DNA from: Clostridia bacterium
GTDB taxonomy: Bacteria > Bacillota > Clostridia > Christensenellales > Aristaeellaceae
Length of the DNA: 64,000 bases
Assembly (NCBI GenBank): GCA_017936765.1
Contig: JAGBEX010000004.1
Span: forward strand, 1-64,000
Direction of reading: 5' to 3'
Shown here: piece after piece, positions 1 through 64,000 of the stretch
How positions within the stretch are numbered: the first letter of the stretch is position 1
How the letters are laid out: each line of letters starts with the position of its first letter
Translations under genes and position numbers: made by a program
The notes under the pieces: model-generated
Database searches by the model: none
The model's input: only the letters and a program-made list of their open reading frames with translations
Told to the model about the DNA's origin: nothing

Positions 1-2019
1 GGCGCCGTCCATGGTGCCGATGGTCACAGCGCCGTTCATCATGTACTTCATGTTGCCGGTGCCGCTGGCCTCCTTGGAGGCGGTGGAGAGCTGCTCGGAC
101 ACTTCCGCGGCGGGGATGAGGATCTCAGCGGTGGAAACGTCGTAGTTCTCCAGGAACACCACCTGCAGGTACTTGCGGGCGCGGGGGTGCTTGGCGATGA
201 GGTTGCTCAGGGCATTGATGAAGCGGATGATCTGCTTGGCGCGGTAGTATCCGGGGGAAGCCTTGGCACCGAAGAAGAACACGCGGGGTTCCATGGTGAA
301 GGTTTCGTCGGACACGATGCGGTTATACAGCACCAGGATGTGCAGAGCGTTCAGCATCTGACGCTTGTACTCGTGCAGGCGCTTGGACTGGGCGTCGAAC
401 ATGAAGGTGGGATCCACGTCGATGCCCTGGCGATCCTTCACCAGCTTGGCCAGGCGCTGCTTGTTGTGCAGCTTGATCTCAGCAAACTTCTCGCGGAAGG
501 CGGGATCATTGGCGAAGGGCATGAGCTTCTCCAGCTGCTCGGGATCCTTGATCCAGTCGGTGCCGATGGATTCCTTGATCAGCTCGGTCAGCTCGGGGTT
601 GCAGCTCATCAGCCAGCGGCGATGGGTGATGCCGTTGGTGATGGCGGTGAACTTTTCGGGCATGACCAGGTTGAAGTCGTGGAAGGTCTCGTCCTTGAGG
701 ATCTCGCCGTGGAGCATGGATACGCCGTTGACAGAGAAGGACATGGCGATGCACAGGTTGGCGATGTGGATCTGACCGTAGGAGATGACGGCCATCTGGC
801 CAATGCGCTCCCACTGGCCGGGGAACTCGTTCCACAGGCGGGCGCAGAAGCGGCGGTTGATCTCCTCGATGATCTGATACAGGCGGGGCAGGAGCTGCTG
901 CATCATGGCTTCAGGCCACTTTTCCAGGGCCTCGGCCATGATGGTGTGGTTGGTGTAGGCGAAGGTCTTCTGCACGATGGCGGAAGCCTCGTCCCAGCCC
1001 AGGCCTTCCTCGTCCATGAGCAGGCGCATCATTTCGGGAATGGCCACGCCGGGGTGGGTATCGTTGATGTGGATGCAGACCTTCTCAGGCAGCTTGGAGA
1101 AATCGTTGCCGTGCAGCTTCTTGAAGTCCTTCAGGATATACTGCAGGGTGGCGGAGGTGAAGAAATACTGCTGCTTGAGGCGGAGCATCTTGCCCTCGTA
1201 GTGGTTGTCTTCGGGGTAGAGGACCTTGGAGATGGTCTCAGCCAGCTCGATCTCTTCCACAGCCTGGACGTACTTGCCCTGGCCGAAGGAGTTCAGGTCG
1301 ATGCGCTTGGGGCTGCGGGCAGACCACATACGCAGGGTGTTCACGGTGGCGGTGTCGTAGCCGACGATGGGCATATCGTAGGGAACGGCCTCCACGGTGT
1401 TGTAATCGCGGTGGATGTACTTGGTCACGCCATCGACTTCCACAGCGTCCACATGACCGTTGAAGTGAACCTCGCAGGCATCGTCCATCACGGCCATTTC
1501 CCAGGAGTTGCCGTTGTCCAGCCAGGAGTCGGGCAGCTCCACCTGCTGGCCATCCACGATCTTCTGGCGGAAGAGGCCATACTCATAGCGGATGGTGCAG
1601 CCCATGGCGGGCAGATCCAGGGAGGACAGGCTGTCCAGGAAGCAGGCAGCCAGACGGCCAAGGCCGCCGTTGCCCAGGCCGGGTTCGGGTTCTTCCTTCA
1701 GGATGGCGTCGATATCGATGCCCAGCTCGGACAGTGCCTCGCGATAGACGTCGGTGGAGACCAGGTTCAGCATGTTGCAATACATGCTGCGACCCATGAG
1801 GAATTCCACAGAGAGGTAGTACAGGCGCTTGTTCTTGTTGACCTTGCGCTCCTCGCGGGAGATGAGGTACTTCTGCATGATCTGGTCGCGGACGGTGGTG
1901 GCCAGCGCCTTGTAGATCTGCTGCTGGGTGGCCTCCTGAATGGTGCGGCCGTTATAGCGCTGCAGCTTGCCAATAATGGAAGCTTTGATGGATTCTTTAT
2001 CAAAAGAAGTCGTAGGCAT
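1..2019 (-). CDS. glgP: Glycogen/maltodextrin phosphorylase, 3' end cut by window edge
   Basis: This gene encodes a cytosolic alpha-glucan phosphorylase that releases glucose-1-phosphate from glycogen or maltodextrin. The visible 673 codons start at an ATG at 2019, preceded by an AGGAGG site. Family landmarks include YYLSVEFLMGR near residue 75 and, close to the cut end, the pyridoxal-phosphate lysine motif EASGTGNMKYMMNGA. The usual length is about 750-830 residues, so roughly 100 residues are missing beyond the window. It is transcribed alone from a clear sigma-A promoter at 2082-2110. The phosphorylase assignment is secure; the preferred glucan is not determined by the sequence. Confidence 0.95.
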   Translation of the reverse strand, partial: MPTTSFDKESIKASIIGKLQRYNGRTIQEATQQQIYKALATTVRDQIMQKYLISREERKVNKNKRLYYLSVEFLMGRSMYCNMLNLVSTDVYREALSELGIDIDAILKEEPEPGLGNGGLGRLAACFLDSLSSLDLPAMGCTIRYEYGLFRQKIVDGQQVELPDSWLDNGNSWEMAVMDDACEVHFNGHVDAVEVDGVTKYIHRDYNTVEAVPYDMPIVGYDTATVNTLRMWSARSPKRIDLNSFGQGKYVQAVEEIELAETISKVLYPEDNHYEGKMLRLKQQYFFTSATLQYILKDFKKLHGNDFSKLPEKVCIHINDTHPGVAIPEMMRLLMDEEGLGWDEASAIVQKTFAYTNHTIMAEALEKWPEAMMQQLLPRLYQIIEEINRRFCARLWNEFPGQWERIGQMAVISYGQIHIANLCIAMSFSVNGVSMLHGEILKDETFHDFNLVMPEKFTAITNGITHRRWLMSCNPELTELIKESIGTDWIKDPEQLEKLMPFANDPAFREKFAEIKLHNKQRLAKLVKDRQGIDVDPTFMFDAQSKRLHEYKRQMLNALHILVLYNRIVSDETFTMEPRVFFFGAKASPGYYRAKQIIRFINALSNLIAKHPRARKYLQVVFLENYDVSTAEILIPAAEVSEQLSTASKEASGTGNMKYMMNGAVTIGTMDGA

Positions 2020-2081
2020 GAATGTCCTCCTCACTTGGAAATCGGTATGTGAAAAACGGGTACAGAACCCGACAATGTAAT

Positions 2082-2110
2082 AGTATACTACATTTTTCGT
2101 GAAAATACAA
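2082..2110 (-). promoter_or_regulatory. Sigma-A promoter of glgP
   Basis: On the minus strand there is a TTGTAT -35 box at 2105-2110, a 17-bp spacer and a TATACT -10 box at 2082-2087, about 60 bp upstream of the glgP start. Confidence 0.8.
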
Positions 2111-2199
2111 GGTTTGCAGGCAATGTAACCAGATGGTGAGAAGCATGGGAGATATAGGCAAAATGTGACCAGAAAGGAAAAAAGAAAGGAGAAGGTTAC

Positions 2200-2600
2200 A
2201 TGGGAATGCGGAATTCGGAATGCGGAATTCGGAATTTAGAGTGTGGCACCCAATCCCTCCGTCAGCCGCAAGCGGCTGCCACCTCCCTTTACACAAGGGA
2301 GGCTTTTGGCTGCTTCTCCACAATTCGGCATTGTCGTTCAGTCAGCTAAAGCTGTCTGAACTCTGTGCCTCATTGGAACTCCAGGCTGCTGCTTCCGCCA
2401 CTGGCGGCGCAGCCTTCTGTTCTGTCGCGGAGCGCCCGTTGCGCTCCGTGACCCCCGCAAAGGAAAAACCCACTTCCAATAGCTGAAAGTGGGTTTCGAA
2501 AGGGCCGAATGGCCCTTCGCGGGATTCCCAAGGGCAGCGCCCTTGGGCGGGTTGTCAGGGCAGCGCCCTGACCGGGAGTCCAGAGGGCAGCGCCCTCTGG
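2200..2600. repeat. Composite intergenic repeat locus 1 (downstream of proS)
   Basis: This 580-bp gap (2020-2600) between glgP and proS holds no convincing gene beyond the glgP promoter. From left to right it contains a GGAATTCGGAATGC tract (2204-2237), a palindromic stretch with CGCAAGCGGCTGCC (about 2255-2320), a GC-rich part with GCTCCGTGACCCC (about 2430-2460), the shared GGGTTTCGAAAGGG hairpin (about 2490-2520), and three hairpins of the AGGGCAGCGCCCT type (2528-2600). The last hairpin directly abuts the proS stop codon. The same modules recur at 13222-13630, 14405-14650, 43907-44133 and 59992-60252. Confidence 0.8.
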
Positions 2601-4328
2601 TTACAGCTTGCAGTTGAGGGCGGCGAGGTCGGAGGTGACGAGGTCGTAGACGAAGTCGACGGCTTCGGCGACGGGCTTGTTGTCACGCAGGGACTTGTCG
2701 CGCTTGGAGATCTCGATGGTGCCGTTCTTGAGACCCTTGGGGCTGACGATGACGCGGACGGGTACGCCGAAGAGGTCGGCATCGGCGAACATGACGCCGG
2801 CGGAAACGGGGCGGTCGTCCCAGATGACTTCCACGCCCTTGGCGGTCAGCTCGTCGTAGATCTTCTGGGACATGGCGGCCACATCGGGGTCATCGGCGCG
2901 CATGGAGCAGAGATGCACGTGCCAGGGGGCAATGGAGATGGGCCAGATGGGGCCGTAGTCGTCGCGGTGCGCTTCGCACACGGAGGCGGCCAGGCGGCCA
3001 ACGCCGATGCCGTAGCAGCCCATGATGGGGTGCTGCAGGGAGCCGTCCTGCGCCACATAGGTCATGTCCATGCTCTCGGTATACTTGGTACCCAGCTGGA
3101 AGATGTTGCCCACCTCAATGCCGCGGGAGGTGTACACGCTGGGCTTGCCGCACACGGGGCAGATGCCGCCGTCGTAGGCCTTGGCCACGTCCACGTATTC
3201 CACCTCGCCAATGTCGCGGGCAATGTTCAGGCCGGTCATGTGGGCGTCGGGTTCGTTGGCGCCGCAAACCAGGGCGTTGATGCCCTTCAGGCTGGCATCG
3301 AACACCACGCGGACTTCGCTGCTGATGCCCTTGGGGCCGATGAAGCCAGCGCACAGGGGGCTGCTTTCGGTCAGCTCGGCGGCGTGGATCTCGGCCTTGA
3401 GATAGTTGCGCAGCTTGGTCTCGTTGATGTCCAGGTCGCCGCGGAGGAAGGCCACCACGAACTTATCGGTGAGGTTCTCCTGATAGACCACGGCCTTGCA
3501 GGTCTGGTCGGCACGGACGTTCAGGAAAGCGCAGAGGTCTTCGATGGTCTTCACATTGGGGGTGGATACCTTGGTCAGCTCGGCCACTTCGCCCGCCTCG
3601 CCATGGACGATGCAGGGCGCGGCTTCCATGTTGGCGCGGTAATCGCAATCGTGGCAGAGAACAATGGTGTCCTCGCCCACGGGGGTCAGCAGCATGTATT
3701 CGTGGGAGACCTTGCCGCCCATCATGCCGCTATCGGAGGCCACGGCCACCACCTCAGGCACACCGGCGCGGGCAAAGATGCGGTTGTAGGCATCGTAGCA
3801 GACCTGGTAGTACTGCTCCAGATCCTCCTGGGAGGTGTGGAAGGAGTAGGCGTCCTTCATAGTAAACTCGCGCACGCGGATCAGGCCGCCACGGCAGCGG
3901 GGTTCGTCGCGGAACTTGGTCTGGATCTGGTAGATCATGAAGGGGTACTGGGTGTAGCTATCGGCAATGTCGCGGACGAAATGCACGGAGGCTTCCTCGT
4001 GGGTCATGCCCAGCACCATGTCCTGCTCGCTGCGATCCTTGAAGCGCAGCAGCTCGGAGCCGATGGCATCGTAGCGGCCGGACTCGCGCCAGATGGAGGC
4101 GGGCATGGCCACGGGGAAGAGCAGCTCCTGGCCGCCGATGCGGTTCATTTCCTCGCGGATGATCTTCTCGATCTTGGAGGTGATGCGCTTGGTGACGGGG
4201 AACAGGGTGAAGATGCCGTTGCCCACGGGCTTGATGTAGCCGCCGCGCATCATCAGCGCCTGAGAGGCGATCTGGCAATCGGCAGGGGTTTCCTTGTAGC
4301 GCTTGGAGACCAGATTCTTGAGCTTCAT
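2601..4328 (-). CDS. proS: Prolyl-tRNA synthetase (bacterial type)
   Basis: This 575-residue cytosolic class II synthetase charges tRNA-Pro. The N-terminal catalytic core carries the class II motif 2 region (TKFRDEPRCRGGLIRVREF, around residues 137-155) and motif 3 (GCYGIGVGRLAA, near residue 440). A central editing insertion and a C-terminal anticodon-binding domain match the usual bacterial length of about 570. The ATG at 4328 has an AAGGAGAG site upstream. Expression is under T-box control by uncharged tRNA (leader at 4360-4577). A hairpin of the repeat family starts right at the stop codon. Confidence 0.97.
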   Translation of the reverse strand: MKLKNLVSKRYKETPADCQIASQALMMRGGYIKPVGNGIFTLFPVTKRITSKIEKIIREEMNRIGGQELLFPVAMPASIWRESGRYDAIGSELLRFKDRSEQDMVLGMTHEEASVHFVRDIADSYTQYPFMIYQIQTKFRDEPRCRGGLIRVREFTMKDAYSFHTSQEDLEQYYQVCYDAYNRIFARAGVPEVVAVASDSGMMGGKVSHEYMLLTPVGEDTIVLCHDCDYRANMEAAPCIVHGEAGEVAELTKVSTPNVKTIEDLCAFLNVRADQTCKAVVYQENLTDKFVVAFLRGDLDINETKLRNYLKAEIHAAELTESSPLCAGFIGPKGISSEVRVVFDASLKGINALVCGANEPDAHMTGLNIARDIGEVEYVDVAKAYDGGICPVCGKPSVYTSRGIEVGNIFQLGTKYTESMDMTYVAQDGSLQHPIMGCYGIGVGRLAASVCEAHRDDYGPIWPISIAPWHVHLCSMRADDPDVAAMSQKIYDELTAKGVEVIWDDRPVSAGVMFADADLFGVPVRVIVSPKGLKNGTIEISKRDKSLRDNKPVAEAVDFVYDLVTSDLAALNCKL

Positions 4329-4359
4329 GGGAATACTCTCCTTATTCTGTATTGGGACG

Positions 4360-4577
4360 AAAAAAGCCTCGCCCCTATGTGCAGGGGCGAAGCTGAACTT
4401 CGCGGTACCACCTTGCTTCGGCGCGATTGCGCCCTCGTATGCCCTGTATCGGGAGCGACCCGGCGGGTTTGCCCGCGTACTCGGGAGGTGGGGGACCTTC
4501 TGTGCCGGGCGTATGCCTTGCAGCCTGGGGCATACTCTCTGGGGCGCGGCGTAGGGAGGCGGTCTCCGTCAATGTAC
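4360..4577 (-). ncRNA. T-box leader of proS
   Basis: The minus-strand leader contains the canonical T-box (AAGCAAGGTGGTACCGCG within 4396-4418), which can pair with the tRNA acceptor end to form the antiterminator. Upstream are stem I elements (AGAGAG and GGCTGCAAG within about 4505-4560). Downstream is an intrinsic terminator with a GC-rich stem and a run of six Ts (4360-4394), only about 30 bp before the proS start. Uncharged tRNA-Pro is expected to prevent termination. I could not assign the specifier codon with certainty. Confidence 0.93.
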
Positions 4578-4583
4578 CGTTCT

Positions 4584-4612
4584 ATTATAATAGGTGAGGA
4601 AGGAAAGTGCAA
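4584..4612 (-). promoter_or_regulatory. Sigma-A promoter of the proS T-box leader
   Basis: On the minus strand a TTGCAC -35 box (4607-4612), an exact 17-bp spacer and a perfect TATAAT -10 box (4584-4589) place the transcription start just before the T-box stem I. Confidence 0.9.
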
Positions 4613-4655
4613 CCACTTTTTTGCGCGGTATCGGGTTGCAATTTGGCGGTGCAGT

Positions 4656-4745
4656 TGTAGGGGCGAACTGTGTTCGCCCGTCACGTTACATCTTTTGCCA
4701 GCAATGCTAAACCCGACAAGCGGGCGATCACAGATCGCCCCTACA
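4656..4745. repeat. Paired TGTAGGGGCGA palindromic repeat element
   Basis: The two 25-bp ends (4656-4680 and 4721-4745) are inverted copies. Each is itself a hairpin of the form GGGCGA(A/T)C-N3-G(A/T)TCGCCC, and the outer ends read TGTAGGGGCGA and TCGCCCCTACA. The interior is about 40 bp with no gene. This is a small MITE- or REP-like element between argS and the proS promoter; related copies occur at 13401, 14438, 18373, 31325 and 43951. Confidence 0.8.
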
Positions 4746-4759
4746 TATGCGTATAAGCG

Positions 4760-6478
4760 TTACATGCGCTCGGGCGCTTCAATGCCAATCAGCCAAAGAC
4801 CAGTCTTAATGACATCCTTCGCGGCGCGGGTCAGGGCGACGCGGGCGGCAGCGGCGGTGAGATCTTCGTCCAGGATGCGATGCTCGTAGTAGAACTTGTT
4901 GTAGGCCTGGGCGATGTCGGTCACGGCGCGGGTGATCATGGAGGGTTCGTACTTGTCGGCGGCTTCCTTGATCACGTCGGGGAAGCGACCCAGCAGGCGG
5001 AGCAGCGCCTGGGCTTCGTCGTCGGCCAGGGCGGCGTAGTCCACCTCGGGCAGAGCCACGTCAGCAGCCTTGCGCAGCACGGAGCAGCAGCGGGCGTGGG
5101 TGTACTGCACATAGGGGCCGGTCTCGCCGTCGAAGTTCAGGGCGCGGTCGAAGGAGAAGTCGATGTCCTTGATGCGGCCGTTCGACAGGTCAGAGTAGAT
5201 CACAGCGCCGATGCCCACCTGGCGGGCAACTTCTTCCTTGTTGGGCAGATTGGGGGACTTTTCGTTGATGATGTCCAGCGCCTTCTGCATGGCCTGATTC
5301 AGCACGTCCTCCAGGTAGACCACGCGACCCTTACGGGTGGAGAAGGCCTGACCCTCGAAGGAGATCATGCCGAAGGACACGTGCACGCAGTCCTTGGCCC
5401 AGGGCTTTCCCATCTTCTCCAGCACGCGGAACAGCTGGCGGAAGTGCAGGTCCTGCTGGTAGGCCACCACGTACAGGCACTTGTCGAAATCGTAGGTGTT
5501 CTTGCGGTACACGGCGGCGGCCAGGTCGCGGGTGTGGTAGAGGGTGGCGCCGTCGCGGCGCAGGATGATGCAGGGAGGCATCTTGTCCTCTTCCAGATCC
5601 ACCACAGAGGCGCCCTCGGAAATGGTCAGCAGGCCCTTTTCGCGCAGTTCGTCGATGACCACGTCCATCTTATCCATGTAGAAGGACTCGCCAGCGTAGG
5701 AGTCAAACTCCACGCCCAGCAGGTCGTAGACCCGGGCGGCGTCCTTCAGGGTGATGTCCTTGAACCAGTTCCAGATGGCGCGGGCTTCCTCGTCGCCATC
5801 CTCGATCTTCTTGAACCAGGCGCGGCCTTCGTCCTCCAGGGAGGGATCCTTCTCGGCTTCCTCGTGGAACTTGACGTAGAGGCGCATCATCTCGGTGATG
5901 CCCTTCTCCTCCACTTCCTCCTTGGAGCCCCAGGTCTTGTAGGCGTAGATCATCTTGCCGAACTGGGTACCCCAGTCGCCCAGGTGATTGATGCCCACGG
6001 TCTTGTAGCCCAGGAAATCGTGGATGCGCTTCAGGCTGTGGCCGATCATGGTGGTGGACAGGTGTCCCACACCAAAGCGCTTGGCGATGTTGATGGAGGA
6101 ATAGTCCAGGCACACGGTCTTGCCATTGCCCATGTCGGAGGCACCGTACTTCTCGCCCTGGGCGAGGACGGTCTCCAACGTGTCCTTGGCAAAGTTCACG
6201 CGGTTGAGGAAGAAATTCATATAGCCGTTCACGGCCTCCACGCGGGCCACATCGGCATGGTTCCAGCTCTCGCACAGGGTCTGGGCGATCTTGGGGGGAG
6301 CCATGCGCAGCGCCTTGGCCAGGCGGAACACGGGGAAAGCGTAATCGCCCATGTTGGGATCCGGGGGAACAGCCAGCAGACCGCGAATCTCGTCGCAGGT
6401 GGGCAGCCCCTGGGCATCAGGCCAGGTGGCGGTGAGGCAATCAGCCGTCAGGGAGGCAATGCGGGTCATCATATCCAT
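4760..6478 (-). CDS. argS: Arginyl-tRNA synthetase
   Basis: This cytosolic class I synthetase charges tRNA-Arg. The HIGH-type signature appears as FGVGHLST after a SSINIAKR segment, a KMSK-like loop reads STRKGRVV, and the C-terminal part has the alpha-helical anticodon-binding domain ending in IEAPERM. I chose the ATG at 6478 (572 residues) because AAAGGAGT lies 10 bp upstream. The longer in-frame start at 6565 adds 29 residues that do not resemble the family. No T-box was seen in front of it, unlike proS next door. Confidence 0.96.
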   Translation of the reverse strand: MDMMTRIASLTADCLTATWPDAQGLPTCDEIRGLLAVPPDPNMGDYAFPVFRLAKALRMAPPKIAQTLCESWNHADVARVEAVNGYMNFFLNRVNFAKDTLETVLAQGEKYGASDMGNGKTVCLDYSSINIAKRFGVGHLSTTMIGHSLKRIHDFLGYKTVGINHLGDWGTQFGKMIYAYKTWGSKEEVEEKGITEMMRLYVKFHEEAEKDPSLEDEGRAWFKKIEDGDEEARAIWNWFKDITLKDAARVYDLLGVEFDSYAGESFYMDKMDVVIDELREKGLLTISEGASVVDLEEDKMPPCIILRRDGATLYHTRDLAAAVYRKNTYDFDKCLYVVAYQQDLHFRQLFRVLEKMGKPWAKDCVHVSFGMISFEGQAFSTRKGRVVYLEDVLNQAMQKALDIINEKSPNLPNKEEVARQVGIGAVIYSDLSNGRIKDIDFSFDRALNFDGETGPYVQYTHARCCSVLRKAADVALPEVDYAALADDEAQALLRLLGRFPDVIKEAADKYEPSMITRAVTDIAQAYNKFYYEHRILDEDLTAAAARVALTRAAKDVIKTGLWLIGIEAPERM

Positions 6479-6589
6479 ACAGGTCAGACTCCTTTGCACA
6501 ATCATACATCCTATATCATACCATACATACGGGGGATTTCGCAACGGGAGAAATGAGCAAAACATGGTAGGAAAACAAATAAAAATTAT

Positions 6590-6605
6590 CGTTGCAGGTG
6601 CAACG
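6590..6605. promoter_or_regulatory. Perfect palindromic operator CGTTGCA-N2-TGCAACG
   Basis: A perfect inverted repeat with 7-bp arms and a 2-bp centre overlaps the -35 box of the promoter at 6592-6620. The same palindrome, with the same placement over the -35 box, occurs at 18257-18272 in front of the ABC exporter. This strongly suggests one dimeric repressor for both, though no regulator gene lies beside either site. Confidence 0.75.
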
Positions 6606-6620
6606 AGGGCGTGCTATAAT
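6592..6620 (+). promoter_or_regulatory. Sigma-A promoter of the FMN-type lipoprotein
   Basis: TTGCAG (6592-6597), a 17-bp spacer and a perfect TATAAT (6615-6620) lie about 55 bp upstream of the start codon. The -35 box sits inside the palindromic operator. Confidence 0.88.
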
Positions 6621-6673
6621 CAAAATGCCTTCGGGCAAGAAGAAAATAACCTATTCGATAGGAGGATACAAAC

Positions 6674-7180
6674 ATGAAGAAGATTCTTTCCGTGCTGGTC
6701 GTTCTGGCTCTGCTGCTGGGCTGCACCGCTGCCCTGGCCGAGGAAACCGTGACCCTGAAGCAGGCTTACTGTGCTCCCAACGGCTCCGGCTCTGTGGGCA
6801 TCGTGACCGTGGCTCTGCAGGGCGACAAGATCGTGGCTGTGCATATCGACGAGCTGCAGTGGATGGACGCCACCTCCGTGAGCGTGCTGGATGCTGAAGG
6901 CGACCTGACCAAGGGCTTCCCCGAGGGCAAGGTGCTGGCCTCCAAGCTGGTGAACGACGAGTCCTACAGCGGCATGATGGCCGCCTACGCTGGCTCCACC
7001 GTGACCATCGCCAACAACTACGCCGCCATCGAGGCCTTCTGCGTGGGCAAGACCGTTGCCGAGCTGGAAGCTGCCATTGCTGGCCTGGACAACACCACCG
7101 CTGTGGATGCTGTTTCCGGCGCCACCCTGGTGAACACCCTGGGCTATCTGCAGAGCGTGCTGCAGGCGGCTAAGAACTAA
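6674..7180 (+). CDS. Small exported FMN-binding-domain lipoprotein
   Basis: This 168-residue protein starts with a signal peptide (MKKILSVLVVLALLLGC) that offers a lipobox at Cys17 and also a possible signal peptidase I site at ALA-EE. The rest resembles the small FMN_bind proteins of Firmicutes. It has a beta-rich segment and, near the C-terminus, DAVSGAT followed by a short helix. In related proteins the threonine of the SGAT motif accepts covalent FMN from ApbE. The protein is expected to sit outside the membrane. An electron-transfer role and covalent flavin are inferences; the domain could also be a non-flavinylated relative. It is a single-gene unit with its own promoter, operator and terminator. 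Confidence 0.75.
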   Translation: MKKILSVLVVLALLLGCTAALAEETVTLKQAYCAPNGSGSVGIVTVALQGDKIVAVHIDELQWMDATSVSVLDAEGDLTKGFPEGKVLASKLVNDESYSGMMAAYAGSTVTIANNYAAIEAFCVGKTVAELEAAIAGLDNTTAVDAVSGATLVNTLGYLQSVLQAAKN

Positions 7181-7189
7181 CTGCGTTTC

Positions 7190-7217
7190 AAAAAAGTGGC
7201 CTGAAGGCCACTTTTTT
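7190..7217 (+). terminator. Rho-independent terminator
   Basis: A GTGGCC/GGCCAC hairpin flanked by A and T runs follows the lipoprotein gene. Confidence 0.9.
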
Positions 7218-7218
7218 G

Positions 7219-7411
7219 AGTTTGCGCTCCGTCACTGTGGGCTAAAGCCCACGGACGTTCCTCCGCGTAAGGAATGTTTTCCGCAAAGCGGAAAACGCCC
7301 CGCCCCGCCGGGAAACTCGGCGGAGACGATTACAGTCAGAGGCGCTGCGGCGCCTCCGACACCTCCAAGGAAAAAAAGAGCGACTCGCAAGAGTCGCTCT
7401 TTTCATATGCC
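7219..7411. repeat. Hairpin-rich gap ending in a terminator for the reductase gene
   Basis: The gap holds successive short palindromes: GTGGGCTAAAGCCCAC (about 7237), TTTTCCGCAAAGCGGAAAA (about 7276), CGCCGGGAAACTCGGCG (about 7306) and GAGGCGCTGCGGCGCCTC (about 7338). The last hairpin (7373-7404, GAGCGACTCGCAAGAGTCGCTC flanked by A and T runs) is an intrinsic terminator for the minus-strand operon. No gene is seen. Confidence 0.65.
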
Positions 7412-8356
7412 TTAAATGACCTTGATGCAAAATTCCTCGCACACCGGTGCGCAGTAGCCGCAGCGGACGCACTTGCTTTGGTCGCACACGCACATGCCGT
7501 CCCGGATGCTCAGCGCGCCCTGGCGGCATCGCTCCACGCACTTGCCGCAGGCGCGGCACCAGTCGTGGATGATCAGCCTGCGGGGTTCCCGCTGGGTGCG
7601 CTCGGCAGCGGCGGGATCGGGGGCGAGGCCTTCCATCAGGCGCAGGTTCACGTCGATCTCGTCCTGGGACTGCATCCCGCAGCACACCGCATCGATGCAC
7701 CCCAGACCCTTCAGGTAATCAAAGGCCTCGGCGGGGCGTTTTAGCAGGTGACCGCCTCCCAGGGGCTTCATGGCAAAGATGCCGATGCCAGCATCGTGGG
7801 CGCGGGTGATGGCGGCAGCCATGTCGTCCCGGGTGCCGTCGGGGATGCCTACGCCGGTGTGGTTGATGAGGGGGTGGATGATGTCCAGCCCGGGGTAGCG
7901 GGGGGCATAGTCCACCGCAGCCACCCGGTGGGTGGAAAAGCCCACGGCCTTGATGTTCCCCCTGGCCTTTTGTTCCAGATAAAAATCGAAGGCCTCCCGG
8001 TGGCCTTTCAGGGTGAGCATATCCTCTTGCTCGTGCATGAGGAAAATGGGGATCACGTCCATGTCCAGCCTGCGGCGGGCGTCGTCGAAGGCCTCCTGGG
8101 CGGTGGGGCGATCCCAGGCGTAGGACTTGGTGGAGATGAGCAGATCAGGCCGCTTTTTCAGCGCAAGGCGCAGCGGCTCGTAGGTATCGTAGAGCTGGGC
8201 TGTGTCGAAAAGATTGATCCCCTGGTCGGCGGCATAGAGAATCAGCTCCGCACCCTTTTCGGGCGGGAAGTTCCGCTGCATGGGGCTGATGGTCAGTGTG
8301 CCGAAGGCCAGGGGAAACACATTCAGGCCGCTTTTGCCCAGCGGCCGCAGGGTCAT
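7412..8356 (-). CDS. Aldo/keto reductase with C-terminal 2x[4Fe-4S] ferredoxin domain
   Basis: The 314-residue protein has an AKR barrel followed by a ferredoxin module. The catalytic tetrad residues are visible as Asp51, Tyr56 (DTAQLYD), Lys77 (STKSY) and a His near 109 (LMHEQ). After about residue 265 two cysteine clusters appear, CxxCxxxC (CRACGKCVERC) and CxxCxxxxC (CVRCGYCAPVC), typical of anaerobic AKRs that may couple NAD(P)H chemistry to iron-sulfur electron transfer. The substrate is unknown. The ATG at 8356 overlaps the ireB stop (TGATG), so the two genes are translationally coupled; an in-frame GTG one codon earlier is less likely. Confidence 0.9.
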   Translation of the reverse strand: MTLRPLGKSGLNVFPLAFGTLTISPMQRNFPPEKGAELILYAADQGINLFDTAQLYDTYEPLRLALKKRPDLLISTKSYAWDRPTAQEAFDDARRRLDMDVIPIFLMHEQEDMLTLKGHREAFDFYLEQKARGNIKAVGFSTHRVAAVDYAPRYPGLDIIHPLINHTGVGIPDGTRDDMAAAITRAHDAGIGIFAMKPLGGGHLLKRPAEAFDYLKGLGCIDAVCCGMQSQDEIDVNLRLMEGLAPDPAAAERTQREPRRLIIHDWCRACGKCVERCRQGALSIRDGMCVCDQSKCVRCGYCAPVCEEFCIKVI

Positions 8357-8616
8357 CACTTGGTGTGACCCTCCAGATAAAAGCGCACCAGCTCTTCCAG
8401 AATCTCGTCCCGCTCCAGGCGGCAGATCATGCTGCGAGCCTGGTTGTGGCTGGTGATATAGGTGGGGTCGCCGGAAATAATATAGCCCACGATCTGCGTG
8501 ATGGGATCATATCCCTTGGCCTGCAAGGCGTTGTAGACATACATGAGGATGTCCTGGGCCTCGTTGCCGGTCTCCTGCAGGGGCTTCAGCTTGGTGGTGT
8601 TGAACATTTCAGGCAC
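8356..8616 (-). CDS. ireB: IreB family regulatory phosphoprotein (UPF0297)
   Basis: This is the small cytosolic IreB protein, known in enterococci as a substrate of the PASTA kinase IreK and a regulator of antimicrobial tolerance. The core [17 protein letters not shown] and [14 protein letters not shown] matches the family well. The best start is a GTG at 8616, 8 bp after AAAGGAG, giving 86 residues. The ATG at 8607 is possible, and an in-frame GTG at 8658 must be wrong because it lies inside the -10 box (TATAAT at 8650-8655). Here the gene is coupled to an iron-sulfur aldo/keto reductase rather than to the usual ruvX/yrrK neighbours. Confidence 0.9.
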
Positions 8617-8649
8617 GGTGGCAGCTCCTTTACCCGTTGATACGTCTCT

Positions 8650-8678
8650 ATTATACACGCTTTTCCAGTAAAACGAAA
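8650..8678 (-). promoter_or_regulatory. Promoter of ireB operon
   Basis: A perfect TATAAT (8650-8655, minus strand) lies 33 bp before the GTG start; the -35 region at 8673-8678 (TTTCGT) is weak. Confidence 0.6.
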
Positions 8679-8733
8679 GACCTTTTTCTGGCTTTTCACG
8701 AGAAAATTTTAAGAAAATTGTAACAAAATTGTG

Positions 8734-9747
8734 TCATACCCGCCAGCCCCGCAGCGCACCCCGCAGGGAGACCACCACGGGCAGCGCCGCTACCATGCCC
8801 AGCGCACCGCCCAGCAGGCCACCGGCGGAGATGGCCAGCAGCACCGCCAGGGGATGCAGCCGGGTGGCGCCGGAGAGGAACCGGGGAGAGAGCAGCCCGC
8901 TTTCGATCTGCTGCACCAGCAGCAGCACCCCCAGCGTCCACAGCGCGGCCACCCAGCCGCCCTGCAGGGCCAGCAGCACCGCGGGGATGCCTGCGATCAC
9001 CGGCCCCACATAGGGGATCAGCTCCATGACGCCCATCAGCAGCCCCAGCACCAGCCAGCCCGGCGTACCCACCAGCAGCAGCCCGGCGGCGGTCAGCGCG
9101 CCCACCGCCAGGGAAAGCAGCAGCTGTCCCCGCAGGAAGTTGGCGGTCTCCCGGCGCATTTCACGGGCGGCGCGGGTGGCGCGGGCGCGGAAGCGTACCG
9201 GGATGAGCAGCGTCAGCCCGGCGGCGATGCGCCGCCTGTCCCGCAGGAGGTAGAAGGCAAACAGCGGCGCCAGGAAGAGCTTGCTCAGGCTTTGCAGCGC
9301 CTGGGTCACCGCCTGGGCGATGCCGGACACCAGCGCCCCCGCCCGCTGGCTCAGCTGGGCGAAAAGCTCGTCCCGCACGGGGGTCAGGTCAAGGCCGCGG
9401 GCTTGCAGCATGGTCTGCACCCGGCCAAGCAGCTCCTCGCCCCATTGCAGCAGGGTGGGGAAGTCCGCCGCCAGCTGCCGGAACTGCTGCACCAGCGGGG
9501 GGATCACCACCAGCAGCGCCACCAGCGCGGCCAGCGCCAGCGCCCCGAAGGAAAGCACCGCTGCGGCGCTGGGGGAGAGCCGCTTTTCCAGCAGGCGGCA
9601 CAGGGGCAGCGCCAGCACCATGAGCAGATACCCCGCCAGCAGCTGCACCCCCAGCGCCCACAGCACTCGCCGCAAAAGAAACGCCGCCACCGCCGCCCCG
9701 GCGATGATCCACGGCAGGCGCTTGCGCTGGGCGATGGTGTGCTGCAT
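8734..9747 (-). CDS. AI-2E family transporter (PerM/YtvI-like permease)
   Basis: The 337-residue membrane protein has the family layout: three N-terminal membrane helices (about residues 10-90), a soluble amphipathic stretch (about 90-150), then four or more helices in the C-terminal half. The conserved block LMGVMELIPYVGPVIAGIPA near residue 240 is diagnostic. Substrates of this family vary (autoinducer-2, sodium/proton antiport, others) and cannot be read from sequence. The ATG at 9747 follows AAAGGAG. It lies just downstream of two mini-protein genes and a PRC-barrel gene on the same strand, probably in one operon. Confidence 0.9.
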   Translation of the reverse strand: MQHTIAQRKRLPWIIAGAAVAAFLLRRVLWALGVQLLAGYLLMVLALPLCRLLEKRLSPSAAAVLSFGALALAALVALLVVIPPLVQQFRQLAADFPTLLQWGEELLGRVQTMLQARGLDLTPVRDELFAQLSQRAGALVSGIAQAVTQALQSLSKLFLAPLFAFYLLRDRRRIAAGLTLLIPVRFRARATRAAREMRRETANFLRGQLLLSLAVGALTAAGLLLVGTPGWLVLGLLMGVMELIPYVGPVIAGIPAVLLALQGGWVAALWTLGVLLLVQQIESGLLSPRFLSGATRLHPLAVLLAISAGGLLGGALGMVAALPVVVSLRGALRGWRV

Positions 9748-9795
9748 GGGGATGCTCCTTTCACAAAAGGGCAGGATGCGCTCCTGCCCGTGGGT

Positions 9796-9921
9796 TCACA
9801 TGTTGTTTTTCATCCAGCGCTTGGCCATGTTCACCTTCCGGCGGATCATCCGCCCGGCAGGCATCATCATCATACCGGCGCCCAGCATAAAGCCCATGGC
9901 GCCCATTGCCATTTTACCCAT
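9796..9921 (-). CDS. Methionine-rich 41-residue mini-protein
   Basis: An open frame with a strong site (AAAGGAGG, 8 bp before ATG 9921) encodes 41 residues, of which 13 are methionine, including four in a row. The N-terminal half (MGKMAMGAMGFMLGAG) could be a short glycine/methionine-rich membrane segment; the C-terminal half is basic (RRKVNMAKRWMKNN). It sits between the PRC-barrel gene (18-bp gap) and the AI-2E permease. I do not recognise a named family with confidence; DUF3918-like or YtxH-like small membrane proteins are possible relatives. Metal binding or membrane association would be speculation from composition only. Confidence 0.7.
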   Translation of the reverse strand: MGKMAMGAMGFMLGAGMMMMPAGRMIRRKVNMAKRWMKNNM

Positions 9922-9939
9922 ATGCGCACCTCCTTTCGG

Positions 9940-10398
9940 TCAATGGAGAACCCGCTCCAGGGTGCAGCCGCAGGGGATCAGCACCTGGCCGGGTTCCTCC
10001 GGCTGGGGGCGCACCACAAACTGCCGCGCCAGCATTCGCCCCAGGGTCAACTCTTCCACCAGCCCCAGGCTGATCTCCAGCGCGGTGACCTGCAGGGTGG
10101 CGGGGTTCACGTAGGCGTCCGTCACCCGCCCCAGGTTCAGCCCGGCGGTGTCCTTCACGCTGGTGAGGGTGAAGGACGCATCCCGTGGCAGCCGCGCAGG
10201 CTTGCGCCGCAGGATCACGGACACATCCCCCAGCACGTCGATGGCCTCGGCTTCCACCCACCTGGCGCTGCCCAGCCCATGGCGCACCACCAGCCCCCGC
10301 AGGGCGCGGCCGTCCGTGGTGAGGACGGTTTGCTCCACCAGGCCCACCAGCTGGCCGTTCAGCGCGGCAGGCAGACCCACCAGGCTGCCCAGGCGCAT
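9940..10398 (-). CDS. PRC-barrel domain protein
   Basis: The 152-residue protein starting MRLGSLVGLPAALNG contains two PRC-barrel-like repeats (about residues 1-60 and 75-140), each with a conserved L-G-x-V pattern followed by beta strands. PRC barrels are found in RNA-processing, photosynthetic and sporulation proteins and usually mediate protein contacts. The ATG at 10398 overlaps the upstream stop codon (TGATG), so it is translationally coupled to the 47-residue gene. An upstream in-frame start at 10434 would overlap that gene and has no site. Function is unknown. Confidence 0.8.
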   Translation of the reverse strand: MRLGSLVGLPAALNGQLVGLVEQTVLTTDGRALRGLVVRHGLGSARWVEAEAIDVLGDVSVILRRKPARLPRDASFTLTSVKDTAGLNLGRVTDAYVNPATLQVTALEISLGLVEELTLGRMLARQFVVRPQPEEPGQVLIPCGCTLERVLH

Positions 10399-10541
10399 CA
10401 CAGGTCGTCCGCGTCCTGCACAGGCACGTCCCACTCGTCATCCCAGGGGACGCCGGTGTAGGAACCCAGCACATCGTAGGGATTTTTTTTCTGCTGCTGG
10501 CGGATGATGGCGTCCACCAGCTCCTTGGGTCGCTTGTTCAT
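10398..10541 (-). CDS. 47-residue acidic mini-protein with PYDVLGSYTG motif
   Basis: The ATG at 10541 is preceded by GAAGGAGG. The product has a basic N-terminal helix (KRPKELVDAIIRQQQKK) followed by NPYDVLGSYTGVPWDD and an acidic tail ending in VQDADDL. Similar short proteins with a DVLGSYTG segment occur in Clostridia, but I know no assigned function. Overlap with the PRC-barrel start codon indicates coupled translation, so the two may act together. Confidence 0.75.
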   Translation of the reverse strand: MNKRPKELVDAIIRQQQKKNPYDVLGSYTGVPWDDEWDVPVQDADDL

Positions 10542-10616
10542 GGCGGCATTCCTCCTTCGCAGAAAAAGATTGCCCGAACAGGCGGGGATTCATGATGAAA
10601 ACTTGTTCCAAAAATG

Positions 10617-10640
10617 AAAAAGAAGCCTATCAGGCTTCTT
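10617..10640 (-). terminator. Terminator of rubredoxin gene
   Basis: The AGAAGCC/GGCTTCT hairpin followed by TTTTT on the minus strand includes the last codons and the stop of the rubredoxin gene. Confidence 0.7.
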
Positions 10641-10791
10641 CTTCAAACAGATCCTTGCCCACGCCGCACAGGGGGCAGACCCAATCCTCGGGGACGTTTT
10701 CCCACTCGGTGCCGGGGGCGACGCCATTGTCGGGATCACCGGATTCCACTTCGTATACATAACCGCAAACCGTGCAAACATAATGCTTCAT
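10630..10791 (-). CDS. Rubredoxin
   Basis: This 53-residue electron carrier has the two iron-binding knuckles CTVCGY (Cys6, Cys9) and CPLCG (Cys39, Cys42), which bind one Fe in an FeS4 site. The conserved YDPDNGVxPGT-like segment appears as [12 protein letters not shown]. It likely serves oxygen or peroxide detoxification, or other single-electron transfer, in the cytosol. ATG 10791 follows AAAGGAGATC. It is a single-gene unit with a promoter at 10835-10862 and a terminator overlapping its 3' end. Confidence 0.96.
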
Positions 10792-10834
10792 TGCCTTGAT
10801 CTCCTTTCATCGGGGAGGTTTTCCTCCTGAAAAG

Positions 10835-10862
10835 AGTATCAACGCTTTTGCGGCAGGTGAAA
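10835..10862 (-). promoter_or_regulatory. Putative promoter of rubredoxin
   Basis: Minus strand TTTCAC (10857-10862), 16-bp spacer and GATACT (10835-10840) lie about 45 bp before the start codon. A GAGG/CCTC hairpin lies between the promoter and the ribosome binding site. Confidence 0.5.
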
Positions 10863-10878
10863 CAGGTTTTTGAAAAAA

Positions 10879-13092
10879 TTATTTTGCGCACAGCAGCGGG
10901 GTGACCTCCCCTGTGGCCAGCACCCGCAGGCGGTGCAGGGGGCGGGTGAGCATCACATACAGCATCCGGCACAGGAAGGGATCGTCGCTAAACTCGGTGC
11001 TACTGGCGTTGCACACCGCCACGCAGTCGAATTCCAGCCCCTTCACCATGGCGGCGGGGAGGATCAGCACACCGCCCTGGTAGTCGGTGTCGTCCTCCTT
11101 CATCAGGCGCACGGGCAGGTCGGCTTTCAGCAGCTTGTAGAGGTGTTCTGCCCCGGCACGGGTCTTTTCGATGAGGGCGATGGTGTGATAGCCTTCCTCC
11201 AGCCAGGTGCGAACCTGCTGGCGCAATTCGGCATAGCGCTCCTTGTCGGTGGTATAGGCGGTGATGGTGGGTTCCTCGCTATGGCGCAGCACGGGCTTTG
11301 CGGTGCGCTGCCCCGGCACGGGATGGCGCTGTGCCATGCGGCTGGCCAGGGACATGATCTCCACGGTGTTGCGGTAGCTGGTCACCAGCTGCAGCAGCGT
11401 GGCCTCGCCGCCAAAGACCGGCTCCATCCATTGCTGATAGTCGCTGATGCCCTCCTCCTCGTGGATGCCCTGCATCAGGTCGCCCACCAGGGTGAAGGTG
11501 GCGGCGGGGTAATGCTCCCGCAGCAGCGCCAGCTGGTAGGGGGAGAAGTCCTGGCACTCGTCCATCACGATATGGCGCAGGGGCTTCTTCGGCAAGCCGT
11601 ACACCGCCTGGCAGATGCTGCACAGCGCCGCCAGATCCTCCTGCTGCACCCGCTTTTTGTCCAGCAGGGGCAGGGTGGCCTCCTGCACGGCCTGGGATTC
11701 ATGCCGCGTCAGGTAGGTGCGGTACACCGTCAAAAGGGACAGATCGGGGAACAGGCTGGGGAATTCCTTCAGGTATTGCTTGGCCCGCTGGTCGATCTCC
11801 GCCATGCGGTCGTCACGGCTCTGGAGCAGCTTCCGGGCGCGGGCGCGGCGTTCCTCGCCATCGGGCAGGGAGGAAAGCAGCAGCGTCAGGCGATCCTGCG
11901 CCATTTTGTCCATGGCGGCCTTCATGGCCTCGGCCACCTGCAAGAGCCGCTTTTTGATGTACTTCTTCAGTTCGTCGATGCGCTGCGCCAGGGGGAAGGG
12001 GCGCAGCTGCTTGAGGAAGATGTCCTGCACCTCCTCCGGCGTATACAGCACGTGGCCGCCGAAGCGCAGGCCGTTGGAAGGCAGGATCTCCGCCTGGTAG
12101 CCATCGAGAAAGTTTTCGATGCTGTGCTTCATGTCCAGCGAGGCCTTGCGGCGCAGCACCTCGCCCATGACGGCGCGGGAAGACGCGTTGCCGATGAGCT
12201 TTTCCTCCAGGCGGCTGACCAGCTGCATTCTGGGGGCGTGCTTGCCCATCCAGCTCTGGCACAGCCCGGCGAAGGTGGTCTGGGTCACCCGCTCCACGCC
12301 CAGGTCAGGCAGAACTTGGGAGATGTAGCTCAGAAACAGCGGGTTGGGGGCGAGAATCATCATCTGCTCCGGGCGCAGGGTGTCGCGGAAGGCGTAGAGC
12401 AGCCAGGCGATGCGGTGCAGGGCGATGGTGGTTTTGCCGCTGCCTGCCACGCCCTGCACAATGAGGTTCTGCCGCAGGGGATGGCGGATCACCAGGTTCT
12501 GCTCGGCCTGGATGGTGGTCACGATCTCCTTCAGCCTGTCGGAGCTGACGGAACCCAGCACGCCCTGCAAATAAGCGTCCTGGCTCACCACGCCGCTGTC
12601 GAACAGGGAAATGAGCTTGTCACCCTCCACGGTGAGCATCCGCTTCAGGGTCAGCTCGCCCTGCACGCGGCCATCGGGGGCTTCGTAGTCCATGGGGCCT
12701 ACCTGACCGGAATAGTACAGGTTGGCCACGGGGGAGCGCCAGTCCGCCACCACCACGTCCAGGGTGGAGGAATCATGCACGCCCCAGCGGCCCAGGTAGT
12801 GGGTCTCCGGCGCGCCGTCCTCCGGGGTGAAGTCCAGGTGCGCGAAGTACGCCTGGCGGCGGGAGCGCGCCAGGTTGTGCAGGGTGTCCACCTTCATGCG
12901 CAGGATGTCCATCATCACCTGCTCGTCCATGGTGGCGTCGGAGGGAACCACAATGATGCGCTCCTCCTCCGCGCCTACGCCGGTGTCCTTTTCCAGTTTG
13001 TCGATCTCGCGTTGAACGGTTTGGCACACCTGTGCCAGATGTTTCGCCTCTGCCAGGCTGTCCGGATGGTCGGGTAAAACGTAGGGTTCCAT
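10879..13092 (-). CDS. helD: HelD-like UvrD-family helicase (RNA polymerase recycling factor)
   Basis: The 737-residue protein has the HelD layout: an N-terminal coiled coil (about residues 10-40 and 55-80) that reaches into RNA polymerase channels, a Walker A motif GVAGSGKTT at about 214-222, a long variable arm, and C-terminal UvrD-like motifs (VMDECQDFSPYQ, TLVGDLMQGIH and VKGLEFDCV). HelD frees stalled RNA polymerase from DNA using ATP. ATG 13092 follows AAAAAGGAGG. A strong promoter lies at 13192-13220, and a perfect 7-bp hairpin sits in the leader just before the ribosome binding site. Distinction from a DNA-only UvrD enzyme rests on the N-terminal region and length. Confidence 0.9.
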   Translation of the reverse strand: MEPYVLPDHPDSLAEAKHLAQVCQTVQREIDKLEKDTGVGAEEERIIVVPSDATMDEQVMMDILRMKVDTLHNLARSRRQAYFAHLDFTPEDGAPETHYLGRWGVHDSSTLDVVVADWRSPVANLYYSGQVGPMDYEAPDGRVQGELTLKRMLTVEGDKLISLFDSGVVSQDAYLQGVLGSVSSDRLKEIVTTIQAEQNLVIRHPLRQNLIVQGVAGSGKTTIALHRIAWLLYAFRDTLRPEQMMILAPNPLFLSYISQVLPDLGVERVTQTTFAGLCQSWMGKHAPRMQLVSRLEEKLIGNASSRAVMGEVLRRKASLDMKHSIENFLDGYQAEILPSNGLRFGGHVLYTPEEVQDIFLKQLRPFPLAQRIDELKKYIKKRLLQVAEAMKAAMDKMAQDRLTLLLSSLPDGEERRARARKLLQSRDDRMAEIDQRAKQYLKEFPSLFPDLSLLTVYRTYLTRHESQAVQEATLPLLDKKRVQQEDLAALCSICQAVYGLPKKPLRHIVMDECQDFSPYQLALLREHYPAATFTLVGDLMQGIHEEEGISDYQQWMEPVFGGEATLLQLVTSYRNTVEIMSLASRMAQRHPVPGQRTAKPVLRHSEEPTITAYTTDKERYAELRQQVRTWLEEGYHTIALIEKTRAGAEHLYKLLKADLPVRLMKEDDTDYQGGVLILPAAMVKGLEFDCVAVCNASSTEFSDDPFLCRMLYVMLTRPLHRLRVLATGEVTPLLCAK

Positions 13093-13107
13093 GTTCCTCC
13101 TTTTTCC

Positions 13108-13133
13108 GGCAGGGTATACAAAAAGCCCCTGCC
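13108..13133 (-). promoter_or_regulatory. Hairpin in helD leader next to the ribosome binding site
   Basis: GGCAGGG and CCCTGCC form a perfect 7-bp stem with a 12-nt loop that ends a few bases before AAAAAGGAGG. It could modulate translation; this is inference from position. Confidence 0.4.
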
Positions 13134-13191
13134 CTTCATCTAATGAATTCGCAGAGGCTTACATCAAGCTGCAAGCGTGTGTTGTGGAGGT

Positions 13192-13220
13192 ATTGTAACA
13201 GAAAAAACCGCTGTTGTCAA
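13192..13220 (-). promoter_or_regulatory. Strong sigma-A promoter of helD
   Basis: A perfect TTGACA (13215-13220), a 17-bp spacer and TACAAT (13192-13197) on the minus strand. A hairpin of the repeat cluster ends only a few bases upstream of the -35 box. Confidence 0.9.
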
Positions 13221-13221
13221 G

Positions 13222-13630
13222 GACGCAGAGGGCGCTGCCCTCTGCACTCCCGCCAGAGGCGCTGCCTCTGGACTCCGCTTAAGGGTCTTCGACCCTTAAG
13301 AATCCCTTTCGGGGATGATGTTGCGGTGCGGGCTACGAGCAGGGGTCACGCCGCGCAACGGGCGCGCCGCGACGCGGGGGAAGTGGCTTTTCCACGCAAA
13401 TATAGGGGCGATCTGCGATCGCCCGCCGCGCTGCATGAAATGCCAAGTAGGCAAAGGACGTAATGCGTGTATACATAAGTTGCTCAATTGCGTCGCGGCG
13501 CGACTGAATGAAATGGGTCGAAGACCCCGCGCCGTGACCCCTTCTCGGAGAGCGCGTTGCAACGCAATCCCCGAACGGGATTCTAAAGGGATGAAATCCC
13601 TTTAGCGGGGTCCAGGGGCGGCGCCCCTGG
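13222..13630. repeat. Composite intergenic repeat locus 2 (two facing units)
   Basis: The gap between helD and the RNA methylase is filled by two head-to-head copies of the composite repeat. Hairpin clusters lie at 13225-13312 (abutting the helD promoter) and 13568-13630 (overlapping the methylase 3' end). GC-rich modules containing GGGGTCACG and GCGCCGCGACGC lie at about 13345-13380 and again in inverse order at 13495-13545. A TATAGGGGCGATCTGCGATC palindrome lies at 13401-13425. No protein gene is supported here. Confidence 0.75.
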
Positions 13631-14345
13631 CAAAGCCGTAGATGCCGATAGCAGCGGCGATGGACAAGTTCAGCGAATCGATCTTCTCGTTGCTGGGGAT
13701 GCGCACGGGCTGACCCTTGTGGGCAAACTCGGCGGGGAGACCGCTGCCCTCGTTGCCGAAGATCAGCGTCCAGCGGGCAGGGATGGGTTCGGCCAGCACA
13801 TCCGGCAGGGAGCGGGAGCCGTCCAGCATGAAGGGGTACAGGGCGCGGGCGGGATGCTCGGCCTGGTAGTCCTCAAAGGTATCGTAGACCTTGACCCGCA
13901 GGGAAAACAGGCTGCCCATGCTGGCGCGCACCACCCGGGGGTCGAACACATCCACACAAGGACGGATGAGGGCGATATCCTCCACGCCAAAGCCCAGGGC
14001 GGTGCGCAGGATGGTACCAACATTGCCCTGATCGGAGGGATTGTGCAGCACCACATGAGGTGCGTCGGCGGCCAGGGCGTCGCTGAACTTGCTGAACACG
14101 GCGGCGGCAAAGCAGTTCTCTTTGCCGGAAATGCGGCTCAGCGCCTTGTCAGCGATTTCCACGCGCACGTGGAGTTGATCTGCCAAGGCAGAGAGCTTCT
14201 GGGCGGCCTCGGTTCCTTCGGCCTTGGAGTGCAAAAGCACCCGGCGGGCGCAATCGGGGCGGTGGAGCAGGCATTCCATGGCAGGGAATGCGCCGGGAGC
14301 ATAGCCGTAGTCCAGGTCGGATTTATAGGGTGCAAGTGAAGGCAT
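13602..14345 (-). CDS. TrmH/SpoU family RNA 2'-O-methyltransferase
   Basis: This SPOUT methylase transfers a methyl group from SAM to a ribose 2'-OH of rRNA or tRNA. All three SpoU motifs are present: NPSDQGNVGTILRTA (motif 1, about residue 102), FGNEGSGLP (motif 2, about 198) and LNLSIAAAIGIY (motif 3, about 224). The 247-residue length is close to normal, with a short N-terminal substrate-binding part. The C-terminal tail ARGAAPGPR and the stop codon are encoded by a repeat-family hairpin rather than by family-like sequence. ATG 14345 follows CAGGAGGGAACC. The RNA target is not predictable. Confidence 0.9.
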   Translation of the reverse strand: MPSLAPYKSDLDYGYAPGAFPAMECLLHRPDCARRVLLHSKAEGTEAAQKLSALADQLHVRVEIADKALSRISGKENCFAAAVFSKFSDALAADAPHVVLHNPSDQGNVGTILRTALGFGVEDIALIRPCVDVFDPRVVRASMGSLFSLRVKVYDTFEDYQAEHPARALYPFMLDGSRSLPDVLAEPIPARWTLIFGNEGSGLPAEFAHKGQPVRIPSNEKIDSLNLSIAAAIGIYGFARGAAPGPR

Positions 14346-14404
14346 GGTGGTTCCCTCCTGTTCGGGGAAATTATAGCATATTTGGGGGAGAAGGGGAAGA
14401 GGGA

Positions 14405-14650
14405 GGGAAATTATGAATTATGAATTGAGCGTGTGGGCGGGCGATCGCAGATCGCCCCTACATTGCACGAAAAAGCCGCTTCCCCCGCGTCGCGGCGCAT
14501 CCGTTATGCGCCGTGACCCCAAAGGAAAACCCATCCTGTATGCTCACACAGGATGGGTTTCGAAAGGGTCGAAGACCCTTCGCGGGAGAGTCCAGAGAGG
14601 GCAGTGCCCTCTCTGGTAGGGGATTCCTAAGGGGACGAAGTCCCCTTAGG
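14405..14650. repeat. Composite intergenic repeat locus 3 (downstream of the ABC exporter)
   Basis: In order: AATTATGAATTATGAATT tract (14409-14428), GGGCGATCGCAGATCGCCCC palindrome (14438-14462), GC-rich GCGTCGCGGCGC...GCGCCGTGACCCC module (about 14483-14520), an AACCCATCCTG/CAGGATGGGTT hairpin (about 14528-14559), the shared GGGTTTCGAAAGGG hairpin (about 14555-14585), AGAGAGGGCAGTGCCCTCTCT (about 14593-14614), and CTAAGGGGACGAAGTCCCCTTAG (about 14628-14650). The last hairpin contains the stop codon of the exporter gene. Confidence 0.8.
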
Positions 14651-16448
14651 CGTCCATGCCCTGGTCTCTGGCTTGGGCGGTGTAGAGGTCGTAGTAGGCG
14701 CCGCGCTTGGCGATGAGTTCGTCGTGGCTGCCGGCCTCCAGGATGCCCTTGTTGGAGATGTAGAGGATCTTATCGCAGTTCTTGATGGTGGAGAGGCGGT
14801 GGGCGATGATGAAGGAGGTGCGGTTCTTCAAAAGCGCCTGGATGCCCTCCTGCAGGAGCTTCTCCGTTTTGGTATCGATGGAGGAGGTGGCCTCGTCCAG
14901 GATGAGGATGCGGGGATCGCTGAGCAGGGTGCGGGCAAAGGACACCAGCTGCTTTTGTCCCTGGGAAAGGCGGTTGCCGCGCTCGTTGACGGCGGTCATG
15001 TAGCCCTGGGGCATTTCGCTGATGAACTCATCGGCGCGAACCATCTTGGCGGCGGTGCGGATCTCATCCTCGGTGGCGTTGAGGCGGCCATAGCGGATGT
15101 TATCCATGATGGTGCCGGAGAAGATGAAGCTGTCCTGCAGCATGATGCCCAGCTGGTTGCGCAGGCTGTTCAGCGTGACCTCGGAGATATCGTAGGTCTT
15201 GCCGTCTTCGCCGGTGAGGGTGATGGAGCCGCTGTTCAGGTTATAGAAGCGGCAGAGCAGGTTGACCACGGTGCTTTTGCCGGCGCCGGTGGGGCCTACC
15301 AGGGCGATGCTCTCGCCAGCCTTCACGTGGAGGTCGAAATGCTCCAGCACGTGGATGCCCTCTTCATAGCCGAAGGTCACGTCGTTGAAGTGAACCTCGC
15401 CGGTGATATCGGGCAGGCGCTGGGCGTTCTCCTTGTCGTCCACCACCACAGGCTCGTCCATGGTCTCGAAGATTCGCTCCAGGTAGGCCAGGTTGTTGAC
15501 GAAGGAGTTGTAGATGTTGGCCAGATTGGTGATGGGCTGCCAGAAGCGGCCCACATACTGGCCCATGGCCAGGATGACGCCGAAGGACACGATGGCGCCG
15601 CCCATCCAGTATACACCGGCGGTGTACATCACGGTGAAGACCACCTGGGTGATCATTTCGGAGGTGAACCACACGCTGTTGGAGATGAACACAGCGCGCA
15701 TCCAGGCGGTGCGGCAGGCCACGGCCAGGCGCTCCATGATGGAACGGTTCACATCCTGGCGGGCAAAGAGCTGACTGACGCGCACACCATCGATGGATTC
15801 GGCCAGGTAGGCATTGAAGTTGGAGTTCTTGTTGCTCTGGTTCTGCCAGGCCTTGCGCTGACGGGGTTTCAGATACCAGATGAAGGCCACGAACACGGGC
15901 AGACCTGCGATAACGATGGTGGCCAGCGTGGCATCGGTGGAGTACATGAACACCACGATGAAGATCAGGTTGATGATCTCCAGAATGGAGTTGATGATGC
16001 CGTTGGACAGGATATCCGAAACGGAGTTGACGTAGTTGATGACGCGCACCAGGATCTTTCCGGCGGGGCGGCTGTCGTAGTAGGAGAAGGGCAGGCGCTG
16101 CAGGTGGGCAAAGAGATCCTTGCGGATATCGTAGATGATCTCCTGGCTCACATAGGCCATGATGCGGGAGCGGATCACCGTGAACACGATGCTCAGGCCA
16201 ATGATGCCCAGGAAGAGGATGGCCATTTTGCCCAGCATGGCCATGTCCTTGTTGGGAACGGCCTCGTCCATGACCCACTGGGTGATCTTGGGGACGAACA
16301 GACCGGCCACGGAGGCGCAGGCGGAAAGCAGCAGCGCCAGGAGCATTTTCACCTTGTGCTTGCTGATGTACTTGAAGGCGCGCTTGAGGTGGCTGAGGTC
16401 AAACGGGGACTCCAGACTCTCGTCAACGTCGAACTTATTGCGAGCCAT
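14646..16448 (-). CDS. Heterodimeric ABC multidrug exporter subunit, canonical ATP site
   Basis: The 600-residue half-transporter has six predicted membrane helices (about residues 35-330) and a C-terminal ATPase domain. Walker A is GPTGAGKST, the Walker B region ILILDEATSS keeps the catalytic glutamate, and the signature is LSQGQ instead of LSGGQ. With the upstream gene, whose Walker B is degenerate, it forms the asymmetric pair typical of LmrCD/BmrCD/TM287-288 exporters. The start codon overlaps the upstream stop (TAATG), so expression is coupled. The stop codon lies inside a repeat-family hairpin. The substrate, drug or lipid, is unknown. Confidence 0.93.
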   Translation of the reverse strand: MARNKFDVDESLESPFDLSHLKRAFKYISKHKVKMLLALLLSACASVAGLFVPKITQWVMDEAVPNKDMAMLGKMAILFLGIIGLSIVFTVIRSRIMAYVSQEIIYDIRKDLFAHLQRLPFSYYDSRPAGKILVRVINYVNSVSDILSNGIINSILEIINLIFIVVFMYSTDATLATIVIAGLPVFVAFIWYLKPRQRKAWQNQSNKNSNFNAYLAESIDGVRVSQLFARQDVNRSIMERLAVACRTAWMRAVFISNSVWFTSEMITQVVFTVMYTAGVYWMGGAIVSFGVILAMGQYVGRFWQPITNLANIYNSFVNNLAYLERIFETMDEPVVVDDKENAQRLPDITGEVHFNDVTFGYEEGIHVLEHFDLHVKAGESIALVGPTGAGKSTVVNLLCRFYNLNSGSITLTGEDGKTYDISEVTLNSLRNQLGIMLQDSFIFSGTIMDNIRYGRLNATEDEIRTAAKMVRADEFISEMPQGYMTAVNERGNRLSQGQKQLVSFARTLLSDPRILILDEATSSIDTKTEKLLQEGIQALLKNRTSFIIAHRLSTIKNCDKILYISNKGILEAGSHDELIAKRGAYYDLYTAQARDQGMDA

Positions 16449-18193
16449 TATGCGATCCCCCCTTCGTACTCGATGCCATTCTGGAGGCAGTAGGTCTCAT
16501 AGTAGTAGCCGCGATTCTTCAGCAGCTCCTGGTGGGTGCCGCGCTCGGCAATGGCGCCGTTGCGGTCAAGGACGAGGATCTGGTCGGCATCCTTCACAGA
16601 GGAGATGCGCTGGGCGATGATCAGCTTGGTGCAGTCGTAGGGCAGAGTTTTGAGCTGCTGCTGGATGTACTGCTCGGTCTCCATGTCCACGGCGGAGGTG
16701 GTGTCGTCCATGATGAGGATGCCGGGGCGCATGGCCAGGGCGCGGGCCAGGGCAATGCGCTGGCGCTGGCCGCCGGAAAGACCCACGCCACGCTCGCCGA
16801 TGATGGTGTCATACCCCTCCGGCAGCTTGGTGATAAAGTCGTCGGCAGCGGCACGGTTGGCAAAGTCGCGGACTTCCTCGAAGGTCAGCTCCTGGTTGCC
16901 AAAGGCCACATTGCCCTCGGCGGTATCGGAGAAGAGGAATACATCCTGAATGGCGGTGCCGATGCCGCCGCGCAGCTCCTGCAGCTTCCACTTGCGCACA
17001 TTGCAGTCGTCCACCAGTATCTCGCCCTGCTTTACATCGTAGAAGCGGGCCAGCAGCTGGATGATGGTGGTTTTGCCCGAACCCGTGGGACCCATGATGG
17101 CAATGGTCTCGCCGGGGTTGGCGGTGAAGGAGATATCCTTCAGCACGTCCTGCCCGTCATAGGCAAAGGACACATTGCGGAATTCCACCTTGCCCTGCAG
17201 CTTTTCGTGGGAAACGGCGCATTCGCTGTCCACAATGGAGGGCTTGCCCAGATCCATTTCCATGATCTTGTTGGCGCAGGTGGTGAAGCGCTGAAAATCG
17301 TTGAGCAGGTTGCCCAGCATACGCATGGGGTTGGCCAGCGCCCAGCTCAGGCTGGTGAAGATGGTCAATTCGCCAGGAGTCAGCTCGCCCTGGATCATGA
17401 ACAGGCCGCCCAGGAACACGGTGATCAGCGTCATGGCGTTGGCCAGGATCTCGATGAAGGGGTAGAAGCTGAGCCACAGCTTGTTGATGGCCAGGTGGGA
17501 ATCGCGGAAGGCGGCGGAGCGCTGGTCGAAGGCTTCCTTTTCGTGTTCCACACGAGCGAAGGCCTTCACCACGCGGTTGCCGGCAATGTTCTCCTGGGCT
17601 GCGGTGTTCATCTCGCTCAGCTTATCACGCATATTGATGAACAGCTGGCGTACCTTTTTGGAATACACCTTGGTGATGATCATCAAAAGCGGGGTCACGC
17701 ACACCAGCGTCAGCGCCAGCTTCCAATTGACGAAGAAGAAATAGATGGAGGTGGACAGGAACATCACCACGCTGTCCACGGCGGCATAGTCAATATAGGA
17801 AAGGAAATGACGGCACCAGTCCGTATCGGCGGACATACGGGTCATCAGGTCGCCGGTGCGGTGGGTGTCGAAAAAGCGCATATCCTGATACTGCAGCTTG
17901 GTAAACAGGCGGTTGCGCAGGTTGAACATGGTGTTCTGGCTGGTCTTTTCCAGGGAGATTACCATGTAATAGCGCATACATTCGCGCAGCACCTTAAAGC
18001 CCAGCATCGTCAGCAGAATGGACATGAGGGGATCGGGGTTCTGCGCCACGATGACCTCATCCACCAAGCGGGAGGTCAGGGTGGGGTTGATCAGCAGCAT
18101 TACCGAGGTGACCGCGCTGATGATCAGCGCAATGATATGCTTTCTGTGGAACGATTTGTCCATCACCGACCACAGCCATTTGATTTGCTGCAT
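16448..18193 (-). CDS. Heterodimeric ABC multidrug exporter subunit, degenerate ATP site
   Basis: This 581-residue half-transporter has six membrane helices followed by an ATPase domain with Walker A GPTGSGKTT and signature LSGGQRQR. The Walker B region reads ILIMDDTTSAVD, so the catalytic glutamate is replaced by aspartate, as expected for the non-hydrolysing site of heterodimeric exporters. I chose ATG 18193 with GGAGGAT upstream. A longer in-frame start at 18322 would lie upstream of the promoter at 18242-18270 and must be excluded. The promoter carries the palindrome CGTTGCA-N2-TGCAACG over its -35 box. Confidence 0.93.
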   Translation of the reverse strand: MQQIKWLWSVMDKSFHRKHIIALIISAVTSVMLLINPTLTSRLVDEVIVAQNPDPLMSILLTMLGFKVLRECMRYYMVISLEKTSQNTMFNLRNRLFTKLQYQDMRFFDTHRTGDLMTRMSADTDWCRHFLSYIDYAAVDSVVMFLSTSIYFFFVNWKLALTLVCVTPLLMIITKVYSKKVRQLFINMRDKLSEMNTAAQENIAGNRVVKAFARVEHEKEAFDQRSAAFRDSHLAINKLWLSFYPFIEILANAMTLITVFLGGLFMIQGELTPGELTIFTSLSWALANPMRMLGNLLNDFQRFTTCANKIMEMDLGKPSIVDSECAVSHEKLQGKVEFRNVSFAYDGQDVLKDISFTANPGETIAIMGPTGSGKTTIIQLLARFYDVKQGEILVDDCNVRKWKLQELRGGIGTAIQDVFLFSDTAEGNVAFGNQELTFEEVRDFANRAAADDFITKLPEGYDTIIGERGVGLSGGQRQRIALARALAMRPGILIMDDTTSAVDMETEQYIQQQLKTLPYDCTKLIIAQRISSVKDADQILVLDRNGAIAERGTHQELLKNRGYYYETYCLQNGIEYEGGIA

Positions 18194-18241
18194 ACGTACA
18201 TCCTCCACAAACGTGATTTGCAGTATTTGGATTGATTGTGA

Positions 18242-18270
18242 AGTATAGCACAACAACGTTGCATGTGCAA
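18242..18270 (-). promoter_or_regulatory. Sigma-A promoter of the ABC exporter operon
   Basis: Minus strand TTGCAC (18265-18270), a 17-bp spacer and TATACT (18242-18247) lie about 50 bp before ATG 18193. Confidence 0.88.
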
Positions 18271-18272
18271 CG
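18257..18272. promoter_or_regulatory. Perfect palindromic operator CGTTGCA-N2-TGCAACG (second copy)
   Basis: A perfect inverted repeat with 7-bp arms and a 2-bp centre covers the -35 box of the exporter promoter, identical in both arms and in placement to 6590-6605. Exporter operons of this kind are often under a MarR-, TetR- or GntR-type repressor; which family binds here is unknown. Confidence 0.78.
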
Positions 18273-18372
18273 ACCAGGATGGGAAAGTTAATGACCGTTT
18301 GGGAAATGCTGCGCTTCGTCAAAGCGGCAGAGCCACTTTGACGAGGTTTGCGCTACGTCGCACCATATAAAA

Positions 18373-18401
18373 TGTAGGGGCGAACTGTGTTCGCCCCTAC
18401 A
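18373..18401. repeat. Single TGTAGGGGCGAAC palindrome, possible terminator
   Basis: TGTAGGGGCGAAC and GTTCGCCCCTACA form a perfect 13-bp stem with a 3-nt loop. It lies 9 bp after the stop of the SGNH hydrolase gene and on that strand is followed by ATTTTATA, so it may double as a terminator. It is the most compact member of the palindrome family seen at 4656, 13401, 14438, 31325 and 43951. Confidence 0.7.
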
Positions 18402-18409
18402 CGGTTGCA

Positions 18410-19171
18410 TCAATATTTCGCTTTGATCTGCGCTGCCACAAAGGAGGCAATGTTCTCCTTCCAGCCCTCATCGGGATGCACCTCGCCATGCTCCTTGGCG
18501 ATCAGGCGGGAGAAGCCGCTTTCGTAGAAGCTGTCGATGACCTTCACCCCCAGGGCGCGGCATACCTTCATGATGATGTCCCGCTTGAGCAGCGTGGTTT
18601 CGTAGCTCATCCAGGGTATGTCCGTCCAGGTCTGCAAGGGCGTGGCCACAAACAGCTGGGCGTAGGGGAAGGCGCTTTGCAGGGTTTCGATGGCCCAGCG
18701 CAGGGCGGAGGCCATGCTGTTGCGAGTCAGCTCGGCGTAGGGCTGGCACAGCACGGCATCGGTGTCGTCCGCGGGGGTATTGTAGGGCTGGTTGCCATCG
18801 TTGGTGGAAATGGCAATGTAGAGGATATCCGGCATCGTGCCGTCGCCGGTGCCGAGGGCACCTTCTAATTGGAAGGGACCATCCACCGGGTGCCGCCAGC
18901 GGACGGCCTCCCCCTGGGGAGTGGCGGCCTGCAGCAGGCGGCGCACCTGGTTGGACAGCACATTGTCGGCGGTGTTGGTGTTGGGCGGCTCAATGAGGGT
19001 GACGGGGGTGATGTTCGTTTCTCCGTCATGCCAGTCGGTGCAGGTGGCGTAGCCGCAGGCGAAATTGCCCAACAGCCGGGCGTTGAGCTTCTGTGCCACC
19101 AGGGTGCCGATGCCCGTCACCTGGTCGGAGGTGATGCTGTCGCCCATGCAGGCGAAAACGGGGCGGCTCAT
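18410..19171 (-). CDS. SGNH/GDSL-type hydrolase
   Basis: The 253-residue cytosolic protein (no signal peptide) begins MSRPVFACMGDSITSDQ, giving the block I GDS nucleophile serine at about residue 12. Block II Gly appears in GNFACGYATC, and an STND segment supplies the block III Asn. The C-terminal catalytic His is in GEVHPDEGW, where the usual Asp three residues earlier is Gly. It may deacetylate sugars or oligosaccharides. ATG 19171 overlaps the stop of the GH27 gene (ATGA), so the two are coupled and probably act on the same glycan. A longer open frame up to 19417 is only a shadow of the GH27 gene. Confidence 0.8.
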   Translation of the reverse strand: MSRPVFACMGDSITSDQVTGIGTLVAQKLNARLLGNFACGYATCTDWHDGETNITPVTLIEPPNTNTADNVLSNQVRRLLQAATPQGEAVRWRHPVDGPFQLEGALGTGDGTMPDILYIAISTNDGNQPYNTPADDTDAVLCQPYAELTRNSMASALRWAIETLQSAFPYAQLFVATPLQTWTDIPWMSYETTLLKRDIIMKVCRALGVKVIDSFYESGFSRLIAKEHGEVHPDEGWKENIASFVAAQIKAKY

Positions 19172-20415
19172 GCTTCCTCCACAAACCACACGGCAGCGTC
19201 GTGGGCGTTCAGGGTGGCGGAGAGCTTCTTGCCCTTCTTGCCCGACCACAGCTCCGTGGCAGACTTGATGCCATTGAGTCCGGCCTCGGCTGCGTCCAGG
19301 CTCAGCTTGCGCTTCTTGTCGCTCAGGTTGAACAGGGCCACATACACGCCCTTGCCATCCTTGCGGGGAGCCACCCAGGCGGAAGCCTCGTCGGTGGTAT
19401 ACAGGGGGTGGGCGCACCAGGTGGTCTTCTGGATCTCCAGCAGGGGAGCGTTGGTCAGCAGCTCCAGGGTGAAGACATCGTTCTTGGTCATTTCAGCGCC
19501 GATCATCAGGGGGGAGCGCATCATGCACCACAGAGTCATCATGGTGCGCTGCTCCTCCTGGGTGAAGTGGGTCCAGTCGCCCTGATCCTCGCATTGGCGC
19601 AGGGCGCCCAGGGGCAGCATATCCGCATCGGGCCAATGGCCGGGGCCGGCGTGGATGCACCACTTCTCCGCCCGCTCGAACATGGCCTTGAGCAGATCCC
19701 ATTGATCCCAGAAGTCATCGGTGATGCGCCACATATTGGCGTAGGTCTTCAGATGCTCGGCACGCTCCAGCGGCGCAGCGCCGGGGGACAGGGACAGCAC
19801 CATGTCCCGTCCGCAATTGCGGCAGGCGTTGGAGATCAGCTCGATCTCCCGCTGGCAATGGGGATACTCGCGGGCGATGTCGTCGCACTTCACATAGTCC
19901 ACGCCCCATTGGGCATAGAGCTGGAAGATGCTGTTGTAGTAGGCCTGTGCCTCCGGCAGGTCGCACTTGAGGCCGTACATATCCGGGTTCCAGGCGCAGA
20001 TGGAGTTGGGGTTGGCCACCTGGCCACAGTTCTTGTCGCAGTTCAGGATGGGCAGCTGCTGGTGGGCGGCCATGCGGGGCATACCGCGCATGATGTGGAT
20101 GCCAAACTTCAGCCCAAGGCTATGGATGTAATCCGCCAGGGGCTTGAAGCCAGCGCCGCCCGCTGCGCTGGGGAAGCGGTTCTCTGCGGGGAGCAGGCGG
20201 CCATATTCATCCATGCACAGGGGCGCAAAAGGAACATATTCATGGGTGGAGGCGGTGGGTTGATACCATTGGATATCCACCACGATGTACTCCCAGCCGT
20301 AGTCCTTGAGGTGCTTGGCCATATAATCGGCATTCTGTTTCACGATGTCTTCGGTCACAGCGGCGCCGTAGCAGTCCCAGCTGTTCCAGCCCATGGGCGG
20401 GTACTGAGCGACCAT
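19168..20415 (-). CDS. GH27 alpha-galactosidase family enzyme
   Basis: The 415-residue protein opens with the family start PPMGWNSWD. The nucleophile is Asp178 in YVKCDD and the acid/base is in WRITDD (Asp233 or Asp234). A beta-sandwich domain follows from about residue 320. There is no signal peptide, so it acts inside the cell on imported alpha-galactosides. ATG 20415 sits 8 bp after AGGAGG; the earlier in-frame ATG at 20433 overlaps that site. It is the first gene of a two-gene operon with the SGNH hydrolase and is divergent from a GH51 arabinofuranosidase. Beta-L-arabinopyranosidase activity, also known in GH27, is an alternative. Confidence 0.9.
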   Translation of the reverse strand: MVAQYPPMGWNSWDCYGAAVTEDIVKQNADYMAKHLKDYGWEYIVVDIQWYQPTASTHEYVPFAPLCMDEYGRLLPAENRFPSAAGGAGFKPLADYIHSLGLKFGIHIMRGMPRMAAHQQLPILNCDKNCGQVANPNSICAWNPDMYGLKCDLPEAQAYYNSIFQLYAQWGVDYVKCDDIAREYPHCQREIELISNACRNCGRDMVLSLSPGAAPLERAEHLKTYANMWRITDDFWDQWDLLKAMFERAEKWCIHAGPGHWPDADMLPLGALRQCEDQGDWTHFTQEEQRTMMTLWCMMRSPLMIGAEMTKNDVFTLELLTNAPLLEIQKTTWCAHPLYTTDEASAWVAPRKDGKGVYVALFNLSDKKRKLSLDAAEAGLNGIKSATELWSGKKGKKLSATLNAHDAAVWFVEEA

Positions 20416-20460
20416 AAGGGGTTCCTCCTTCAAATAGATGTGGTTGTGCGTTGTGGGGAA

Positions 20461-20489
20461 ATTATAGCATCTTTTTTCAGACGAAACAA
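20461..20489 (-). promoter_or_regulatory. Promoter of GH27-SGNH operon
   Basis: Minus strand TTGTTT (20484-20489), 17-bp spacer and perfect TATAAT (20461-20466). Confidence 0.78.
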
Positions 20490-20533
20490 TCCGTTTGTGG
20501 TATTTTCATCTTTTCTTGCACAGGTGGATATGA

Positions 20534-20539
20534 TATAAT
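20534..20539 (+). promoter_or_regulatory. -10 element of the GH51 gene
   Basis: A perfect TATAAT lies 45 bp before the GH51 start; no good -35 box is visible at 16-18 bp (TTTTCT), which suggests a weak or activator-dependent promoter. Confidence 0.5.
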
Positions 20540-20583
20540 CTTTGCGAAGCACGCGCCCATGGCGCACGAGCAAGGAGCGTACT

Positions 20584-22035
20584 ATGCAAAAGATCACATT
20601 GAATCCCGCCCGCAGCGCGGGAACCATCAACAAGAACATCTTCGGCCATTTTTCCGAGCATCTGGGTCGCTGCATCTATGGCGGCCTGTTCGTGGGTAAG
20701 GACAGCCCCATCCCCAACAAGAACGGTATGCGTACCGACGTGGTGGAGGCCCTCAAAAATATCAAGGTGCCTGTGCTGCGCTGGCCCGGCGGCTGCTTTG
20801 CCGATGAGTACCATTGGGAAGACGGCATCGGCGCCCAGGAAAACCGCAAGCGCATGGTGAATACCAACTGGGGCGGTGTGGTGGAGGATAACTCCTTCGG
20901 CACCCACGAGTTCCTGGAGCTGTGCGAGCAGATCGGCTGCGAACCCTACATCAATGCCAATGTGGGCAGCGGTACCGTGCGTGAAATGGCCGAGTGGGTG
21001 GAATACCTGAACTCCGAGGGCGATTCCACCGTGGTGAAGAAGCGCTGGGCCAACGGCCGCAAGGATCCCTGGGGCGTGAAGTTCTGGGGCGTGGGCAACG
21101 AGAGCTGGGGCTGCGGCGGCAATATGCGCCCCGAATACTATGCCGACGAGTACCGCAAGTTCCAGACCTATTGCCGCAACTATGGCAAGAACCGCCTGTT
21201 CCGCATCGCCTGCGGCCCCAATGGCGGCGACTATAACTGGACGGAAGTGCTGATGAAGAACGCCCGTGGCTACATGGACGCCCTGACCCTGCACTTCTAC
21301 ACCGTTTGCGGTGACCGCTGGGAGGACAAGCGCGCTGCCACCGGCTTCAACAGCGAGGAGTATTACCGCACGTTGTGCCACTCCACCAAGATGGAGGAGC
21401 TGGTGACCCGCCACAGCGAGATCATGGATCGCTATGATCCCGAGAAGAAGGTCGCCCTCATCGTGGACGAGTGGGGCAACTGGTTCGACGTGGAACCTGG
21501 CACCAACCCCGGCTTCCTCTACCAGCAGAACACCATGCGCGATGCCATGGTGGCCGCCATCACCCTGAATGTGTTCATGAACCATTGCGACCGCGTGTGC
21601 ATGGCCAACCTGGCCCAGACGGTAAACGTTTTGCAGTCCGTGATCCTCACCGAGGGCGACAAGATGGTCAAGACCCCCACCTATCACGTGTTCGACCTGT
21701 ACAAGGCGCACCAGGATGCCCAGCAGGTGGACTGCTTTGTGGAATCCGAAGAGGTGGGCGAGGGTCAGTTCACCCTGCCCCAGGTCATCGCCTCTGCCTC
21801 CCAGAAGGATGGCAAGGTCACGCTGACCCTGGCCAACACCTCCATGGACAAGGCCACCGAGGTGGAGATCGCCGGTGTGTGCCTGTGCAAGGCCCAGGGC
21901 CGCATCCTGCAGGGCGAAGCCACCCAGTACAACGATTTTGACAACAGCCCCCTGGCCGTGGAAGCCTTCGACGGCATCGAGGGCAACAAGGTCAAGCTGC
22001 CCGCCTGCTGCGTGGTGGAGCTGACCATCGGCTAA
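20584..22035 (+). CDS. GH51 alpha-L-arabinofuranosidase
   Basis: The 483-residue cytosolic enzyme removes terminal arabinofuranosyl groups from arabino-oligosaccharides. The acid/base Glu173 is in GNESWGCGG and the nucleophile Glu296 in VDEWGNW. Both sit in the TIM barrel, which is followed by a C-terminal beta-sandwich domain. [15 protein letters not shown] at the N-terminus is family-typical. ATG 20584 follows AAGGAG; an upstream in-frame start at 20542 lies next to the -10 box and is unlikely. Divergent placement from the GH27/SGNH operon suggests joint use of arabinogalactan- or pectin-side-chain fragments. Confidence 0.95.
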
Positions 22036-22051
22036 CACGCTGCTATTTCAG

Positions 22052-22084
22052 CCGCTCCTGTCAGGATGATGGGAGCGGTTTTTT
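22052..22084 (+). terminator. Terminator of GH51 gene
   Basis: CCGCTCC/GGAGCGG hairpin followed by six Ts. Confidence 0.9.
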
Positions 22085-22092
22085 GCTCCATG

Positions 22093-22231
22093 CCTTGGCT
22101 CCCCCTCTGGGGGAGCTGTCGCCGCAAGGCGACTGAGAGGGCTGCGCCACATGCTTTCTGCTGTGTGGTCATGCGAGGGAAGCCCTCTCAGTCAGCTAAA
22201 GCTGACAGCTCTCCCAGGGGGAGAGCCAAGG
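22093..22231. repeat. MITE-like inverted-repeat element (CCTTGGCTC ends)
   Basis: A 139-bp element starts CCTTGGCTCCCCC and ends with its inverted copy GGGGGAGAGCCAAGG. The arms, about 60 bp each, share GGGAGCTGTC and CTGAGAGGGCT blocks and contain inner hairpins (GTCGCCGCAAGGCGAC, GTCAGCTAAAGCTGAC). It has no reading frame. A half copy lies at 60199-60252, and related pieces occur near 2255-2310 and 31195-31235. Confidence 0.8.
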
Positions 22232-22284
22232 CGTGAGCGATGGTGCTGTGTTTTGTAACAATACCCTCTTTTCTGCGGCGCCCC

Positions 22285-22312
22285 TTGACTTTCCACGCCT
22301 CTCATGTACAAT
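22285..22312 (+). promoter_or_regulatory. Promoter of the MATE gene
   Basis: TTGACT (22285-22290), 16-bp spacer, TACAAT (22307-22312), 32 bp before the start codon. Confidence 0.8.
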
Positions 22313-22344
22313 AGGAAGCGCTACATTCCAAGGAGGCAATACTT

Positions 22345-23739
22345 ATGTTCAAGCGCTATATTGGCGATAAGAGTTTCTACAAGGCGGTGCTGGCGCTGGC
22401 TATTCCGCTGGTGATCCAGCAGGCCATTACCAGCTTCGTCAACCTGCTGGACAATGTGATGGTGGGCGGATTGGGTACCGAGTCCATCAGCGCGGTGGCG
22501 GTGGTGAACCAGATCTTCATGGTGTTCAACCTGAGCCTGTTCGGCGGGCTGAGCGGCGCGTCCATCTTTGGTGCGCAGTTCTTTGGCAAGGGCGACATGA
22601 AGGGTATGCGGGATACCTTCCGCTTCAAGATGATCTTCGGCGTGGTGCTGACCGTGGTGGGTACGCTGCTGCTGGTGGTGTGCGGCGAGACCTTCATCGG
22701 CCTGTTTTTGCAGGGCGAGGCGGACGGCGGCTCCACAGAGCTGGCGCTCAGCGAGGGACTGAAGTATCTGCACATCATGCTGTGGGGCTTCTTCCCCTTC
22801 ATGGTGGTGCAGGGCTATGTCAGCAGCCTGCGCGAGACCGGCGAGACCTATGCCCCCATGAAGGCCAGTGTCATCGCCATTTTGCTGAACCTGGTGCTGA
22901 ACTATGTGCTGATCTTCGGTCACTTCGGCTTCCCGCGGCTGGGCGTGGCGGGCGCAGCGCTGGCCACGGTGATCTCCCGCTATGTGGAGATGGTCTACAT
23001 CCTGCTCCATGCCCACCGGCATCCGGAGAAGTACCACTTTCTGCATGGCGCTTACCACAGCCTGCACATTGATGGCGGGCTGCTGAAGAAGATCGCCATC
23101 ACCGGCACGCCCCTGATGCTCAATGAGGTGCTGTGGTCCCTGGGCATGACCTTCATCAACCAGAGCTACTCCACCCGCGGCTTGTCTGCGGTGGCGGCCA
23201 TCAATATTACCGGCACGGCCTGGAACCTGTTCTGCGTGGTGATGTTCGCCATGGGCAGCGCGGTGGCCATCATGGTGGGACAGAGGCTGGGCGCTGGCGA
23301 CAAGGAAGGCGCACGGGACGTGGATCGCAAGCTGGTGTTCCTTACGGTGGTGATGCACATCATCATGGGTGCGCTGCTGATCCTCTGCTCCGGGCTGATC
23401 CCGCTGATGTATAATATTGAAGACAATGTGCGGGAGCTGACCCGCCAGCTGCTGATCGTGGCGGGTGCGTCCCTGCCCATCCATGCCTATGTCCACGTGG
23501 TGTACTTCACCATCCGCTCCGGCGGCAAAACGGTGATCACCTTCCTGTTCGACTGTGTGTATACCTGGGTGGTGCCGGTGGCGCTGGCCTTTGCGCTGTG
23601 CCACTTTACCCAGCTGCCGGTGCTGTGGGTATATTTCGCCATCCAGTTCATCGATGTGATCAAGGTAGTCATCGGCGCGCTGATGCTCAAGTCCGACTTC
23701 TGGGCCAACAATGTGGTGAACGAGGTCAGCGACGTATAA
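22345..23739 (+). CDS. MATE family multidrug/cation efflux transporter
   Basis: The 464-residue protein has twelve predicted membrane helices arranged as two MatE halves (about residues 15-200 and 235-440). The first helix region VIQQAITSFVNLLDNVMVGGLG is typical of the DinF/NorM superfamily. It probably exports cationic compounds using an ion gradient. ATG 22345 follows AAGGAGG. The next gene, for a coat protein, begins 41 bp downstream and may share the transcript. Confidence 0.93.
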   Translation: MFKRYIGDKSFYKAVLALAIPLVIQQAITSFVNLLDNVMVGGLGTESISAVAVVNQIFMVFNLSLFGGLSGASIFGAQFFGKGDMKGMRDTFRFKMIFGVVLTVVGTLLLVVCGETFIGLFLQGEADGGSTELALSEGLKYLHIMLWGFFPFMVVQGYVSSLRETGETYAPMKASVIAILLNLVLNYVLIFGHFGFPRLGVAGAALATVISRYVEMVYILLHAHRHPEKYHFLHGAYHSLHIDGGLLKKIAITGTPLMLNEVLWSLGMTFINQSYSTRGLSAVAAINITGTAWNLFCVVMFAMGSAVAIMVGQRLGAGDKEGARDVDRKLVFLTVVMHIIMGALLILCSGLIPLMYNIEDNVRELTRQLLIVAGASLPIHAYVHVVYFTIRSGGKTVITFLFDCVYTWVVPVALAFALCHFTQLPVLWVYFAIQFIDVIKVVIGALMLKSDFWANNVVNEVSDV

Positions 23740-23780
23740 TGTCTCCGGCGCTGGGGCAAGCTTCCAGCGAGGTGATGTAT

Positions 23781-24248
23781 ATGATGTGGACGCAGAAAGA
23801 AGCGTCGCTCCTGGAAGACCTGAAGGCACAAGAGAAGCTCTGCATCGAGAAATACGGCAAGTATGCCCAGCAGGCCAAGGATCCCCAGCTGAAGCAGCTC
23901 TTCAGCCAGATCCAGCAGACCGAGCAGCAGCACGAGCAGACCGTGACCCAGATGCTGAACGGTACCATTCCTCAAATGCCCCAGCAGGGCGGCGGCCAGC
24001 AGCAGGACCAGCAGATGGGTCAGCTGCCTGCCTATGGCCAGCAGCCCACGCCGGACAAGCAGGACGATGCTTACCTGTGCCAGGACGCCCTGAGCATGGA
24101 AAAGCACGTCAGCGGTGTGTACAACATGAGCGTGTTTGAATTCCGTGCGCCCCAGGCGCGGGACGTGCTGAGCCACCTGCAAAAGGAGGAGCAGCAGCAC
24201 GGCGAGATGCTCTACGGCTATATGGCGAAAAACGGTATGCAGGCATGA
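23781..24248 (+). CDS. Spore coat CotF-family protein
   Basis: The 155-residue protein has an N-terminal helical hairpin (about 1-55), a Q/G/P-rich linker (about 60-95) and a C-terminal helical pair with the coat-F-like block ALSMEKHVSGVYN and EEQQHGEMLYGYM. Histidine- and glutamate-containing helices resemble a ferritin-like four-helix bundle. The ATG at 23781 follows GAGGTGAT, a very good ribosome site; the longer frames starting at 23598 or 23739 run into the MATE gene. It suggests the organism forms spores or descends from spore formers. Confidence 0.82.
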   Translation: MMWTQKEASLLEDLKAQEKLCIEKYGKYAQQAKDPQLKQLFSQIQQTEQQHEQTVTQMLNGTIPQMPQQGGGQQQDQQMGQLPAYGQQPTPDKQDDAYLCQDALSMEKHVSGVYNMSVFEFRAPQARDVLSHLQKEEQQHGEMLYGYMAKNGMQA

Positions 24249-24253
24249 TCAAA

Positions 24254-24290
24254 GGGAGGCAGCCGGAGTGGTTGCCTCCCTGAAAATTTT
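24254..24290 (+). terminator. Terminator after the coat protein gene
   Basis: GGGAGGCA/TGCCTCCC-type hairpin followed by TGAAAATTTTT. Confidence 0.7.
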
Positions 24291-24296
24291 TATATT

Positions 24297-24308
24297 GGTA
24301 ACGTTTCC
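24297..24308. promoter_or_regulatory. LacI-type operator candidate before the GH31 gene
   Basis: GGTAACGTTTCC is a near-palindrome (10 of 12 positions) with the central ACGT typical of LacI/CcpA-type sites, located about 80 bp before the GH31 start. No regulator gene is adjacent. Confidence 0.35.
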
Positions 24309-24383
24309 GGAAGGAGAAACGCCTCCTTTGGCGAATGCTATCCACGTACCCCATTGAAGATGAAGAAAGCAGGGTGTCATGAC

Positions 24384-26462
24384 ATGATTCGCCGTTACGA
24401 TTTCGGCTCTCCCATCCATACCGGTGCGGTGGTGCGGGAGCTTGCCGTTGAAAACGCTGCTGTGCCTTTCTTTGCCACCGAGGTGCAGGAGGGCAGGGTC
24501 AGCTTTACCATCCATATGGATGTGGATGACCTGGTGTTTGGCCTGGGCGAGAGCCTGCGGGGCATCAACAAGCGCGGCCACCTGTACCGTGCCTGGAACT
24601 CCGACGATTTCTCCCACACGGAGAACAAGGCCAGCATCTACGCCTCCCACAACCTGCTGCTGTTCAGCGGCAGGGAGAAGCTCTTTGGCGTGTATTTCGA
24701 CGATCCCGGCGCCATGGAGTTCGACCTGGGCTACACCCGGGGCGATACCGCCGTCATCACCTCCGAGAACGGCGACCTGAGCGTGTACATCATCGAGGCT
24801 GACAGCCTCACCGCTATCTGCAAGGAGTTCCGCGGACTCATCGGCCGCAGCTATCTGCCGCCCAAGTGGGCCTTTGGCTACATCCAGTCCCGCTGGGGCT
24901 ATTCCTCCGATCCGGAGGTGCGCAATGTGGTGAAGGAGCATCGCGACCGCCACATCCCCCTGGACGGCGTGTGCATGGATATCGACTACATGGAGGACTT
25001 CAAGGACTTCACCTGGAACAAAAAGAGCTTCCCCGACCTGCGGAAGTTCAACGCTGATATGCGGGCGGATCACATCCGGCTGATCCCCATCATCGATGCG
25101 GGCGTGAAGCAGCTGAAGGGCTACGACACCTGCGACGTGGGCCTGAAGAAGGACTACTTTGTGAAGAAGGCCGACGGTAAGCCCTTTGTGGGCGCGGTGT
25201 GGCCTGGCCGCAGCTATTTCCCGGATTTCCTGCGGGAGGACGTGCGCACCTGGTTCGGCGGCGAATACAGCAAGCTGATGGACGAGGGCATCGAGGGCTT
25301 TTGGAACGACATGAACGAGCCGGCGCTGTTCTACTCCGAGGAGAGCATTGCCGAGGCCTTTGCCGTGGCGGACAAGCTGCGCAATGAAAACCTGGACATC
25401 CACAGCGCCTTTGCACTGAAGGACGCCTTTAACGGCACGGCCAACAACATGGAGGACTACCGCCGCTTCTACCACGAAGTGGACGGCCAGACCATCCGCC
25501 ACGACAAGATCCACAACCTCTACGGCGCTTACATGACCCGCGCCGCTGCCGAGGGCTTCCGCCGGTATGACAGCAGCAAGCGCTTCCTGCTGTTCAGCCG
25601 CGCCAGCTTTGTGGGCGCTCATCGCTATGGCGGCGTGTGGCAGGGCGACAATTCCTCCTGGTGGAGCCACATCAAGCTGAATTTGCAGATGCTTCCTTCC
25701 CTGAATATGTGCGGCTTCCTCTACAGCGGCGCCGACCTGGGCGGCTTCAGCTGCAACACCACCGAGGATCTGATGCTCCGCTGGCTGCAGCTGGGCGTGT
25801 TCAGCCCCCTGATGCGCAACCACTCCGCCGACCACACCCGTGAGCAGGAGGTCTACCGCTTTGCCAACTGGGAGGACATGCGGGACATCCTCACCGTGCG
25901 CTATGGCCTGCTGCCCTACCTGTACAGCGAGTTCATGAAGGCCGCCCTTTCCGACGGGATGTACTTCCGCCCCCTGGCCTTTGACTATCCCACCGATGAT
26001 GTGGCCTGCCGGGTGGAGGATCAGGTGATGCTGGGCAGCGACTGCATGATCGCCCCCGTGTACGAGCAGAACGCCCGTGGCCGCCATGTGTACCTGCCTG
26101 AGGATATGCTGATGGTGCGCTTCCGTTCTGCCACGGACTACGACCTGACCCCCATGGAGGCCGGGCATTACTGGATCGAGCTGGCGCTGAACGAAATGCC
26201 CCTGTTCATCCGCCGCGGCCATGTGGTTCCCCTGGCCAAGCCTGCGGAGTATGTGGAGGGCATCGACTTCACCGACCTGCGCCTGCTGGGCTGGCTGGAC
26301 GAGGGCGTGACCACCACCCTCTACAACGACGATGGCCAGACCACCGAGCCTGTGCTGGAAAGCGGCCTCACCACCATCACCGTGACGGTGGAGGGCGAGA
26401 ACGTCAACGCCCGGGGCGAGGGACTGACGCTGAATGTGGATGATGTGATCGTGGGCGAATAA
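24384..26462 (+). CDS. GH31 alpha-glucosidase family enzyme
   Basis: The 692-residue protein has an N-terminal beta-sandwich, a TIM barrel and C-terminal beta domains. The nucleophile is Asp309 in FWNDMNEP and the acid/base is Asp422 in WQGDNSSWW. No signal peptide is seen, so it acts on imported alpha-glucosides, isomalto-oligosaccharides or related sugars; alpha-xylosidase activity cannot be ruled out by sequence alone. I chose ATG 24384 because the protein alignment begins naturally there; the upstream ATG at 24360 is possible and ribosome sites are weak for both. It may share glucan metabolism with the phosphorylase at the window start. Confidence 0.92.
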   Translation: MIRRYDFGSPIHTGAVVRELAVENAAVPFFATEVQEGRVSFTIHMDVDDLVFGLGESLRGINKRGHLYRAWNSDDFSHTENKASIYASHNLLLFSGREKLFGVYFDDPGAMEFDLGYTRGDTAVITSENGDLSVYIIEADSLTAICKEFRGLIGRSYLPPKWAFGYIQSRWGYSSDPEVRNVVKEHRDRHIPLDGVCMDIDYMEDFKDFTWNKKSFPDLRKFNADMRADHIRLIPIIDAGVKQLKGYDTCDVGLKKDYFVKKADGKPFVGAVWPGRSYFPDFLREDVRTWFGGEYSKLMDEGIEGFWNDMNEPALFYSEESIAEAFAVADKLRNENLDIHSAFALKDAFNGTANNMEDYRRFYHEVDGQTIRHDKIHNLYGAYMTRAAAEGFRRYDSSKRFLLFSRASFVGAHRYGGVWQGDNSSWWSHIKLNLQMLPSLNMCGFLYSGADLGGFSCNTTEDLMLRWLQLGVFSPLMRNHSADHTREQEVYRFANWEDMRDILTVRYGLLPYLYSEFMKAALSDGMYFRPLAFDYPTDDVACRVEDQVMLGSDCMIAPVYEQNARGRHVYLPEDMLMVRFRSATDYDLTPMEAGHYWIELALNEMPLFIRRGHVVPLAKPAEYVEGIDFTDLRLLGWLDEGVTTTLYNDDGQTTEPVLESGLTTITVTVEGENVNARGEGLTLNVDDVIVGE

Positions 26463-26468
26463 ATCAAA

Positions 26469-26509
26469 AGAAAACGGCTGCTTTCCTTTGCTGGAGAGCA
26501 GCCGTTTTG
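26469..26509. terminator. Bidirectional terminator between convergent genes
   Basis: AAAACGGCTGCT and AGCAGCCGTTTT form a long stem with A and T runs at its ends, serving GH31 (plus) and the small minus-strand gene. Confidence 0.85.
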
Positions 26510-26514
26510 TTGTA

Positions 26515-26871
26515 TTACAGGTCGATGCGGACCCGGAAGCCCTTGGTCGATTCAAGCGAAAACAGCGGCAGGCCGCGCATGAGGTATTTGCTGTCCTTCA
26601 GCACGGCGAACATTTCACGAGCCTGTTCCTCGGTGATGGGCGGGTCAAGCCGTTCGGCTTTTTGCACATCCTCCAGGGAGATCAGGTCGTCCACATCCAC
26701 CTCGCCCTGGGTGCGCCAGGCAGCTTCCAGCTTCTTTTCATATTCCTTGCGTGCCTGGGCGGAGACGGACTTGGCCATCAGGTACATGCCAACCTTGCTG
26801 AACAGGAATCCCGTGGGGATCCAGAAGGTTTTGTCAGCATCCTTGCGGGGGTCATAAATGCGAATCTTCAT
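26515..26871 (-). CDS. Hypothetical partner of the XRE regulator (SHOCT-like)
   Basis: The 118-residue protein starts MKIRIYDPRKDADKTFW. It has a hydrophobic stretch (about residues 18-35), a charged helix (about 40-60) and an acidic C-terminal segment with ITEEQAREMFAVLKDSKY. The layout resembles SHOCT-like proteins encoded beside XRE regulators in Clostridia. The N-terminal part is weakly similar to the C-terminal domain of the regulator upstream (10-bp gap), so the two may bind each other. ATG 26871 is preceded by GAGGTGA; an upstream start at 26916 overlaps the regulator gene. Function is unknown. Confidence 0.65.
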   Translation of the reverse strand: MKIRIYDPRKDADKTFWIPTGFLFSKVGMYLMAKSVSAQARKEYEKKLEAAWRTQGEVDVDDLISLEDVQKAERLDPPITEEQAREMFAVLKDSKYLMRGLPLFSLESTKGFRVRIDL

Positions 26872-26881
26872 CCTGTTCACC

Positions 26882-27403
26882 TCACTCCGTCCAAATGGCC
26901 AGCTTGATGCTGGCATCGTTCACATCCACCAGCTTGCCTGTTACGCCAGATTCGATCATCTGCACAATGGCCTTGTAGTCCAGATTGTGCAGGGCCTGGA
27001 CAGTGGCAGGATTGATCTCGTCCCCGTCTGCGGAGAAAGTGAAGGTGAGCATATTGTAAAGCACCGCATACCGGAAAAAGGCGAAGGGCAGGTTGATGCA
27101 GATGCGGACTTCACCGGGTTCTTCCACGGCCATGCGGACGATCAACTCTTCGGGCTTCCGGGCGGGAGTGTTGGGGGTGGCGGAAGCGTCTTCGCCGGTA
27201 AGCAGCAGGTCGATGCTTACGCCCAGACAGTTGGCCAGGCGGGGCAGCGCCATGATGTCCGGGCAGGACTGTGCGTTCTCCCATTTGCTGACGGCCTGGG
27301 GTGAGATGGCCATCATTTCGGAGAGCGCTTCCTGGGTCAGCCCCTGCTGCTTGCGCAGGGCTTGGATGCGTTTGCCCAGGGAAAGGGATTTCAAGTCGGT
27401 CAT
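26882..27403 (-). CDS. XRE-family transcriptional regulator
   Basis: The 173-residue protein has an N-terminal helix-turn-helix (about residues 8-65: LGKRIQALRKQQGLTQEAL and AVSKWENAQSCPDI) and a C-terminal domain (about 85-173) with two hydrophobic strands. ATG 27403 follows AAAGGAGG. Direct repeats GGTTGAGTTG at 27446-27455 and 27467-27476 overlap its own promoter, which suggests autoregulation. The target genes beyond the operon and the inducing signal are unknown. Confidence 0.88.
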   Translation of the reverse strand: MTDLKSLSLGKRIQALRKQQGLTQEALSEMMAISPQAVSKWENAQSCPDIMALPRLANCLGVSIDLLLTGEDASATPNTPARKPEELIVRMAVEEPGEVRICINLPFAFFRYAVLYNMLTFTFSADGDEINPATVQALHNLDYKAIVQMIESGVTGKLVDVNDASIKLAIWTE

Positions 27404-27428
27404 GGGATGTCCTCCTTTCGATGGCCAT

Positions 27429-27476
27429 ATCGTAGCACAACGGGTGGTTGAGTTGAAGGGAACAACGGTTGAGTTG
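27429..27476 (-). promoter_or_regulatory. Promoter and 21-bp-spaced direct repeats of the XRE operon
   Basis: Minus strand TACGAT -10 (27429-27434) and TTCAAC -35 (27452-27457) with a 17-bp spacer. Two identical 10-bp copies of GGTTGAGTTG (plus strand) start 21 bp apart, two helical turns, and the first overlaps the -35 box. Confidence 0.55.
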
Positions 27477-27485
27477 GCCTGTTTT

Positions 27486-27515
27486 GACGAAAAACCGCAG
27501 CGGTTATGTCGCTGC
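27486..27515 (-). terminator. Terminator of rqcH
   Basis: CCGCAGCGACATAACCGCTGCGG hairpin followed by TTTTT on the minus strand. Confidence 0.85.
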
Positions 27516-27523
27516 GGCATGGG

Positions 27524-29248
27524 TTATTCTTCGATCAGCCTGATCTTCCGCACATCCGCTTCGGTCACGGTCATGAACAGGGTCTTCTGATTGGTGTAGA
27601 TCATCATGCCCGGCGCAGCGCCGCTGGGCTTTTTCACGTGGCGGCGAAGGGTGTAGTCGATGGGGACGGAGGAAGAACGCTGCCCCTTGGAATACCAGGC
27701 GGCCAGGATGGCGGCCTCCTTCAGGGTCTGGTCGGGCAGGTCACCCTCGTGGTGGACGATGACGTGGCTGCCGGGCATATCCTTGGCGTGAAGCCACCAC
27801 TCGTTGGGGCGGGCGCCGGTGGTGAGGCGATCGTTCTGGGCGGCGTTCTTGCCCACCTCCATCAGGATGCCGTCGCTGGATTCATACTTGTAGGGCTTCG
27901 ACTTGGGCAGGGCGCGCTGCTGGCGGCGGTTGGTGTTGCGCTTCATGTAGCCGGTGCGCACCAGCTCCTGGCGGATCTCCTCCAATTCGCTTTCGCCCAC
28001 GCACTTGCCCACGTCCAGCAGCATGGTCTCCAGGTAGTTCAGCTCTTCCAGCGTTTTTTCCTTCTGCTGGGCGGCGGTCTCCCGGGCGGAGCGTGCCTTC
28101 TGGTATTTCTTGAAGTACCGCTGGGCGTTCTGGGTGGGGGTGAGCTGAATGTCCAGGGGAATCACGATGCTGCCGCCGTTTTCATCGTAGAAATTGGGCA
28201 GCTCGGCCTGCTGCATACCCTTGCGGAGCTGCCACAGGTTGGCGTTGAGGATCTCACCCATGAGGCGGAATTCCTCCATGCGGGCGGCGGAGGCCAGCTC
28301 TTCCTCCTGCAAGGCCAGCTTCTTTTCGCAGCGCTCGATCTGCCCCTTCAGCAGGCGCACCATGGAGGCGCTCTTCTGGTTGATGCGATCCTGAGCGTCC
28401 CTGACGCCAAAGTAGCGCTCCAGGGCAGCGGACAGAGAGTCGTATTCCTTCTGCATATCCAGGGGCTGGCTCAGGTAGGGGAAGGCGAACACGTCCAGGG
28501 CGTCGCCCATGTCGTCCGCCAGCACCCGGGGCGCGGCCATGTCCGGCAGGCGGCGCAGAAGGTCGGCCAGGCGGGCGGCGGCTTCCGGCAGATCGCAGTT
28601 GGCCACCCGGAAGGCCAGCTCCTTAGCGGCAGGGTTGGACAGGCCGGAAACGCTGGCGGCCAGCGCCTTGTGCAGGGGGACATCCCCCTGGGCCAGCAGC
28701 TTGGCATGGAGCGTCTCGGCGGTGATGTCCTCCGGCTGCAGCTTGTCCTGGGCAGGGGGCGGCAGGTAGGTGAGGCCGGGCTGGATCTGCCGCACGCGGC
28801 TCATTTCCATGTTCACGTGGCGGGCGGCTTCCAATATCTTGTCCTGCCCGTCCACCAATATCAGGTTGGAGTGCCGCCCCATGACCTCCAATATCAGGCG
28901 GCGCAGCACATGGTCGCCCAGCTCGTCCACCACATCCACATCGATGTACACGATGCGGTCGCCGCCGATCTGTGTCACGCTCTGCACCCTTCCGCCCAGC
29001 AGCTGCTTGCGCAGCAGCATACAGAACATGGGCGGCTCCAGCGGGTTGGGGAAGTTCGAAACGGTGAGGTGGCAACGGGCGTTGTTGGGGGAGGCGCACA
29101 AAAGCAGCTTTTTGTTTTCACTCCCGGCGCGGATCAGCAGGATCACGGTGTCCTTCTCCGGCTGGGTGATCTTATCGATACGGCCACCGCACAGGGCTGC
29201 GTGAAGCTCCCTGGCGGCAAAGCCGATGGTGAGTCCGTCCATAGGCAT
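27524..29248 (-). CDS. rqcH: RqcH (NFACT family ribosome quality control factor)
   Basis: The 574-residue protein binds obstructed 50S subunits and directs addition of C-terminal alanine tails for degradation. Domains in order are NFACT-N (1-about 180), helix-hairpin-helix, long coiled coil (about 280-430) and NFACT-R (about 450-560, PNEWWLHAKDMPGSHVI). The conserved Asp97-Arg98 pair needed for tRNA-Ala selection in B. subtilis is present at exactly these positions if the ATG at 29248 is used, which also has AAGGAGG upstream. This supports an active tailing enzyme. The fibronectin-binding annotation common for this family is outdated. Confidence 0.95.
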   Translation of the reverse strand: MPMDGLTIGFAARELHAALCGGRIDKITQPEKDTVILLIRAGSENKKLLLCASPNNARCHLTVSNFPNPLEPPMFCMLLRKQLLGGRVQSVTQIGGDRIVYIDVDVVDELGDHVLRRLILEVMGRHSNLILVDGQDKILEAARHVNMEMSRVRQIQPGLTYLPPPAQDKLQPEDITAETLHAKLLAQGDVPLHKALAASVSGLSNPAAKELAFRVANCDLPEAAARLADLLRRLPDMAAPRVLADDMGDALDVFAFPYLSQPLDMQKEYDSLSAALERYFGVRDAQDRINQKSASMVRLLKGQIERCEKKLALQEEELASAARMEEFRLMGEILNANLWQLRKGMQQAELPNFYDENGGSIVIPLDIQLTPTQNAQRYFKKYQKARSARETAAQQKEKTLEELNYLETMLLDVGKCVGESELEEIRQELVRTGYMKRNTNRRQQRALPKSKPYKYESSDGILMEVGKNAAQNDRLTTGARPNEWWLHAKDMPGSHVIVHHEGDLPDQTLKEAAILAAWYSKGQRSSSVPIDYTLRRHVKKPSGAAPGMMIYTNQKTLFMTVTEADVRKIRLIEE

Positions 29249-29431
29249 GGGGAAGTTCCTCCTTCCGGTGTCCCTGCTATTATACGGCATTTTGCCCAAA
29301 TTGCAAAGGAAAACCGCAGAAGGCGCCGAACAGGAAAAAAGATAAGTTTTTTGTTGAAACAGCGAAACATTTGTCGGCTATGCGCGACTAACAAATGGAA
29401 GCAGCAAAACCGGCCGGGAAGGAGGCGCTGC

Positions 29432-29920
29432 ATGGAAGACTTTGAGAAAATGTGTCACCAGGAATACCAAACGGTGCAGAAGTTCCTGCTGCGCCTGAGC
29501 GGCAATGCCGCCCTGGCGGAGGAGCTGACCCAGGAGACCTTCTACCAGGCCATGCGCAAGTGGAAGACCTTCCGCAACCAATGCGCGGTGTCCACCTGGC
29601 TGTGCGGCATTGCCAAGAACCTGTTTTACACCTACTGCCGCAAGCCCAGGCCAGCCCCCATCGACCAGGTGCCGGAAAAGCCGGGGGAGGACTTTGTGGA
29701 TACGCTCTTGGACAAGGAGCAGCGCCTGCAGGCCCATCGCCTGCTGCACAGCCTGCCCGAACCCTATCGGGAGGTGGTGACCCTGCGCACCTTTGGCGAG
29801 CTGACCCACCAGGAGATCGGCACGCTGTTTGGCAAGCCGGAGCGCTGGGCGCGGGTGACCTATTACCGGGGCAGGCAGATGCTTGTCCGACTGATGAAGG
29901 GAGAAGAGATCGATGAGTGA
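29432..29920 (+). CDS. ECF-type RNA polymerase sigma factor (copy 1)
   Basis: The 162-residue protein has sigma region 2 (about 10-75, with LAEELTQETFYQAMRKWKTF) and region 4 (about 105-155, LPEPYREVVTLRTFGELTHQEIG). ATG 29432 follows GGAAGGAGG. Its stop overlaps the start of the zinc-finger anti-sigma gene by 8 bp, the standard sigma/anti-sigma pairing. A TGAAAC motif at 29355-29360 could be part of an autoregulated promoter. A close paralogue is at 63703. Confidence 0.92.
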   Translation: MEDFEKMCHQEYQTVQKFLLRLSGNAALAEELTQETFYQAMRKWKTFRNQCAVSTWLCGIAKNLFYTYCRKPRPAPIDQVPEKPGEDFVDTLLDKEQRLQAHRLLHSLPEPYREVVTLRTFGELTHQEIGTLFGKPERWARVTYYRGRQMLVRLMKGEEIDE

Positions 29921-30890
29921 TAAGAAGCAATTGCCCGATAAGTGCGCCGTGACCCGCGACCTGATGCCCCTGTGCATCGACGGCACCGCCAGCGAGGCCA
30001 GCCAGCGCCGGGTGAAAAAGCACGTGGTGGATTGCCCGCCCTGTGCCACGGTGTATCAGGAAATGCAGACCCAGATCGACCTGGATACGCCCGACCAGCA
30101 GGAGGCGGCACAATTCGACACCGCCGTGAAAAAGGTGAAGCACAAGCACGCCTGGCGCAAGCTGCGCAATGTGCTGCTGGGTGTGCTGCTGGCGCTGGTG
30201 GTGTGCGCCGGGGCGGCCTATGGCTACTACTGGTACTTTGTGGAGGAAGTGCCCTTGCCGGTGGATATGTATGAGATGCGGGCTGTGCTGCGCTCGCCCC
30301 AGAGCGAGGAAACGCCCGTGGTGATCAAAACCACTAACCTGCCCAAGCCTGCCGAACTGCACGTGGAGCTGCACTACGATGGAACCATCATCAATGGTGA
30401 CAATTCCTTTGCACCCAGCTGGGTGATGTACATCTGGGCGACCACCACCCGCTCGGTGAATCTGGATACCTGCGGTTATACGGACAACAATTACTACGCC
30501 TTTGATCAGGTGCTGGAAGGCGAAAACAACTATGATGCCGGTGTTTTCATGATCAACGGCGCGCAGTATGACGTGCATACCATCTACAAGGGTGCTGCCG
30601 ATGGGGAGCATACGCTGCTGTTCAAGCGCGACATGACGGGCTACGACATGAAGTGGAGTAGCGAAAACGGCACCGTGCTGCGCAACGTGGCTTCCCTGGA
30701 CTTTGTGCATAACGAGAAGGCCTCGGCAGCCTATCTCAGCGATCCGCTGTCCACCATCACCCCGGTGGCGACGCAAATGCCCTTTGCCACCATGGAGCCT
30801 GTGGGGCTGGTCGATTCCACCCCGGCTCCTGATGCTGTGGTTCATGCTACCGTTGCGCCTAAGGTGACGAAAGTGCCTACCGGGGATTGA
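29913..30890 (+). CDS. Membrane anti-sigma factor with zinc-finger (ZAS) domain
   Basis: The 325-residue protein has a cytosolic N-terminal zinc-binding domain with HxxxCxxC (His37, Cys41, Cys44), one membrane helix (about 87-107) and a 215-residue extracellular domain with aromatic-rich beta segments and a threonine/proline-rich tail. It should hold the ECF sigma factor at the membrane until an envelope signal arrives. The extracellular domain is not one I recognise, so the signal is unknown. Its last 14 bases overlap the convergent ymxH gene. Confidence 0.85.
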   Translation: MSDKKQLPDKCAVTRDLMPLCIDGTASEASQRRVKKHVVDCPPCATVYQEMQTQIDLDTPDQQEAAQFDTAVKKVKHKHAWRKLRNVLLGVLLALVVCAGAAYGYYWYFVEEVPLPVDMYEMRAVLRSPQSEETPVVIKTTNLPKPAELHVELHYDGTIINGDNSFAPSWVMYIWATTTRSVNLDTCGYTDNNYYAFDQVLEGENNYDAGVFMINGAQYDVHTIYKGAADGEHTLLFKRDMTGYDMKWSSENGTVLRNVASLDFVHNEKASAAYLSDPLSTITPVATQMPFATMEPVGLVDSTPAPDAVVHATVAPKVTKVPTGD

Positions 30891-31134
30891 TGCACTCCAC
30901 GATCTCCACCAGGATCACATCATCGCCGATCTTGCAGATGTTGTCCCAGGGGATCACAATGCCGCAGCGCTCGCCCCGCAGCAGGGCGCTGAGGCTGAAT
31001 TCTCCCGGTACCACCAGGGCGCTGACCCGGCCATCGGCAGCGCAGAACTCGATATCCATGGGCTTGCCCAGGGAGGCGCCCGTGAGGGTGTTGATCACGT
31101 CCTTCTGTTTCAGATCGCCAAGGGTCATGGACAT
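30877..31134 (-). CDS. YlmC/YmxH family sporulation-type PRC-barrel protein
   Basis: The 85-residue protein (MSMTLGDLKQKDVINTLTG) is a single PRC barrel with the family pattern G-x-x-LGxPxDIEF and IPWDNICKIGDDVILV. Homologues are linked to sporulation in Bacillus and Clostridia. ATG 31134 sits 6 bp after GAAAGG. A longer frame to 31431 runs through the repeat region and is not credible. The 3' end overlaps the anti-sigma gene tail-to-tail by 14 bp. Confidence 0.88.
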   Translation of the reverse strand: MSMTLGDLKQKDVINTLTGASLGKPMDIEFCAADGRVSALVVPGEFSLSALLRGERCGIVIPWDNICKIGDDVILVEIVECINPR

Positions 31135-31169
31135 CACCGGCCTTTCGGGATAGCATATGCGTGAAAGGC

Positions 31170-31414
31170 CGGGAATGTGCCAGCCAACCCCGCACTTAGC
31201 CGCAAGCGGCTGCCAGCTCCCCTTGCACAGGGGAGCCTTTTTGCTTTCCCCTTGAGGGAAAGGTGGCCGCAGGCCGGATGAGGTGGAAAGCAGCACACAC
31301 GCCCTGATACTTGGCTGTGCATCTGTAGGGGCGATCTGTGATCGCCCGCACGCCGCACGAAAGCATAGTAGGCAGGTAGTGCAGCATGGCGGGCGAACAC
31401 AGTTCGCCCCTACC
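31170..31414. repeat. Repeat-filled gap: palindromic element and partial MITE
   Basis: The gap 31135-31582 holds a piece of the CCTTGGCTC-type repeat (about 31195-31235, CCGCAAGCGGCTGCCAGCTCC and GGGGAGCC) and a complete paired TGTAGGGGCGA element at 31325-31414. That element has inverted ends (TGTAGGGGCGATC, GAACACAGTTCGCCCCTAC) and a 40-bp core. From about 31440 a T-rich promoter region follows, with TATACT at 31520-31525 before the NifU-like gene. No gene is seen. Confidence 0.7.
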
Positions 31415-31582
31415 GGTATCACAAGCAGCACTATTGCTTTTGACGCGCAGCGAAAAACTTTGATAATTTTCTCACAGAATCCGTGAATTCCCCCTGTTCA
31501 GACCGGGAAAAGTGTGCTATACTATCATGGACAATGAATGTCCCCATGTCACGACTATCTCATGATAGGAGGAACCAATCCG

Positions 31583-32284
31583 ATGCTTTACACCAAGGAA
31601 GTTGAAGAAATGGTATGCGTCGCGAAGGGCCCCAACCACGGCCCCGCGCCCATCCCGGAAGAGGGCAAGTGGATCCAGGCCAAGGAGATCAAGGACATCT
31701 CCGGTCTGACTCACGGTATTGGCTGGTGCGCCCCCCAGCAGGGCACCTGCAAGCTGACCCTGAACGTGAAGGAAGGCGTCATCCAGGAAGCGCTGGTCGA
31801 GACCATCGGCTGCTCCGGCATGACCCACTCCGCCGCCATGGCCAGTGAGATCCTGCCCGGCAAGACCATCCTGGAGGCGCTGAACACCGACCTGGTGTGC
31901 GACGCCATCAACACCGCTATGCGCGAGCTGTTCCTGCAGATCGTGTACGGCCGCACCCAGTCTGCCTTCTCTGACGACGGTCTGCGCATCGGCGCTGGCC
32001 TGGAAGACCTGGGCAAGGGCCTGCGCAGCCAGGTCGGCACCATGTACGGCACCCTGGAAAAGGGCCCCCGCTACCTGGAAATGGCCGAAGGCTATGTGCT
32101 GAAGATCGCCCTGGACAAGGACAACCAGATCTGCGGCTACCAGTTCCTGTCCCTGGGCAAGATGATGGACGCCATCAAGAAGGGCATGGAGCCCAACGAG
32201 GCCTACGAGAAGAACATCGGCACCTACGGCCGCTTCAAGGCCGAAGACGGCGCGGTCGCCTGGATCGACCCCCGCAAGCAGTAA
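31583..32284 (+). CDS. IscU/NifU-like iron-sulfur scaffold protein
   Basis: The 233-residue protein is related to IscU/NifU scaffolds. It carries Cys residues in GWCAPQQGTCKLTLNV and IGCSGMTHSAAMASEI followed by GKTILEAL, which line up with the IscU cysteine ligands and the GCG-x-AxxSS...GKT pattern. A C-terminal domain of about 90 residues is extra. No IscS or SufB is nearby. It is followed 19 bp later by a GGGtGRT-family protein, a pairing I know from database annotations of anaerobes without an assigned pathway. ATG 31583 follows AGGAGG. Fe-S assembly is inferred from homology only. Confidence 0.8.
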   Translation: MLYTKEVEEMVCVAKGPNHGPAPIPEEGKWIQAKEIKDISGLTHGIGWCAPQQGTCKLTLNVKEGVIQEALVETIGCSGMTHSAAMASEILPGKTILEALNTDLVCDAINTAMRELFLQIVYGRTQSAFSDDGLRIGAGLEDLGKGLRSQVGTMYGTLEKGPRYLEMAEGYVLKIALDKDNQICGYQFLSLGKMMDAIKKGMEPNEAYEKNIGTYGRFKAEDGAVAWIDPRKQ

Positions 32285-32303
32285 TTAGAGGAGGTATGTG
32301 ATA

Positions 32304-33320
32304 ATGGCTCTGTTTGAAAACTACGAAGGCCGCATGCCTCAGCTGCAGCCTGTTCTGGAAAAGTACGGCTTTGCCTCCTGGGAAGACCTGAAGGCTTACA
32401 ACAACTCCAAGGGCGTGGACGGCTACGGCATCACCGAAGGCATCCAGCCCATCTGCTTCGAGAATGCTAAGTGGGCCTACGAGCTGGGCGCTGGCATCGC
32501 TCTGAAGAAGGGCGTGAAGACTGCTAAGGAAGCCGCCGTGTGCATCGGCGAAGCCCTGCAGGCCTTCTGCATCCCCGGCTCTGTTGCCGACCAGCGTCAG
32601 GTTGGTCTGGGCCACGGCAATCTGGGCGCTATGCTGCTGGACGAAGCCACCGAGTGCTTCGCTTTCCTGGCTGGCCACGAGTCCTTCGCTGCTGCTGAAG
32701 GCGCCATCGGCATCGCCCGCAATGCCAACAAGGTTCGTAAGAACCCCCTGCGCGTGATCCTGAACGGCCTGGGCAAGGACGCCGCCATGATCATCAGCCG
32801 CATCAACGGCTTCACCTATGTGGAGACCAAGTACGACTACCTGTCTGCCGACGTGAAGGAAGACCACGCTCTGACCGTTGTGAAGACCGTGGCTTACTCC
32901 GATGGCGAGCGCGCCAAGGTCAACTGCTACGGCGCTGACGACGTGCGCGAGGGCGTTGCCATCATGTGGCACGAGGGCGTGGGCGTTTCCATCACCGGTA
33001 ACTCCACCAACCCCACCCGCTTCCAGCACCCCGTTGCCGGCACCTACAAGAAGGAAATGATCGAGGCTGGCAAGAAGTACTTCTCCGTTGCCTCCGGCGG
33101 CGGCACCGGCCGTACCCTGCATCCCGACAACATGGCTGCTGGCCCTGCCTCCTACGGCATGACCGACACCCTGGGCCGTATGCACTCCGACGCTCAGTTC
33201 GCCGGCTCCTCTTCCGTGCCTGCTCACGTGGAGATGATGGGCCTGATCGGCATGGGCAACAACCCCATGGTTGGCGCTACCGTCGCCGTGGCTGTGGCCG
33301 TGGAGAACGCCTCCAAGTAA
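32304..33320 (+). CDS. GGGtGRT family protein
   Basis: The 338-residue protein contains the family-naming motif SGGGTGRTLHPDNMAAGPAS (about residue 262). It also has several glycine-rich, highly conserved-looking stretches (GLGHGNLGAM, GVSITGNSTNPTRFQHP, GLIGMGNNPMVGATVAVAVA). There is no signal peptide. No biochemical role is known to me. Codon use is strongly biased to a few codons, as in highly expressed genes, and it is the second gene of an operon with the IscU-like scaffold. A role in iron-sulfur or metal-cofactor handling is the simplest inference from context. Confidence 0.85.
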   Translation: MALFENYEGRMPQLQPVLEKYGFASWEDLKAYNNSKGVDGYGITEGIQPICFENAKWAYELGAGIALKKGVKTAKEAAVCIGEALQAFCIPGSVADQRQVGLGHGNLGAMLLDEATECFAFLAGHESFAAAEGAIGIARNANKVRKNPLRVILNGLGKDAAMIISRINGFTYVETKYDYLSADVKEDHALTVVKTVAYSDGERAKVNCYGADDVREGVAIMWHEGVGVSITGNSTNPTRFQHPVAGTYKKEMIEAGKKYFSVASGGGTGRTLHPDNMAAGPASYGMTDTLGRMHSDAQFAGSSSVPAHVEMMGLIGMGNNPMVGATVAVAVAVENASK

Positions 33321-33338
33321 GTTCTTTCAACGCTTACA

Positions 33339-33373
33339 GGGAACTCTCTCAGAGATGAGGGAGTTCCTTTTTT
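33339..33373 (+). terminator. Terminator of the scaffold/GGGtGRT operon
   Basis: GGAACTCTCTC/GAGGGAGTTCC hairpin followed by seven Ts. Confidence 0.9.
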
Positions 33374-33561
33374 CATTGCCGCACAGGCTCTGTTGCCTCC
33401 TGCAAAGGGAGATAGTTTATTATTTGTCAGACCTTTTTTGTGAAGGGATGGTGCTTGCTTGCAGCGAAAAGAATACGTATATCAGGCACGGGTTCACCCA
33501 CATATCAGGATATTGAAGACAAACACAAAAACGATGATGTTGATTGAAAGGAGTGTTCTGA

Positions 33562-34338
33562 ATGACAACGAAGCTCATTTCCGACCTGATCCAGTCCAAT
33601 GCGTTTGAATTGTATGGACAGCCCAAATGGACCTTTGGCAAGAACACCTGCAACACCTATGAAGTGTTTGCCGAGGTGGTGCATTTGCCGGGCGGAGCAA
33701 CGATCCCGGCAGAGTTGCTGCTGGAGATCATCAAGCGTGATGAGGAATTGACGATGGTCTTTTCCCAATGGTTCCTGAAGGCAGCCATTGTGTCGGCTGC
33801 AGAGCTGTGCAAAAAAACCAATTCCCATGTGACGCTGTCGATGAATCTGCTGCCGCAGTATGCCAGCCAGGAGAATTTTGTTGATCGGGTGCTTGCGCTG
33901 CTGGAGGAAACTGGATTCAGCCCGAAAAAGCTACAGTTTGACCTGAGCGAGGCGCAGAGCCTGAATCCCATCGGTATTGAAAACCTGAACCGGCTGCATG
34001 ATGAATACGGCGTGAAGCTGTATCTTGCCAACTTTGGCAAGGGACACGCGAACATCGATCTGCTCAGGGATGTGCATTTTGATGGCATTGAGCTGGATCG
34101 CTCCTTTGCGGTGGGCGTGCCGGAGGATGACCAGATCAGCCTGATGGTGTTCGCGATCTATAATTTCGCCCATGCCCTGAACCTGAAGGTGTGTGCAAAG
34201 GGAATCGAAACGCCTGAACAGTTTGAATTCTTCGAGGATCTGAAATGCTTCAAGGGGCAGGGTTTCCTGATGGGCAAGCCGCTGCCGATTGATGAGCTGG
34301 CTGGGTACATCAATATGTATGCGATCCATGCGCAGTAA
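33562..34338 (+). CDS. Stand-alone EAL-domain protein, probably catalytically inactive
   Basis: The 258-residue protein folds as an EAL domain, the c-di-GMP phosphodiesterase family, but the key motifs are altered. EAL is EVF (34-36), the DDFGTG loop reads ANFGKG, and VAEGVE is CAKGIE. The loss of metal-binding Asp and Glu residues suggests it cannot hydrolyse c-di-GMP and may act as a receptor or protein partner. No GGDEF or sensor domain is attached. ATG 33562 follows AAAGGAG. It stands alone between two terminators. Confidence 0.85.
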   Translation: MTTKLISDLIQSNAFELYGQPKWTFGKNTCNTYEVFAEVVHLPGGATIPAELLLEIIKRDEELTMVFSQWFLKAAIVSAAELCKKTNSHVTLSMNLLPQYASQENFVDRVLALLEETGFSPKKLQFDLSEAQSLNPIGIENLNRLHDEYGVKLYLANFGKGHANIDLLRDVHFDGIELDRSFAVGVPEDDQISLMVFAIYNFAHALNLKVCAKGIETPEQFEFFEDLKCFKGQGFLMGKPLPIDELAGYINMYAIHAQ

Positions 34339-34389
34339 GCAGCAGGGTTGGATGCGAGATTGAAGAAACCGTGATGCAGATGCATTGTT

Positions 34390-34422
34390 GGGAACCCTCC
34401 CGGAAGCGGGCGGGTTCCTTTT
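34390..34422 (+). terminator. Terminator of the EAL gene
   Basis: GGAACCC/GGGTTCC hairpin followed by TTTT. Confidence 0.8.
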
Positions 34423-34432
34423 CACTTCCTGC

Positions 34433-34461
34433 TTGTCATGCCGGGCAGACTGTTGTACAAT
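34433..34461 (+). promoter_or_regulatory. Strong promoter of the 27-residue peptide
   Basis: TTGTCA (34433-34438), exact 17-bp spacer and TACAAT (34456-34461), 30 bp before the start codon. Confidence 0.85.
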
Positions 34462-34491
34462 GTGCTATATGGAAAAAGGAGAGAATGCCTG

Positions 34492-34575
34492 ATGTGGATC
34501 CTTTTGACCTACGTATTCCTGCCCATTGTGGCCATCCTGGTGCTGAACTGGCTGTTCAAGCGATCCATGAAATAA
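34492..34575 (+). CDS. 27-residue single-membrane-helix peptide
   Basis: A short frame with AAGGAG ten bases upstream encodes MWILLTYVFLPIVAIL plus VLNWLFKRSMK: one hydrophobic helix and a basic tail. It has its own good promoter and terminator, so it is a complete transcription unit of about 150 bases. Such peptides include type I toxins (Fst/Ldr/TxpA-like) and regulatory membrane micro-proteins. I see no obvious antisense RNA promoter, so the toxin idea is only a possibility. Confidence 0.72.
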   Translation: MWILLTYVFLPIVAILVLNWLFKRSMK

Positions 34576-34580
34576 GAAGA

Positions 34581-34618
34581 TGGGGGAGCTTCTCCGGTGG
34601 GGAGGCTCCCCGCTTTTG
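34581..34618 (+). terminator. Terminator of the 27-residue peptide gene
   Basis: A GGGGAGC/GGCTCCCC stem with inner GGAG/CTCC pairing, followed by GCTTTTGTTT, 6 bp after the stop codon. Confidence 0.75.
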
Positions 34619-34681
34619 TTTCAGAAAAGTAAAGAATGGGTCAATTCTTTGCCCAAATGGACAATTTCAGCAAGAAAAGGG

Positions 34682-34710
34682 TTGAAATCCCAGCCTGAAT
34701 CCTCTATAAT
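34682..34710 (+). promoter_or_regulatory. Sigma-A promoter of the iron-type ABC importer
   Basis: TTGAAA (34682-34687), 17-bp spacer, perfect TATAAT (34705-34710). No obvious Fur box is seen. Confidence 0.88.
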
Positions 34711-34766
34711 AAAGGCAGATAAAGCTGGCATGCGATATCGCCAGCGAATAACGGAGGTAGAAACCT

Positions 34767-35804
34767 ATGAAGAAACTGGTCGCCCTGATGCTTGCCGTGC
34801 TGATGATCGGCAGCTGCTTCACCAGCGCCTTGGCCGTGAATGAGGACGTTTCCGGCAAGGTGATGATCTACACCTCGATGTATCAGTTCGTCATCGACAT
34901 GATGGACGAGGCCATCAAGAAGGAATTCCCCAACCTGGAAGGCGCTAACGAAGGCTCTTTCTTCTTCTATGGCGGCACCGGCACCATCCAGCAGAAGGTG
35001 GAAGGTGAAATGGACACCGGCACCTTGGGCTGCGATATGCTGATGGTGGCTGAGCCTGCTTACTCCCTGCAGCTGCAGGAAGGCGGCTGGCTGCACCCCT
35101 ATGTGGTGGAAGGCGCTGACGAGCTGCTCCGCTTCGACTACGACAAGGAAGGCTACTGGTACCCCGTTCGCGTTTGCAACATGGTGCTGGCCTACAACCC
35201 CGAAAAGTATTCCTACGACGAAGTTCCTCACACCTTCAAGGACTTCGCCTACGACACCAGCCTGAAGGGCCTGACCTCCATGGGCAACGCCATGACCAGC
35301 GGCACCACCATGGCTGCTGTGGCCGCCCTGACCGACAAGTATGGCTTTGAGTATCTGGACGCCCTGGGCGCCAATGATACCATGATCGAGTCCGGCTCCT
35401 CCGCCCTGGCGAAGCTGCAGACCGGCGAGTGCAAGGTCATCATGATCCTGGAAGAATCTGTGCTGAAGATCCGCGAGGAAGAAGGCAGCAAGATCGAGTG
35501 CATCTACCCCGAAGACGGCGTGATCCTGATCCCCTCCACCGTGATGACCGTGGCTGAGGATCGCAGCGCCAACATGAACGTGGAAGCTTGCGAAGCCCTG
35601 ACCGAGTGGCTGCTGAGCGAAGAAGCCCAGAAGCTGATCCTGGAAGCCTACATGCACTCTGTGTTTACCGACATGACCGAAGTGCCCTATGACTCCGTGG
35701 ATACCAACGGCCTGATCGAGAAGGACATGGGCGTTGACTGGGTCCGTTGCTACACCCAGCGCGACGAGATCCGCACCCAGTTCCAGGAGAAGGTTACCCA
35801 GTAA
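34767..35804 (+). CDS. Extracellular solute-binding protein, ferric-iron/FbpA-like
   Basis: The 345-residue protein begins with a signal peptide (MKKLVALMLAVLMIGSCFTSALA) with a possible lipobox at Cys17. The mature part is a type 2 periplasmic-binding fold: VMIYTSMYQFVIDMMDEAIKK at the N-terminus, then SGTTMAAVAALTDKYG and STVMTVAEDRSANMNVEA near the C-terminus, as in FbpA/AfuA and thiamine or phosphonate relatives. It should deliver ligand to the permease encoded next. The ligand (Fe3+, or another small anion or complex) is not fixed by sequence. Confidence 0.85.
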   Translation: MKKLVALMLAVLMIGSCFTSALAVNEDVSGKVMIYTSMYQFVIDMMDEAIKKEFPNLEGANEGSFFFYGGTGTIQQKVEGEMDTGTLGCDMLMVAEPAYSLQLQEGGWLHPYVVEGADELLRFDYDKEGYWYPVRVCNMVLAYNPEKYSYDEVPHTFKDFAYDTSLKGLTSMGNAMTSGTTMAAVAALTDKYGFEYLDALGANDTMIESGSSALAKLQTGECKVIMILEESVLKIREEEGSKIECIYPEDGVILIPSTVMTVAEDRSANMNVEACEALTEWLLSEEAQKLILEAYMHSVFTDMTEVPYDSVDTNGLIEKDMGVDWVRCYTQRDEIRTQFQEKVTQ

Positions 35805-35824
35805 TTAAGCACAGCGGTGCTTCC

Positions 35825-35860
35825 GCGGGGGAAGCCAATCATGGCTTCCCCCGCGTTTTG
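35825..35860 (+). terminator. Intercistronic hairpin between binding protein and permease
   Basis: GCGGGGGAAGCC/GGCTTCCCCCGC stem followed by GTTTTG. It probably gives partial termination, so that the binding protein is made in excess. Confidence 0.7.
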
Positions 35861-35900
35861 AACATTTATGGATGAAATCGTCCAAAAGGGGGACGCACGG

Positions 35901-38408
35901 ATGAATAGCGCGGCTGAAATGCAGCGTGGTAAGCAGCGGGATTATACGCCGCTGATATCCAAGGTGATTATTGCCCTGCTCCTGATCCTCGGCCTGGTGA
36001 TGATCGGCGCCGGTGTTATGGGCATCAGGGACTTTGACGCCTCCGGCTATGACGCGGAGGACGCTTATGGCGCCATTCGCGATCTGTCCGCTGTGGTGGA
36101 CAGCGACTGGGAAAGCAAGCTCCAGCCTCTGCTGGCGGAGCAGACCCCGGAGACCAAGGCCAAGCTGGACGCCGCCGCCTATGCCATGCTGGCAGAACTG
36201 TGGGAGAGCCAGCGCGAAGGCTCCACCGCGGATCTGGATGCCTGCCTGGCTTCCTTTGCCGAGAGTGAGCGCGCGGAGAAAACCTACCAGCTGCTGTATG
36301 CGGGCTATGCTGTGAACGGCCCCCGTGTGACCACTGCCATCCGCAAGGAGCTGGCGCTGGTGCCTGCTGAGGAGCGCGCGGACTTCCGCCGCGCCGTGCT
36401 GGCCTGCATCACCGACGAAACCGCCCCCCTGCCTGCCAGCGCTACCAAGGCTGCTGGCGAATTGGAGGGTGCCAAGCGCGCTGCCATGCTGATGCAGGTG
36501 TACTTCGTCAGCTACGACGACAGCGGCGTGGGCATTGATACCGAGCTGGCCAACAGCTTCAAGAAGGCTGTGCGCAACAAGGGCGCTCAGCTGGATGCCT
36601 ATGCCAAGGTGGCCTCCGGCGAGATCGGCTGGCTGACCGCCACCGTGTTTGGCAACAGCCGCACCATCATCCTCATCGGCATCCTGCTGGTGGTGGATAT
36701 GCTGCTGCTGATCTTCCTGATGAGCAAGGAAAAGACCTGGCGCATCGATTTCAAGTGGATCCTGATCCTGGCCATTGTGGACTTCCTGCTGGTGTTCCAG
36801 CTCTTCCCGCTGGTCTACCTGGCGGCCAAGGCCTTCATTGTGGATGGAGCCTTCAGCCTGGAGACCATCAAACGTCTGTATACCTATGAAATGAACCTGA
36901 AGGCGCTCTTGAACACGCTGATCGCCTCCGGTGCTACCATGGTGCTGGGTACCCTGCTGGCCTTCCCCCTGGCATGGCTGGTGGGACGCACCAATCTCTA
37001 CGGCAAGAAATTCTTCCGCAGTCTGTTTGTACTGACCTACATGGTGCCGCCCTATGTGGGCGCCATGGCCTGGCTGCGCCTGCTGAACCCCAATGTGGGT
37101 ACCATCAACCAGGTCATCCGCATGATCTTCAACATGGGCGATATCCCCGGCCCCCTGAACATCTACTCCTTGGGTGGATTGATCTGGGTGCTGACCACCT
37201 TCTACTATCCCTACGCTTTCATCACCATCAGCCGTGCCATGGAAAAGATGGATCCCTCCCTGGAAGAGGCCAGCCGCATTTCCGGCGCTTCTCCCCTGAA
37301 GACCCTCTTCACCGTGACCCTGCCCATGATGACGCCTTCCCTCATCGCAGGCGCGCTGCTGGTGTTTGTGTGTGCCGCCTCCTGCTACGGCATTCCTTCC
37401 ATTATCGCTGCACCGGGCAAGGTGCATACCGTCACCACCCGCATCATCGACTACATGGGTCTGGGCGACCAGGGCATGAACGATGCCACCGGTCTGGCGG
37501 TGTTCCTGATGGTGATCGCCATCATCGTCTTGTATGTTTCGGACTTTGTGGTGGCGAAGAAGCAGTACATCACCGTGTCCGGCAAGTCCACCCGCCCCAA
37601 CATTGTTGACCTGCGGCGCTGGCGCATCCCCATGACGATCCTGGTCTCCCTGTTCGCCATCATCGTTATCGGCCTGCCCTTTGCCACCATCCTCATCACC
37701 TCCTTCAAGGTGGACGTGGGCAAGGGCCTGTGGGAGGCTGGCAACTTCACCGTGAACCAGTGGACGCAGATCTTCGGCCGCACGGAGACGCTCTCCTCCC
37801 TGAAGAATTCGCTGGTCTTCGGCGCGGTGACGGCGAGCATCGGCATCGTGGTGGCCTGCGTGATGAGCTATCTCCTGCAGCGCACCCGCATCCGTGGCCG
37901 CAAGATCCCGGACTTCCTGATCACGCTGGGTTCCGGTACCCCCTCGGTGGTTATCGCTCTGGGTCTGATCATGACCATGAAGGGCAACTACGGCGTGAAC
38001 ATCTACAACACGGCGTATATCATGATCGTGGCATATCTGATCAAGTACCTGATGATGGGTATGCGCACGGTGGTTTCCGCCATGAGCCAGATCCACGTGT
38101 CCCTGGAGGAATGCAGCCAGGTCTCCGGCGCCAGCTGGTTGAGAACCATGTTCAAGATCACAGGCCCGCTGATCTTCCCCTCCATTGCGGCAGGCTGGTT
38201 CCTGATCTTCATCCCCAGCTTCTACGAGCTTTCCATGACGACGCTACTGTATTCCAACAGCACCAAGACCATTGGCTTCCAGCTCTACGAATACTGGACG
38301 TATACCAGCCAGCCCCAGAGCTGCGCCATGGCCTGCGGCATTCTGGGCGTGGTCATTCTGCTGAACTTTGTCCTCAACCGCCTCACCAAGGGCGAATTCT
38401 CCATCTGA
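35901..38408 (+). CDS. Fused ABC permease (FbpB-like) with large N-terminal domain
   Basis: The 835-residue protein contains two consecutive permease units, each with an EAA loop (EEASRISGASPLKTLF at about 454 and EECSQVSGASWLRTMF at about 735), as in FbpB/AfuB iron permeases. Unusually, a first membrane helix (about 20-42) is followed by about 205 mostly polar, helical residues before the next helix (about 250-275). This predicts an extracytoplasmic domain not present in standard FbpB. ATG 35901 follows AAAAGGGGG; the earlier ATG at 35868 has no ribosome site. It works with the flanking binding protein and ATPase. Confidence 0.88.
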   Translation: MNSAAEMQRGKQRDYTPLISKVIIALLLILGLVMIGAGVMGIRDFDASGYDAEDAYGAIRDLSAVVDSDWESKLQPLLAEQTPETKAKLDAAAYAMLAELWESQREGSTADLDACLASFAESERAEKTYQLLYAGYAVNGPRVTTAIRKELALVPAEERADFRRAVLACITDETAPLPASATKAAGELEGAKRAAMLMQVYFVSYDDSGVGIDTELANSFKKAVRNKGAQLDAYAKVASGEIGWLTATVFGNSRTIILIGILLVVDMLLLIFLMSKEKTWRIDFKWILILAIVDFLLVFQLFPLVYLAAKAFIVDGAFSLETIKRLYTYEMNLKALLNTLIASGATMVLGTLLAFPLAWLVGRTNLYGKKFFRSLFVLTYMVPPYVGAMAWLRLLNPNVGTINQVIRMIFNMGDIPGPLNIYSLGGLIWVLTTFYYPYAFITISRAMEKMDPSLEEASRISGASPLKTLFTVTLPMMTPSLIAGALLVFVCAASCYGIPSIIAAPGKVHTVTTRIIDYMGLGDQGMNDATGLAVFLMVIAIIVLYVSDFVVAKKQYITVSGKSTRPNIVDLRRWRIPMTILVSLFAIIVIGLPFATILITSFKVDVGKGLWEAGNFTVNQWTQIFGRTETLSSLKNSLVFGAVTASIGIVVACVMSYLLQRTRIRGRKIPDFLITLGSGTPSVVIALGLIMTMKGNYGVNIYNTAYIMIVAYLIKYLMMGMRTVVSAMSQIHVSLEECSQVSGASWLRTMFKITGPLIFPSIAAGWFLIFIPSFYELSMTTLLYSNSTKTIGFQLYEYWTYTSQPQSCAMACGILGVVILLNFVLNRLTKGEFSI

Positions 38409-38424
38409 GAAAGGGGAAATACCG

Positions 38425-39504
38425 ATGGCAACCGTTACGATCAAGCACATCACCAAGGCCTTTGGTGACAATGTGGTTCTCAAGGAATTCAACGAAACCT
38501 TCCACGATGGCGAGTTCATCACCCTGCTGGGGCCTTCCGGTTGCGGCAAGACCACCATGCTGCGCATCATTGCCGGCTTTGAAAAGCCCACCTCCGGCGA
38601 ACTGTACATCGACGACCAGCTGGCTTCCGGCGGCAAGACCTTTGTTCCCCCGGAAAAGCGCAGCGTGGGCATGGTGTTCCAGAGCTACGCCGTGTGGCCG
38701 CACATGAATGTATACGACAACGTGGCCTATCCCCTCACCATTAAGAAGACCCCCAAGGCAGAGATCAAGAAGCAGGTGGAACGGGTGCTGGAGATCGTGC
38801 ATCTGTCCCAGTATGCCGAGCGCTTCCCCAACCAGCTCTCCGGCGGCCAGCAGCAGCGTGTGGCCCTGGCCCGCGCCCTGGTGGCAGCACCCAAGCTGCT
38901 CCTGCTGGACGAACCCCTCTCCAATCTGGACGCCAAGCTGCGCGAGTCCATGCGCTTTGAGATCAAGGAGATCCAGAAGGAGCTGGGCATTACCGTGGTC
39001 TACGTCACCCACGACCAGACCGAGGCCATGGCCATGAGCGACCGCATCTTCCTGATCAACCGCGGCGTGGTGCAGCAGTGCGACACCCCTGAGAACATCT
39101 ACAACCAGCCTGCCAACCAGTTCGTGGCGGACTTCCTGGGCAAGGTGGAGTTCTTCAAGGGCGTGGCCAAGAATGGCAAGATCACCTTCCCGGCGCTGGG
39201 CGGCCAGCACATCAAGTATGATGGTCCCAAGACCGGCGCGGTGGAAGTGGCCATCCGCCCGGAGAACATCTCCTTCACCTCCGTGAAGAAGGGCGACCTG
39301 ACCGGCGTGCTGGAAGCCCAGTACTACCTGGGCGACGTGGACGATTGCCGTGTGCGCGTAGGCGACAGCGTGGTGCGCGTCATTGCTCCCGGCGCGGCCT
39401 TCAAGAAGCTGAAGGACGGCCAGGAGGTCGGATTGACGGTGGATGACTATCTGGTGTTCGACGACGATGGAATGCTGGAAAAATTGCTCGAAATTCAAAC
39501 CTAA
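38425..39504 (+). CDS. ABC transporter ATPase, FbpC/PotA-like
   Basis: The 359-residue ATPase has Walker A GPSGCGKTT (about 38-46), signature LSGGQQQRVALARA (about 138), Walker B LLLLDEPLSNLD (about 158), H-loop VTHDQTEAM and a C-terminal TOBE domain (about 280-350) for regulation. It energises the fused permease. ATG 38425 follows AAAGGGG, 16 bp after the permease stop. FbpC and PotA subfamilies are hard to separate by eye; the neighbours favour ferric iron. Confidence 0.93.
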   Translation: MATVTIKHITKAFGDNVVLKEFNETFHDGEFITLLGPSGCGKTTMLRIIAGFEKPTSGELYIDDQLASGGKTFVPPEKRSVGMVFQSYAVWPHMNVYDNVAYPLTIKKTPKAEIKKQVERVLEIVHLSQYAERFPNQLSGGQQQRVALARALVAAPKLLLLDEPLSNLDAKLRESMRFEIKEIQKELGITVVYVTHDQTEAMAMSDRIFLINRGVVQQCDTPENIYNQPANQFVADFLGKVEFFKGVAKNGKITFPALGGQHIKYDGPKTGAVEVAIRPENISFTSVKKGDLTGVLEAQYYLGDVDDCRVRVGDSVVRVIAPGAAFKKLKDGQEVGLTVDDYLVFDDDGMLEKLLEIQT

Positions 39505-39515
39505 AAGATAGCAAC

Positions 39516-39548
39516 AGCCCCGCAGCGGTTCATTCTGCTGCGGGGCTT
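39516..39548 (+). terminator. Hairpin after the importer operon
   Basis: AGCCCCGCAG/CTGCGGGGCT stem; only a short T stretch (CTTG) follows, so termination may be partial. Confidence 0.55.
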
Positions 39549-39566
39549 GAAAAAGAGGTGAACGAC

Positions 39567-40214
39567 TTGCTGGAAAAGATGGGAGAGTTCTTTGATAACC
39601 GGCTGGCAGGCTATGATGAGCATCAGCTGAACTGCATCGCATCGGCGCGGGAATTCTATCCTTTCACAGCCAGCTGTCTGCCCATGGACGAGGCTGCGGA
39701 GGTGCTTGACCTGGGCTGCGGCACGGGATTGGAGCTGGAAGAATACTATCGGCTGAATCCCACGGCGCGAGTCACGGGCATCGACTTGGCACCGGGAATG
39801 CTGGCGGCCCTGAAAGCCAAGTTTTCGGATAAGGCGATCCGGTTGATCCAGGGGTCATACTTTGCAGTTCCCTTGGGCAAAGAGTGCTATGATGCGGCGG
39901 TGTCGGTGGAATCGCTGCACCACTTCACGCAGGAAGAAAAGATACCCCTGTATCGCAAACTGCGGCAAGCGCTGCGGGAGGGTGGGTACTTCATCTTGAC
40001 GGATTACTTTGCCCTGTCGGATGCAGAGGAGCAGTACCACCGGGCAGAGCTGCTTCGCCTGAAAAAGGAGCAAGGCATTGCGGATGATGCCTTCTATCAC
40101 TATGATACGCCTTTGACGGTGCAGCATGAAACGGAAGCCCTGCACCATGGAGGTTTCGCCCATGTGGAGATATTAGGACAATGGGGCGCGACCTTCACCC
40201 TGAAAGCAGAATAA
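39567..40214 (+). CDS. Class I SAM-dependent methyltransferase
   Basis: The 215-residue protein has the SAM-binding motif I VLDLGCGTGLELEE (about 46-59), an acidic motif II at GIDLAPGML, motif IV around DAAVSVESLHHF and post-motif REGGYFILTDYF. The start is most likely TTG 39567, 8 bp after AAAGAGG, since the in-frame GTG at 39558 overlaps that site. The substrate is unknown. It may be read through from the importer operon. Confidence 0.85.
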   Translation: MLEKMGEFFDNRLAGYDEHQLNCIASAREFYPFTASCLPMDEAAEVLDLGCGTGLELEEYYRLNPTARVTGIDLAPGMLAALKAKFSDKAIRLIQGSYFAVPLGKECYDAAVSVESLHHFTQEEKIPLYRKLRQALREGGYFILTDYFALSDAEEQYHRAELLRLKKEQGIADDAFYHYDTPLTVQHETEALHHGGFAHVEILGQWGATFTLKAE

Positions 40215-40215
40215 G

Positions 40216-40252
40216 AAAACCCAAGGCGTGAATGCTTGCGCCTTGGGTTTTT
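40216..40252. terminator. Bidirectional terminator
   Basis: AAAACCCAAGGCG/CGCCTTGGGTTTTT hairpin between the methyltransferase and mfd, which converge here. Confidence 0.9.
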
Positions 40253-40254
40253 GA

Positions 40255-43200
40255 TTATATGCTTTTCGCTGCTTCCTTCAGTTCGTCCACCTTGGCGGTA
40301 AGCTTCTTCAGCACCGCCACGCCTTCGCGGAGCATATCCCGCTCCGGCAGGCGGGGATCCTTCAAAAGCAGCGCCGTGGGGCGGGTGGCGGAAAGGGACA
40401 GCCGCTTGTCCACCCCCATGGCCTGCAGGAGGATCATGGGATCCGGGGTGCAGCGCTCGTCCAGCTTCATCATCAGCTGGCCGGGGCGATACAGCACCTG
40501 GCTCACCCCCAGCCGGTTGGCCAGGGCGCGGAGCTGGGCAATGTCCAGCAGGGCATCCACCACGGCAGGGGTCTCGCCAAAGCGATCCAGCAGCTCGTCG
40601 GTGATGTCCTCCCGGTCGGCCTCGGTGGCCAGGGCGGCAATGCGCTTGTACATCTCCATGCGCTGGCGCTCGTCCCGCACATAGTCGCTGGGCAGGTAGG
40701 CGTCCACCTTCAGATCCACCCGGGTCTCCAGCTCGCTGGGGTTCATCTGGCCGCCCTGCACCTCGTGGAGGGTCTCCTCGATGAGCTTGCAGTACATATC
40801 ATAGCCCACGGTGGCCAGGTGGCCGTGCTGCTCCGGGCCAAGAATGTTGCCAGCACCGCGGATCTCCAGATCGCGCATGGCGATGCGGAAGCCCGCGCCG
40901 AACTCGGTGAATTCCCGGATGGCGGAGAGGCGCTGCTCGGCGGTCTCGGAGAGCATCTTGTCCGGGCGAACGGTGAAGTAGGCATAGGCCTGGCGGTTGC
41001 TGCGGCCCACGCGGCCACGGAGCTGATACAATTGGCTCAGGCCAAAGCGGTCGGCGTCGAACACAAAGAGGGTGTTGGCGGTGGGCACGTCCAGGCCGCT
41101 TTCGATGATGGTGGTGCAGAGCAGCACATCATAGCTGCCGGCGTAGAAGTCCATCATCACGTCCTCCAGGCCATGCTCCTTCATCTGGCCGTGCGCCACG
41201 CCGATGCGGGCTTCCGGCACCAGGGCGCGCAGGCGGTTGTAGAACTGCTCGATGGAGTTGACCCGGTTGTAGAGGAAGTACACCTGCCCGCCGCGGCTCA
41301 GCTCGCGAAGAATGGCGTCGCGCACCAGGGCGTCGGAGTACTCCACCACATGGGTCTGCACGGGCATACGCTCCTCCGGGGGTGTTTCCAGCACGGACAT
41401 ATCGCGGATGCCCACCATGCTCATGTGGAGCGTGCGGGGGATGGGCGTGGCAGAGAGCGTCAGCACGTCCATCTGGGTTTTCATGTTTTTGATGACTTCC
41501 TTGTGGGCCACGCCGAAGCGCTGCTCCTCGTCCACGATGAGCAGGCCCAGGTTCTTGAACTGCACATCCTTGGCCAGCAGACGGTGGGTACCCACAAGGA
41601 TATCGATGCTGCCGTCCTTCAGCCGTGCCAGCACGTCCTTGGCTTCCTTGGCGGTGCGGAAGCGGGAAAGCACATCGCAGCTCACGGGGAAGCCCTTGAA
41701 GCGCTTGATCACCGTGTTGTAGTGCTGCTGTGCCAGGATGGTGGTGGGCGCAAGGATGGCCACCTGCTTGCCGTCCATCACGGCCTTGAAGGCGGCGCGG
41801 AGGCTGACCTCGGTTTTGCCATAGCCCACGTCGCCGCACAGCAGGCGATCCATGTTGCGGTGGGATTCCATGTCCCGGGTGATCTCCCGCACGGACTGCT
41901 CCTGGTCAGGGGTCAGCTCGTAGGGGAACTGATCCTCAAACTGGCGCTGCCAGGGGGTATCGGGGCCGAAGGCGTAGCCCTGCTGCTGGCTGCGCTTGGC
42001 ATACAGCGCCACCAGGTCGAAGGCCAGCTTCTTCAGGCCCTCCTTCACCTTGGACTTTTGCTTTTGCCAGTCGCCGCCGCCAAGGCGGTTCAGCTTGGGG
42101 GGCTGGTTGGGGTTGCCGATGTAGCGCTGCACCCGCTCCAATTGCTCGATGGGGACATAGAGCTTGTCGCTGCCCTGATATTGAATGAGCAGGTAGTCCC
42201 GGTAGGTGCCTTCGCTTTGCAGGTGGATGGTACCCTGATAGATGCCCACGCCGTGGTCCTCATGCACCACATAGTCGCCCACCTTCAGGTCGGTGAAGGC
42301 GGCGATTCGTTCGCCGGAGTTCTTGCGGGCCTTGGCCTTGCGGTAACCTGCGCCGTAGATGTCCGTGTCGGAGACCACCACCAGCTTGGCATCCGGCCAG
42401 ATGAAGCCATGCCCCAGGGTGATGGGCAGCACCAGCACCTCGCCAAGGATCAGGTTGTGGGCGTCCTCCACAAAGGTGGCAGGGCAGCCCAGCTCGGTGA
42501 GGGACTGGGTGAGGCGCTTGCCGCGGGCCACGCCGCCGGAGAGCAGGGCAATGGCATAGCCCTGCTGCCGCCAGGCCGCGCAGTCAGCCGCCAGCAGCTT
42601 CACCTGGGATTGATAGCCTGCCACGCCCTTGCAGCCCAGGTCGATGACCTTTTGCGTTTTCACGCCGCCCATGCCCCGCAGGAACTCGGAAAAGGTGGCC
42701 AGGGGACGCTTTGCCAGGTCTTGCAGCAGGGTCTCCCAGTCGATGAGCAGCTTTTCCTGCTGCTGCACCGCTTCGCCGCGCTCCATGGCGGCGTGGAGAT
42801 CCTCGGAGAAACCCCGGAGGCGCTCGTCGCTGCGGTCACGGAGCTGGTCGGGCTGGGAGAGCAGGATGATGTCCGGCTGGAACCAGTCCAGCAGGGTGTG
42901 TACTTCATCAGTCAGCACGGGCAGCCAGGCGCGGATGCGGCGGAAGGGGAGACCCTGCTCCACCAAGTCCGCATCGGACAGCAGCTGGGCGGTGCGGCGC
43001 TCGATCTCCGCATTCCTGGTGGCAGAGACTGTTTTCTCGCGTACCTTGGGTGCTACCTTTTCATCAAAGAAGGAGGGCAGCTCGTCGTCGTCCTCCGGCA
43101 GGGGAGGCAGATCGTCAAAGAGCAGGGATTCGGCGGCCTTCTCCGGCTCGCTGCCCTGCACCGCGTCCCGCATCCGCTGGGCAGCGGCAGGCCAGGTGCT

Positions 43201-43890
43201 TTCGGGCAGCAGCACCTCGGTGGCGGGGGGCATCACGGCTACGCGGACACGCTCCAGGCTGCGCTGGCTGATGCAGTCGAAGGAGCGGATGGAGTCGATC
43301 TCATCATCGAAAAACTCGATGCGCAGGCTCTGCGCGCCGCTGGGCGGGTAGCAGTCCAGAATGGAGCCGCGCAGGGCGCATTGTCCCTTGCCTTCCACCA
43401 TGTTCACCCGCTCGTAGCCCATGCGGGTCAGGCGGCGGATCAGCTCCTCCGGGGCAATGCGGTCGGCCACCATGAGCCGGATGGTGGCGGCGCGGAAGGG
43501 ATCCGCCGCACCCATGCGCTGCATGAGGGCATCCATGGAGGTGCAAAGCAGCCGCGTTTCGCCACCGGTGACCCGGGCGAGGGTCTCCAGGCGGCGCCAG
43601 GCGCTCTCGTGGCTGGAGGCACCGCGGGTCAGATCGATCTCCCCGCCGGGGAGGCAAGCCGCCTGCGCACCCAGCAGCTGCTGGGCGTCATCAGCGGCAC
43701 GGGAGGCCTTCAGGTCGTTGGCGGTCACCAGCAGCACACGCTTGCCGGTATCAGCCGCCAGCTTGGACGCGACAAAAGCGGCCTGTCCTTCAGGAAGGCC
43801 GGTAACGGCGGTGGGGGTGGAGGAATGGAGGTGGTCAAGCAGCTGCTTGAGGGAGGCGGAGGTGGCTCCGCCAAGAAGGGCTTGGGACAT
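40255..43890 (-). CDS. mfd: Transcription-repair coupling factor Mfd
   Basis: The 1211-residue translocase removes RNA polymerase stalled at DNA lesions and recruits UvrA. Domains in order are UvrB-like (1-about 350), the CarD-like RNA polymerase-interacting domain (about 530-600, FTDLKVGDYVVHEDHGVGIY), a RecG-like helicase core (Walker A LLCGDVGYGKTEV near 655, DEEQRFG near 760) and a C-terminal TRCF domain. Length is normal. ATG 43890 follows AAAGGGGG. No promoter is clear; it is probably transcribed through from pth. Confidence 0.97.
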   Translation of the reverse strand: MSQALLGGATSASLKQLLDHLHSSTPTAVTGLPEGQAAFVASKLAADTGKRVLLVTANDLKASRAADDAQQLLGAQAACLPGGEIDLTRGASSHESAWRRLETLARVTGGETRLLCTSMDALMQRMGAADPFRAATIRLMVADRIAPEELIRRLTRMGYERVNMVEGKGQCALRGSILDCYPPSGAQSLRIEFFDDEIDSIRSFDCISQRSLERVRVAVMPPATEVLLPESTWPAAAQRMRDAVQGSEPEKAAESLLFDDLPPLPEDDDELPSFFDEKVAPKVREKTVSATRNAEIERRTAQLLSDADLVEQGLPFRRIRAWLPVLTDEVHTLLDWFQPDIILLSQPDQLRDRSDERLRGFSEDLHAAMERGEAVQQQEKLLIDWETLLQDLAKRPLATFSEFLRGMGGVKTQKVIDLGCKGVAGYQSQVKLLAADCAAWRQQGYAIALLSGGVARGKRLTQSLTELGCPATFVEDAHNLILGEVLVLPITLGHGFIWPDAKLVVVSDTDIYGAGYRKAKARKNSGERIAAFTDLKVGDYVVHEDHGVGIYQGTIHLQSEGTYRDYLLIQYQGSDKLYVPIEQLERVQRYIGNPNQPPKLNRLGGGDWQKQKSKVKEGLKKLAFDLVALYAKRSQQQGYAFGPDTPWQRQFEDQFPYELTPDQEQSVREITRDMESHRNMDRLLCGDVGYGKTEVSLRAAFKAVMDGKQVAILAPTTILAQQHYNTVIKRFKGFPVSCDVLSRFRTAKEAKDVLARLKDGSIDILVGTHRLLAKDVQFKNLGLLIVDEEQRFGVAHKEVIKNMKTQMDVLTLSATPIPRTLHMSMVGIRDMSVLETPPEERMPVQTHVVEYSDALVRDAILRELSRGGQVYFLYNRVNSIEQFYNRLRALVPEARIGVAHGQMKEHGLEDVMMDFYAGSYDVLLCTTIIESGLDVPTANTLFVFDADRFGLSQLYQLRGRVGRSNRQAYAYFTVRPDKMLSETAEQRLSAIREFTEFGAGFRIAMRDLEIRGAGNILGPEQHGHLATVGYDMYCKLIEETLHEVQGGQMNPSELETRVDLKVDAYLPSDYVRDERQRMEMYKRIAALATEADREDITDELLDRFGETPAVVDALLDIAQLRALANRLGVSQVLYRPGQLMMKLDERCTPDPMILLQAMGVDKRLSLSATRPTALLLKDPRLPERDMLREGVAVLKKLTAKVDELKEAAKSI

Positions 43891-43906
43891 GGGAACCCCC
43901 TTTGAG

Positions 43907-44133
43907 GAATTATGAATTATGAATTAGGAATTCGGAATTGAGTGTGTGGCCGGGCGATCGCAGATCGCCCCAACATTTTCAGAAAGCGGCTTTTCCCGCG
44001 TCGCGGCGCGACCGTATTCGCGCCGTGACCCCTGCTCGGAGATCGCCAAGCAGCGCTCTCCCCGCATGGGTTTCGAAAGGGTCGAAGACCCTTCGTAGGG
44101 GAGTGAGAGGGGACAAAGTCCCCTCTGCCCCCG
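43907..44133. repeat. Composite intergenic repeat locus 4 (downstream of pth)
   Basis: In order: AATTATGAATTATGAATT and GGAATTCGGAATT tract (43907-43940), CGGGCGATCGCAGATCGCCCC palindrome (43951-43975), GC-rich CGCGTCGCGGCGCGACC...CGCGCCGTGACCCC module (about 43997-44033), the shared GGGTTTCGAAAGGG hairpin (44068-44096), and a GAGGGGACAAAGTCCCCTC hairpin (44106-44124) that almost touches the pth stop codon. The order matches locus 3 (14405-14650). Confidence 0.8.
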
Positions 44134-44712
44134 TCATTTCCCGTTGTAGCTTTGCATGGCGTGGTCGATGCCGGAGTTGAGCCAGGCTTCGACGCAGTCG
44201 GCGGCGTTGGTGAAGGCGGTGGCCATGGCGTCCTGCTCTTCGCGGGTTTGGTAGTGGGAGAGGACCCAATTGGCCAGGTCCCAGCCTTCGGGCTTGGCGC
44301 CCACGCCCACGCGGATGCGGGGGAAAGCTTGGCTGGGGGTATGCTGGAGGATGGAGCGCATACCGTTATGGGTACCGGCGCTGCCGGACTTACGCACGCG
44401 GAGCTTGCCCAGGGGCAGGTCGATGTCGTCATAGATGATCAGCAGGTGATCCAGGGGGCATTTATACCATTGGAGCAGCTCGCCCACGCACAGGCCGGAC
44501 TCGTTCATATAGGTCTGGGGCTGGCAGAGAACGACGCGCTGGCCGTTCACGGTGGTTTCAGCCAGGAGGCCGTTGCACTTCTTGCGGGTGAGGGGGGCAT
44601 TCCAGCGGCGGGAGAGGATATCGGTGGTGTCGAAGCCAGCGTTGTGGCGGGTGTGGGCATACTGGGCGCCGGGGTTGCCCAGGCCGACGATGATCCAGGT
44701 TTCCTTTTCCAT
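44134..44712 (-). CDS. pth: Peptidyl-tRNA hydrolase
   Basis: This 192-residue enzyme recycles peptidyl-tRNA released from stalled ribosomes. WIIVGLGNPGAQYAHTRHN gives the N-terminal signature with the catalytic His at about 22, and IIYDDIDLPLGKLRVRKSG gives the conserved Asp at about residue 95. I chose ATG 44712 with GGAG upstream; the in-frame ATG at 44757 adds 15 unrelated residues. It lies upstream of mfd on the same strand, a common pairing in Firmicutes, but is separated from it by a composite repeat. Confidence 0.96.
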   Translation of the reverse strand: MEKETWIIVGLGNPGAQYAHTRHNAGFDTTDILSRRWNAPLTRKKCNGLLAETTVNGQRVVLCQPQTYMNESGLCVGELLQWYKCPLDHLLIIYDDIDLPLGKLRVRKSGSAGTHNGMRSILQHTPSQAFPRIRVGVGAKPEGWDLANWVLSHYQTREEQDAMATAFTNAADCVEAWLNSGIDHAMQSYNGK

Positions 44713-44785
44713 ATCAATTCTCCAAAACACGTTTTCGCGGAGAGGCAAAATGGACACCCCTCCGCTAAAGTATGGTTCGCTTTTG

Positions 44786-45607
44786 TTATTCCATGAGCCA
44801 GTCCGCAGGTTTGATCACCGCGGTCTGCTGCTCGTCTCCCTGAATGTCCAGCACCATCAGGCTCTTGTGGCCGGAGATGCGGCGCTTGGCGGGGGCGGCG
44901 GTCTCCATCACGAAGGCCATGCCCACCACGGTGATGTTGAACTCCCGCATCAATTCTACCATGCCGTTGGCGGTGCCGCCAGCCTTGAGGAAGTCGTCCA
45001 CGATGAGGGTACGCTGGCCTTCCTTCACGGCTCGGCGGGAAAGGGACATGGTTTCGATGTGGCCGGTGGAGCCGGAAACATAGTTGATGTTCACGGCGCT
45101 GCCCTCATACACTTTGGAGGAGCGGCGGGCAATGACCAGCGGCACGCCCAGGGCATTGGCGGTGTACATGGCCACGGGGATGCCCTTGGTCTCCATGGTG
45201 AGGACAAAATCGGGCGCGGCATCGTAGTATTCGCTGGCGATGATCTCACCCATGCGGCGCACGGTCTCAGGGGTGGAGAGGATATCGGAGGAATACAGGA
45301 AGCCGCCGGGCAGCACGCGGCTGGTGCCGGAGAGCTGCTGGCTGAGGTCGGCAATGTACTTGCGGGCATCCTGGCGGTTCACGGTGGTGCGGAAGCGCAC
45401 GCCGCCGGCGGCACCGGTGACGGTCTCCAACTCGCCCAGGCCGAACTGCTTCACCACATCGCGGAGGATATCGATATCCTCGCTCATGGTGGACTTGGCA
45501 GCGCCGAAAAGCTCGCAGAAGTAGGAGAGGGTAAAGATGCGGTTGGGCGCATCGGCAAGGATCTTCATCATGGCGCTCATGCGCTCATTACGGCGGATCT
45601 TCTCCAA
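44786..45607 (-). CDS. purR: Pur operon repressor PurR (B. subtilis type)
   Basis: The 273-residue regulator has an N-terminal winged helix (1-about 75, with FTLSYFCELFGAAKSTMSED) and a phosphoribosyltransferase-like domain with the PRPP-binding loop TLIVDDFLKAGGTANG (about 203-218). PRPP normally releases it from PurBox DNA. The start is a TTG at 45607 after AAGGAGCG. A CGAACGTTCG palindrome at 45680-45689, just upstream of its promoter, resembles PurBox sequence and suggests autoregulation. Confidence 0.95.
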   Translation of the reverse strand: MEKIRRNERMSAMMKILADAPNRIFTLSYFCELFGAAKSTMSEDIDILRDVVKQFGLGELETVTGAAGGVRFRTTVNRQDARKYIADLSQQLSGTSRVLPGGFLYSSDILSTPETVRRMGEIIASEYYDAAPDFVLTMETKGIPVAMYTANALGVPLVIARRSSKVYEGSAVNINYVSGSTGHIETMSLSRRAVKEGQRTLIVDDFLKAGGTANGMVELMREFNITVVGMAFVMETAAPAKRRISGHKSLMVLDIQGDEQQTAVIKPADWLME

Positions 45608-45637
45608 CAGAGGTCGCTCCTTTCATCATACCCGCCC

Positions 45638-45666
45638 ATTATAACACAAACTTGCGAATGATGGAA
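45638..45666 (-). promoter_or_regulatory. Promoter of purR
   Basis: Minus strand perfect TATAAT (45638-45643), 17-bp spacer, weak TTCCAT -35 (45661-45666). Confidence 0.65.
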
Positions 45667-45679
45667 GAGGAAATTTGCA

Positions 45680-45689
45680 CGAACGTTCG
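45680..45689. promoter_or_regulatory. PurBox-like palindrome
   Basis: CGAACGTTCG within AAACCCGAACGTT (minus strand) matches most of the B. subtilis PurBox (CCGAAC core) and sits 14 bp upstream of the purR -35 box. A GCCGAAAAC half-site follows nearby. Confidence 0.5.
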
Positions 45690-45703
45690 GGTTTGTTTTC
45701 GGC

Positions 45704-45737
45704 AAAAAAGTCCCCTCGCCAGGGGGACGAGGGGGAA
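45704..45737 (-). terminator. Terminator of the DUF4364 gene
   Basis: CCCCTCG/CGAGGGG hairpin followed by ACTTTTTT on the minus strand. Confidence 0.8.
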
Positions 45738-45740
45738 GAT

Positions 45741-46490
45741 TCAATCATCCAAGCCATCCTGCAGCTCCTGCAAAATACGCTGGCGCAGGGTTTCGCATTC
45801 CTGTGGCCAGCGGCGGGCGCAATGCTGTGCCAGCGCCTCGTCGGCCATGGGGAGCAGCAGGGTCAGGGTGGGGCGGTCGGCATCGTCCACCAGGGAGAGC
45901 AGCCACTCCTGCTGGCCGGATTGCTCCAGGGCGGCGGTGGGGGGCAGGGGCGCATCGCTGGGGACGAAGTGCTGGCTCAGCGTCAGGGTCACGGCGTTGT
46001 ACACCGCCTGGGCGGCGCTGCGCCACCGCTTTTCCAGAAAGGTGGGCGGGGTGTCCTTGGGCAGGGTGATGAGAATGTCCAGCAAGGAGGCGCTGCCCTC
46101 CAGCAGCCGCAGCCGCAGGCAGAGCCGCCCATCTCGCAGGGTGAAGGAATCCGCCGGGGTCAGCTGCTCGGTGCGGAACTGCTCGCGCCAGCGGGGCGCC
46201 TGGGCGTCCATCAGCTGACGGCGGCTCACCGGAATGCGGTGGGCAAAGGCCTCGATGGCATACTCCCCCTCATGGGTCAGGGACAGCAGGTCGCCCAGGG
46301 GATGGGCGGTGGTGGCCAGCTGGCCCTGCTCCTGCATATCGCTGAGGCTCAATTGCATAGTGAAGTAGTTCATCAGGTCGTTTTCCACCAGGAATTGCAG
46401 CAGCTGCATGGCCGTGGCGGGCTGCAGGCGGCGCAGGGCATACAGGATGGTGAGCTTGTTCTCGGATTCGGGAATGTGCTTGCGCTCCAT
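45741..46490 (-). CDS. DUF4364 family protein (predicted winged-helix regulator)
   Basis: The 249-residue protein has the DUF4364 start NKLTILYALRRLQPATAMQL and MNYFTMQLSLSDMQEQG, a predicted winged helix (about 8-85), followed by a C-terminal beta domain. The family is widespread in Clostridia and its function is not established to my knowledge. ATG 46490 follows GAGGAG. It is a single-gene unit between its own terminator and that of the HPr-like gene. Confidence 0.87.
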   Translation of the reverse strand: MERKHIPESENKLTILYALRRLQPATAMQLLQFLVENDLMNYFTMQLSLSDMQEQGQLATTAHPLGDLLSLTHEGEYAIEAFAHRIPVSRRQLMDAQAPRWREQFRTEQLTPADSFTLRDGRLCLRLRLLEGSASLLDILITLPKDTPPTFLEKRWRSAAQAVYNAVTLTLSQHFVPSDAPLPPTAALEQSGQQEWLLSLVDDADRPTLTLLLPMADEALAQHCARRWPQECETLRQRILQELQDGLDD

Positions 46491-46501
46491 AGTGACTCCT
46501 C

Positions 46502-46537
46502 AAAAAGAAAGCCTCCCAGACTTGCGCTTGGGAGGCT
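46502..46537 (-). terminator. Terminator of the HPr-like gene
   Basis: AGCCTCCCA/TGGGAGGCT hairpin followed by TTCTTTTTG on the minus strand. Confidence 0.8.
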
Positions 46538-46565
46538 GTGCTTGCTTGTGAAAGGGGATGAGCGA

Positions 46566-46793
46566 TCAGGCCAGGAAGGGCTTGATGTCGTTCATCAGGT
46601 CGTCGCAGTCGTCGGTGTAAACTTCCAGGGTGATGGGCTTGGACAGATCCAGGGAGAAGATGCCCAGGATAGACTTAGCGTCCACCACGTGACGGCCGGC
46701 ACGCAGATCCATGTCGTAAGGATAGCGGTTGACCATGTTCACGAAGGTCTTTACATTCTCGGCGAGGCTCAGCTTGATGTTGATGGATTTCAT
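46566..46793 (-). CDS. HPr-like protein lacking the catalytic histidine (Crh-like)
   Basis: The 75-residue protein aligns with HPr across RHVVDAKSILGIFSLDLSKP, which keeps the regulatory serine (Ser41, equivalent to Ser46). The His15 region reads LSLAENVKTF with no histidine, so it cannot accept phosphate from enzyme I but could be a target of an HPr kinase, as Crh is. I prefer ATG 46793, 10 bp after AGGAGG, over two ATGs closer to that site. It is monocistronic with a strong promoter, and similar proteins are common in Clostridia. Confidence 0.85.
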   Translation of the reverse strand: MKSINIKLSLAENVKTFVNMVNRYPYDMDLRAGRHVVDAKSILGIFSLDLSKPITLEVYTDDCDDLMNDIKPFLA

Positions 46794-46828
46794 ATTCATC
46801 ATACCTCCTTTATCTCTTTACAGGTAAC

Positions 46829-46857
46829 ATTATACTGGAAATCGAGGGAAAATGCAA
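46829..46857 (-). promoter_or_regulatory. Promoter of the HPr-like gene
   Basis: Minus strand TTGCAT (46852-46857), 17-bp spacer, perfect TATAAT (46829-46834). Confidence 0.85.
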
Positions 46858-46959
46858 GTGCTTTCATCAAGAAAATTTGTAAAAAGTCCAGAAAAATCAA
46901 GGCTTTGCGGGGATTTGTCACATCTGGAAGGATAAGGGTTGAAAACGACAGGGGAAAAG

Positions 46960-47079
46960 ATATTGTTCGGCGTCGAAGGTTTCCAAAGGGCGATCGGAAA
47001 GCCCTTTGGTCGCGTCCGCAGACGCGAAATCTTTGCAGCAGAGTCGGGGTTGAAATGGATGCGTCCGCCGTGGTATACT
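46960..47079 (+). promoter_or_regulatory. Hairpin-containing region and promoter of recD2
   Basis: TTGAAA (47050-47055), 18-bp spacer and TATACT (47074-47079) form the promoter. Upstream in the 311-bp divergent gap are the hairpins CCAAAGGGC/GCCCTTTGG (46982-47009) and GCGTCCGCAGACGC (about 47012-47025), of unknown role. Confidence 0.65.
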
Positions 47080-47113
47080 TATCAGAAAGGCTCAAAAAGA
47101 AGGAGGCGCAGGC

Positions 47114-49351
47114 ATGGAGCAGGTGGAAGCCAGCGTGCTGGGTACCATTTACCGCAACGAGGAAAACGGCTACTCCGTGCTGATGGCGCGGATGGGCCGC
47201 AGCGAGATCACCATTGTGGGCGTGCTGCCGGAACTCACCGCCGGGGAGCAGGCCGTTTTCTCCGGGGAATGGGTGGAGCATCCCCAATACGGCCGCCAGT
47301 TGAAATGCTCCGGCTGCCAGCTGCAAAAGCCCACCACTCTCTTGGGTATCGAGCGCTATCTGGGGTCTGGGCTGATCCACGGCGTGGGTCCCAGCACGGC
47401 CAAGCTCATCGTGCGCCAGTTTGGCGAGGAGACCCTCACCGTGCTTTCCGAGCATCCGGAGCGGCTGCAGGAAGTCCCCAAGATGGGCAAGAAGCGGTGG
47501 ATCCAAATCGCCGAGAGCTTCCGCGAGCAGCAAAACGCCCGGGAGGCCATGATCTTCCTGCAATCCTACGGCATTCCGGCCAACCTTTCCGTGAAGATTA
47601 GCCGCCTCTATGGCGAGCGCACCCCGGCGGTGATCCGCGCCAACCCCTATCGCCTCTGCGAAGACCTGGAGGGCGTGGGATTCCTCACGGCAGATCGCAT
47701 CGGCACGGCGCTGGGCATTGCCCCGGACAGCGAACACCGCATCCAGAGCGCCATCAAGTATATCCTGAAGGAAGTTTCCATCAGCATGGGTCATGTGTAC
47801 CTGCCCCGGCGGGAGCTGATCCAGCGGGCGGCGGGGCTGCTCCACGTGGACGAAGCCATGTGCCAGCGGCAGATCCAGCAATTGCAGCTGAACCGGGACA
47901 TCATCATCCAGGGCGGCGACGGCGAGGAGGAGCGGGTGTACCTGCCCCTGTTCGACGCTGCCGAGCGGGAGGTCGCCCAGCGGCTGTGCGAGCTGATGGC
48001 CTCCCTGGCGCCCACCAAGAGCGGCAAGCAGGCGCAGAAGGACATCGACCGCTTTGAAAAGACCCGGAATATCCGCTTTTCCCAGCGCCAGCGGGAGGCC
48101 ATCGTCAGCGCCCTGGAGCAGGGCGTGCTGGTGATCACCGGCGGCCCCGGCACGGGCAAGACCACCATTATCAACTGCATCATCAGCCTGCTGTCCAGCG
48201 AGGGCGAGGTGGTGCTGTGCGCCCCCACTGGCCGCGCCGCCAAGCGCATGACCGAGGCCACGGGCTTCGAGAGCAAGACCATCCACCGCCTGCTGGAATA
48301 CGGCGGCGATGATACCTCCTTTGCCCGCAACCAGGAGAACCCCATCGAGGGGGACTGCATCATCGTGGACGAGACCTCCATGGTGGATCTGATGCTGATG
48401 CGCAACCTCCTTCGGGCCATCGAACCCGGCACCCGGCTGCTGCTGGTGGGCGATGCCGATCAGCTGCCCAGCGTGGGCGCGGGCAATGTGCTGGGGGACA
48501 TCCTGCAAAGCGGCGTGGTGCCGCACGTGCGCCTGACGGACATCTTCCGCCAGGGGGAGACCAGCCGCATCGTGGTGAACGCCCACCGGATCAATCAGGG
48601 AGAAATGCCCCTGTTGAACGAAAAAGGCACGGATTTCTTTTTTGAACGCAAGGAAGGCTTCCAGCTTGTGGCGCAGACCATTGTGCAGCTGGTGACCACC
48701 CGCCTGCCCAAATTCCTGGGCTATAGCGAGCGCGAACGCCTGGAGCAGGCCGTGCGGAACATTCAGGTGCTGGCGCCCGCCAAGAAGGGCGAGTGCGGCG
48801 TGGGTGCGCTGAACAATATGCTGCAGGCTGCGCTGAATCCCCCAGCGCCTCACAAGTTCAGCCTGCACTATGGCGAGACCATCTTCCGACTGGGCGACAA
48901 GGTGATGCAGACCAAGAACGATTACCAGATCGAATGGCGCAGGGAGACCGCCTCCGGCTGGGAGGACGGCACCGGCGTGTTCAATGGCGACGTGGGCTTC
49001 ATCACCGAGGTGGATGAGGAGGAACACAGCCTCACCGTGTTGTTTGACGAGGAGCGCGAGGTGGTGTACCAGTCCGGGCAATTGGAGAACCTGGACCTGG
49101 CCTACTGCCTCTCCGTCCACAAAAGCCAGGGCAGCGAGTTCCCCGTGGTGGTGATGCCCGTGGCGGGCGGCCCGCCCATGCTTTTGACCCGCAACCTGTT
49201 TTATACCGCTCTCACCCGCGCCCGCTCGCTGGTGGTGCTGGTGGGCAGGGAGGACGTGGTGCGCCAGATGGTGGAGAACGACCACATCCTCAAGCGCTAT
49301 ACCACGCTGACAGAGCGGCTTGCCGCCATGTCGGTGCTGCTGCCCCGATGA
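47114..49351 (+). CDS. recD2: RecD2-type DNA helicase
   Basis: The 745-residue superfamily 1B 5'-3' helicase has N-terminal OB and helix-hairpin-helix domains (about 1-190) that mark RecD2. Walker A ITGGPGTGKTT lies at about 341-351, Walker B CIIVDETSMVD at about 417, motif III VGDADQLPSVG and a C-terminal motif VI YTALTRAR. RecD2 proteins lack RecBC partners and act in mismatch or replication repair. ATG 47114 follows AGAAGGAGG. The stop overlaps the comF start by 4 bp. Confidence 0.95.
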   Translation: MEQVEASVLGTIYRNEENGYSVLMARMGRSEITIVGVLPELTAGEQAVFSGEWVEHPQYGRQLKCSGCQLQKPTTLLGIERYLGSGLIHGVGPSTAKLIVRQFGEETLTVLSEHPERLQEVPKMGKKRWIQIAESFREQQNAREAMIFLQSYGIPANLSVKISRLYGERTPAVIRANPYRLCEDLEGVGFLTADRIGTALGIAPDSEHRIQSAIKYILKEVSISMGHVYLPRRELIQRAAGLLHVDEAMCQRQIQQLQLNRDIIIQGGDGEEERVYLPLFDAAEREVAQRLCELMASLAPTKSGKQAQKDIDRFEKTRNIRFSQRQREAIVSALEQGVLVITGGPGTGKTTIINCIISLLSSEGEVVLCAPTGRAAKRMTEATGFESKTIHRLLEYGGDDTSFARNQENPIEGDCIIVDETSMVDLMLMRNLLRAIEPGTRLLLVGDADQLPSVGAGNVLGDILQSGVVPHVRLTDIFRQGETSRIVVNAHRINQGEMPLLNEKGTDFFFERKEGFQLVAQTIVQLVTTRLPKFLGYSERERLEQAVRNIQVLAPAKKGECGVGALNNMLQAALNPPAPHKFSLHYGETIFRLGDKVMQTKNDYQIEWRRETASGWEDGTGVFNGDVGFITEVDEEEHSLTVLFDEEREVVYQSGQLENLDLAYCLSVHKSQGSEFPVVVMPVAGGPPMLLTRNLFYTALTRARSLVVLVGREDVVRQMVENDHILKRYTTLTERLAAMSVLLPR

Positions 49352-49956
49352 AGCTGCTTCGGGCGCTCTACCCCGAGCGGGTGATCTGCGTGGCCTGCGG
49401 GCGGCCATCGGATGGGGAATTCCTTTGCTCCAAATGCGAAGAAGAATTAGCGGCGCTGCGGCTGGACAGCCCTGGTCAACACGCTGCCTATCACTATGAC
49501 GGTGTGGCCAAGAAACTGGTGCATCACCTGAAATACGACTGCCTCACCGCCTCGGCCACCGTGCTGGCGCGGGAGATATCCCGCTGCGCGGTGCAGCTGC
49601 ATCTTTCCCCGGACACGGTGGTCACCTGGGTCACCATGCCCGATCTGCGCAGGAAGATGCGGGGCATCGACCATGGCCGGGTGCTGGCACAGGCGGTGGC
49701 GCTGCGGCTGGGCTTGCCGGCGCGGCAGCTGCTCATCCGCAGCGGAAAGCATCCCCTGCGCACCCAGCGCGGCTCCAGCAAGGCCAAGCGCCTGCGCAAC
49801 CTGGTGGGGATGTTCTCACCCGTAGAAGAAATGCCCAAATACGTCCTGCTGGTGGACGATGTGACCACCACCGGCGCTACCATGGAGACCTGCTGTGCCT
49901 GCCTTCGCCGGGCTGGCGCGCAGGTGACACATCTTGCGGCCACGAAGGTCGTGTGA
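49348..49956 (+). CDS. comF: ComF family phosphoribosyltransferase-like protein
   Basis: The 202-residue protein has an N-terminal double zinc knuckle (CVACGRP and CSKCEEE, about residues 14-30) and a PRT domain with the PRPP loop VLLVDDVTTTGAT (about 173-185). ComFC-type proteins help natural transformation in several Firmicutes. It is coupled to recD2 by a 4-bp overlap (ATGA), which fits a DNA-uptake or repair operon. Confidence 0.93.
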   Translation: MKLLRALYPERVICVACGRPSDGEFLCSKCEEELAALRLDSPGQHAAYHYDGVAKKLVHHLKYDCLTASATVLAREISRCAVQLHLSPDTVVTWVTMPDLRRKMRGIDHGRVLAQAVALRLGLPARQLLIRSGKHPLRTQRGSSKAKRLRNLVGMFSPVEEMPKYVLLVDDVTTTGATMETCCACLRRAGAQVTHLAATKVV

Positions 49957-49975
49957 TCGTTGGAGGGATCGACCA

Positions 49976-51220
49976 ATGAAAAGCCTGAAGCTGCTGCTGA
50001 CTGTGCTGGTGCTGCTCTGCCTGTGCGCCTGTGCCGGGGCAGAGGAGATCTGGACGGCCACAGACCTTTCCCCCGCCACCGAGGATATGCCCCTGGCGGA
50101 GGATATCACCCAAGAGGTGCTGATCAACGGCTCCCTGGACAAGGGTCACCTGAACCGGATGCGGGATGGCAACTATCGCTCCATTTGGGAAAGCCCCACC
50201 CACTACAAGGTGCCGGAACTGATGATCACCCCGCCGGAGGGCAAGGCCGCGGGCGGACTGATGATCAAGTGGCGCTCCATTGAGACCCTGAAGACTGAGA
50301 TCCAGGTGCGCAATGCCGCTGGCGAATGGGAGACCGTGGCCTATGGCGGCGATGACTTCCTGGCGCAGTACATCCCCCTGCCTAATATCACCGAGGAATT
50401 CCGCATCATTGCCGGTGAGCCGGGCAGGAGATTGCAGATCAGCGAGATCATTGTGATGACCCCCGGCCGCCTGCCCCATGATTTCCAATTGTGGCAGCAC
50501 GCCCCGGAAAAGGTGGACATGATGCAGATCGTGGGTCACCCGGACGACGAACTTTTGTGGTTCGGCGGCCTTTTGCCCACCTATGCCGGGGAGCTGGACA
50601 AGGAAGTGCTGGTGGTTTGCTCCTCCTACCGCAATTTCCACCGGCGGCTGGAAATGCTGGACGGCCTGTGGACGGCTGGGGTGACCAACTATCCCCTGTT
50701 CCTGCGCCTGCCCGATACCATCACCAATAGCCTGGAGCAGGTGCTGGACTACTGGGGTCGCAACACGGCCTACCAGACGGTTACGGAGCTGCTGCGGCAT
50801 TATAAGCCCGATGTGCTGGTGTTGCAGGATGAAAAGGGCGAGTACGGCCACGGCGTCCACCGCGCCATTACCTATGCGAGCAAGAAGGCCGTTCCTCTGG
50901 CAGCGGATGCCAGCTACGATCCGGAAACCGCGCTGCGCTATGGCCTGTGGGAAGTGCCGAAGGTGTACATTCACCTGTATGCGGAGAACCAGATCAAGAT
51001 GGACTGGAAAAAGCCCCTGACCGCCTTTGACGGCAAGACGGGCCTGGAGGTAGCCACGGAGGCCTTCCGCAAGCATGTGACCCAGCAGGGCCACTGGGAT
51101 GTGTGGGACGGCGGCAAGTGGGACAACAGCCTCTTCGGCCTGTGGCACACCACCGTGGGTGCGGACGTGGTGGGCGGCGATATGTTTGAGAATATCGATA
51201 AGCTGTATGCGGGAGACTAA
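49976..51220 (+). CDS. Exported PIG-L family deacetylase
   Basis: The 414-residue protein starts with a signal peptide ending near LCLCACAGAEE (possible lipobox Cys). The N-terminal 180 residues form a beta-rich domain resembling a discoidin/carbohydrate-binding fold. The C-terminal part is a PIG-L/LmbE zinc deacetylase with the metal motif VGHPDDELLWFGG (about 194) and a second His in EYGHGVHRA. It may deacetylate extracellular or cell-wall amino sugars. ATG 49976 follows TTGGAGGG, 19 bp after comF. Confidence 0.88.
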   Translation: MKSLKLLLTVLVLLCLCACAGAEEIWTATDLSPATEDMPLAEDITQEVLINGSLDKGHLNRMRDGNYRSIWESPTHYKVPELMITPPEGKAAGGLMIKWRSIETLKTEIQVRNAAGEWETVAYGGDDFLAQYIPLPNITEEFRIIAGEPGRRLQISEIIVMTPGRLPHDFQLWQHAPEKVDMMQIVGHPDDELLWFGGLLPTYAGELDKEVLVVCSSYRNFHRRLEMLDGLWTAGVTNYPLFLRLPDTITNSLEQVLDYWGRNTAYQTVTELLRHYKPDVLVLQDEKGEYGHGVHRAITYASKKAVPLAADASYDPETALRYGLWEVPKVYIHLYAENQIKMDWKKPLTAFDGKTGLEVATEAFRKHVTQQGHWDVWDGGKWDNSLFGLWHTTVGADVVGGDMFENIDKLYAGD

Positions 51221-51241
51221 GCCCAAAGGAGGCTGCAAACG

Positions 51242-51757
51242 ATGATCGACGGAACGCTGGTGCGGCTGCGCGCCTTTGAACGCAGCGACGTGGACGCCAA
51301 CCATGCCTTTGTGAACGACATGGAGACCCTGCGGGGCATGATCAGCGGCATTCCCTTTCCTGCATCCATGGAGGACGAGTACCGCTGGCTGGAGCAGCAG
51401 TCAAGCTACAGCCGGGGCGAGTATCAGTTTGCGGTGGAGGACTTCCAGGGCGACCTGGTGGGTCGCTGCGGTGTGATCCGCCTGGACTGGAAGAACCGGG
51501 TGGGGGAGCTGGCCATCATGATCGGCACGCCCTACCGTGGCCGCGGCTATGGCAAGGAGGCCATGCAGCTGTTGTGCGACTTCTGCTTTAAGGAAATGAA
51601 CCTGCACAAGCTGAAGGTGACCGTGTTTGCCTTCAACAAGGCGGCCATCCGCTGCTATGAGCGCAACGGCTTTGTGCAGGAGGGCGTGCTGAAGCAGGAG
51701 ATCTTCCGGGAGGGCGCCTATCAGGACGTGGTGGTGCTTGCCCGGCTGCAGGACTGA
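51242..51757 (+). CDS. GNAT family N-acetyltransferase (RimJ/RimL-like)
   Basis: The 171-residue enzyme has the acetyl-CoA loop GTPYRGRGYGKEAM (about 98-111) and the C-terminal LHKLKVTVFAFNKAAIRCYERNGF block typical of RimJ/RimL relatives. The substrate may be a protein N-terminus, an antibiotic or a polyamine; it is not decided by sequence. ATG 51242 follows AAAGGAGG, 21 bp after the deacetylase stop, so it is probably the last gene of the recD2 operon. Confidence 0.88.
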   Translation: MIDGTLVRLRAFERSDVDANHAFVNDMETLRGMISGIPFPASMEDEYRWLEQQSSYSRGEYQFAVEDFQGDLVGRCGVIRLDWKNRVGELAIMIGTPYRGRGYGKEAMQLLCDFCFKEMNLHKLKVTVFAFNKAAIRCYERNGFVQEGVLKQEIFREGAYQDVVVLARLQD

Positions 51758-51785
51758 TTATTTGTTGTTTTTTTCACAGACAGCG

Positions 51786-51814
51786 TTGACAGATGAGGCC
51801 TGTGGCGGTATGAT
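51786..51814 (+). promoter_or_regulatory. Strong sigma-A promoter of the aspartokinase gene
   Basis: Perfect TTGACA (51786-51791), 17-bp spacer, TATGAT (51809-51814). No lysine riboswitch was found between it and the start codon. Confidence 0.88.
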
Positions 51815-51853
51815 GGACTTTGTTATTGGTTTGATGGATGGAGGAAACGCAAG

Positions 51854-53170
51854 TTGAAGAAGATCGTTACGAAGTTCGGCGGCAGTTCCCTGGCAGACGC
51901 GACGCAGTTCGCCAAGGTGAAGGGCATTCTGGAACTGGAAGCAGCCCGGCAGTATGTGGTGCCTTCTGCCCCCGGCAAGCGCTATAAGGAAGATGACAAG
52001 GTGACTGACCTGCTCTACCGCTGCTTTAACCAGGCAGCCGCAGGCGAGGACTATCAGCCCACCTTTGCCCGCATTGTGGATCGGTATATGTCCATTGCCC
52101 GCGAGCTGGGCCTGAAGGTGGACATCATGGCCGCCCTGAATGAGGTCAACGAGAACATCGGCAAGGGTGCCAGCGCTGACTATGTGGCCAGCCGCGGTGA
52201 ATACCTCAATGGTATGCTGCTGGCGGATTACCTGGGCTGGCGCTTCCTGGACAGCGCCACCGCCGTGTTCTTTGATGAAAACGGCAGCCTGGACAGCGAA
52301 AAGACCCAGCAGGTCATGTCCGGTCTGCTGGCCGATGGCGAACCCACCGTGGTGCCCGGCTTCTATGGCTGCGGTGCCGATGGTCAGGTCAAGACCTTCT
52401 CCCGCGGCGGCAGCGACATCACCGGCGCCATTGTGGCCCGTGCGGTGAATGCCGATATGTACGAAAACTGGACGGACGTGTCCGGCTTCCTGATGGCGGA
52501 TCCCCGCATTGTGGAGAATCCCCGGGATATCTCCTCCATCACCTACAAGGAGCTGCGCGAGCTTTCCTACATGGGCGCTTCCGTGTTCCACGAGGATGCC
52601 ATGTTCCCCGTGCATAAGGCGGGCATCCCCACCAATATCCGCAACACCAACAAGCCCTATCACCCCGGTACCATCATCAGCCTGAATGCTCCGGTGGAGA
52701 CCGCGGTTCCCACTATCACCGGTATTTTCGGCCACAAGGGCTACAGCGTTATCTCCGTGGAAAAGGCCATGATGAACGCCGAGCTGGGCTTTGGCCGCAG
52801 GGTGCTGCAGGTGCTGGAAGAGGAGGGCATCTCCTTTGAGCATCTGCCCACCGGCATCGACACCATGTGCGTGGTGGTGAACGGCGAAGCCCTTGCCCCC
52901 AAGCGCGAGGCCGTGCTGAGCCGCATCGTGGACAGCGTGGAGCCGGATACCATCACCGTGCATGACAATATGTCCATCATCGCCACCGTCGGCCGGGGCA
53001 TGGTGCATAACTGCGGTACCGCAGCCCGCCTCTTCTCCGCCATGAGCCGCGCCCGCATCAACGTCCGCATGATCGACCAGGGCTCCAGCGAGCTTTCCAT
53101 CATCGTGGGCGTGGACGACAGCGATTTCGAAGCGACGATCAAGGCGATCTACAACGAGTTTGTGGGTTGA
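51854..53170 (+). CDS. Aspartate kinase
   Basis: The 438-residue enzyme phosphorylates aspartate in the first step toward lysine, threonine and methionine. KFGGSSLAD at the N-terminus and the FSRGGSDITGAI loop form the kinase domain (1-about 290), followed by two ACT domains (about 300-438). The start is a TTG at 51854 with GGAGG upstream. It is a single-gene unit; feedback by lysine or threonine via ACT domains is family knowledge. No other pathway gene is adjacent. Confidence 0.94.
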   Translation: MKKIVTKFGGSSLADATQFAKVKGILELEAARQYVVPSAPGKRYKEDDKVTDLLYRCFNQAAAGEDYQPTFARIVDRYMSIARELGLKVDIMAALNEVNENIGKGASADYVASRGEYLNGMLLADYLGWRFLDSATAVFFDENGSLDSEKTQQVMSGLLADGEPTVVPGFYGCGADGQVKTFSRGGSDITGAIVARAVNADMYENWTDVSGFLMADPRIVENPRDISSITYKELRELSYMGASVFHEDAMFPVHKAGIPTNIRNTNKPYHPGTIISLNAPVETAVPTITGIFGHKGYSVISVEKAMMNAELGFGRRVLQVLEEEGISFEHLPTGIDTMCVVVNGEALAPKREAVLSRIVDSVEPDTITVHDNMSIIATVGRGMVHNCGTAARLFSAMSRARINVRMIDQGSSELSIIVGVDDSDFEATIKAIYNEFVG

Positions 53171-53174
53171 GGTT

Positions 53175-53215
53175 GCGAGAGAGCGGCTTTTTCTGAGAAA
53201 AAGCCCCCTCTCGCG
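53175..53215 (+). terminator. Hairpin after the aspartokinase gene
   Basis: GCGAGAGAG/CTCTCGC outer stem with an inner GGCTTTTTCTGAGAAAAAGCC hairpin; it lacks a clear terminal T run. Confidence 0.5.
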
Positions 53216-53352
53216 CTCTCCCCGAAAAAGCGGCGACTTTCGCATAATGGGCTTCTGACATGAAGTGGTGCGTTAGCGAAACGGAATATTGCTGGATTTT
53301 CAAGGGAGTGTTGGAAAACGCTTCCTTGTTTTTGCGAAAGAAGGAACTTTTC

Positions 53353-54114
53353 ATGGAGATCACCTGGCAGATGTTCCTCATCGTGTGTCCGCTGGCCTTC
53401 CTGGCCGGCTTTGTGGACAGCGTGGCCGGTGGCGGCGGGCTGATCAGCCTGCCCGCGTATTACCTGGCGGGTCTGCCGCCGGTGCTGGCGGCGGGAACCA
53501 ACAAGCTCTCGGCCTGCCTGGGTACGTTGGCGGCCTCGGTGCGCTTCGTCCGGGGCGGATGGGTGCAGCTCACCGTGGCGGTGCTGGCGGCGCTGGGGGC
53601 GCTCCCCGGCAGCTGGCTGGGGACCACGGTGTTGCAGCTGATCCCGGAAAACGTGATCCGCATCATGATGATCGCCGCCATCCCCCTGGTGGCGCTGGTG
53701 GTTTTGCGCAAGGGCAAGGAGATGCAGGGCGTGTGCCGCATCCCGGCCAGGTGGTTCCGGGCGGTGAGCTTCCTCATCGGCTTTGTGGTGGGCTTCTACG
53801 ATGGTCTGGTGGGGCCTGGCACCGGCACCTTCCTGATCCTTCTGTTCACCATGCTGCTGGGCATGGAGGCCGTCACCGCCAGCGGCACGGCCAAGCTGGT
53901 GAACCTGGCCAGCAATGTGGCCTCCATGGTGACGCTGCTCTTTGCAGGCAAGGTGCTGTTTGGCCTGGGCATCCCGGTGGCGCTGTTCGCCATTGGCGGC
54001 AATTACCTGGGCGCGGGCATGACCATCCGCAAGGGTACCGGGTTCATCCGGGGGATGCTGATGGTGGTGCTGGTGCTGCTGCTTGCCAAGATGGTGCTGG
54101 ATGTGGTATCATAA
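53353..54114 (+). CDS. TSUP (TauE/SafE) family transporter
   Basis: The 253-residue membrane protein has two repeats of four helices with the family pattern GFVDSVAGGGGLISLPA at about residue 19 and FYDGLVGPGTGTF at about 158. Such proteins move sulfite, sulfoacetate or other small organosulfur anions. ATG 53353 with AAGGAAC upstream is preferred; a longer frame from 53260 begins in the intergenic region. It may be the first gene of the operon that continues into the RsbW/SigB pair (30-bp gap). Confidence 0.9.
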   Translation: MEITWQMFLIVCPLAFLAGFVDSVAGGGGLISLPAYYLAGLPPVLAAGTNKLSACLGTLAASVRFVRGGWVQLTVAVLAALGALPGSWLGTTVLQLIPENVIRIMMIAAIPLVALVVLRKGKEMQGVCRIPARWFRAVSFLIGFVVGFYDGLVGPGTGTFLILLFTMLLGMEAVTASGTAKLVNLASNVASMVTLLFAGKVLFGLGIPVALFAIGGNYLGAGMTIRKGTGFIRGMLMVVLVLLLAKMVLDVVS

Positions 54115-54144
54115 TAAGTCAAGAAGAGGAAGGAGGCTGCCCGC

Positions 54145-54540
54145 ATGATGGAGCAGACCCAGCAGGATATTTCCCTGCGTGTACCCGGTGAAATGGCCTA
54201 TGCACTGGTGATCCGCACCGCATTGGGCGGCGTGGCCATCCTGAAGGATTTGAACGTGGATCAGATGGACGACCTGCGCACCGCGGCCGACGAGGCCTGC
54301 GATTGCCTGCTGCATCAGGGGCGCCCGGTAACGGCTATCAATGTTCATGTAACGGACAGGGGCGAGAAGCTCACCGTGAGCCTGGAGGCAGAGTTCTCCG
54401 GCTGCAAGGAGGGCGACTGCGCCGATCAGACCGCCATTTCCCAGGCGGTGCTGGAGACCCTGGTGCCGGAGGTGGCGCTGACGGCCGGAGCGTGCGGCTG
54501 CATCCAGCGCATCGATCTGACCATGCCCAGGGCGGTGTGA
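54145..54540 (+). CDS. RsbW/SpoIIAB-like anti-sigma factor, degenerate ATP site
   Basis: The 131-residue protein is a short GHKL-type anti-sigma factor located 10 bp before a SigB/SigF-type sigma gene. The N-box that normally reads E-A-x-x-N-A is E50-A-C-D-C54, so the Mg-binding Asn is replaced by Cys. The G1 region reads VTDRGEKL rather than D-x-G-x-G, and a cysteine-rich segment (CKEGDC, CGC) follows. ATP-dependent kinase activity is therefore doubtful, while sigma binding may remain. No RsbV/SpoIIAA antagonist is adjacent. Confidence 0.82.
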   Translation: MMEQTQQDISLRVPGEMAYALVIRTALGGVAILKDLNVDQMDDLRTAADEACDCLLHQGRPVTAINVHVTDRGEKLTVSLEAEFSGCKEGDCADQTAISQAVLETLVPEVALTAGACGCIQRIDLTMPRAV

Positions 54541-54550
54541 GGAGGCTAAT

Positions 54551-55303
54551 ATGAACGAGCTGTCCTTAACGCCGCTGCTGGAAAGCTATGCGCGCACGCC
54601 CTCGCCGGGGCTGATGGAGCAGCTGGTGGAGGGTTACCTGCCCCTGAGCTATGCCATTGCCCGGCGCTTTATGGGTCATGGCGTGGAGCTGGAGGATCTG
54701 CAGCAGGTGGCGGCCATGGCGCTGATGAAGGCCATTGAGCGCTTTGAGCCGCAGCGTGGATTGAAATTCTCCACCTTTGCCGCGCCCACCATCACGGGCG
54801 AGGTGCGCAACTACATCCGCGATAAGGGATCCATCATGCGCATGAGCCGCGACGCCCGCTCCCAGCTGTATCGGATGCAGCAGGTGCAGGATCGCCTCAC
54901 CCAGCAATTGCAGCGCGAACCTACCCTGCGCGAAGTGGCCGACGAGATGCACGTCACCTACGACGAGCTGCTCTCCTGGCTGGAGCAGCGCGAAAGCACG
55001 GATGTGTCCTCGCTGAACGAAACCTTTTCTGATGATGACGAGCGGGATCTGGAAGCCCGCCTGGGCGTGACCGACACCGGCTACGAGCAGGTGGAGCAGC
55101 GGGAATGGCTGAAGTGGGTCTTCAGCCAGGTCACGCCGGACGAGCGCCGCCTGCTGGAATTGCGGTTCATCCACCGCATGGGGCAGCGGGAAACTGCCCG
55201 CATGATGAACGTGAGCCAAATGCAGGTCTCCCGCCTGGAGCGCCGGGTGCTTGCCCGCCTGCGGGAGTATACCGAGGACTGGCGCAGCGCCCACGGATCC
55301 TGA
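54551..55303 (+). CDS. SigB/SigF-type RNA polymerase sigma factor
   Basis: The 250-residue sigma-70 family protein has regions 2 (about 25-95, EDLQQVAAMALMKAIERF and KFSTFAAPTITGEVRNYIRD), 3 (about 105-160) and 4 (about 190-240, LLELRFIHRMGQRETARMMNVSQMQVSRLERR with its helix-turn-helix). It belongs to the general-stress or sporulation group. Position directly after an RsbW-like gene and before the cell-division cluster is notable. Which of SigB, SigF or SigG it matches best would need a tree. Confidence 0.9.
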   Translation: MNELSLTPLLESYARTPSPGLMEQLVEGYLPLSYAIARRFMGHGVELEDLQQVAAMALMKAIERFEPQRGLKFSTFAAPTITGEVRNYIRDKGSIMRMSRDARSQLYRMQQVQDRLTQQLQREPTLREVADEMHVTYDELLSWLEQRESTDVSSLNETFSDDDERDLEARLGVTDTGYEQVEQREWLKWVFSQVTPDERRLLELRFIHRMGQRETARMMNVSQMQVSRLERRVLARLREYTEDWRSAHGS

Positions 55304-55327
55304 TTTGAATGGAAGGAGCTTATCTCC

Positions 55328-56548
55328 ATGTATCAAATGACGCCGCCACAGCCGCCCAAGCCACCCAAGAAGAAGCTCAGCTTTTTTCAGATATTGCTGC
55401 TGGCCGCGGCCTTTGGCTTCTGCGGCTGGTATCTGTATACGGCGCTGGTGCCGGCTGCGGCCACCACCGCCACCATCACCGCCGGCACCCTGTCTGCCCG
55501 GTATGAGGGCGACTGCCTCATCGTCCGCGATGAAACGCCCTACGATGCTGAGGGCGTGACCTCCGTGGACTACAAGGCGGAAGAGGGCAGCACCGTGCAG
55601 CGCGGCTATGAGATCTGCCATGTGTATTCCTCCGGCTTCTCCACCCGCGAGATGACCGCCCTGCAGGACTACCGCGACCAGATCCGCGATTACCAGATGC
55701 AGCTCATCAAGGCCGAGACCACCTATGATGCCCGCATGACCCGGGTGGAGAGCGATGTGCTTGCCCGTGCCAAGGAGGTTCGGGAGCTGATCAACGGCGC
55801 CCGCGGCAGCCTGGGCAACCAGGAAAAGCTGCTGGACGCCGCCATCGACGCCCGTCAGCAGTACCTGAAGCAGAAGTATTCCTCCGACCAGCGCCTCAGC
55901 CGCCTCTACGACGACGAGCTGTCCCAGATGCAGCGCATCGACTCCTGGACCAAGCCCTATGCCGCCACGGCGGAGGCCATTGTGAGCTTCTATTCCGATG
56001 GCTATGAGTATGGCCTGAACGCCACCAACTATGCCTCCTTCACCCCGGCGGAGGTTCGCGCCATGTACAATGGCCTGAAGCCGGAGAAGTCTACCATCCA
56101 GAAGGGCAAGACCACCATCTACCGCACCGTGAAGGACGGGGCGTGGAACGTGCTTTTCCTGGTGAAGGACACCACCTGGAACCCGGTGGAGGGACAAACC
56201 TACGAATTGCAGATGGAGCGCTTTGAAAACACCACGGTAAACGCCACGGTGGAGTCCTTCACCCGCTCCGGCGGCGAGCTGCTGGTGCGGTTGGCCGTGC
56301 GGGATTCGGTGCAGCCTGTTTTGTACATGCGCACCTGCCAGGCGGTGCTGGGCGACTATATGTCCCAGCTGTGCGTGCCTGCCCGCGCCCTGATCCGCCA
56401 GGACGATACCGATGGCGTGGTGGTGGTGGACGGCGCCAACCAGTCCTTCATCCCGGTGAACATCATCTTCCGTAATGGCGAGGACGTGTATATCTCCGCC
56501 ATCCAGCAGGGCCTCCTGTTTGAGGGGCAGACGGTGATGCTGTTCTAA
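55328..56548 (+). CDS. HlyD-like membrane-anchored protein of the div cluster
   Basis: The 406-residue protein has a proline-rich cytosolic start, one membrane helix (about 19-42), a biotinyl-lipoyl-like segment (DYKAEEGSTVQRG) interrupted by a long coiled coil (about 105-205), and a C-terminal beta-barrel region. The layout matches periplasmic adaptor (HlyD/RND) proteins, but no ABC or RND pump lies beside it. In Clostridia such proteins often precede yggS-sepF and may act at the division site or envelope. ATG 55328 follows AAGGAG. Confidence 0.82.
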   Translation: MYQMTPPQPPKPPKKKLSFFQILLLAAAFGFCGWYLYTALVPAAATTATITAGTLSARYEGDCLIVRDETPYDAEGVTSVDYKAEEGSTVQRGYEICHVYSSGFSTREMTALQDYRDQIRDYQMQLIKAETTYDARMTRVESDVLARAKEVRELINGARGSLGNQEKLLDAAIDARQQYLKQKYSSDQRLSRLYDDELSQMQRIDSWTKPYAATAEAIVSFYSDGYEYGLNATNYASFTPAEVRAMYNGLKPEKSTIQKGKTTIYRTVKDGAWNVLFLVKDTTWNPVEGQTYELQMERFENTTVNATVESFTRSGGELLVRLAVRDSVQPVLYMRTCQAVLGDYMSQLCVPARALIRQDDTDGVVVVDGANQSFIPVNIIFRNGEDVYISAIQQGLLFEGQTVMLF

Positions 56549-56586
56549 AATTCGGAATTCGGAATTCGGAATGCGGAATTCGGAAT
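56549..56586. repeat. GGAATTC tandem tract inside the div operon
   Basis: Five near-perfect 8-bp units (TTCGGAAT and TGCGGAAT variants) lie between the HlyD-like and yggS genes and end next to the yggS ribosome site. The same tract type starts the composite repeats at 2204, 14409 and 43907, but here it stands alone. Confidence 0.75.
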
Positions 56587-56598
56587 GGAGGTGTGAAT

Positions 56599-57285
56599 AT
56601 GGAGTTTCTGGAACTGAAAAATCGGGTGGAGACGGTGCGGGCGAATTTAGCTAACGCATCGGAGGGAAAGTACCCTGCGCCGAAGCTGATCGCGGTGACA
56701 AAGACCCACCCCGTGGAGACCATCCTTCCCCTGGCAAAACTGGGTATTGTGGATGTGGGGGAGAACAGAACACAAGAAATTGTGGAAAAACGCAATTTTT
56801 TAAGAGAAAATTTTCAAATTCACCTCATTGGACGGTTGCAAAGTAACAAAGTTAAATATATAATAGATGATGTATGTTTGATCCATTCGCTGGACAGGTT
56901 ATCCCTGGCAGAGGAGATCGACAGGCAGGCGCAGAAGCACAACCGTGTGATGCCTGTGCTGGTGCAGGTCTCCCCGGCAGGGGAGGAGCAAAAGGGCGGT
57001 ATGCCGCCGGAAAATGTTCTTCCCTTCCTGCGTGAGGTGTCCCGTTTGCCCGGCCTGCACGTTCGCGGCCTGATGGCGGTGATGCCCAACACCCAGGATG
57101 AAGCCTATCTGTCCGGCCTTTTCGCGGATATGCGCACCCTGTTCGAGCGTCTCAGGGATGAGGCGGTGCAGGGCGTGGACATGGAGGAACTTTCCATGGG
57201 CATGTCCGGCGATTATCTGCTGGCCGCACGTCACGGTGCGACCATGGTTCGCGTGGGCAGCGCGTTATTCGGCCCCCGAACCTGA
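56599..57285 (+). CDS. yggS: YggS/YlmE family PLP homeostasis protein
   Basis: The 228-residue alanine-racemase-like barrel binds pyridoxal phosphate via the lysine in LIAVTKTHP (about residue 35). GENRTQEIVEK, HLIGRLQSNKVKYI and LSMGMSGDYLLA are family landmarks. It buffers PLP and affects amino-acid metabolism. ATG 56599 sits 5 bp after GGAGGTG; a GTG two codons earlier overlaps the site. An A+T-rich stretch with unusual codons (56760-56880) stands out against the GC-rich surroundings. Confidence 0.95.
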   Translation: MEFLELKNRVETVRANLANASEGKYPAPKLIAVTKTHPVETILPLAKLGIVDVGENRTQEIVEKRNFLRENFQIHLIGRLQSNKVKYIIDDVCLIHSLDRLSLAEEIDRQAQKHNRVMPVLVQVSPAGEEQKGGMPPENVLPFLREVSRLPGLHVRGLMAVMPNTQDEAYLSGLFADMRTLFERLRDEAVQGVDMEELSMGMSGDYLLAARHGATMVRVGSALFGPRT

Positions 57286-57315
57286 TGCGGAAACCAACGG
57301 TTGGGAGGATTTTCA

Positions 57316-58377
57316 ATGGCTCTTAAGGATTGGACGCAGTCCATGTGGGACAAGATCAAGGCCAGCAACCCCTTTGGCCAGGCGGATGTGGAATCCAACA
57401 TGGCCAACGGCGGCTTCAGCGGCTATAAGCCCAATACAGCCAAGCACCGCGCCATGCGGGAAACCATGCAGCAGACGGCTGTGGGCGATATGCCCCAGAT
57501 GGATCCCATGATGACCGGCATGAACTGGGAACAGCCCCAGCAGATGGAGCAGCCCAATGCCTTTGGCGGCTTCACCGGCATGGTGCCGCCCCAGGCCACG
57601 GGCTACCAGGCTACGGGTTACCAGCCCACCGGTTATCAGCAGCCCATGAATAGCTATACCAATATGCAGCAGCCGGTGATGGGTTACCAGCCCACCATCC
57701 GTCAGCAGCCCGTGAATGCCTGGCAGGAGCAGCCCCAGCAGACCTACATGGATCCCATGGCGGGCTATGGCGCTCCCCAGCAGAATTTCAATTTCGGCAA
57801 CACGGTGCAGTTCCCCGGTGCGCAGCAGGGCGGCCAGTTCGCTCCCCAGCAGAACCAGCCCCCGGTGCCCCAGCCTGATAACATCAGCTATATGCCCGGC
57901 AACTTCGTGGGCGAGGATGGCACGGCCTACAGCCATTGCGAGCGCATCGCCATGATCGCCAATGTGAGCATGTGCTACCGCATCATCGAGTTTATGCGCA
58001 ACAACGAGTCCGTGATCATCTCCACCGAGCAGATCACCGACGAGGCGGAAAACCAGCGCTGCCTGGATCTGCTCTACGGCGCGGCCTTCTCCATGAAATG
58101 CTCCTTCACCCGCATTTCTGCCAAGAGCATCTACCTGGTGGCTCCCGGCTCGGTGATGGTGATCCCCTACAAGGCCGTTCGCCAGATGAGCGACCAGGAC
58201 ATCAACGCCCGCTGGCCCGAGCAGGAGCGCACCGATCGCCGCGATCGCTATGCTTCCCGCTCCGAAAACCGCTACGGCGCCCGCAGCCAGGGTTACACCT
58301 ATGGCCGCCGGGATTACGCCCAGCAGGATGACTACGCTCCCTACGGCGGCTACAACGCCGTTGGCTATGGAAGATAA
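57316..58377 (+). CDS. sepF: Cell division protein SepF with long Q-rich linker
   Basis: The 353-residue protein has an N-terminal amphipathic membrane-binding helix (MALKDWTQSMWDKIKAS) and a SepF domain at about residues 210-295 (YRIIEFMRNNESVIIS, DLLYGAAFSMKCSFTRIS, SIYLVAPGSV) that binds FtsZ and forms rings. Between them are about 150 residues rich in Q, P, G and M with repeated GYQxTGYQ and QQP units. A 55-residue charged, Tyr/Arg-rich tail follows. Typical SepF is about 150-200 residues, so linker and tail are unusual. Confidence 0.92.
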   Translation: MALKDWTQSMWDKIKASNPFGQADVESNMANGGFSGYKPNTAKHRAMRETMQQTAVGDMPQMDPMMTGMNWEQPQQMEQPNAFGGFTGMVPPQATGYQATGYQPTGYQQPMNSYTNMQQPVMGYQPTIRQQPVNAWQEQPQQTYMDPMAGYGAPQQNFNFGNTVQFPGAQQGGQFAPQQNQPPVPQPDNISYMPGNFVGEDGTAYSHCERIAMIANVSMCYRIIEFMRNNESVIISTEQITDEAENQRCLDLLYGAAFSMKCSFTRISAKSIYLVAPGSVMVIPYKAVRQMSDQDINARWPEQERTDRRDRYASRSENRYGARSQGYTYGRRDYAQQDDYAPYGGYNAVGYGR

Positions 58378-58398
58378 GAATTTTGGAGGTACAAGAAC

Positions 58399-58650
58399 AT
58401 GGGTATTATTACTGGCCTGATCGATCTGGTGCTGATGCTCTTTGAGCTGGCCGTGATCGTGCATTTTGTGATTTCTCTCATCAAGCCCGCTTCCAACAAG
58501 TGGATCGAGCTGCTGAACAGCATCGTGGAGCCTGTGCTGAAGCCTGTGCGCAAGCTGCTGGTGGAAAAGCTGCCCGCCAAGTATCAGACCTTTGACTGGT
58601 CCCACCTGGTGCTGATCGTCGTGGTCGCCATCATCCGCATCATTCTGTAA
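58399..58650 (+). CDS. YggT family membrane protein
   Basis: The 83-residue protein has two hydrophobic helices (about 5-28 and 65-83) flanking a basic loop (VRKLLVEKLP). YggT proteins accompany ylm/div genes in Gram-positive bacteria and may help cell-shape or osmotic processes. Its stop codon overlaps the next start (TAATG). Confidence 0.88.
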   Translation: MGIITGLIDLVLMLFELAVIVHFVISLIKPASNKWIELLNSIVEPVLKPVRKLLVEKLPAKYQTFDWSHLVLIVVVAIIRIIL

Positions 58651-59399
58651 TGCGCCTGGACGGCCAGGAACAGCTTGCCCTGCGCCTGCATCAGGCAGCC
58701 GAGCGGGCTGACAAACTATCCCGACCCATCACCGCGCGGTTCCTCACCGGAGCCGAGCGGTCTTTGGCTATTCATGCAGCTCGCGAAGCCGGGGTCAGCG
58801 TGGCCTTTGACGGCGGCTGGCCGGAGGCAGAACGGGTGCAGCCCTGCTTCTATCACGCGGATGAGGAGCCTCTCTTCACCGGTGTGTGGATGGAAGCCCG
58901 GTGGAATGCCAAGTTTGTCACGGTGGATCACCGGGCGCTGCTGGGCAGCCTGATGGCTCTGGGCATGGATCGCGCTTTCTTTGGGGATATCATCGCCCAG
59001 GAGGATCGCGCCTACCTCTACGTGCTGCCGGAAATGGCCGCCCGCCTGCCCATGGAATGGAACCAGGCCGGCCGGGCTACCCTGACGGTGAAGGAGCTGG
59101 ATGCGCCGCCCGCCATTGAGCCACCCAAGGGCAGCCTGCTGAAGGACACCGTGGCGTCCCTGCGGTTGGACAGCGTGCTGGCCAGCGGCATGAAGCTATC
59201 CCGAGCCCGGGCTGCGGAGATTATCCGCCAGGGCAGCGTGATGGTGGATCACCTGCCGGAAGAACGGGTGGATCGCCTGCTTGCGGCGGGGCAGCTGCTC
59301 TCCATTCGCGGTTTTGGCCGCGTGAGGCTTGTGGAGGTGGGCAGCCCCACCCGCAAGGATCGCCTGCCCATTGTTCTGGAAGTATTTGCGAAAACATAA
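58650..59399 (+). CDS. ylmH: YlmH family S4-domain RNA-binding protein
   Basis: The 249-residue protein has the YlmH N-terminal domain (1-about 170) and a C-terminal S4 RNA-binding domain (about 180-240, LRLDSVLASGMKLSRARAAEIIRQGSV). YlmH homologues bind stalled 50S complexes and rescue peptidyl-tRNA in the ribosome quality control field. That is interesting here because rqcH and pth are also in the window. Start overlaps yggT (TAATG). Confidence 0.93.
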   Translation: MRLDGQEQLALRLHQAAERADKLSRPITARFLTGAERSLAIHAAREAGVSVAFDGGWPEAERVQPCFYHADEEPLFTGVWMEARWNAKFVTVDHRALLGSLMALGMDRAFFGDIIAQEDRAYLYVLPEMAARLPMEWNQAGRATLTVKELDAPPAIEPPKGSLLKDTVASLRLDSVLASGMKLSRARAAEIIRQGSVMVDHLPEERVDRLLAAGQLLSIRGFGRVRLVEVGSPTRKDRLPIVLEVFAKT

Positions 59400-59437
59400 C
59401 ATTTGCCAGATGGCAGAATAGAAAGGAGCAATTCACC

Positions 59438-59938
59438 ATGCAGATCACCATTGAAATGATCGAGACCAAAGAGTTCAAAACCAAGCCCCGTGGATATGAC
59501 CCCCAGGAGGTGGACGAGTTCCTGGATGCCATCTGCGACGAAATGGTTCGTCAGCTGGATCAGATCGCTGCCCTGCAGCAGCAGCTGGCCGCCGCCAAGG
59601 CTGCCCGCCCCGTGGTGGAAGCGCCCACCCAGCAGGTGAAGCCCATTGTGGCCGCCCCTGTGAAGCCCGTGCCGGACGCCGATTTCCGCGAGATCCTGGA
59701 AATGGCGCAGAAGGTCAAGAACGAGACCATCGCCGCTGCCGAAGCCAAGGCCGAAGAGATCCTGGCCAAGGCCAAGGAAGAAGCCGCTGCCAAGCTGGAT
59801 AACCTGGACGTGGAAAAGGAATCCCTCACCAACCAGGTGGCCGCGCTGAAGGCTGCCGCTTCCGACTATCGCACCAAGTTCGAGGCTCTGCTGCAGGCTC
59901 AGCAGGAGGCCATCGAAAAGGCCAGCGATCTGTTCTAA
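59438..59938 (+). CDS. divIVA: DivIVA-domain cell division/polarity protein
   Basis: The 166-residue protein has the N-terminal lipid-binding domain (FKTKPRGYDPQEVDEFLD at about 12-29) followed by coiled coil (about 30-60 and 85-160) separated by an A/P/V-rich linker. It marks curved membranes at septa and poles. It ends the div cluster and is followed by a strong terminator at 59954-59988. Confidence 0.95.
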   Translation: MQITIEMIETKEFKTKPRGYDPQEVDEFLDAICDEMVRQLDQIAALQQQLAAAKAARPVVEAPTQQVKPIVAAPVKPVPDADFREILEMAQKVKNETIAAAEAKAEEILAKAKEEAAAKLDNLDVEKESLTNQVAALKAAASDYRTKFEALLQAQQEAIEKASDLF

Positions 59939-59953
59939 TTGCATTGCATCAAT

Positions 59954-59988
59954 GGGAGACGGTCTGTTCAGGCTGTCTCCCGTTTTTT
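59954..59988 (+). terminator. Terminator of the div operon
   Basis: GGGAGAC/GTCTCCC hairpin followed by GTTTTTT. Confidence 0.9.
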
Positions 59989-59991
59989 GCA

Positions 59992-60252
59992 CCAGAGGGG
60001 TTTTCAACCCCTCTGGATTCCCCGACCAAAGGGGCTTTCAGCCCCTCTGGACTCCCTGACCAAAGGGGCGCTGCCCCTTTGGAAACCCTGCGAAGGGCCG
60101 TTCGGCCCTTTCGAAACCCATGCGGGGATGGCTTGCTAAGGGGTCTTCGTGATGGGGTCACGGCGCGAATACGGTCGCGCCGCGACGCGGGGGAATATCT
60201 TGGCTCCCCCTCTGGGGGAGCTGTCAGCGCTTGCGCTGACTGAGAGGGCTGC
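59992..60252. repeat. Composite intergenic repeat locus 5, inverted, plus half MITE
   Basis: Downstream of divIVA the composite repeat appears in the opposite orientation to loci 1, 3 and 4, as expected for a plus-strand gene. It has three hairpins (AGAGGGG/CCCCTCT, AAGGGGC/GCCCCTC, AAAGGGGC/GCCCCTTT) at 59992-60081, then the shared CCCTTTCGAAACCC hairpin (60087-60119), then GGGGTCACGGCGCG...CGCGCCGCGACGC (about 60155-60190). A half copy of the CCTTGGCTC element follows (60199-60252). No gene in 59939-60300. Confidence 0.8.
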
Positions 60253-60300
60253 CCCACGAAGAGGTAAGTAACTGAGAAGAATCAAAGGAGGTGAGTCGGC

Positions 60301-62589
60301 ATGGAAAAGATCAGGATGGCGGTGCGCACGCTGGTGGAGTTCACCCTCCATGGCGACGATATCCTCCGCCTGGGCGGCAGCCTGCGGGAGATGCAGGATG
60401 GTATGCTGGGCCACAAGGCGCGCCAGGCGCTCCTGGGCGATGGTTGGCAGAGCGAGGTGCCGCTGGGCATCCACATTCCTGTGGAGGAAGAGGATGTTGA
60501 GCTGCACATCACCGGGCGCATGGATGCCTTTTGCGATGGTCAGGTGCCGGTGATCGAGGAGATCAAGCTGTGGCAGCACAAGGAGCCGCCGTTGCAGCCT
60601 TTCCCGGCGCATGAGGCGCAGGCGGTGTGCTATGGGCATATGCTTTGCCAGCAGCGGGAGCTGCCCCAGGTGCTGATCCGGGTGGCCTATGTGGATCGCA
60701 AGGGCGTCTTGCGGGGGCAGTTCGACACGCTGCTCACGGCCGAGGAATGCCGCGGGCGGTTCAACGACCTGCTGCTGCCCTACATTCGCAGGATGCGGAT
60801 GCTGCGCAGTCACCGGCGGGCGCGGAATGCCTCGCTTCACGCTTTGCAATTCCCCTATGATGGCTACCGCGCCGGGCAGCGGGACATGGCGGTGCAGGTG
60901 TACACGGCCATCCGGCTGCAAAGGCGGCTGTTTGCCAGTATGCCCACCGGCACGGGCAAAAGCGTGGCAGCGCTGTTTCCGGCGCTGAAGGCGCTGGGGG
61001 AGGGACTCACCTCGCAGGTGTATTACCTCACCGCCCGCACCACCCAGCGCCAGGGCGCCCTGGAGGCCGTGGCGCGGATGCATCGCCAGCCCCTGCACCT
61101 GTGGACGCTGACCCTCAACGCCAAGGACAAGCAATGCCCCGATCAGACCGTGTGCCACCCGGACTTCTGCCCCCGGGCGAAAGGGCATTTCCTGCGGGAC
61201 AGCGCGGCCATTGAGGAGATCATGCAGGAGGACGACTGGTCGCCGGAAGCCATCCGGCGGGTGGCGGACAAGCACAACATCTGCCCCTTTGAGTTCAGCC
61301 TGGCCCTGGCGGAGATCGCCGACCTGACCATCTGCGACTACAACTACGCCCTTGACCCGGCGGTGCATATCCAGCGCATCTTCGACAGGAGCGCCGATGT
61401 GACCCTGCTCATCGACGAGGCGCACAACCTGCTCAGCCGCGTGCGGGACATGCTCTCCGGCAGCATCGAGGGCGGGCGCATCCGCAAGTTGCGCACGGTG
61501 GTGGGCAAAGCGGCGGGACGCAAGCACCGTCTCTACAAGGCCATGACGGCGCTGCTGAAGGCGCTGGACGACCTGCCTGTGCCGGAGGATGCGGAGGAAG
61601 GCCGCCTCAGCGCCATTCCCCAGAGCCTGGACAACGCTGCTGCGGAGCTGGCGGACGCCTTTATGGCGGCGGCCAATGAGTCCTTCCCCTGGGACGAGGC
61701 CGGGGAGCGCCTGGGGGACACCCTGCTGGCGCTGCTTGGTTTCCTGCGGGCGCGGCGGCGGGATGCGGCGGAGTACGCCTTCCTGTGGCAGGGCCGCAAG
61801 ACCCGCACGGTATATGCCTTTGCCCTGGAGGTGGGTGCTTACTTCCGGGAGGTGACGGCGCCGCTTTCCGGCGTGGTGTGCTTCTCTGCCACCATGGAGC
61901 CGCTGGAGGACGTGAAGCGCCTCCTGGGCGGCGAGGAGGAGGATGCCTGCTTTGCCATGCCCTCGCCCTTTCCGCCGGAGAACCTGTTGATATTGCAGCA
62001 AAACGTGAATACCCGCTACCAGCACCGGGAGGCGGCCTGCGGGCAGATCGCATCGGCCATCCGTCGCCTGTGGGAGAGTAAGCCCGGGCGGTACATGGCC
62101 TTCTTCCCCAGCTTTGCGTTCATGAACCGGGTGGCGGAGCAGCTTGACCTGCCCTGCCAGGTGCAGTTTTCCGGTATGACCGACGAGGAACGCCGCGACT
62201 TTCTGGCACCCTATCAGCCCGGCGGGGAGCCGACCCTCTCCCTGTGCGTGCTGGGGGGCATCTTTGCCGAGGGCATCGACCTGCCCGGCGATGCCCTGGA
62301 CGGTGTGGTGATCGTGGGCGTGGGGCTACCCCAGGTGAATCTCTTTCAGGAAACGCTGCGGGATTATTACGAAGAGACCTTGCAGGGCGGCTTCCTCTAT
62401 GCCTACATGATCCCCGGAATGCAGAAGGTGGCCCAGGCTGTGGGGCGGGTGATTCGCACGGAGACCGACCGGGGCGTGGCGATCCTCCTGGACGACCGCT
62501 ATCAACAAAGCGGCTACCGGCGGCTGATGCCCGCTCACTGGCGGGTGCAGCAGGAGGCGGACTTGGGGGACTTCTGGGCAAAAACTTGA
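60301..62589 (+). CDS. PD-(D/E)XK nuclease fused to Fe-S XPD/DinG-type helicase
   Basis: The 762-residue protein begins with a RecB/Cas4-like nuclease domain (about 10-150) whose core residues are visible as Asp75 (GRMDAF) and Glu87-Ile-Lys89, with HEAQAVCYGHMLC helix afterwards. It continues as a superfamily 2 Rad3/XPD helicase: Walker A PTGTGKS (215-221), four cysteines suited to a 4Fe-4S cluster (Cys279, Cys285, Cys290, Cys328), DEAH at 372-375 and QAVGRVIRTETDRG near the end. It probably unwinds and trims DNA during repair. ATG 60301 follows AAAGGAGGTGAG. Seven bases downstream of its start region no partner gene is seen; the next gene has its own promoter. Confidence 0.92.
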   Translation: MEKIRMAVRTLVEFTLHGDDILRLGGSLREMQDGMLGHKARQALLGDGWQSEVPLGIHIPVEEEDVELHITGRMDAFCDGQVPVIEEIKLWQHKEPPLQPFPAHEAQAVCYGHMLCQQRELPQVLIRVAYVDRKGVLRGQFDTLLTAEECRGRFNDLLLPYIRRMRMLRSHRRARNASLHALQFPYDGYRAGQRDMAVQVYTAIRLQRRLFASMPTGTGKSVAALFPALKALGEGLTSQVYYLTARTTQRQGALEAVARMHRQPLHLWTLTLNAKDKQCPDQTVCHPDFCPRAKGHFLRDSAAIEEIMQEDDWSPEAIRRVADKHNICPFEFSLALAEIADLTICDYNYALDPAVHIQRIFDRSADVTLLIDEAHNLLSRVRDMLSGSIEGGRIRKLRTVVGKAAGRKHRLYKAMTALLKALDDLPVPEDAEEGRLSAIPQSLDNAAAELADAFMAAANESFPWDEAGERLGDTLLALLGFLRARRRDAAEYAFLWQGRKTRTVYAFALEVGAYFREVTAPLSGVVCFSATMEPLEDVKRLLGGEEEDACFAMPSPFPPENLLILQQNVNTRYQHREAACGQIASAIRRLWESKPGRYMAFFPSFAFMNRVAEQLDLPCQVQFSGMTDEERRDFLAPYQPGGEPTLSLCVLGGIFAEGIDLPGDALDGVVIVGVGLPQVNLFQETLRDYYEETLQGGFLYAYMIPGMQKVAQAVGRVIRTETDRGVAILLDDRYQQSGYRRLMPAHWRVQQEADLGDFWAKT

Positions 62590-62613
62590 CAAATCAAGGC
62601 ATCTGTATACAAT
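62586..62613 (+). promoter_or_regulatory. Promoter of the E2-like gene
   Basis: Perfect TTGACA (62586-62591), 16-bp spacer, TACAAT (62608-62613). The -35 box overlaps the helicase stop codon. Confidence 0.82.
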
Positions 62614-62695
62614 GATAATGTGACAATTTTCGATATACTTTCATTTCGTCATCATCCTGTCACCACATCATCGACAAAGAAGCGAGGTACAGCCT

Positions 62696-63613
62696 ATGTT
62701 TGGATTCCGTCCCGATGGCCGGCGCATCACCACCATCGATCCCATTGTCCGCATCACGCCCTACCTGATGCCCATGCGCTGCGACGCCCAGGTGTTTTTG
62801 CAGCACAAGGTGGACTACGAAATGCTGGCGCGCTACATTGCCCAGCAGAGCGCCAAGGGCGAAAAGGTGACCTTCATGCAGATCATCGTGGCGGCCTTTG
62901 TTCGCGCGGTGAGCCAGCACCCGGAGATCAACCGCTACATCATGAACAAGCAGTATTACTCCCGCAACAACTGCACCGTGTCCTTCACGATGCTGAAGGA
63001 TCCCCAAAATGCCGAGGGGGGCGAAACTGCCGTGAAGCTGCGCTTTGACCCCACCGACACCCTCTACGACGTGCGTGACCGCATGAACAAGGCCATCGAG
63101 GCCAACCGTGGCGTGGAGGAGAAGAACTTCCTGGACAAGCTGGTGGGTATTCTGCACGCGGTACCTGGCCTGGCCACGGCGGTGGTGGCGCTGGTGCGCC
63201 TGCTGGATCGCTACGGCCTCTGCCCCGGCGCGCTGCTGGACGAGCTGCCCTTCCACACCAGCATGTACATCACCAACAACGCCTCCATCGGTCTGCACCA
63301 TGTGAACCACCACATCTACAACTTTGGTTCCACCAGCCTCTTCTTCGGCATGGGTTCTGTGGAGCGCACCATGGCCATGGAAAACGGCCAGCCCCGCATG
63401 AAGCGCTGGCTGCCCATTGGCATCACCGCTGACGAGCGCGTGTGTTCCGGCGCCCACTATGCGGGCTTCTTCGCCACCATGAACCGCTGCCTGAACAACC
63501 CCGCCCTGCTGGAGGTTCCCCCGGAGACCGTGCGCTACGATGCCGGCATGGAATACCACGAACCGAAGGTGAATGCAGAGAAGCCCGTGGAAGGCCCGGC
63601 GGTATCTGCATAA
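62696..63613 (+). CDS. Stand-alone E2/CAT-fold acyltransferase-like protein, catalytic residues lost
   Basis: The 305-residue protein matches the catalytic domain of 2-oxo-acid dehydrogenase E2 and chloramphenicol acetyltransferase but has no lipoyl or E1-binding domain. The active-site motif HxxxDG appears as E247-R-V-C-S251-G, so both catalytic His and Asp are replaced. A hydrophobic stretch (about 148-172) interrupts the domain. It is therefore likely to be non-catalytic, or to use a different chemistry, perhaps as a binding protein. ATG 62696 follows GAGGT. It has its own promoter and terminator, and there are no E1 or E3 genes nearby. Confidence 0.82.
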   Translation: MFGFRPDGRRITTIDPIVRITPYLMPMRCDAQVFLQHKVDYEMLARYIAQQSAKGEKVTFMQIIVAAFVRAVSQHPEINRYIMNKQYYSRNNCTVSFTMLKDPQNAEGGETAVKLRFDPTDTLYDVRDRMNKAIEANRGVEEKNFLDKLVGILHAVPGLATAVVALVRLLDRYGLCPGALLDELPFHTSMYITNNASIGLHHVNHHIYNFGSTSLFFGMGSVERTMAMENGQPRMKRWLPIGITADERVCSGAHYAGFFATMNRCLNNPALLEVPPETVRYDAGMEYHEPKVNAEKPVEGPAVSA

Positions 63614-63622
63614 AGTTTTTGC

Positions 63623-63649
63623 CCACATTTGCAAGGATGTGGTTTTTTT
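63623..63649 (+). terminator. Terminator of the E2-like gene
   Basis: CCACAT/ATGTGG hairpin followed by seven Ts. Confidence 0.85.
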
Positions 63650-63651
63650 GC

Positions 63652-63679
63652 TGTAACGAAACGCCTCTTTGCGTGTCTC
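63652..63679 (+). promoter_or_regulatory. ECF-type promoter candidate
   Basis: TGTAAC (63652-63657), 16 bp, TGTCTC (63674-63679) resembles ECF promoters of the TGaAAC/CGTC class and lies 24 bp before the ECF gene, fitting autoregulation. Confidence 0.45.
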
Positions 63680-63702
63680 AATAAGTGAAAGGGGGTGAGC
63701 TG

Positions 63703-64000
63703 GTGCAAGATTTCGAGCAAAGCTACCGGGAGTACGAGCGCATGGTACACGCTTTTCTCCTGCGGCTGTGCGGCAACGAAAGCCTGGCGGAAGAACTGAC
63801 GCAGGAGACCTTCTATCAGGCGCTGAAGCATTGGAAGGAATTCCGGGGCGAAAGCAATGTGTCCACATGGCTGTGTACCATCGGCAAGCGGCTGTATCTG
63901 AACTGCCTGCGCCGCCAGCCCACGCTGCCCCTGGAGCAAGCCCCGGAACCCCGCACGCCGGACATTGCAGAGGCCATTGCCGACAGCGACCGCATGATGG
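63703..64000 (+). CDS. ECF-type RNA polymerase sigma factor (copy 2), 3' end cut by window edge
   Basis: The first 99 codons encode sigma region 2 with LAEELTQETFYQALKHWKEF and NVSTWLCTIGKRLY. The sequence is very similar to the ECF protein at 29432, so these are paralogues. The start is a GTG at 63703 after AAAGGGGGTGAG. Region 4 and the probable anti-sigma partner lie beyond the window. Confidence 0.9.
   Translation, partial: MQDFEQSYREYERMVHAFLLRLCGNESLAEELTQETFYQALKHWKEFRGESNVSTWLCTIGKRLYLNCLRRQPTLPLEQAPEPRTPDIAEAIADSDRMM

Follow-up and report, generated by a model that had tools for sequence, protein, structure and literature searches.

A family of predicted single-helix membrane microproteins kept by selection in three genera of Clostridia

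The peptide gene and its flanking signals

The window analyzed here is a 64,000-nucleotide stretch of contig JAGBEX010000004.1 from a Clostridia bacterium of the family Aristaeellaceae. On its + strand, a 27-codon frame extends from an ATG at 34492 to a TAA at 34573–34575 and encodes MWILLTYVFLPIVAILVLNWLFKRSMK. Copies of this gene (34492–34575), which encodes a predicted single-helix membrane peptide, are kept in 13 genomes from three genera, and the changes among them are mostly synonymous. The ribosome-binding site AAGGAG (34476–34481, + strand), as read from the sequence, lies 10 nt before the ATG. Another ATG at 34485 is closer to the ribosome site and in a different frame; conservation is limited to the 27-codon frame. 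A sigma-70-type promoter match, TTGTCA-17-TACAAT (34433–34461, + strand), agrees at 10/12 positions. Among random 153-nt leaders matched in composition, about 0.6% would contain a match of at least 10/12 (P ~0.006), and matches of this quality occur at 0.09 per kb per strand across the window. The promoter with exact 17-bp spacing, the ribosome site, and the 27-codon frame proposed in the initial annotation were thus all recovered.

An intrinsic terminator follows at 34583–34618 (+ strand) and consists of a 13-pair stem, then GCTTTTG. The stem (34583–34611) folds at -27.6 kcal/mol (z -3.7). This strong terminator had been placed six bases after the stop codon, but the distance is 7 bases. Folding located a second hairpin with a short T tail at 34392–34422 (+ strand), which probably terminates the EAL gene that precedes it. 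It folds at -18.5 kcal/mol over 34392–34417 (z -2.8), was missed by the terminator scan, and is the weaker candidate because its T tail is only four long. The arrangement as a dedicated unit insulated from both neighbors is largely local to the window's genome and is not the conserved feature.

The gene immediately upstream (33562–34338) encodes an EAL-domain protein with no other recognized domain; it is present at 68–83% identity in seven congeners and was not found in the others. Farther upstream, at 31538–33320, a NifU-like protein adjoins a GGGtGRT-family protein (PF14057), a Pfam name that gives no function. Full-length GGGtGRT matches in congeners are 91–100% identical. Downstream, a strong 11/12 promoter match, TTGAAA-17-TATAAT (34682–34710), directly precedes a solute-binding-protein/ABC permease operon that begins at 34767.

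Conservation of the frame in changing surroundings

Searching with the peptide returned full-length matches in 3/17 other genomes of the genus (E about 1e-12). The G006 and G015 peptides are 100% identical to the window peptide, and the G004 peptide is 93% identical (I3V, K27R). A profile search extended the set to 9 more genomes, with diverged members, from two other genera within the window's GTDB family, designated g66 (G194, G195, G196, and G201) and g14 (G149, G150, G151, G156, and G030). The consensus across genera reads M-x-I-L-L-x-F-V-F-L-P-I-V-x-I-x-V-x-[ND]-x-[IL]-F-x-R, and start and length are near-constant, except for a longer tail in g66. 

Presence is patchy, at 4/18 genomes in the window's genus (a minimum, because several contigs break off close to where the copy would be expected), 5/17 in g14, and 4/29 in g66, with one recognized copy per genome; because of this distribution the peptide is not a core subunit. 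No hidden homologues were found beside the GGGtGRT, EAL, or solute-binding genes of congeners without a match, several of whose contigs end nearby. Outside the family, 396 genomes from the order and 398 from the phylum yielded no confident copy and single marginal matches only. These, in G395 (E 0.004, a frame without the FLPIV pattern) and G946 (E 0.007, by score alone), were rejected as members, since chance would give as much in that many genomes. The phage, plasmid, and viral-contig collections contained no homologue of the peptide, and a mobile origin was rejected on that basis. The contigs with the three near-identical copies belong to Clostridia assembled from metagenomes of roe deer caecum and of sheep colon and to a third Clostridiales record.

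The pattern of substitution was compared between pairs of members. In four pairs that differ by 3, 6, 10, and 11 nucleotides, 0, 0, 0, and 1 residues are changed, whereas random change would give 2.1, 4.1, 6.5, and 7.2 residue changes. Five within-genus pairs exhibit 0–3 residue changes, as compared with 4–9 under random substitution (P ≤ 5e-4). The same kind of changes alter 4–11 residues in the +1 and +2 frames, and stops are present in the other forward frames of 4/6 pairs compared. Because substitutions spare the residues and the other frames are not conserved, the 27-codon frame is under purifying selection as a protein. These sequence comparisons indicate that the 27-residue putative membrane peptide is the product of a real gene and belongs to a family of about 26–36 residues. 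The initial annotation had described a membrane peptide of one helix that ends in a basic tail and is small enough for gene finders usually to overlook, and the selection seen in the 13 genomes upholds that description.

Sequence outside the frame behaves differently. When the loci of the genus are aligned, DNA identity is confined to the frame, and the promoter, ribosome site, terminator, and flanks are not alignable. The promoter match of the window is absent in G006 and G015; G004, the only other congener with a recognizable one, has a good match of its own (TTTACA-17-TATAAT). Ribosome-site-like AGGAG or AGGAGG sequences precede the frame in G006, G015, G156, and G150. Relatives of the window thus keep the frame and lose the promoter, and the converse, a broken frame behind a kept promoter, was not encountered.

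The neighboring genes also differ. All four copies in the window's genus are located downstream of the GGGtGRT gene, at 1.0–1.5 kb in the window's own genome (G000), G006, and G015 and at 6.3 kb in G004. In G000, the EAL gene precedes the peptide and the solute-binding ABC operon follows it. In G006 the peptide has a zinc-ribbon membrane protein on either side, and in G015 it follows an unknown secreted protein, with its frame starting ~33 bases past the upstream stop, and precedes a GDSL hydrolase. In G004, a metallo-hydrolase starts at most 10 bases after the peptide. In g66 the peptide frame lies a few bases before a HAD hydrolase gene, with a GH88-type gene also nearby, and part of g14 has tandem ABC half-transporters and uxuA near the peptide. 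No constant genomic neighbor that would point to a partner was found across the three genera. In several species only tens of bases separate the peptide frame from other genes, and outside the window's genome the gene is probably often part of an operon. Because neighbors and promoters change while the frame stays, the conserved unit is the peptide and not the transcription unit.

Two local arrangements were recorded in the other genera. Orthologues of the HAD hydrolase (68–100% identity) occur in 4/29 g66 genomes, exactly those with the peptide, a co-occurrence that could be explained by shared descent of the four genomes. In one of them, G195 (L031:1501-2358; G195:C103:10553), the peptide frame runs stop-free into the HAD hydrolase, possibly as a membrane-anchored fusion or as two overlapping starts. 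In g14, the peptide follows the same ABC half-transporter 3′ site in G030 and G150 and is missing from it in G154 and G152 (L120 and L121 vs L122 and L124).

Membrane topology and candidate roles

Every member of the family combines a single, strongly hydrophobic segment of ~20 residues with a basic C-terminal end. The best 19-residue Kyte-Doolittle mean is 2.39 for the window peptide and 2.4–3.2 among all members. The peptide is predicted to insert into the membrane as one helix with its N terminus outside and its C terminus inside, an orientation assigned from the basic end by the positive-inside rule. A cytoplasmic C terminus would fit both the basic end and the stop-free run into the HAD hydrolase in G195. 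On a helical wheel, the invariant residues P11, I15, and F22 are spread over no more than about 40 degrees, and the conserved positions of the span cluster on one face of the helix (moment test by permutation with 11 sequences, p = 0.01, a value that is optimistic because the sequences are related). Such a face would be more in line with partner docking or self-association than with unspecific damage to the membrane.

Of the roles considered, the most likely is that of an accessory subunit or regulator serving a larger membrane protein such as a transporter, signaling protein, or enzyme. It would insert as one helix, with its N terminus outside and its basic C terminus inside, and could dock on its membrane partner through the face formed by P11, I15, and F22 together with the cytoplasmic R24. 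The changing neighbors suggest that the partner is encoded elsewhere.

The initial annotation had offered a type I toxin or a membrane micro-regulator. As a type I toxin, the peptide would depolarize the membrane and be silenced by an antisense RNA. Its size, hydrophobicity, and single helix fit membrane type I toxins, which are generally <60 residues long (PMC8309996), and the patchy distribution and the occupied and empty g14 sites are also in keeping with such a role. However, the search for an antisense RNA that had been proposed for this locus gave no minus-strand promoter match of at least 9/12 within 34400–34780, the best being 8/12 with poor spacing, and no conserved non-coding sequence was found beside the frame. 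Between G000 and G015, synonymous change per codon is 0.22 in the frame (6/27 codons) and 0.09 (0.088) in the nearby GGGtGRT gene; because synonymous change in the frame is not slower, no constraint from an overlapping RNA is visible. The single recognized copy per genome, the lack of homologues in the phage, plasmid, and viral-contig collections, and the closely adjoining genes in several species also argue against a toxin. The toxin part of the proposal thus loses its expected supports, is not supported, and is considered unlikely, although a trans-encoded antitoxin RNA or a toxic effect is conceivable. A micro-regulator is plausible, and the peptide probably assists or regulates a membrane protein and is less likely to be a toxin silenced by RNA. 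It is also rather improbable that the peptide acts by itself without an RNA antitoxin, as a stress-induced depolarizing or bacteriocin-like peptide. A short hydrophobic helix with a basic end and an accessory distribution would be expected of such a molecule, but a specific partner would better account for the conserved face of the helix and for how nearly identical the peptide is across species, and no immunity or export gene was recognized beside the frame.

A short frame with a terminator at once after it and an ABC transporter operon downstream could also represent a leader peptide that attenuates the solute-binding-protein gene. However, that gene is preceded by a separate 11/12 promoter match at 34682, no run of regulatory codons was recognized in the frame, and the residues are kept before different genes (metallo-hydrolase in G004, zinc-ribbon protein in G006, and GDSL hydrolase in G015). 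The leader reading was rejected because the neighbors change, and we regard it as very improbable. The same low likelihood is given to a remnant of some larger membrane protein or a frame that is translated but has no function; the patchy presence and missing constant partner would be consistent with this, but start and length are near-constant and selection removes residue changes. A tentative further reading is that the locus represents a mobile stand-alone membrane micro-gene of ~80 bp, under selection and cleanly gained and lost at intergenic sites by unrelated genes, whose product would act on a widespread membrane target encoded elsewhere. If so, the occupied and empty ABC-transporter 3′ sites in g14 would be snapshots of gain and loss.

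P11, I15, F22, and R24 provide concrete conserved residues for mutation. The family adds a selection-verified case to the poorly charted membrane microproteins of bacteria, here in little-cultured Clostridia of the herbivore gut. Genes of this kind are identified by conservation of the frame and not by the anatomy of a promoter.

Relation to known families and systems

Searches of Pfam, NCBIfam, PHROGs, PADLOC, PDB sequences, and Rfam returned nothing above cut-off. The NCBIfam profile MIGRI (NF047648) matched residues 4–27 at 15.8 bits, as compared with a curated cut-off of 28 (E 0.012), and is touched by 4/11 members; this weak profile similarity is probably a chance likeness of hydrophobic helices. 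A PDB match to MsbA (E 0.05) was rejected because it comprises one 12-residue hydrophobic stretch. In Rfam, no family reached its gathering score, and a microRNA match was at chance level (E 0.81). The peptide family is not described in the libraries searched; it is of an ordinary kind.

KdpF, AcrZ, MgrB, SafA, MgtS, MntS, and Prli42 belong to the same size class, with a single membrane helix, and are likewise often missed by gene finders; these well-studied proteins mainly work through association with larger ones (PMC11539335), which is in keeping with the role favored here. Unlike such small single-helix regulators and subunits, the present family has no sequence relation in Pfam, NCBIfam, or PDB and no constant partner operon. 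The membrane type I toxins TisB, IbsC, LdrD, Fst, DinQ, and Lpt are also short hydrophobic peptides with a helix (PMC8309996). Unlike these toxins, the present family lacks an antisense RNA signature and a conserved RNA context, is present as a single copy, and keeps its sequence while promoters change, and its contexts are operon-like. The uncharacterized small-protein families of microbiome catalogues such as GMSC likewise consist of short frames that are conserved and in many cases include a membrane helix; surveys report thousands of them, and a figure of 4539 families is cited for the human microbiome (PMC11364881).
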